Positions 1 through 16,961 of a DNA stretch of 16,961 nt are shown in pieces. How positions within the stretch are numbered: position 1 is the stretch's first letter; each line of letters opens with the position of its first letter. Below the pieces are notes generated by a model that saw only the letters and a program-made list of their open reading frames with translations, did not search any database and was not told the DNA's origin. Position numbers and translations under genes: made by a program. Source of the DNA: Pseudomonadota bacterium (lineage in GTDB: Bacteria > Pseudomonadota > Gammaproteobacteria > Burkholderiales > Burkholderiaceae_C). Location: NCBI GenBank assembly GCA_023460715.1, contig JAEWPH010000194.1, forward strand, positions 1 to 16,961. The letters are read 5' to 3'.

Positions 1-428
1 GCGGCCACCAGCGCGGCCACGCCGAAGTAGGTGCCGTGCGGCAGGCCGCTGACGAAGCGCAGCGCGTTCAGGGAGGCGTAGCCCGGCGCCAGGGCCGAGG
101 CGAAATTGCCCAGCGCGTACACCGCCATCAGCGCCATCAGCAGCGCGCGGCGGCCCCAGCTGGCGGCCAGCACGGCGAGCACCGGCGCGCCGATCACCAC
201 GCCCAGCGCGTAGGCGCTGATCACATGGCCGGCCTGGGGAATGGTGACGCCGATGTCCTGCGCAACCTCGGGCAGCAGGCCCATGATGACGAACTCGCCG
301 GTGCCGATGGAGAAGCCGCCGACGCCCAGCGCCAGCACGGCCGCGCCGAAGCCGTGGGCCGCGGCGGCGGGCGCCTTCGCCTGCATGCCGGATGCCGGGG
401 CCGTGCCGTCCAGTGCGGACGGCGTCAT
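1..428 (-). CDS. MFS transporter, AraJ/DHA1-like, N-terminal part (cut by window edge)
   Basis: The frame runs leftward from an ATG at 428 and is still open at base 1, giving 142 residues of a protein that should be near 400. A hydrophilic Ala-rich leader of about 25 residues is followed by hydrophobic helices. The segments GTGEFVIMGLLPEVAQDIGV and ISAYALGVVIGAPVLAVLAA are typical of the first two helices of AraJ/PbuE-like drug-proton antiporters. After them comes the cytoplasmic GRR (in SWGRRALL), at the place of the MFS loop 2-3 motif. GGAG lies 6 bases before the ATG and supports this start. It is an inner-membrane, proton-driven transporter, probably an exporter. The substrate cannot be read from the sequence. 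It follows gudD on the same strand, but 291 bp and a palindromic repeat separate them, so I do not assume that it carries glucarate. Confidence 0.85.
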   Translation of the reverse strand, partial: MTPSALDGTAPASGMQAKAPAAAAHGFGAAVLALGVGGFSIGTGEFVIMGLLPEVAQDIGVTIPQAGHVISAYALGVVIGAPVLAVLAASWGRRALLMALMAVYALGNFASALAPGYASLNALRFVSGLPHGTYFGVAALVA

Positions 429-719
429 GCGCGCGCTCCGGCGGCCGGGCTGCGGCGGGGGGCGCAGGAACGGGGGCGGCGGGCGGGGCGGACAAGTGGC
501 AACGGCATGGGCACAGACATCAGGGAAAACCCGAATTCTTGCGCAGATGCGCCGCCGGCGGGGCCGCGGGGTCTTTCGCGACGCTCCTTTAAAGAGAGCA
601 GGTTGCGCTTGTCCTGCATGGCATTCAAAGCGAAATGCCTTCAAACTGCTTAAAGGACAAGCGCAAGCAGCTATGAATTCAAGAGCGCACTGCGACGATG
701 GCAGCGCGCTCCGCCAGGC
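429..719. other. intergenic gap between gudD and the MFS gene
   Basis: No credible gene is visible in this 291-bp gap. The gudD-proximal half holds a nested palindromic repeat, listed separately. The MFS-proximal half is G-rich on the plus strand and ends in the GGAG ribosome site of the MFS gene. A promoter for the MFS gene is expected here, but I see no clear -35/-10 pair. Confidence 0.6.
603..680. repeat. palindromic intergenic repeat with nested stem-loops
   Basis: A perfect 13-bp inverted repeat, TTGCGCTTGTCCT at 603-615 and AGGACAAGCGCAA at 654-666, encloses a second stem, GGCATT at 620-625 and AATGCC at 634-639. Read on the minus strand, the outer edge is ATAGCTGCTTGCGCTTG. It closely matches the edge of the palindrome at 10391-10423 (ATAGCTACTAGCGCTTG), so the two look like members of one dispersed family. 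It lies about 40 bp after the gudD stop and could fold in the gudD transcript as a 3' stabiliser or terminator, although no clean U-tract follows. Confidence 0.7.
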
Positions 720-2066
720 TCAGCGCACCATGCAGGGCCGCTTGTTGTCGAACTTCCAGCCCGGGATCAGGTACTGCATGGCCTGCGCATCGTCGCGCGC
801 GCCCAGGCCGTGCTGCAGGTACAGCTGGTGGGCGCGCTCGACGGCTTCCATGTCCAGCTCGATGCCGAGGCCGCCGCGCGTGGGCAGCTCCACGTAGCCG
901 TTTTGGATCTGCAGCGGGTTCTTGGTGAGGAACTGGCCGTCTTGCCAGATCCAGTGCGTGTCGATGGCCGTGACGCGGCCCGGCGCGGCGGCGCCCACAT
1001 GCGTGAACATGGCCAGCGACACGTCGAAGTGGTTGTTGGAGTGCGAACCCCACGTCAGGCCGAAGGCCTGACACAACTGCGCTACGCGCACCGAGCCGGC
1101 CATGGTCCAGAAGTGCGGGTCGGCCAGCGGAATGTCGACCGACTGCAGCGACAGCGAGTGGGCCATCTGGCGCCAGTCGGTGGCCACCATGTTGGTCGCC
1201 GTGGGCAGGCCCGTGGCGCGGCGGAACTCGGCCATCACCTCGCGGCCAGAGAAGCCTTCCTCGGCACCGCAGGGGTCTTCGGCATAGGCCATCACGCCGT
1301 GCAGGTCGCGCGTGATGCGGATGGCGTCCTTCAGCAGCCAGCCGCCGTTGGGGTCCAGCGTGACGCGGGCTTCGGGAAAGCGCTCGTGCAGGGCGCGGAT
1401 GGCCTCGACCTCTTCCTCGCCGCGCAGCACGCCGCCCTTGAGCTTGAAGTCCTGGAAGCCGTAGCGCGCCTGGGCGGCTTCGGCCAGGCGCACGATGGCC
1501 TCGGGCGTCATGGCCTTTTCGTGGCGCAGGCGCTTCCAGTCGTCGGCTTCATCGGGGGCGGTCTGGTAGGGCAAGTCGGTCGCTTCGCGGTCACCCACGT
1601 AGAACAGGTAGCCCAGCATCTGCACCGACGTGCGCTGGATGCCCTCGCCCAGCAGCGCGGCCACGGGCACGCCCAGGTGCTGGCCCAGCAGGTCGAGCAG
1701 CGCGGATTCGGCCGCCGTCACCGCGTGGATGGCGATGCGCAGGTCGAAGGTCTGCAGGCCGCGGCCGCCGCTGTCGCGGCTGGCGAACTCGGTGCGCATG
1801 GCGTTCAGCACGGCGTTGTAGTTGCCCACGGGCTGGCCCACGATGAGCGTGGCCGCGTCTTCCAGCGTCTGGCGGATCTTCTCGCCGCCCGGCACCTCGC
1901 CCACGCCCGTGTTGCCCGCGCTATCGGTCAGCAGCAGCAGGTTGCGCGTGAAGAACGGGGCGTGCGCGCCGCTCAGGTTCATCAGCATGCTGTCGTGGCC
2001 GGCCACGGGAATGACGCGCAGCTGGGTGACGGTGGGGGTCGTGGAAGGAAGGTGCGTGGCAGCCAT
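720..2066 (-). CDS. gudD: glucarate dehydratase
   Basis: The protein has 448 residues, against 446 for the E. coli enzyme, and I recognise near-identical blocks along its whole length. It belongs to the enolase superfamily (mandelate racemase-like, EC 4.2.1.40). It removes water from D-glucarate, or from L-idarate, to give 5-keto-4-deoxyglucarate in the cytoplasm. Expected catalytic and metal residues are present: the KLK pair at 208/210, Asp238 in LDPN, Glu263 in YAEDP, Asn292 in ATN, and His342 in GSHSNNH. The C-terminus [13 protein letters not shown] is the family's normal end. The start at 2066 keeps the usual N-terminus, but only a weak ribosome site precedes it. The gene lies 82 bp after the Bug binding-protein gene and is probably co-transcribed with it through a hairpin. 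No aldolase or reductase for the next pathway steps lies in the window. Confidence 0.95.
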
Positions 2067-2092
2067 GGTCTCTAACTCGGAGTGCTCAAAGG

Positions 2093-2143
2093 GGAAAAGA
2101 ATAGGCCCGATCGCTCGGGCCGCGCAAGCGGGCCCTGCCCGCT
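2093..2143 (-). terminator. tandem hairpins between the Bug gene and gudD
   Basis: Just after the Bug stop codon, two perfect 7-bp stems follow one another on the minus strand. The first is AGCGGGC/GCCCGCT (2143-2127, loop of 3). The second is GGCCCGA/TCGGGCC (2121-2104) with a GCGA tetraloop, followed by TATTCTTTT. The second has the form of an intrinsic terminator. Since gudD starts 27 bases further on, I infer partial termination or 3'-end protection that yields more binding-protein message than enzyme message. Confidence 0.7.
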
Positions 2144-2148
2144 GGTGC

Positions 2149-3129
2149 TCAGTTGGCGGTGATGCCGCCGGTCTCGATCACCTGCTTCCAGCGGGCGAAT
2201 TCCTTCGCCTGGAACTTGGTGAACTCTTCCGGCGAATTGCCCACGATCTCCAGGCCGGCGTCGGTGAACTGCTTGGTCACGCCCGGGTCCTTCAGCGCCT
2301 TCATGATGCCGGCGTGCAGCTTGGTCTTCACGTCGGCCGGCAGGTTCTTGGGCGCGGCGATGCCTTGCCAGGCATAGACCTCCATGCCCTGCAGGCCGGC
2401 TTCGGCCATGGTGGGCACGTCGGGCAGCACGGGCGAGCGCTTGTCGCCGGTGACGGCGATGGGCTTGAGCTTGCCGGACTTGATGTGCGGGATGACCGTG
2501 TTCACGTTCTGGAACGACATGTCCACCTGGCCGCCCAGCAGATCGGTCACGGCCGGCGCGCCGCCCTTGTAGGGAATGTGCAGGCCCTTGGTGCCCGTCT
2601 TCTGCCAGAACAGTTCGGCCGTCAGGTGGTCGGACGAGCCGGCGCCGGACGTGGCGAAGCTGACCGTGCCCGGCTTGGCCTTGAGCAGGGCGATCACGTC
2701 CTGCACGTTGTTCACCTTAGGAGCCAGGTTGGGGTTCACCACCAGCACGTTGGGCGTCTGCACGGCCACGGTCAGGTAGGTGAAGTCCTTGGTCGGGTCG
2801 TACGGCAGGCCCTTGATGAGGTGCGGCGCCACCACGAACGGGGCCAGCGAGGCCACCAGCAGCGTGTAGCCGTCGCCCGGCGCGCGCGCCACCTGCGTGG
2901 CGCCGATGCTGCCCGTGGCACCGGCCTTGTTGTCCACCACGAAGGACTGCTTGAACTGCTCGCCCAGGTGGTTGCTGACGGCGCGGGCAATGGTGTCGGT
3001 GGAGCCGCCGGCCGGGAACGGCACGATCACCGTCACGGACTTGTCGGGCCAGGCGAACGCGGGGGCGCTGGCGCCGAGGGTGGCGATGCCGACGCAGAGG
3101 GCGGCGGCTGCGGTCTTGAGTGCTTTCAT
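2149..3129 (-). CDS. Bug/TctC-family periplasmic solute-binding protein
   Basis: This is a 326-residue tripartite tricarboxylate transporter-type binding protein. The signal peptide [20 protein letters not shown]... ends in APAFA before WPDK (cleavage near residue 26). The family motifs [14 protein letters not shown] (36-49) and [12 protein letters not shown] (70-81) line the ligand pocket in known Bug proteins. I chose the ATG at 3129 because AGGAG lies about 7 bases before it. An in-frame ATG at 3150 lacks such a site and would put Arg-rich residues before the signal peptide. Known Bug proteins bind carboxylated ligands. Its place upstream of gudD suggests glucarate or galactarate, which is inference. 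No TctA/TctB membrane genes are nearby, so it is an orphan binding protein, common in Burkholderiales. Confidence 0.92.
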
Positions 3130-3178
3130 GGAAGGTCTCCTGGTGGACATCGGGACGCTGCTGCGCTTCCTGGGTCAA

Positions 3179-3224
3179 ATGTTCACGTTAACATTCGATG
3201 GCACGCCATTGTTAACGTGAACAT
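3179..3224. promoter_or_regulatory. paired LacI/GntR-type operators
   Basis: Two near-palindromes, TGTTCACGTTAACA (3180-3193) and TGTTAACGTGAACA (3210-3223), are exact reverse complements of each other. With one flanking base they form perfect 15-bp arms (3179-3193 and 3210-3224). Each has the central CG of LacI-family operators and resembles the E. coli GntR site ATGTTACCGGTAACAT. The centres are 30 bp apart, about three helical turns. They lie 50 bp before the Bug start and 124 bp before the regulator start. A TTAACA...TGTTAA pair with a 16-bp gap inside the operators could serve as -35/-10, so binding would block the promoter. Confidence 0.8.
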
Positions 3225-3347
3225 CTGCGCAATCATTGGTACTTACCCCAAGCCCCTGGGAGAAAGACGCGCAACCTTACAATTCGGCGTCCCACCGCCT
3301 GCCCTCTGCGCGCCTCCTGGAAGCCCCGGAGCGCCGGGCCCCATCGC

Positions 3348-4349
3348 ATGAACCCCTCCCGCAAGCCCGCCACCGTGCAGGACGTCGCCCGCCTGGCCGG
3401 GGTTTCGGCGATGACGGTGTCCCGCGCGCTCAACGTGCCGGACAAGGTCACGCCGGACACGCTGCGCCGCGTACGCGAGGCCGTGGACCAGCTGGGCTAC
3501 GTGCCCAACGCCATGGCCAGCGGGCTGCGCATGTCGCGCGCGCGCATGGTGGCCGCCCTGCTGCCCACGCTGGTGGGGCCCGTCTTCCAGGAGCTCGTCG
3601 AGTCGCTGGCCGCCACGCTCGGGCGCCAGGGCTACCAGCTGCTGATTGGCCAGACCGGCTACGACGCGGCGCAGGAGGAAGCGCTGGTGCGCGGCGTGAT
3701 CCAGCGCCGGCCCGACGGCATCGTGCTGGTGGGCGTGGCCTCGTCCGACGGCGTGCGCCAGGCCTTGCGCGCCAGCAAGATTCCGGTGGTGGAGACCTGG
3801 GACCTGACCGCCGACCCGGTCGACATGGTGGTCGGTTTCTCGCACGTGGCCATCGGCCGCGACGTGGCCGCTTTCCTGCACGCGCGCGGCCACCGCCAGA
3901 TGGCCATCATCACGGCCGACGACACGCGCGCCCGCTCGCGCACGCAGGCTTTTCTCACGCAGGCCCAGGCGCTGGGCGCCGAGGTGGTGGAGCGCTTTCT
4001 CACCGTCGCGCCCAGCACGCTGGGCGAAGGCCGGCGCGGGCTGGCCACGCTGCTGCAGTCGCATCCGGGCATCACCGGCGTTTTCTGCAGCTCGGACAGC
4101 CTGGCCCTGGGCGCCGCCATCGAGGCCCAGCACCGGGGCCTGAAGGTGCCGCAGCAGCTCGCCATCATCGGCATGGGCGACCAGAGCTTCGCCCGCGACG
4201 CCCAGCCGCCGCTGACCACGGTGCGCCTGGATGGAACGCGCATCGGCGCGCTGGCCGCCGAGCTGACCATGGCCCGTGCCGAAGGGCGTGCGGTGGAGCA
4301 GACGGTGGTGGATGTGGGCTTTCACCTGGTCGAACGGGAAAGCACGTAG
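3348..4349 (+). CDS. LacI-family transcriptional regulator, GntR (gluconate repressor) type
   Basis: This 333-residue protein has the LacI-family layout. The N-terminal HTH is VQDVARLAGVSAMTVSRAL (10-28). A hinge helix lies near 49-62 (LGYVPNAMASGLR), followed by a periplasmic-binding-like effector domain. The effector domain includes VVETWDL and MVVGFSHVAIGR, which resemble the gluconate repressor GntR (VVELMD, IAVGFDN) more than LacI or PurR. The likely ligand is therefore a sugar acid. It is divergent from the Bug-gudD genes across a region with two matching operators, so I infer that it controls them and itself. No good Shine-Dalgarno precedes 3348. The start is placed just before the HTH as usual in the family. 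The exact effector is unknown. Confidence 0.92.
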   Translation: MNPSRKPATVQDVARLAGVSAMTVSRALNVPDKVTPDTLRRVREAVDQLGYVPNAMASGLRMSRARMVAALLPTLVGPVFQELVESLAATLGRQGYQLLIGQTGYDAAQEEALVRGVIQRRPDGIVLVGVASSDGVRQALRASKIPVVETWDLTADPVDMVVGFSHVAIGRDVAAFLHARGHRQMAIITADDTRARSRTQAFLTQAQALGAEVVERFLTVAPSTLGEGRRGLATLLQSHPGITGVFCSSDSLALGAAIEAQHRGLKVPQQLAIIGMGDQSFARDAQPPLTTVRLDGTRIGALAAELTMARAEGRAVEQTVVDVGFHLVEREST

Positions 4350-4412
4350 CACGCGGCCTGACCGCGCCACGCCCCCCGCTTCTTCGCCCACTTCCGCTTC
4401 TTCCCCACGCCG

Positions 4413-6314
4413 ATGCCGACCACGCCAGGCCTTCCCACCGCGCCGGCTGCCGCGCCAGCGTCGCCCTCGCCCTGGCACGCCGGGGGCCGCAGCCGCCGCC
4501 TGCTGCGGCGCATGCTGCCGGCCATCGCCGCGCTGCTGCTGCTCATCGGCCTGGGCGGCTATCTGCTGGTGGCCAACGCGCTGCGGCAGGACGTGGACGT
4601 GCAGCAGCGCTCGCGCACCTTCATCGCGCGCTCCATCGCCCAGGTGCGCAACGAGGTCGGCCGCAACATCATCAACTACAGCAAATGGGGCGAGGCCTAC
4701 AAGAATCTGCACCTGACGGTGAACACAACCTGGGCGGACGAGCAACGCAACGTGGGCGACATCCCGTTCGACCTGTACGGCTACGACGGCGTGTTCGTCA
4801 TCGGGCCCCGGGGACGCACGGTGTACGCCGTGGTCCGCGGCCAGGCCTCCGCCGTGCAGGCGCACGACTGGCTGCAGGGCGATCTGGATGGCCTGGTCGC
4901 CGCAGCCCGCGATCCGCGGCACGAAGACACCAGCATCGTGCGCGCCCTGCAGGTCGCAGGCGCGCCCGCGCTGGTGGCTGCGGCCACCATCACCCCCGGC
5001 TGGGATCCGGGCATCCGACCGCGGCCCGGGCCGGCCTCGGTGATGGTCTTCGCCACGGTGCTGGACGGCCCGCGCCTGAGCGCGCTGAGCGAGAACTACG
5101 GCGTGCCGGCGCTGACCATCTCCTCCGAGCCGCTGGCCGGGCAGGAGTCGATGCCGCTGCTGGATTCGTCCATGCGGCTGCACTGGCGCCCGCCCACGCC
5201 GGGCCGCACGCTGCTGGGGCAGACGCTGCCGCTGTTCATCGCCGGCGTGCTGGCGCTGGCGGGCGTGCTGGTTGCCCTGCTGCGCCATGCGCTCGCGTCG
5301 GCCCGGCAGATCGACGCGCAGTTCGAGGCCCTGCACGCCACGCAGGCCGAGCTGACCGAGAGCGAACAGCGCTTTCGCGACATCGCAGAGGCCTCGTCCG
5401 ACTGGCTGTGGGAGGTGGATGCCCAGGGCCGGCTCACCTACCTGTCGGAGCGGTTCACCCAGGTGACGGGCGAGCCGCGCGAGGACTGGCTGGGCCGCCC
5501 GCTCGCCGACCTGCTGGAGCCCGCCACCACAGGCCCGCAGACGCTGCCGCCCGATCTGCCTGCGGACGCCGGCGACAGCCCTGCGCGCGGCACGCGGCTG
5601 TGGCAGTACCGCGACCGGGCCGGGCGGCTGCGCACCAGCAAGATCACATCGCGGGCCATGGCACACGGCGCCGGCTACCGCGGCACGGCCACCGACATCA
5701 CCGACGAGGTCGAGGCGCAGGCCCGCGTGCGCCATCTGTCGCTGCATGATCCGCTGACCGACCTGCCCAACCGCTTGCACCTGCAGCAGTTCCTGGCACG
5801 CCAATTGGAAGCCCCGGCGCCGCGGCCCACGCCTGCCCTGGCGCTGCTGTGCCTGGATCTGGACCGCTTCAAGCCCGTGAACGACGCCTGGGGCCATGGC
5901 CTGGGCGACCTGCTGCTGCAGGCCGTGGCGCAGCGCCTGCGCGGCCAGATGCCGCCGGGCGCTATGGCCGCACGCGTGGGCGGCGACGAGTTCGTAGCCG
6001 TGCTGCCGGACATGGCGGACCGTGCCGCGGTCGAGGCGGTCTGCCACGCCCTGGTGCAGGCGCTGGGCCGGCCCTTTCGCATCCAGGGCCACGACATCGC
6101 CATCGGCACCAGCATCGGCATCGCGCTGGCGCCGGCGCATGCGCGCGAACCGGCCGAACTGCTGCGCATGGCCGACATCGCTCTGTACCGCGCCAAGGAT
6201 GCGGGCCGCAGCACCTGGCAGTTCTATGAGCGTGCGATGGAGGCCGCGCTGCCGCCCGCGCCGGCAGGCACGGCACCAGCCCCGGAGCCCCGGCCCGCCG
6301 GCCGCACGGACTAG
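4413..6314 (+). CDS. membrane diguanylate cyclase with CHASE4, PAS and GGDEF domains
   Basis: The protein has 633 residues. A first membrane helix (about 34-54) is followed by a periplasmic region of some 215 residues that begins with NYSKWGEAYK (88-97), the signature of the CHASE4 sensor. A second helix spans about 270-290. Then come a short coiled linker, a PAS domain (about 319-435; SSDWLWEVDAQGRLTYLSE) and a GGDEF domain (about 437-606). DPLTDLPNR (446-454) and an intact GGDEF (523-527) predict conversion of two GTP to cyclic di-GMP. The RxxD inhibitory site that should lie five residues before GGDEF is absent (PPGA instead). There is no EAL domain. It starts 63 bp after the regulator gene and may be co-transcribed. 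No ribosome site supports the start, so the true start could lie further in. Confidence 0.92.
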   Translation: MPTTPGLPTAPAAAPASPSPWHAGGRSRRLLRRMLPAIAALLLLIGLGGYLLVANALRQDVDVQQRSRTFIARSIAQVRNEVGRNIINYSKWGEAYKNLHLTVNTTWADEQRNVGDIPFDLYGYDGVFVIGPRGRTVYAVVRGQASAVQAHDWLQGDLDGLVAAARDPRHEDTSIVRALQVAGAPALVAAATITPGWDPGIRPRPGPASVMVFATVLDGPRLSALSENYGVPALTISSEPLAGQESMPLLDSSMRLHWRPPTPGRTLLGQTLPLFIAGVLALAGVLVALLRHALASARQIDAQFEALHATQAELTESEQRFRDIAEASSDWLWEVDAQGRLTYLSERFTQVTGEPREDWLGRPLADLLEPATTGPQTLPPDLPADAGDSPARGTRLWQYRDRAGRLRTSKITSRAMAHGAGYRGTATDITDEVEAQARVRHLSLHDPLTDLPNRLHLQQFLARQLEAPAPRPTPALALLCLDLDRFKPVNDAWGHGLGDLLLQAVAQRLRGQMPPGAMAARVGGDEFVAVLPDMADRAAVEAVCHALVQALGRPFRIQGHDIAIGTSIGIALAPAHAREPAELLRMADIALYRAKDAGRSTWQFYERAMEAALPPAPAGTAPAPEPRPAGRTD

Positions 6315-6335
6315 GGCCTGGCGCGAGGCCGTCGC

Positions 6336-7265
6336 TCAGCCGGGCACGCGCCGCGCCCGGCCGCGCAGGCCTTCGAGCAGGGCCACGGTGATGCCGCTGG
6401 CGCAGATGATGCCGATGCCCACCCACGTCAGCGCATCGGGGAAATGCCCCCACACCAGCCAGCCGACCGCTGTGGCGCTCACGATCTGCAGGTAGGCGAA
6501 GGGCGCCAGCGTGGACGCCCCGGCATGCCGGTAGGCGCCGATCTGCAGCCAGTGCCCCAGTGCGCCCGACACGCCGGTGGACACCAGCAGCAGCCAGTGC
6601 AGCGGCTCCAGCGTGCGCAGCAGCGGCCACGCCGCGGGCAGCGCGAACGGCAGGGCCAGCGTGAGGCAGGCGGTGCCCACGGCGCCGCCCCACAGGAGCG
6701 AAGTGAACGGATCGTCGCGTGCCACCTGCCGCGTGGCGATGAACTGCACGGCCATGCAGCAGGCGGTGAGCAGGCCGAACACCACGCCCAGCGGATGCAG
6801 CCCGCCCCCGGGCCGCACGACCACCATCACGCCTGCGAACGCCACGCCGCACGCCAGCCAGCGCGACAGGCGCGCAGGTTCGCCCAGCAGCCAGGGCGCC
6901 ACGGCCAGCACCAGCAGCGGCGCCAGGAAGTTGATGGACGTGGCCTCCGCCTGCGGCAGGTAGCGCAGCGTGGTGAAGAACATCAGCGTGGCCAGCAGCA
7001 TGGCCGCGCCGCGCAGCACCTGCGCCCCGGGCCGGACACTGCGCAGAACGGCCTTGCCGCGCGTGGGCAGCAGCAGGCCCAGGACCAGCACCAGATGCAC
7101 CGCATAGCGCACCCAGGCCAGCACGAACAGCGGCACCCCGGCCGCCATCACCCACTTGCCCGTGGCATCCAGGCAGGACAGCGTCCACAGCGACGACACC
7201 AGGAGAACGATGCCCCAGAGGGGCCGGGCGGCCAGCGCGGGGCCGGCGGGCAGTGCAGTGTTCAT
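6336..7265 (-). CDS. EamA/DMT-family transporter
   Basis: From the ATG at 7265 this gives 309 residues with about ten hydrophobic helices arranged as two EamA repeats, the size normal for the family. Helix-end motifs of the drug/metabolite transporter superfamily are visible: LPQAEATSINFLAPLLVLAV at the end of repeat 1 and GHWLQIGAYRHAGASTLAPF in repeat 2. The open frame extends further upstream, but that part is Pro/Gly/Arg-rich and not membrane-like, so I start at MNTALPAG. No clear ribosome site is seen. Such proteins usually export metabolites or amino acids; the substrate is unknown. It is divergent from the MocR regulator with 158 bp between them, which makes it a plausible target. Its end converges on the cyclase gene with a 21-bp gap. 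Confidence 0.88.
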   Translation of the reverse strand: MNTALPAGPALAARPLWGIVLLVSSLWTLSCLDATGKWVMAAGVPLFVLAWVRYAVHLVLVLGLLLPTRGKAVLRSVRPGAQVLRGAAMLLATLMFFTTLRYLPQAEATSINFLAPLLVLAVAPWLLGEPARLSRWLACGVAFAGVMVVVRPGGGLHPLGVVFGLLTACCMAVQFIATRQVARDDPFTSLLWGGAVGTACLTLALPFALPAAWPLLRTLEPLHWLLLVSTGVSGALGHWLQIGAYRHAGASTLAPFAYLQIVSATAVGWLVWGHFPDALTWVGIGIICASGITVALLEGLRGRARRVPG

Positions 7266-7423
7266 GGGCGGGGAAAAGGCACCCGGCAGCGGGCAGGGAG
7301 AAGGCGGCGCGGTCCAGCGGCAGCCGATGCCGCCATCATACGAAGGCCTGCCTGGCAGCCCGCAGCGCATGCACAATGCGCCGCACCGCGGGCCGATCCG
7401 CCCGCCCTCCTCGACGCCCCCCG

Positions 7424-8863
7424 ATGCCCCGTCCACCCACCCCGGATCCCTTCGCGCCCCTGGCGGCACCCTCCGATGCGCCGCTGTACCGGCAGCTGTA
7501 CGACCGCTTGCGGGCCGCGCTGGCGGCCGGCACGCTGGTGGCCGGCGAACGGGTGCCGTCTGCCCGCGCGCTCGCGCGGGAGCTGGGCGTGGCGCGCGGC
7601 ACGGTGGACCTGGCCTACGAGCTGCTGGCCTCCGAGGGCTATCTGCTGGCCCGCGGGCCGGCCGGCACCGTGGTCAACCCGGCCCTGCATTCCCTGGCAG
7701 CCACCCCGCCGCCGGACGCCGCCCCGGTGCCTGCGCCGGCACCGCCCGCGCCGGACGTGCTCTCTCGCCCGGCCGAACTGCTGCCCTTTCAGATGGGCGT
7801 ACCGGCGCTGGATGCGTTCCCGCGCAAGATCTGGGCGCGCCTGGGGGCGCGCACACTGCGCGGCATGCAGCCGGCCGATCTGGACTACCCGCCCCCGTGC
7901 GGCCTGCCCGCGCTGCGCAGCGCCATCGCGTCCTACCTGCGGCTGGCGCGGGGCATCGACTGCGGCGCGCAGCAGGTCTTCGTCACCACGGGCTTTCGCG
8001 GCAGCCTGCAACTGGCGGCCCTGGCGCTCACGCAGCCGGGCGACCGCGCCTGGATCGAAGACCCGGGCTATCCACCCACGCGCCAGTTGCTGAGCGCCTG
8101 CGGGCTGGCGCTCACGCCCGTGCCGGTGGATGCCGAGGGCCTGGACGTGGAGCGCGGCATGGCGCTGGCGCCGGATGCGCGGCTGGTGGCCGTGACGCCG
8201 GCGCACCAGAGCCCGCTGTCGATGTCGCTGTCCCTGCCGCGCCGCCAGGCCCTGCTGGACTGGGCGGCCGCGCGCGGCGCCTGGGTGGTGGAGGACGACT
8301 ACGACGGCGAGTACCGCTACGCGAGCCGCCCCCTGCCCGCGCTGGCCAGCCTGGACCGGCAAGGCCGCGTGCTGTATGCCGGCACGTTCAGCAAGGTGCT
8401 GTTTCCGGGCATCCGCCTGGCCTATCTGGTGGTGCCGCCCACCCAGGTGGCGGCCTGCGAGCGCGTGACGCGCACCTTCTTCGCTGCGGCCACGCCCGCG
8501 ATGACCCAGGCCATCGTGGCCGACTTCATGGCCGAAGGCCACTTCACGCGCCACATCCAGCGCATGCGCCGGCTGTATGCGGAGCGCCGCAGCGCCACGC
8601 GCGCGGCGCTGGAACGCGGCCTGCGCGGCGCCTTGCAGACGGAACCGCAACCGGGCGGCATGCATCTGGTGCTGCGCCTGCCCGGCGCACGCACCGACCA
8701 GCCTCTGGCGGAGAAGCTGCTGGCCCAGGGCCTGGCGGTGCAGCCGCTGTCGCGCTGGTTCGCATCTGGCCGCACGGAATCCGCGATCCTGCTGAGCTTC
8801 ACCAACTGCACGGACCCGGCGCAGGCCGAGCGCCTGGGCGAGCTGATCCGCGAAGCGCTCTGA
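7424..8863 (+). CDS. MocR-family (PdxR/GabR-like) transcriptional regulator
   Basis: The protein has 479 residues. A GntR-type winged HTH (about 20-88; PLYRQLYDRLRAAL then GERVPSARALARELGVARGTV) is joined by a Pro/Ala-rich linker to a fold-type I aminotransferase domain (about 121-473). The PLP-binding Lys lies in GTFSKVLFPGIRLAYL (Lys324), and the Asp that contacts the pyridine nitrogen lies in EDDYDGEYRY (291-292). This makes it a PLP-sensing regulator rather than an enzyme. Known members control vitamin B6, GABA, taurine or ectoine genes; the target here is unknown. I chose the ATG at 7424 because the residues encoded upstream are Arg/Pro-rich and not family-like; an ATG at 7376 is the alternative. 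Neighbours are a divergent EamA exporter and a convergent AhpD-like gene. Confidence 0.93.
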   Translation: MPRPPTPDPFAPLAAPSDAPLYRQLYDRLRAALAAGTLVAGERVPSARALARELGVARGTVDLAYELLASEGYLLARGPAGTVVNPALHSLAATPPPDAAPVPAPAPPAPDVLSRPAELLPFQMGVPALDAFPRKIWARLGARTLRGMQPADLDYPPPCGLPALRSAIASYLRLARGIDCGAQQVFVTTGFRGSLQLAALALTQPGDRAWIEDPGYPPTRQLLSACGLALTPVPVDAEGLDVERGMALAPDARLVAVTPAHQSPLSMSLSLPRRQALLDWAAARGAWVVEDDYDGEYRYASRPLPALASLDRQGRVLYAGTFSKVLFPGIRLAYLVVPPTQVAACERVTRTFFAAATPAMTQAIVADFMAEGHFTRHIQRMRRLYAERRSATRAALERGLRGALQTEPQPGGMHLVLRLPGARTDQPLAEKLLAQGLAVQPLSRWFASGRTESAILLSFTNCTDPAQAERLGELIREAL

Positions 8864-8933
8864 GCGCCCGGGCAGCAGCCCGGCAGCCGGCAGCCGGCGC
8901 CGCGCTGCCTGCGCGGGGCGGGCCGGGACAGGA

Positions 8934-9413
8934 TCAGGCCAGGCCGGCCTTGTCCAGCCCGTAGAGCTTGTCGGCGGAACCCGGCACGGCCTGGAAGGCC
9001 ACGCTCAGGCGGTTCCAGCCGTTGATGGCGACGATCAGGAACGACAGGTCGGCCAGGTCGCCGTCCGACAGCTGCGCGCGCACGCGGTCGAACACCGCAT
9101 CCGGCACGCCGTGGGGCGGCAGATGGGTCAGCGCCTCGGTCCATTCGAGCGCTGCGCGTTCGCGCGGCGTGAACAGCGGGGACTCGCGCCACACGGCCAC
9201 GTGGTGCAGGCGCAGTTCGCGCTCGCCGTGGATCTTGGCCTCCTTCACATGCATGTCCACACAGAACGCGCAGCCGTTGAGCTGCGAGGCGCGCAGCGTG
9301 ACCAGGTGGCCCACTTCAGCCAGGAACGGCTTCTTGTGCAGCAGCTGGTTGAATTCGAGGTACTTCTTGGCGGCTTCGGGAGAGGCGTTGTAGTAGTCGA
9401 GACGTTGGCTCAT
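8934..9413 (-). CDS. AhpD-like carboxymuconolactone decarboxylase family protein
   Basis: The protein has 159 residues and is a single all-helical CMD-family domain. The AhpD core is visible as LNGCAFCVDMHVKEA, with Cys48, Cys51 and His55, the redox pair and proton-relay residue of alkylhydroperoxidases. It is therefore more likely a thiol peroxidase or disulfide reductase than a true decarboxylase. GGAG lies 9 bases before the ATG at 9413, which fixes this start over longer in-frame readings. No AhpC partner is in the window. It converges with the MocR gene (70-bp gap), so any control by that regulator would act at its own promoter on the far side. The physiological substrate is unknown. Confidence 0.9.
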   Translation of the reverse strand: MSQRLDYYNASPEAAKKYLEFNQLLHKKPFLAEVGHLVTLRASQLNGCAFCVDMHVKEAKIHGERELRLHHVAVWRESPLFTPRERAALEWTEALTHLPPHGVPDAVFDRVRAQLSDGDLADLSFLIVAINGWNRLSVAFQAVPGSADKLYGLDKAGLA

Positions 9414-9514
9414 GGCGTGGTGCTCCAGGGGTGATGAATCCATCGGCGGGTCCAGCGGGCCGGCCCCGGTGCTGCGGCCCGGCGGGCGCTGCAGCGTTTC
9501 TTTTCCATGCACCG

Positions 9515-9529
9515 ATTGTCTGGAACCAT
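9515..9529. promoter_or_regulatory. possible regulator site upstream of the AhpD-like gene
   Basis: ATTGTCTGGAACCAT lies about 100 bp before the AhpD-like start. The CTGGA core recalls direct-repeat elements bound by some MocR regulators such as TauR (CTGGAC). Only one copy is evident, so this is a weak inference. Confidence 0.2.
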
Positions 9530-9666
9530 GGCCCAGCACCCCAGGGCCAAGAAGCGTGTTTCCGGCTGGGCCATGTCGGCCTCCCTCGCCTTCCCGGAAA
9601 CGGCAATCCGGGACCACTGCCTGCTTTGCCTCGCCTCGCCCCCCTGCTCTGCCCGCCTCCCGCCCG

Positions 9667-10371
9667 TCAGATCGCCACCAGCCGCTGGATGCCCTTGGCC
9701 TGCATCTCATGCCCCGGCCCGCGGGCGATGACTTCGCCCCGCTCCATCACCAGGTACTCGTCCGCCAGCTCCTCGGCGAAGTCGTAGTACTGCTCGCACA
9801 GCAGCACCGCCACCGGATGGCCGTCCAGCCCCTCGTCGGCCAGGCGGCGGATGACGCGCCCGATGTCCTTGATGATGCTGGGCTGGATGCCTTCCGTGGG
9901 CTCGTCCAGGATCAGCAGGCGCGGGCTGGGCGCCAGCGCGCGGGCGATGGCGAGCTGCTGCTGCTGCCCGCCCGACAGGTCGCCGCCTCGCCGCCCGAGC
10001 ATCTGCTTGAGCACCGGGAACAGCGCGTACAGGTGCTCCGGCACGGCAGTGGAGCCGCTCTTGTACGCCAGCCCCATGCGCAGGTTCTCCTCCACCGTCA
10101 GGCGCCCGAAGATTTCACGCCCCTGCGGCACGAAGCCGATGCCGGCGCGGGCGCGGTCGTACGGCGCCTTGCCATGGATGGGCTGGCCGTCGAAGGTGAT
10201 GGAACCGCTCTTGATGGGCACCAGGCCCATCAGGCTCTTGAGCAGCGTGGTCTTGCCGACGCCGTTGCGGCCGAGCAGCACGGTGACCTTGCCGGGGGCG
10301 GCGGTGAGGCTCACGTCGCGCAGGATGTGGGAGCCGCCGTAGTACTGGTTGATGTTTTGGACGGTGAGCAT
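9667..10371 (-). CDS. urtE: urea ABC transporter ATP-binding subunit UrtE
   Basis: The protein has 234 residues, matching the usual UrtE length near 230. It starts MLTVQNINQYYGGSHILRDV, the typical UrtE N-terminus. Walker A is GRNGVGKTT (34-42), the Q-loop region is FVPQGREIFG, the ABC signature is LSGGQ (132-136, in LSGGQQQQLAIARAL), and Walker B is LLILDEP (152-158). It belongs to the LivF-like class and pairs with UrtD to drive uptake through UrtBC. An in-frame ATG at 10410 lies inside the neighbouring palindromic repeat and adds non-family residues, so I reject it. No Shine-Dalgarno precedes the chosen ATG; the leader is A-rich. It is last in the operon and separated from urtD by 773 bp of repeat DNA, so it may need its own promoter or depend on read-through. 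Confidence 0.94.
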   Translation of the reverse strand: MLTVQNINQYYGGSHILRDVSLTAAPGKVTVLLGRNGVGKTTLLKSLMGLVPIKSGSITFDGQPIHGKAPYDRARAGIGFVPQGREIFGRLTVEENLRMGLAYKSGSTAVPEHLYALFPVLKQMLGRRGGDLSGGQQQQLAIARALAPSPRLLILDEPTEGIQPSIIKDIGRVIRRLADEGLDGHPVAVLLCEQYYDFAEELADEYLVMERGEVIARGPGHEMQAKGIQRLVAI

Positions 10372-10390
10372 GGTTAAGGGTGTTTTTTGG

Positions 10391-10423
10391 CTATAGCGCT
10401 TATGCATCAAGCGCTAGTAGCTA
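10391..10423. repeat. AGCGCTT palindromic repeat upstream of urtE
   Basis: TAGCGCTT (10394-10401) and AAGCGCTA (10409-10416) are perfect inverted arms around ATGCATC. Oligo-T runs flank the palindrome on the plus strand (10382-10387 and about 10426-10432). In the urtE message these would be A-runs, so the hairpin sits in an A-rich leader about 20 bases before the urtE start rather than acting as a terminator for that strand. It looks related to the repeat near 603-680. I recall similar AGCGCTT palindromes as common between genes in Comamonadaceae. Confidence 0.75.
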
Positions 10424-10437
10424 TTGTTTTTTATTTC

Positions 10438-11121
10438 TGCTGTGCGATTGCTTTCCGGGGCCGGGTCTCGCCCCGGCGGGCGAGTCACTTTCTTTCGCTT
10501 CGCCGAAAGAAAGTAAGCAAGAAAGGGCGACCCTGCTGCCCGTGTCCCCTGCGCTTGCGCTACGGGGAAGCCTGCGATGCTCGCGCAGACAGGGCCGCCG
10601 TGGAACTCACTGCGCTGCGGAGCAGCTCCGTTCGGACAGCCACGGCGAGTCAGTGCACGAGGCATGCGCGCTCCGACGCGCATGCGCCCTGCCTGCGCTC
10701 CGCTTCTCGGCACGGGCAGAAGGGAACCCAAGCGCCCCACTCGGGCCATTGCTTCGCTCGGCCCTGGGCAGGGAGCCAACGCGCGCCGGTATTGGGACTG
10801 GGTCGAGCGAAGCGACGACCCGAATCGTCCCCCCGCCCTTCTGTATGCGCCGAGGAGCACAGGGCTCGGGGTGGCGGGTGTGCTGCAGGACACACCCGCT
10901 TCGTGAACTGGCTCGCTGCGACTGTCTGACCGCAGCTGCGCAGCAGCGTAGGGAGTTTCGCAGCGCACCCCGCGACCGCGCACCGCAGGTTGCCCGTAGC
11001 GCAGCGAAGGGTCGCAGACAGCAGGGTCGCCTTTTCTTTGCTTACTTTCTTTTGGCGAAGCAAAAGAAAGTGAGTGCGCCGCCGGGCGCATACCCCGGCC
11101 CCGGGAATCAACCGCACAGCA
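10438..11121. repeat. giant imperfect palindrome (about 684 bp) inserted in the urt operon
   Basis: The two halves are reverse complements along almost the full length. Outer ends are TGCTGTGCG (10438-10446) and CGCACAGCA (11113-11121). A 53/54-bp block at 10486-10538 matches the complement of 11019-11072 with about four differences. Near the centre GCTTCGCTCGGCCC (10751-10764) pairs with GGGTCGAGCGAAGC (10800-10813). The centre is close to 10780, with a loop of about 35 bp. Between these anchors the arms are diverged but alignable. Each end also contains its own hairpin (CTTTCTTTCGCTTCGCCGAAAG). No transposase is encoded. A non-autonomous, MITE-like or other dispersed repeat is the best description; target-site duplications are not obvious. 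Confidence 0.85.
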
Positions 11122-11144
11122 AAGTTCAAAGCAGCACACCACCG

Positions 11145-12016
<872 letters not shown>

Positions 12017-12020
<4 letters not shown>

Positions 12021-13195
12021 GCCGCGCCCTCCTCTTTACGCAGGCTTGCGGCTTTGGCCTCCGCTGCCGGCGTTGCTGCTACAGGCTGCGCCTTGCGGGG
12101 ACGCCGCCGCAGCAGGCCCACGATGCCGTTGGGCAGGAACAGCGTGACGACGATGAACAGCAGGCCCAGGAAGTACAGCCAGAACTCCGGCGCGGTGACG
12201 GTGAGCCAGCTCTTGGCGCCGTTGACGATGAAGGCACCCACGATGGGCCCGATCAGCGTGGCGCGCCCGCCCACCGCCGCCCAGACCGCGATCTCGATGG
12301 AGTTGGCCGCGCTCATCTCGCCCGGGTTGATGATGCCCACCTGGGGCACGTACAGCGCGCCGGCCACGCCGCACATCATGGCGCTGATGGTCCAGATGGT
12401 GAGCTTGTACGGCAGCGGCGAGTAGCCCGAGAACATGACGCGCGTCTCGGCGTCGCGGACCGCCTGCAGCACGCGGCCGAACTTGGACGCCACCAGCCAG
12501 CGGGCCAGCAGAAAGAACGCCAGCAGCGTGACGCCGGTCATCACGAACAGGGTCATGCGCATGCCCGGCGTGGCGATGGGCATGCCCAGGATGCGCTTGA
12601 AGTCGGTGAAGCCGTTGTTGCCGCCGAAGCCCGTCTCGTTCCGGAAGAACAGCAGCATGGCCGCGTATGTCATGGCCTGCGTGATGATCGAGAAGTACAC
12701 GCCCTTGATGCGCGAGCGGAACGCGAAGTAGCCGAACACGAAGGCGATGAGCCCCGGCACGGCCACGATAAGGACCAGCGTGGCGACGAAGCTGTCCGAC
12801 AGCGCCCAGTGCCAGGGCAGCTCCTTCCAGTCCAGAAACACCATGAAGTCGGGCAGGTCGCTCTTGTAGTTGCCGTCGCGGCCGATCTGGCGCATGAGGT
12901 ACATGCCCATTACATAGCCGCCCAGCGCGAAGAACAGGCCGTGGCCCAGGCTCAGGATGCCGGTGTAGCCCCAGATCAGGTCCATGGCCAGCGCGCAGAT
13001 GGCGTAGCACATGATCTTGCCGAGCAGGGCCACCGCGTAATCGGACAGGTGCAGCGGGTTGCCGGCCGGCACCCACAGGTTGAGCACCGGGGCCACGGCA
13101 CACACCACGATGAGCGCCACGATGAAGGCCGACCAGCCGCTGCGCGTGAGCAGCGGCGCGGGTGCGGGCAGGGGGATGGGGTTCGGGATGGTCAT
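12017..13195 (-). CDS. urtC: urea ABC transporter permease UrtC
   Basis: The protein has 392 residues and is a LivM-type permease with about ten membrane helices. Recognisable UrtC blocks are ALAMDLIWGYTGILSLGHGL (about 68-87), GYVMGMYLMRQIGRDGNYKS, FRSRIKGVYFSIITQAMTYA and GGRATLIGPIVGAFIVNGAK. It forms the membrane channel with UrtB. The start at 13195 gives a short Pro-rich leader before the first helix; the ribosome site is weak. The C-terminal tail after the last helix is Arg/Lys- and Ala-rich. It is separated from urtB by a GC-rich hairpin repeat and overlaps urtD by four bases. Confidence 0.95.
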
Positions 13196-13243
13196 ATTTC
13201 TATTCAGCGTTCGGCATGGCCTACGGCCTCGGCCACCGTCTCG

Positions 13244-13361
13244 TCCCAGGCCAGCAGCTGCCGCGCAAGGGCCGCCCCGCCGCGCTGGCAGCGTCCCCCC
13301 TCCCGCATGGCGCGGCCATGCGAGAGAGGGGGGAAGGAGCGAAGCGACACAGGGGGGTGTT
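13244..13361. repeat. GC-rich hairpin repeat, copy 2 (urtB-urtC junction)
   Basis: This copy aligns over its whole length of about 118 bp with 14998-15114. Both share CCCAGGCCAGCAG at one end, then GCTGGC and CGTCCCCC, then GCGAGAG, GGGGGGAAGG and CAGGGGGGTG at the other. It contains GCATGGC/GCCATGC arms bordered by C6 and G6 runs, predicting a long stable hairpin in the transcript directly after the urtB stop. Confidence 0.8.
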
Positions 13362-13366
13362 CCATA

Positions 13367-14947
13367 TCAATCAGCGGTACGCCCTTTGACCGCGAAGATG
13401 CCCTGCGGCCGCTTCTGGATGAAGATGATGATGAACACCAGCACGGCGATCTTGGCCAGCACGGCACCCGTCCAGCCTTCCAGGAATTTGTTGAGCACGC
13501 CCAGGCCCAGCGCCGCATACACGGTACCGGCCAGCTGGCCCACGCCGCCGAGCACCACCACCATGAACGCATCCACGATGTAGCTCTGGCCCAGGTCGGG
13601 GCCCACGTTGCCGACCTGGCTCAACGCACAGCCGGCCAGGCCCGCGATGCCCGAGCCCAGCGCGAAGGCGTAGGTATCGACGCGGGCGGTGTTCACGCCC
13701 ATGCAGGAGGCGATGGGCCGGTTCTGCGTGACGCCGCGCACGAACAGGCCGAGCCGCGTGCGGCTGATGAGAAAGGCCACGCCGCCCAGCACCGCCAAAG
13801 CGAAGGCCACGATGATCACGCGGTTCCAGGGCAGCTGCAGGTTCTCCATGAGCTGCACCCCGCCGCTCATCCACGCAGGGTTCTCCACGCCCACGTTCTG
13901 CGCCCCGAACACGGTGCGCACCAGCTGCTGCAGCATCAGGCTGATGCCCCAGGTGGCCAGCAGCGTTTCCAGCGGGCGGCCGTAGAGGAAGCGAATCACG
14001 CCGCGCTCCAGCACTGCGCCCATCAGCGCGGACGCCAGGAAGGCGGCCGGCACGGCGGCGACCAGATACCAGTCGAACGCGCCGGGGAAGTACTTCTGGA
14101 AGAGGCCCTGCATCACGTACGTGGCGTACGCGCCGATCATCATCAGCTCGCCATGGGCCATGTTGATCACACCCATGAGGCCGTAGGTGATGGCCAGGCC
14201 CAGCGCCACCAGCAGCAGGATCGAGCCCAGGCTGATGCCCGAGAACACGGCGGCCAGGCGCTCGCCCCACTGCAGGCGCTCTTCCACCGCGTTGAGCGCG
14301 GACTGCAGCGCGGCTTTCACCTGGAGGTCTTCTTCGCTGCGCAGCTGCTCCAGCAGCACGGTGCGCGTGGCGGGGTTGCCGCTGGCGGCCAGGTGGCTTG
14401 CGGCCTCCACGCGCTTGGCGGCGTCGCTGCTGCTGATGAGGATGCGCGCACGGATGGTGTCCAGCCGCGCCTTGAGGCCGGCATCCTGCTCGGCGGCCAG
14501 CGCCTTCTCGATGAGCGGCAGGCGCGCCTCGTCGGTCTCTTCGCGCAGGGCCTCGACGGCTTGGCGGCGCTGCGCGAGATCAGTGGAGAGGAGCTGCAGC
14601 GAAGCCAGCGCGGTGTCGAACTCGCCGCGCATGCGGTTGTTGTTGACGATGTCTTCGGCATCGTCGGGCACCGGCACCTCGGTACCGGTCACGGGGTCCA
14701 GCCCCTTGCCGTCCCGGATGACGATGGCCTGGTCGCCCGCGATCTTCACCGCGTCGTCGCCCATGGCGCGAATGAAAGCCACCGTGGCCTCGTCAGGCGC
14801 CGCGGTGGCGGCCTGCAGCGCAGCGATCCGGTCATCGGTATCGCCCGCCGCCATGGCCCGCGCCGCCTCAGCCGTAAGCGCGTGCGCCTGCGCTGCCGCA
14901 CACAGCAGCAGGCAGGCGATCAAGCGATGGAAGAAGGAAAGAAGCAT
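13367..14947 (-). CDS. urtB: urea ABC transporter permease UrtB
   Basis: The protein has 526 residues. A signal-type leader, MLLSFFHRLIACLLLCAAAQ followed by AHA, precedes about 200 helical residues rich in Ala, Glu and Arg. This is the extra N-terminal domain known in proteobacterial UrtB and probably lies in the periplasm. The LivH-like permease part begins near 235 and shows GLMGVINMAHGELMMIGAYA (256-275), GRPLETLLATWGISLMLQQL and the late helices to the C-terminus. It forms the inner-membrane pore with UrtC. I prefer the ATG at 14947, which places the leader peptide at the N-terminus; an in-frame ATG at 14971 would add eight residues. Neither has a clear ribosome site. GC-rich hairpin repeats lie on both sides of the gene. 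Confidence 0.93.
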   Translation of the reverse strand: MLLSFFHRLIACLLLCAAAQAHALTAEAARAMAAGDTDDRIAALQAATAAPDEATVAFIRAMGDDAVKIAGDQAIVIRDGKGLDPVTGTEVPVPDDAEDIVNNNRMRGEFDTALASLQLLSTDLAQRRQAVEALREETDEARLPLIEKALAAEQDAGLKARLDTIRARILISSSDAAKRVEAASHLAASGNPATRTVLLEQLRSEEDLQVKAALQSALNAVEERLQWGERLAAVFSGISLGSILLLVALGLAITYGLMGVINMAHGELMMIGAYATYVMQGLFQKYFPGAFDWYLVAAVPAAFLASALMGAVLERGVIRFLYGRPLETLLATWGISLMLQQLVRTVFGAQNVGVENPAWMSGGVQLMENLQLPWNRVIIVAFALAVLGGVAFLISRTRLGLFVRGVTQNRPIASCMGVNTARVDTYAFALGSGIAGLAGCALSQVGNVGPDLGQSYIVDAFMVVVLGGVGQLAGTVYAALGLGVLNKFLEGWTGAVLAKIAVLVFIIIFIQKRPQGIFAVKGRTAD

Positions 14948-14997
14948 GAAATTGCAACCCGGAACGAACATCGGAAAGAAGCAGAGCAGTGGCCCGC

Positions 14998-15114
14998 CCC
15001 CAGGCCAGCAGACGCCGCGGAACCGGCTCCGCCGGGCCGCTGGCGTCGTCCCCCTGCCCGCCGCGCCCCCCAGGGCGAGAGCGGGGGGAAGGCCCGAAGG
15101 GCCTCAGGGGGGTG
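14998..15114. repeat. GC-rich hairpin repeat, copy 1 (urtA-urtB junction)
   Basis: This is the second member of the pair described at 13244-13361, in the same orientation and again starting right after a stop codon (urtA). On the minus strand it begins with CACCCCCCTGAGGCC and contains the stem AGGCC-CTTCGG-GCCT (15103-15090), a C(UUCG)G tetraloop hairpin of exceptional stability. It probably protects the 3' end of the urtA message or reduces read-through to the permease genes. Confidence 0.8.
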
Positions 15115-15115
15115 C

Positions 15116-16378
15116 TTACTTCTTCTCCGGCTCGTCCTTCTTCTTGTCGTTGCCTTCGATGTACGGGCTCCAGGGCTTGGCCTTCACCGGGCCCGGGGTC
15201 TTCCACACCACGTTGAACTGGCCGTCGGCCTTGATCTCGCCGATGAACACGCTCTTGTGCAGGTGGTGGTTCTTCTCGTCCATCTTGCTGACGATGCCGC
15301 TCGGTGCCTTGAAGGTCTGGCCGGCCATGGCGGCGATCACCTTGTCCACGTCCGTGCTCTTGGCCTTTTCGACCGCCTGCTTCCACATGTGGATGCCGAT
15401 GTAGGTGGCTTCCATCGGGTCGTTGGTCAGCGGCTTGTCCTTGTGGCCGGCGATGTTCTTGGCCTTGGCGTAGTCGCTCCACTTCTTGATGAACGCGGTG
15501 TTCTCCGGGTTCTTGATGGACATGAAGTAGTTCCAGGCGGCCAGGTGGCCCACCAGCGGCTTGGTGTCCACGCCGCGCAGCTCTTCCTCACCCACCGAGA
15601 AGGCGACGACCGGCACGTCCTTGGCCTTCAGGCCGGCGTTGCCCAGTTCCTTGTAGAACGGCACGTTGGAGTCGCCGTTGATGGTGGAGACCACGGCCGT
15701 CTTGCCGCCCTGGCTGAACTTCTTGATGTCGGCCACGATGGTCTGGTAGTCGCTGTGGCCGAACGGGGTGTACTTCTCGTCGATGTCGGAGTCCTTCACG
15801 CCCTTGGACTTCAGGTAGGCGCGCAGGATCTTGTTGGTGGTGCGCGGGTACACGTAGTCGGTGCCCAGCAGCACCCAGCGCTTGGCACTGCCGCCATCCT
15901 TGCTCATCAGGTAATCCACGGCAGGAATGGCCTGCTGGTTGGGCGCGGCACCGGTGTAGAACACGTTCTTGGACAGCTCTTCGCCCTCGTACTGCACGGG
16001 GTAGAACAGCAGGCCGTTCATCTCTTCCACCACCGGCAGCACCGACTTGCGGGACACGCTGGTCCAGCAGCCGAAGATCACCGAGACCTTGTCCTGGCCC
16101 AGCAGCTGCTTGGTCTTTTCGGCGAACAGGGGCCAGTTGGAGGCCGGATCCACCACCACCGGCTCGAGCTTCTTGCCCAGCACGCCGCCCTTGGCGTTGA
16201 TCTCGTCGATGGCCATCAGCACCGTGTCCTTGAGCACGGTTTCCGAAATGGCCATGGTGCCCGACAGGCTGTGCAGCACGCCGACCTTGATGGTGTCCTG
16301 CGCATGGGCAGGGAAGACAGCCAGGCCCGCCAGTGCGGCGGCGGCAGAGAGGGCCTTGAGGGTGAATCGACGTTGCAT
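15116..16378 (-). CDS. urtA: urea ABC transporter substrate-binding protein UrtA
   Basis: The protein has 420 residues. The signal peptide MQRRFTLKALSAAAALAGLA... ends at PAHA before QDTIKVGVLHSLSGTMAISE (cleavage near residue 26). UrtA-specific blocks include VIFGCWTSVSRKSVLPVVEE, LLFYPVQYEGEE, WVLLGTDYVYPRTTNKI and DPMEATYIGIHMWKQAV. The tail is Lys-rich (NDKKKDEPEKK). It binds urea or short amides in the periplasm and delivers them to UrtBC. GGAG lies 8 bases before the ATG at 16378 and fixes the start. It is the first gene of the urt operon. The upstream region holds an 18-bp palindrome. No urease gene lies in the window, and no guanidine-I riboswitch is visible upstream, so urea remains the likely substrate. 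Confidence 0.95.
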   Translation of the reverse strand: MQRRFTLKALSAAAALAGLAVFPAHAQDTIKVGVLHSLSGTMAISETVLKDTVLMAIDEINAKGGVLGKKLEPVVVDPASNWPLFAEKTKQLLGQDKVSVIFGCWTSVSRKSVLPVVEEMNGLLFYPVQYEGEELSKNVFYTGAAPNQQAIPAVDYLMSKDGGSAKRWVLLGTDYVYPRTTNKILRAYLKSKGVKDSDIDEKYTPFGHSDYQTIVADIKKFSQGGKTAVVSTINGDSNVPFYKELGNAGLKAKDVPVVAFSVGEEELRGVDTKPLVGHLAAWNYFMSIKNPENTAFIKKWSDYAKAKNIAGHKDKPLTNDPMEATYIGIHMWKQAVEKAKSTDVDKVIAAMAGQTFKAPSGIVSKMDEKNHHLHKSVFIGEIKADGQFNVVWKTPGPVKAKPWSPYIEGNDKKKDEPEKK

Positions 16379-16488
16379 GGTGATAGCTCCGAGGGGGTGA
16401 AACGACCGGCTTGCCGGACCGGTACCGGCCCATGGCCCGTCCTGTCCTGCGATGAAGTCGATTCTGTAGATCCCTCGGCTGCCGGCCT

Positions 16489-16506
16489 ATACGCCAGGTG
16501 GCGTAT
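16489..16506. promoter_or_regulatory. palindromic operator candidate upstream of urtA
   Basis: ATACGCC (16489-16495) and GGCGTAT (16500-16506) are perfect inverted arms around AGGT. The site lies about 110 bp before the urtA start and 57 bp after the Lrp-remnant stop. Its size and place suit a dimeric regulator, but a short transcript hairpin is also possible. Confidence 0.45.
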
Positions 16507-16562
16507 GCGGGCGCAGCGCCTGCGGCCCGCCCCGCCAGGGCGTCCCCCCTGCCGCGCCCCGC

Positions 16563-16860
16563 TTACAGCGGTACCGTCACCGCCTTGCGCACCGGACTGG
16601 ACAGCACCAGCGACGTCGTCACCGCGCCATGCGCGGCCAGCGCGTCCACGACGCGCTCCAGGTCGCCGGGCTGGGCGATGGCGCAGCGGACGATGAAGCA
16701 GTCCTCCCCGGTCACACGGTCGGCCTCCAGCACTTCGGGCATCTGCTGGAACAGCTGCACGTAGGGCGCGATGCCGGTGTGCGTGGTCTGGATGCGGATG
16801 AGAGCTTGCAGCCCGATGCCGATGGCACGCAGATTGACCCGCGCCGCAGGGCCTGTTAAC
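16563..16860 (-). pseudogene. Lrp/AsnC-family regulator, C-terminal remnant
   Basis: About 98 codons ending at the TAA at 16563 encode the ligand-binding (RAM) half of an Lrp/AsnC regulator. The connecting strand is ARVNLRAIGIGLQALIRIQ, and the core is QQMPEVLEADRVTGEDCFIV, with the family's TGEDxF-type turn. In a complete protein the residues just before TGPAARVN should be the second half of a helix-turn-helix (Leu-Ser-Pro, Arg-Arg, Leu-Glu pattern). None of the three minus-strand frames from 16861 to the window edge shows this, and the continuing frame has no ATG. That upstream DNA is instead full of inverted repeats. I infer an insertion or deletion that removed the DNA-binding domain. The window edge prevents a final decision, so it could also be an odd partial gene. 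Confidence 0.55.
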
Positions 16861-16961
16861 GCGATGGAAGGGGATCGCGTTGCTCCACCAAGGGGCTGTA
16901 TGCAAGGCGCTCGCGCGCAGCAAGGCTGGTGCCTTGCAAGTGCGGGCAACGCCGCAGACGG
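16858..16961. repeat. inverted-repeat-rich segment abutting the Lrp remnant
   Basis: AACGCGAT (16858-16865) and ATCGCGTT (16874-16881) form perfect 8-bp arms around GGAAGGGG. TGCAAGGC (16901-16908) and GCCTTGCA (16931-16938) form a second perfect 8-bp pair. An outer GTTGC (16880-16884) and GCAAC (16946-16950) may close a larger fold. The density of palindromes and lack of coding sense suggest the end of a dispersed repeat or mobile element that continues past the window. Confidence 0.45.

Follow-up and report, generated by a model that had tools for sequence, protein, structure and literature searches.

In triple-helix pseudoknots of the telomerase type and of riboswitches, which are H-type, a pyrimidine loop 1 lies in the major groove of stem 2. 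Among the dispersed repeats of bacterial genomes, REPINs are paired REP sequences that go with a RAYT transposase, the REP unit being treated as 16-mers in the account given by Bertels and Rainey (2011, PMC3116915). Intrastrand triplex repeats, the PIT and TM motifs, were described by Holder et al. (2015, PMC4666352), and the Beta-proteobacterial repeat element (BRE), about 90 bp in size, by Hot et al. (2011, PMC3110155).

The element that we describe here lies between the urea-transporter genes urtD and urtE and, judged from its sequence, is a pair of back-to-back copies, each of another arm type, of a dispersed structured repeat unit. BRE, which occurs in Polaromonas JS666, Delftia, Acidovorax and Bordetella, is likewise dispersed and mostly intergenic; it differs, going by the description in that paper rather than by sequence, in its size of about 90 bp and in being tandem at some loci. 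With the telomerase-type and riboswitch pseudoknots it shares the H-type layout and a pyrimidine loop 1, a likeness that is drawn here for a genomic repeat and by geometry only.

Structure of the urtD-urtE gap

The window (the whole stretch of DNA analyzed, 16,961 nucleotides of contig JAEWPH010000194.1) had been annotated from the sequence alone, and this first-pass annotation proposed that the urtD-urtE gap is a giant imperfect palindrome with arms of about 320-330 bp and a loop of about 35 bp. Self-alignment bears this out. The whole palindromic element occupies positions 10438..11121, with no strand assigned, and consists of arms of 327 and 322 bases (10438-10764 and 10800-11121) on the two sides of a likewise strandless centre of 35 bases (10765..10799). 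The first arm aligned with the reverse complement of the second at a local score of 206, whereas 200 dinucleotide shuffles averaged 22 and never scored above 32. Identity is 247/335 columns (74%) over the whole arms and 50/54 (93%, the figure given earlier for the ends) over the tip stretches 10486-10538 and 11019-11072, which are thus terminal inverted repeats, a feature of MITEs. RNA folding, proposed at the time as a check, predicts a strongly stable fold on both strands, with energies of -468.5 kcal/mol on the plus strand (z -25) and -478.9 kcal/mol on the minus strand (z -19), each against 20 shuffles.

The element adjoins two minus-strand ORFs, one at 9667-10371 named UrtE by NCBIfam (TIGR03410) and one at 11145-12020 named UrtD (TIGR03411), and urtC, urtB and urtA, also named by NCBIfam, are upstream. 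It therefore splits the urt operon, as had been claimed. Two other minus-strand ORFs of the window, at 3243-6140 (965 aa) and 7262-8665 (467 aa), are without an NCBIfam match. None of the four ORFs (109-244 aa) inside the element has a Pfam match up to E = 1, and a coding role was rejected on these grounds. The reported lack of flanking direct repeats also holds for repeats of at least 12 bases in 10300-11250, a length that shorter target duplications would escape. At the empty sites of relatives, divergence is too great to place the ends of the element exactly.

Beside the element, at 10389..10432 of the plus strand, there is a separate small hairpin repeat (TAGCGCTT..AAGCGCTAGTAGCTATTGTTTTTT), which reads TAGCGCTT..AAGCGCT..AGCTAT and ends with a T-run. 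In the nearest genome, G001, which carries six copies of the palindrome with 77-98% identity, a copy of this small repeat is found to the left of at least five of the six palindromes, and on both sides at sites a and c; its placement resembles that of terminators at gene ends.

A very stable hairpin inside an operon could mark a transcription boundary, that is, a two-way terminator or an RNA-processing hairpin that would lower urtE relative to urtD. The gap contains two terminator-like sites, as such a boundary might, but 1.1 ± 1.0 are expected and the matches are within chance. By rough gene calls, 14 of 35 unit pairs lie between converging genes, a setting that suits a terminator, 14 between genes of the same direction and four between diverging genes, with one side undecided in the remaining three. 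Three of the four diverging calls are the urt site, where the genes really run the same way, and thus about half of the pairs stand between same-way genes, which speaks against a boundary. Since a terminator also needs no pseudoknot, covarying branch or triple-helix rule, we hold this explanation to be very unlikely and favor the reading of the palindrome as a pair of repeat units.

The repeat unit and its fold

Within the stretches examined in other genera, the arm also occurs alone (loci L027, L028, L030, L033, L035 and L037). The arms are therefore units, and the palindromic shape arises because two folded units stand back to back. A unit is 238 (right) or 240 (left) bases long in the window and about 190 bases long in relatives. 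It begins near the centre with a closing stem, continues with a covarying branch that changes fast and ends at the tip in an H-type pseudoknot.

The fold was derived from 15 aligned lone units and comprises stems P1, P3a, P3b, P4, P2 and S2 together with pseudoknot stem S1. In this alignment (A2), 94.4% of cells are paired, compared with 39-48% when the partners are slid by 1-3 columns; 27 of the 53 pairs change on both sides, and the covariation score is 0.327 against 0.097 ± 0.011 in shuffles. P1, P3a and P3b are among the stems that covary; P4 and P2 are invariant within the set. In alignment A3, made of 150 model matches, all 49 pairs have double changes and the score is 0.422 against 0.108, values that lean towards the structure because the alignment was fitted to it. 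The changes on both sides of 27 of the 53 pairs support the view that structure is under selection, which the first-pass annotation had suggested, but the main selected structure would sit inside each arm.

The covariance model R1 (189 positions) recovers both arms of the window and retrieves 174 stretches at E <= 0.01 in 100 loci. The right unit (10836..11073, plus strand, 139.3 bits, E 2.4e-37) has its 5' end at the centre and its 3' end at the tip; the left unit (10485..10724, minus strand, 116.8 bits, E 3.3e-31) is likewise read outward. In the right unit, P1 is formed by 10836..10849 (5' strand) and 11013..11026 (3' strand) of the plus strand, and in the left unit by 10711..10724 (5' strand) and 10531..10544 (3' strand) of the minus strand; the letters of the two P1 stems are unlike and the pairing is kept. 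An extra hairpin of the genus-type unit is present at 10874..10899 (plus strand, stem GCGGGTGTG/CACACCCGC) in the right arm and, with a different stem, GCATGCGCG/CGCGCATGC, at 10662..10685 (minus strand) in the left one. Beyond the units, the right and left tips consist of a GC-rich hairpin and the end, at 11074..11104 (plus strand) and 10455..10484 (minus strand), respectively. The tip TGCGC-GCCGGG-GCGCA-CCCGGC of alignment A1 could fold into one or the other of two hairpins, or into a second pseudoknot, and both alternative pairings seem, by eye, to covary.

Some matches cover a part of the unit. Loci L334 (G302) and L348 (G285) match model positions 7-136 or 14-129 only, i.e., the inner domain without the pseudoknot. 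Short matches at L188, L273 and L197, which come from a gammaproteobacterial bin, a viral contig and a Chitinophagaceae bin, respectively, cover little more than the tip pseudoknot and lack the inner domain.

Neighboring units within 700 bases of each other are divergent in 63 of 65 pairs, with one convergent and one tandem pair, in a count that drew on 140 of 174 and 44 of 49 covariance-model match rows. The divergent layout is kept in distant families, and in two wide pairs ORFs lie between the units. The RNA 3' ends of a divergent pair would face both flanks, as one would expect of a class-wide undescribed element whose unit, a branched RNA with a 3' triple-helix pseudoknot, copies itself through RNA, the pairs coming from the two sides of one break. 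We consider such self-copying unlikely and retain the simpler description of the palindrome as a divergent pair of repeat units.

The tip pseudoknot and its triple-helix code

H-type pseudoknots that contain a major-groove triple helix have a pyrimidine loop L1 that matches stem S2. In the units, such a loop (for example, TTTTCTTT) precedes S2 (for example, CTTTCTTTTG/CAAAAGAAAG) and is the parallel complement of the S2 purine strand, a relation that is kept when the stem changes. Matched types of loop and stem include TTTTCTTT with AAAAGAAA, TTTCTTTT with AAAGAAAA, CTTTCTTT with GAAAGAAA and TTCTCTTT with AAGAGAAA, as well as rarer ones. The right pseudoknot of the window (11027..11074, plus strand) has S1 TCGCC/GGCGA, L1 TTTTCTTT and S2 CTTACTTTCTTTTG/CAAAAGAAAGTGAG, and its L1 fits 8/8 purine-strand bases in parallel. 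In the left pseudoknot (10484..10530, minus strand), L1 is CTTTCTTG, which has one T fewer than the usual CTTTCTTTG and fits 7/8.

The best sliding match was 8/8 in 82 of 94 units. At a fixed register with the stem letters unrestricted, 110 of 129 locus/type combinations were perfect. The mean match at this register was 7.82 of 8, compared with a maximum of 6.78 in 1000 permutations, and for 20 distinct types (seven perfect) it was 7.15, compared with a permutation mean of 5.71 and a maximum of 6.4; these permutation figures overstate the certainty, given the dependence among related copies. A further scan found T opposite purine-strand A in 594 of 608 cells and C opposite G in 101 of 130; there were also 21 G-G cells, part of which probably reflect the conserved G that follows L1. 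Nine of the 96 candidates in that scan match only 1 to 6 of 8, and several of these look like chance hairpins. The right unit of L335 breaks the triple rule.

S1 covaries with the loop that it pairs with, the combinations TGGCC/GGCCA and TGCCC/GGGCA being found besides that of the right arm. In the triplex code, G is expected opposite a T-A inversion. It was found there once in L333 and once, by eye, in the left unit of L335, which has a four-base S1; another T, in the further scan, had T opposite. The two cases with G may lend the code weak support. The units also share with intrastrand triplex motifs the arrangement of three same-strand tracts that follow a triplex code and are joined by short loops. 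We infer that a triple-helix pseudoknot forms at the tip.

Strict matches to the TM_ECO triplex motif of Holder et al. (2015) occur near or between units at L335, L109, L028 and other loci. There are 13 of them in the loci examined, with at least one place counted twice (L028, L107), and none in the window.

As evidence on the strand that would fold, pairs 1-4 of the S2 extension, counted over distinct contexts, contain 23 G-U against 8 A-C; at the fifth pair, which is doubtful, the counts are 34 and 1. The 97 model-fitted rows contain 144 G-U (45 of them from one pair) against 61 A-C, and a strand-neutral alignment gives, for the outward strand, 65 G-U against 109 A-C flanked cells. Overall, G-U pairs are few, and the stems are almost all Watson-Crick. 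This mixed evidence makes RNA on the outward strand possible, and single-stranded DNA is possible too.

Distribution of the element and occupancy of sites

A DNA match is found in 57 of 120 relatives, including all 17 genomes of the genus, so that the segment is not confined to the window. Searches of relatives also agree with the remark in the first-pass annotation that such ends are common in Comamonadaceae. In a draw of 150 genomes of the family, 66 had a match to one DNA query and 84 had none, with at least one model-only carrier (G155) among the latter. The covariance model found units in 76 of 274 genomes of a class draw and in 31 of 249 genomes of a phylum draw, 11 of the 31 being from one family outside the class and having weak scores. 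Among the matches listed, the tip hairpin pattern or more was seen in Acidovorax, Variovorax, Polaromonas, Dechloromonas, Azonexus, Thiobacillus, Silvimonas, Rheinheimera and a Methylobacter bin. DNA of one unit was unmatched in 20,395 E. coli records. There were two matching records among 72,556 of plasmids, one of them a 2.5 Mb replicon, and none among 50,697 of phages; a prophage or plasmid origin was rejected on these counts. Two stretches with the hairpin pattern occur in IMG/VR.

Within the genus, the urtD-urtE site holds the palindrome in 12 of 17 genomes, and in 4 of 17 a tip or arm before urtE is cut by a contig end. In G010, the gap is 194 bases long with both tips joined, which reads as a deletion scar. 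In 13 other genomes there were 11 gaps of 1-58 bases, unrelated sequence in G022 and one case without a resolved gap. Forty further genomes were selected from 104 with UrtE; G020 had been counted before, and 39 were resolved; what follows are counts and not rates. The element is present at the site in four of the 39 (G126, G071 and G185, included because the element had already been seen there, and G209), 33 have a gap of 3-180 bases, and G163 has other sequence. Thus, the comparison of empty and filled junctions proposed earlier finds short gaps in most of the other genomes examined, and the element either arrived at the site repeatedly or was lost many times. The gap in G198 (L288) holds a palindrome whose inner branch is similar but whose tips differ and lack the pseudoknot, possibly a sister family at the same site.

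The apparent scar in G010, which retains the tips only, would suit a triplex- or hairpin-forming DNA repeat that is prone to replication or recombination errors and is kept by mutation bias, e.g., template switching. Triplex tracts are of a kind already described by Holder et al. (2015, PMC4666352), and the scarcity of G-U pairs in stems that consist nearly throughout of Watson-Crick pairs fits this as well. Template switching perfects nested hairpins, but it is not expected to change S1 and L1 together with strands with which they make up no simple hairpin, and we find the explanation quite improbable next to a repeat unit that is defined by its structure.

G004, G006, G007 and G017 lack the element at another of the G001 sites; the flanks of G001 site c, sought in 16 genomes of the genus, were found together in four, the other 12 being uninformative (short or no matches). 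Close species share their sites (5/5 in G008/G014 and 2/2 in G007/G017), which indicates that movement is rare. No insertion event between close strains was dated, and no target duplication was seen. The five palindromes found in G008 all lie in 3.35-3.85 Mb and the five found in G014 in 3.56-4.04 Mb, a range of about 0.5 Mb, as opposed to the six of G001, which are spread around the chromosome.

Partner enzymes and a possible host function

PF01797, the REPIN-type transposase, was present in 51 of 66 genomes with a match to the element and in 61 of 84 without (p = 0.57), and PF00078, reverse transcriptase, in 30 of 66 and 33 of 84 (p = 0.51), both tables resting on one DNA query that misses some carriers. 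Fifteen of the 66 matching genomes have no PF01797, and G037 lacks even a first-look candidate. Each of the 17 genomes of the genus has one PF01797 gene; within about 1.5 kb on each side of it there is no full tip, and partial ones of 14-45 bases occur at 7 of the 17 loci. RAYT as a required partner was rejected, given neither co-occurrence nor a flanking full tip, and so was a reverse transcriptase, as G001 and G037 carry the element without any PF00078 candidate. No mobilizing protein was found among these two families. Of the non-autonomous mobile repeat that had been proposed, the dispersed family and the empty sites stand, but movement, target duplication and a partner were not seen.

Sites conserved between close species, and near absence from plasmids and phages, would also be expected of multi-copy functional structured RNAs kept for the host, in which an arm would be an RNA gene or domain and the divergent pair a gene pair. 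Strong covariation, the triple-helix loop, the 3' pseudoknot, a divergent layout in distant families and presence across many families are consistent with such RNAs. However, no sigma-70 promoter-like site was found in 10372-11144 by a search with the sigma-70 consensus only, and neither the window nor 30 other loci matched an Rfam family at gathering score; with lax settings, 10300-11250 gave two matches, both at chance level. The excess of G-U is not consistent, and presence varies between genera (the 84 family genomes without a match to the one query). We regard host RNAs as a serious but doubtful alternative, and continue with the reading as a repeat.

Evolution of the copies

Whole palindromes of the same genome at different sites are 0.917 identical (n = 40), compared with 0.824 for different lineages at the same site (n = 20) and 0.825 for different lineages at different sites (n = 181). 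Copies within one genome thus evolve together, i.e., by concerted evolution. Inside a single palindrome, identity between the two arms is 0.70-0.88 (n = 24). In a tree of arms from 24 palindromes of six genus genomes and the window (FastTree, no support values), arms cluster mostly by lineage and arm type and not by site. G008, G014, G010 and G017 each have two arm types, with one on either side throughout. A common arm type is present once in all six palindromes of G001, and the arms facing it there are of several kinds. The order of arm types flips between sites in G001 and G010, and in no palindrome do both arms fall in the same tight cluster.

Long perfect palindromes are cleaved and lost in bacteria (SbcCD). 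Arms that became alike would form such a palindrome and be lost, which may be what keeps the two arms apart. SbcCD is named in the title of a reference in PMC7999016.

Discussion

On balance, we lean, with slightly better than even confidence, towards the palindrome being a divergent pair of structure-defined, non-coding, non-autonomous repeat units. The folded outward strand, whether RNA or single-stranded DNA, would be the form that is recognized and kept, and spread would proceed by the pair, which would also be what recombination or copying homogenizes. The urtD-urtE copy would then be an old chromosomal resident of the genus and not a device specific to urea transport. Against this, the stable sites in close species and the recurring urtD-urtE site could equally mean a host function.

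Many families of one bacterial class share a single fold whose triple-helix code can be tested, and a family of such elements would explain many giant palindromes of this kind. Its natural base-triple covariation is test material for triple-helix prediction. The family is also a bacterial example of concerted evolution in dispersed non-coding repeats, the arms of which nevertheless stay different.

A description of the element was not found in the literature searched, which covers few subscription papers, and it may be in print elsewhere. The details found nowhere in that literature are the pseudoknot-locked triplex tract, the large covarying unit, the divergent pairing and the concerted evolution. 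The main text of PMC4666352 mentions no Acidovorax, Comamonadaceae, Polaromonas, Bordetella or GGCGAAGC; the database that goes with it may list the tracts. Like the PIT and TM motifs, as presented there, the element is dispersed, has three same-strand tracts with a triplex code and sometimes forms inverted pairs. That motif is G/C-rich, whereas the triplex tract of the element is A/T-rich and, unlike PIT and TM, would be enclosed by an H-type pseudoknot that sits at the end of a larger covarying domain. Like REPINs, as outlined in PMC3116915, the element is intergenic and dispersed, occurs alone or in inverted pairs and is predicted to form hairpins in single-stranded DNA or mRNA; in REPINs it is apparently the pair that replicates, as it would be here. 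Unlike REPINs, its units are far longer (238 and 240 bases; model 189) and have a pseudoknot and a triple-helix rule, no full tip flanks the PF01797 gene in the genus, and the presence of the element does not track that of PF01797. Our best reading is that the element, which departs from REPINs in size and in the link to RAYT, is akin in kind to REPINs and to the triplex repeats.
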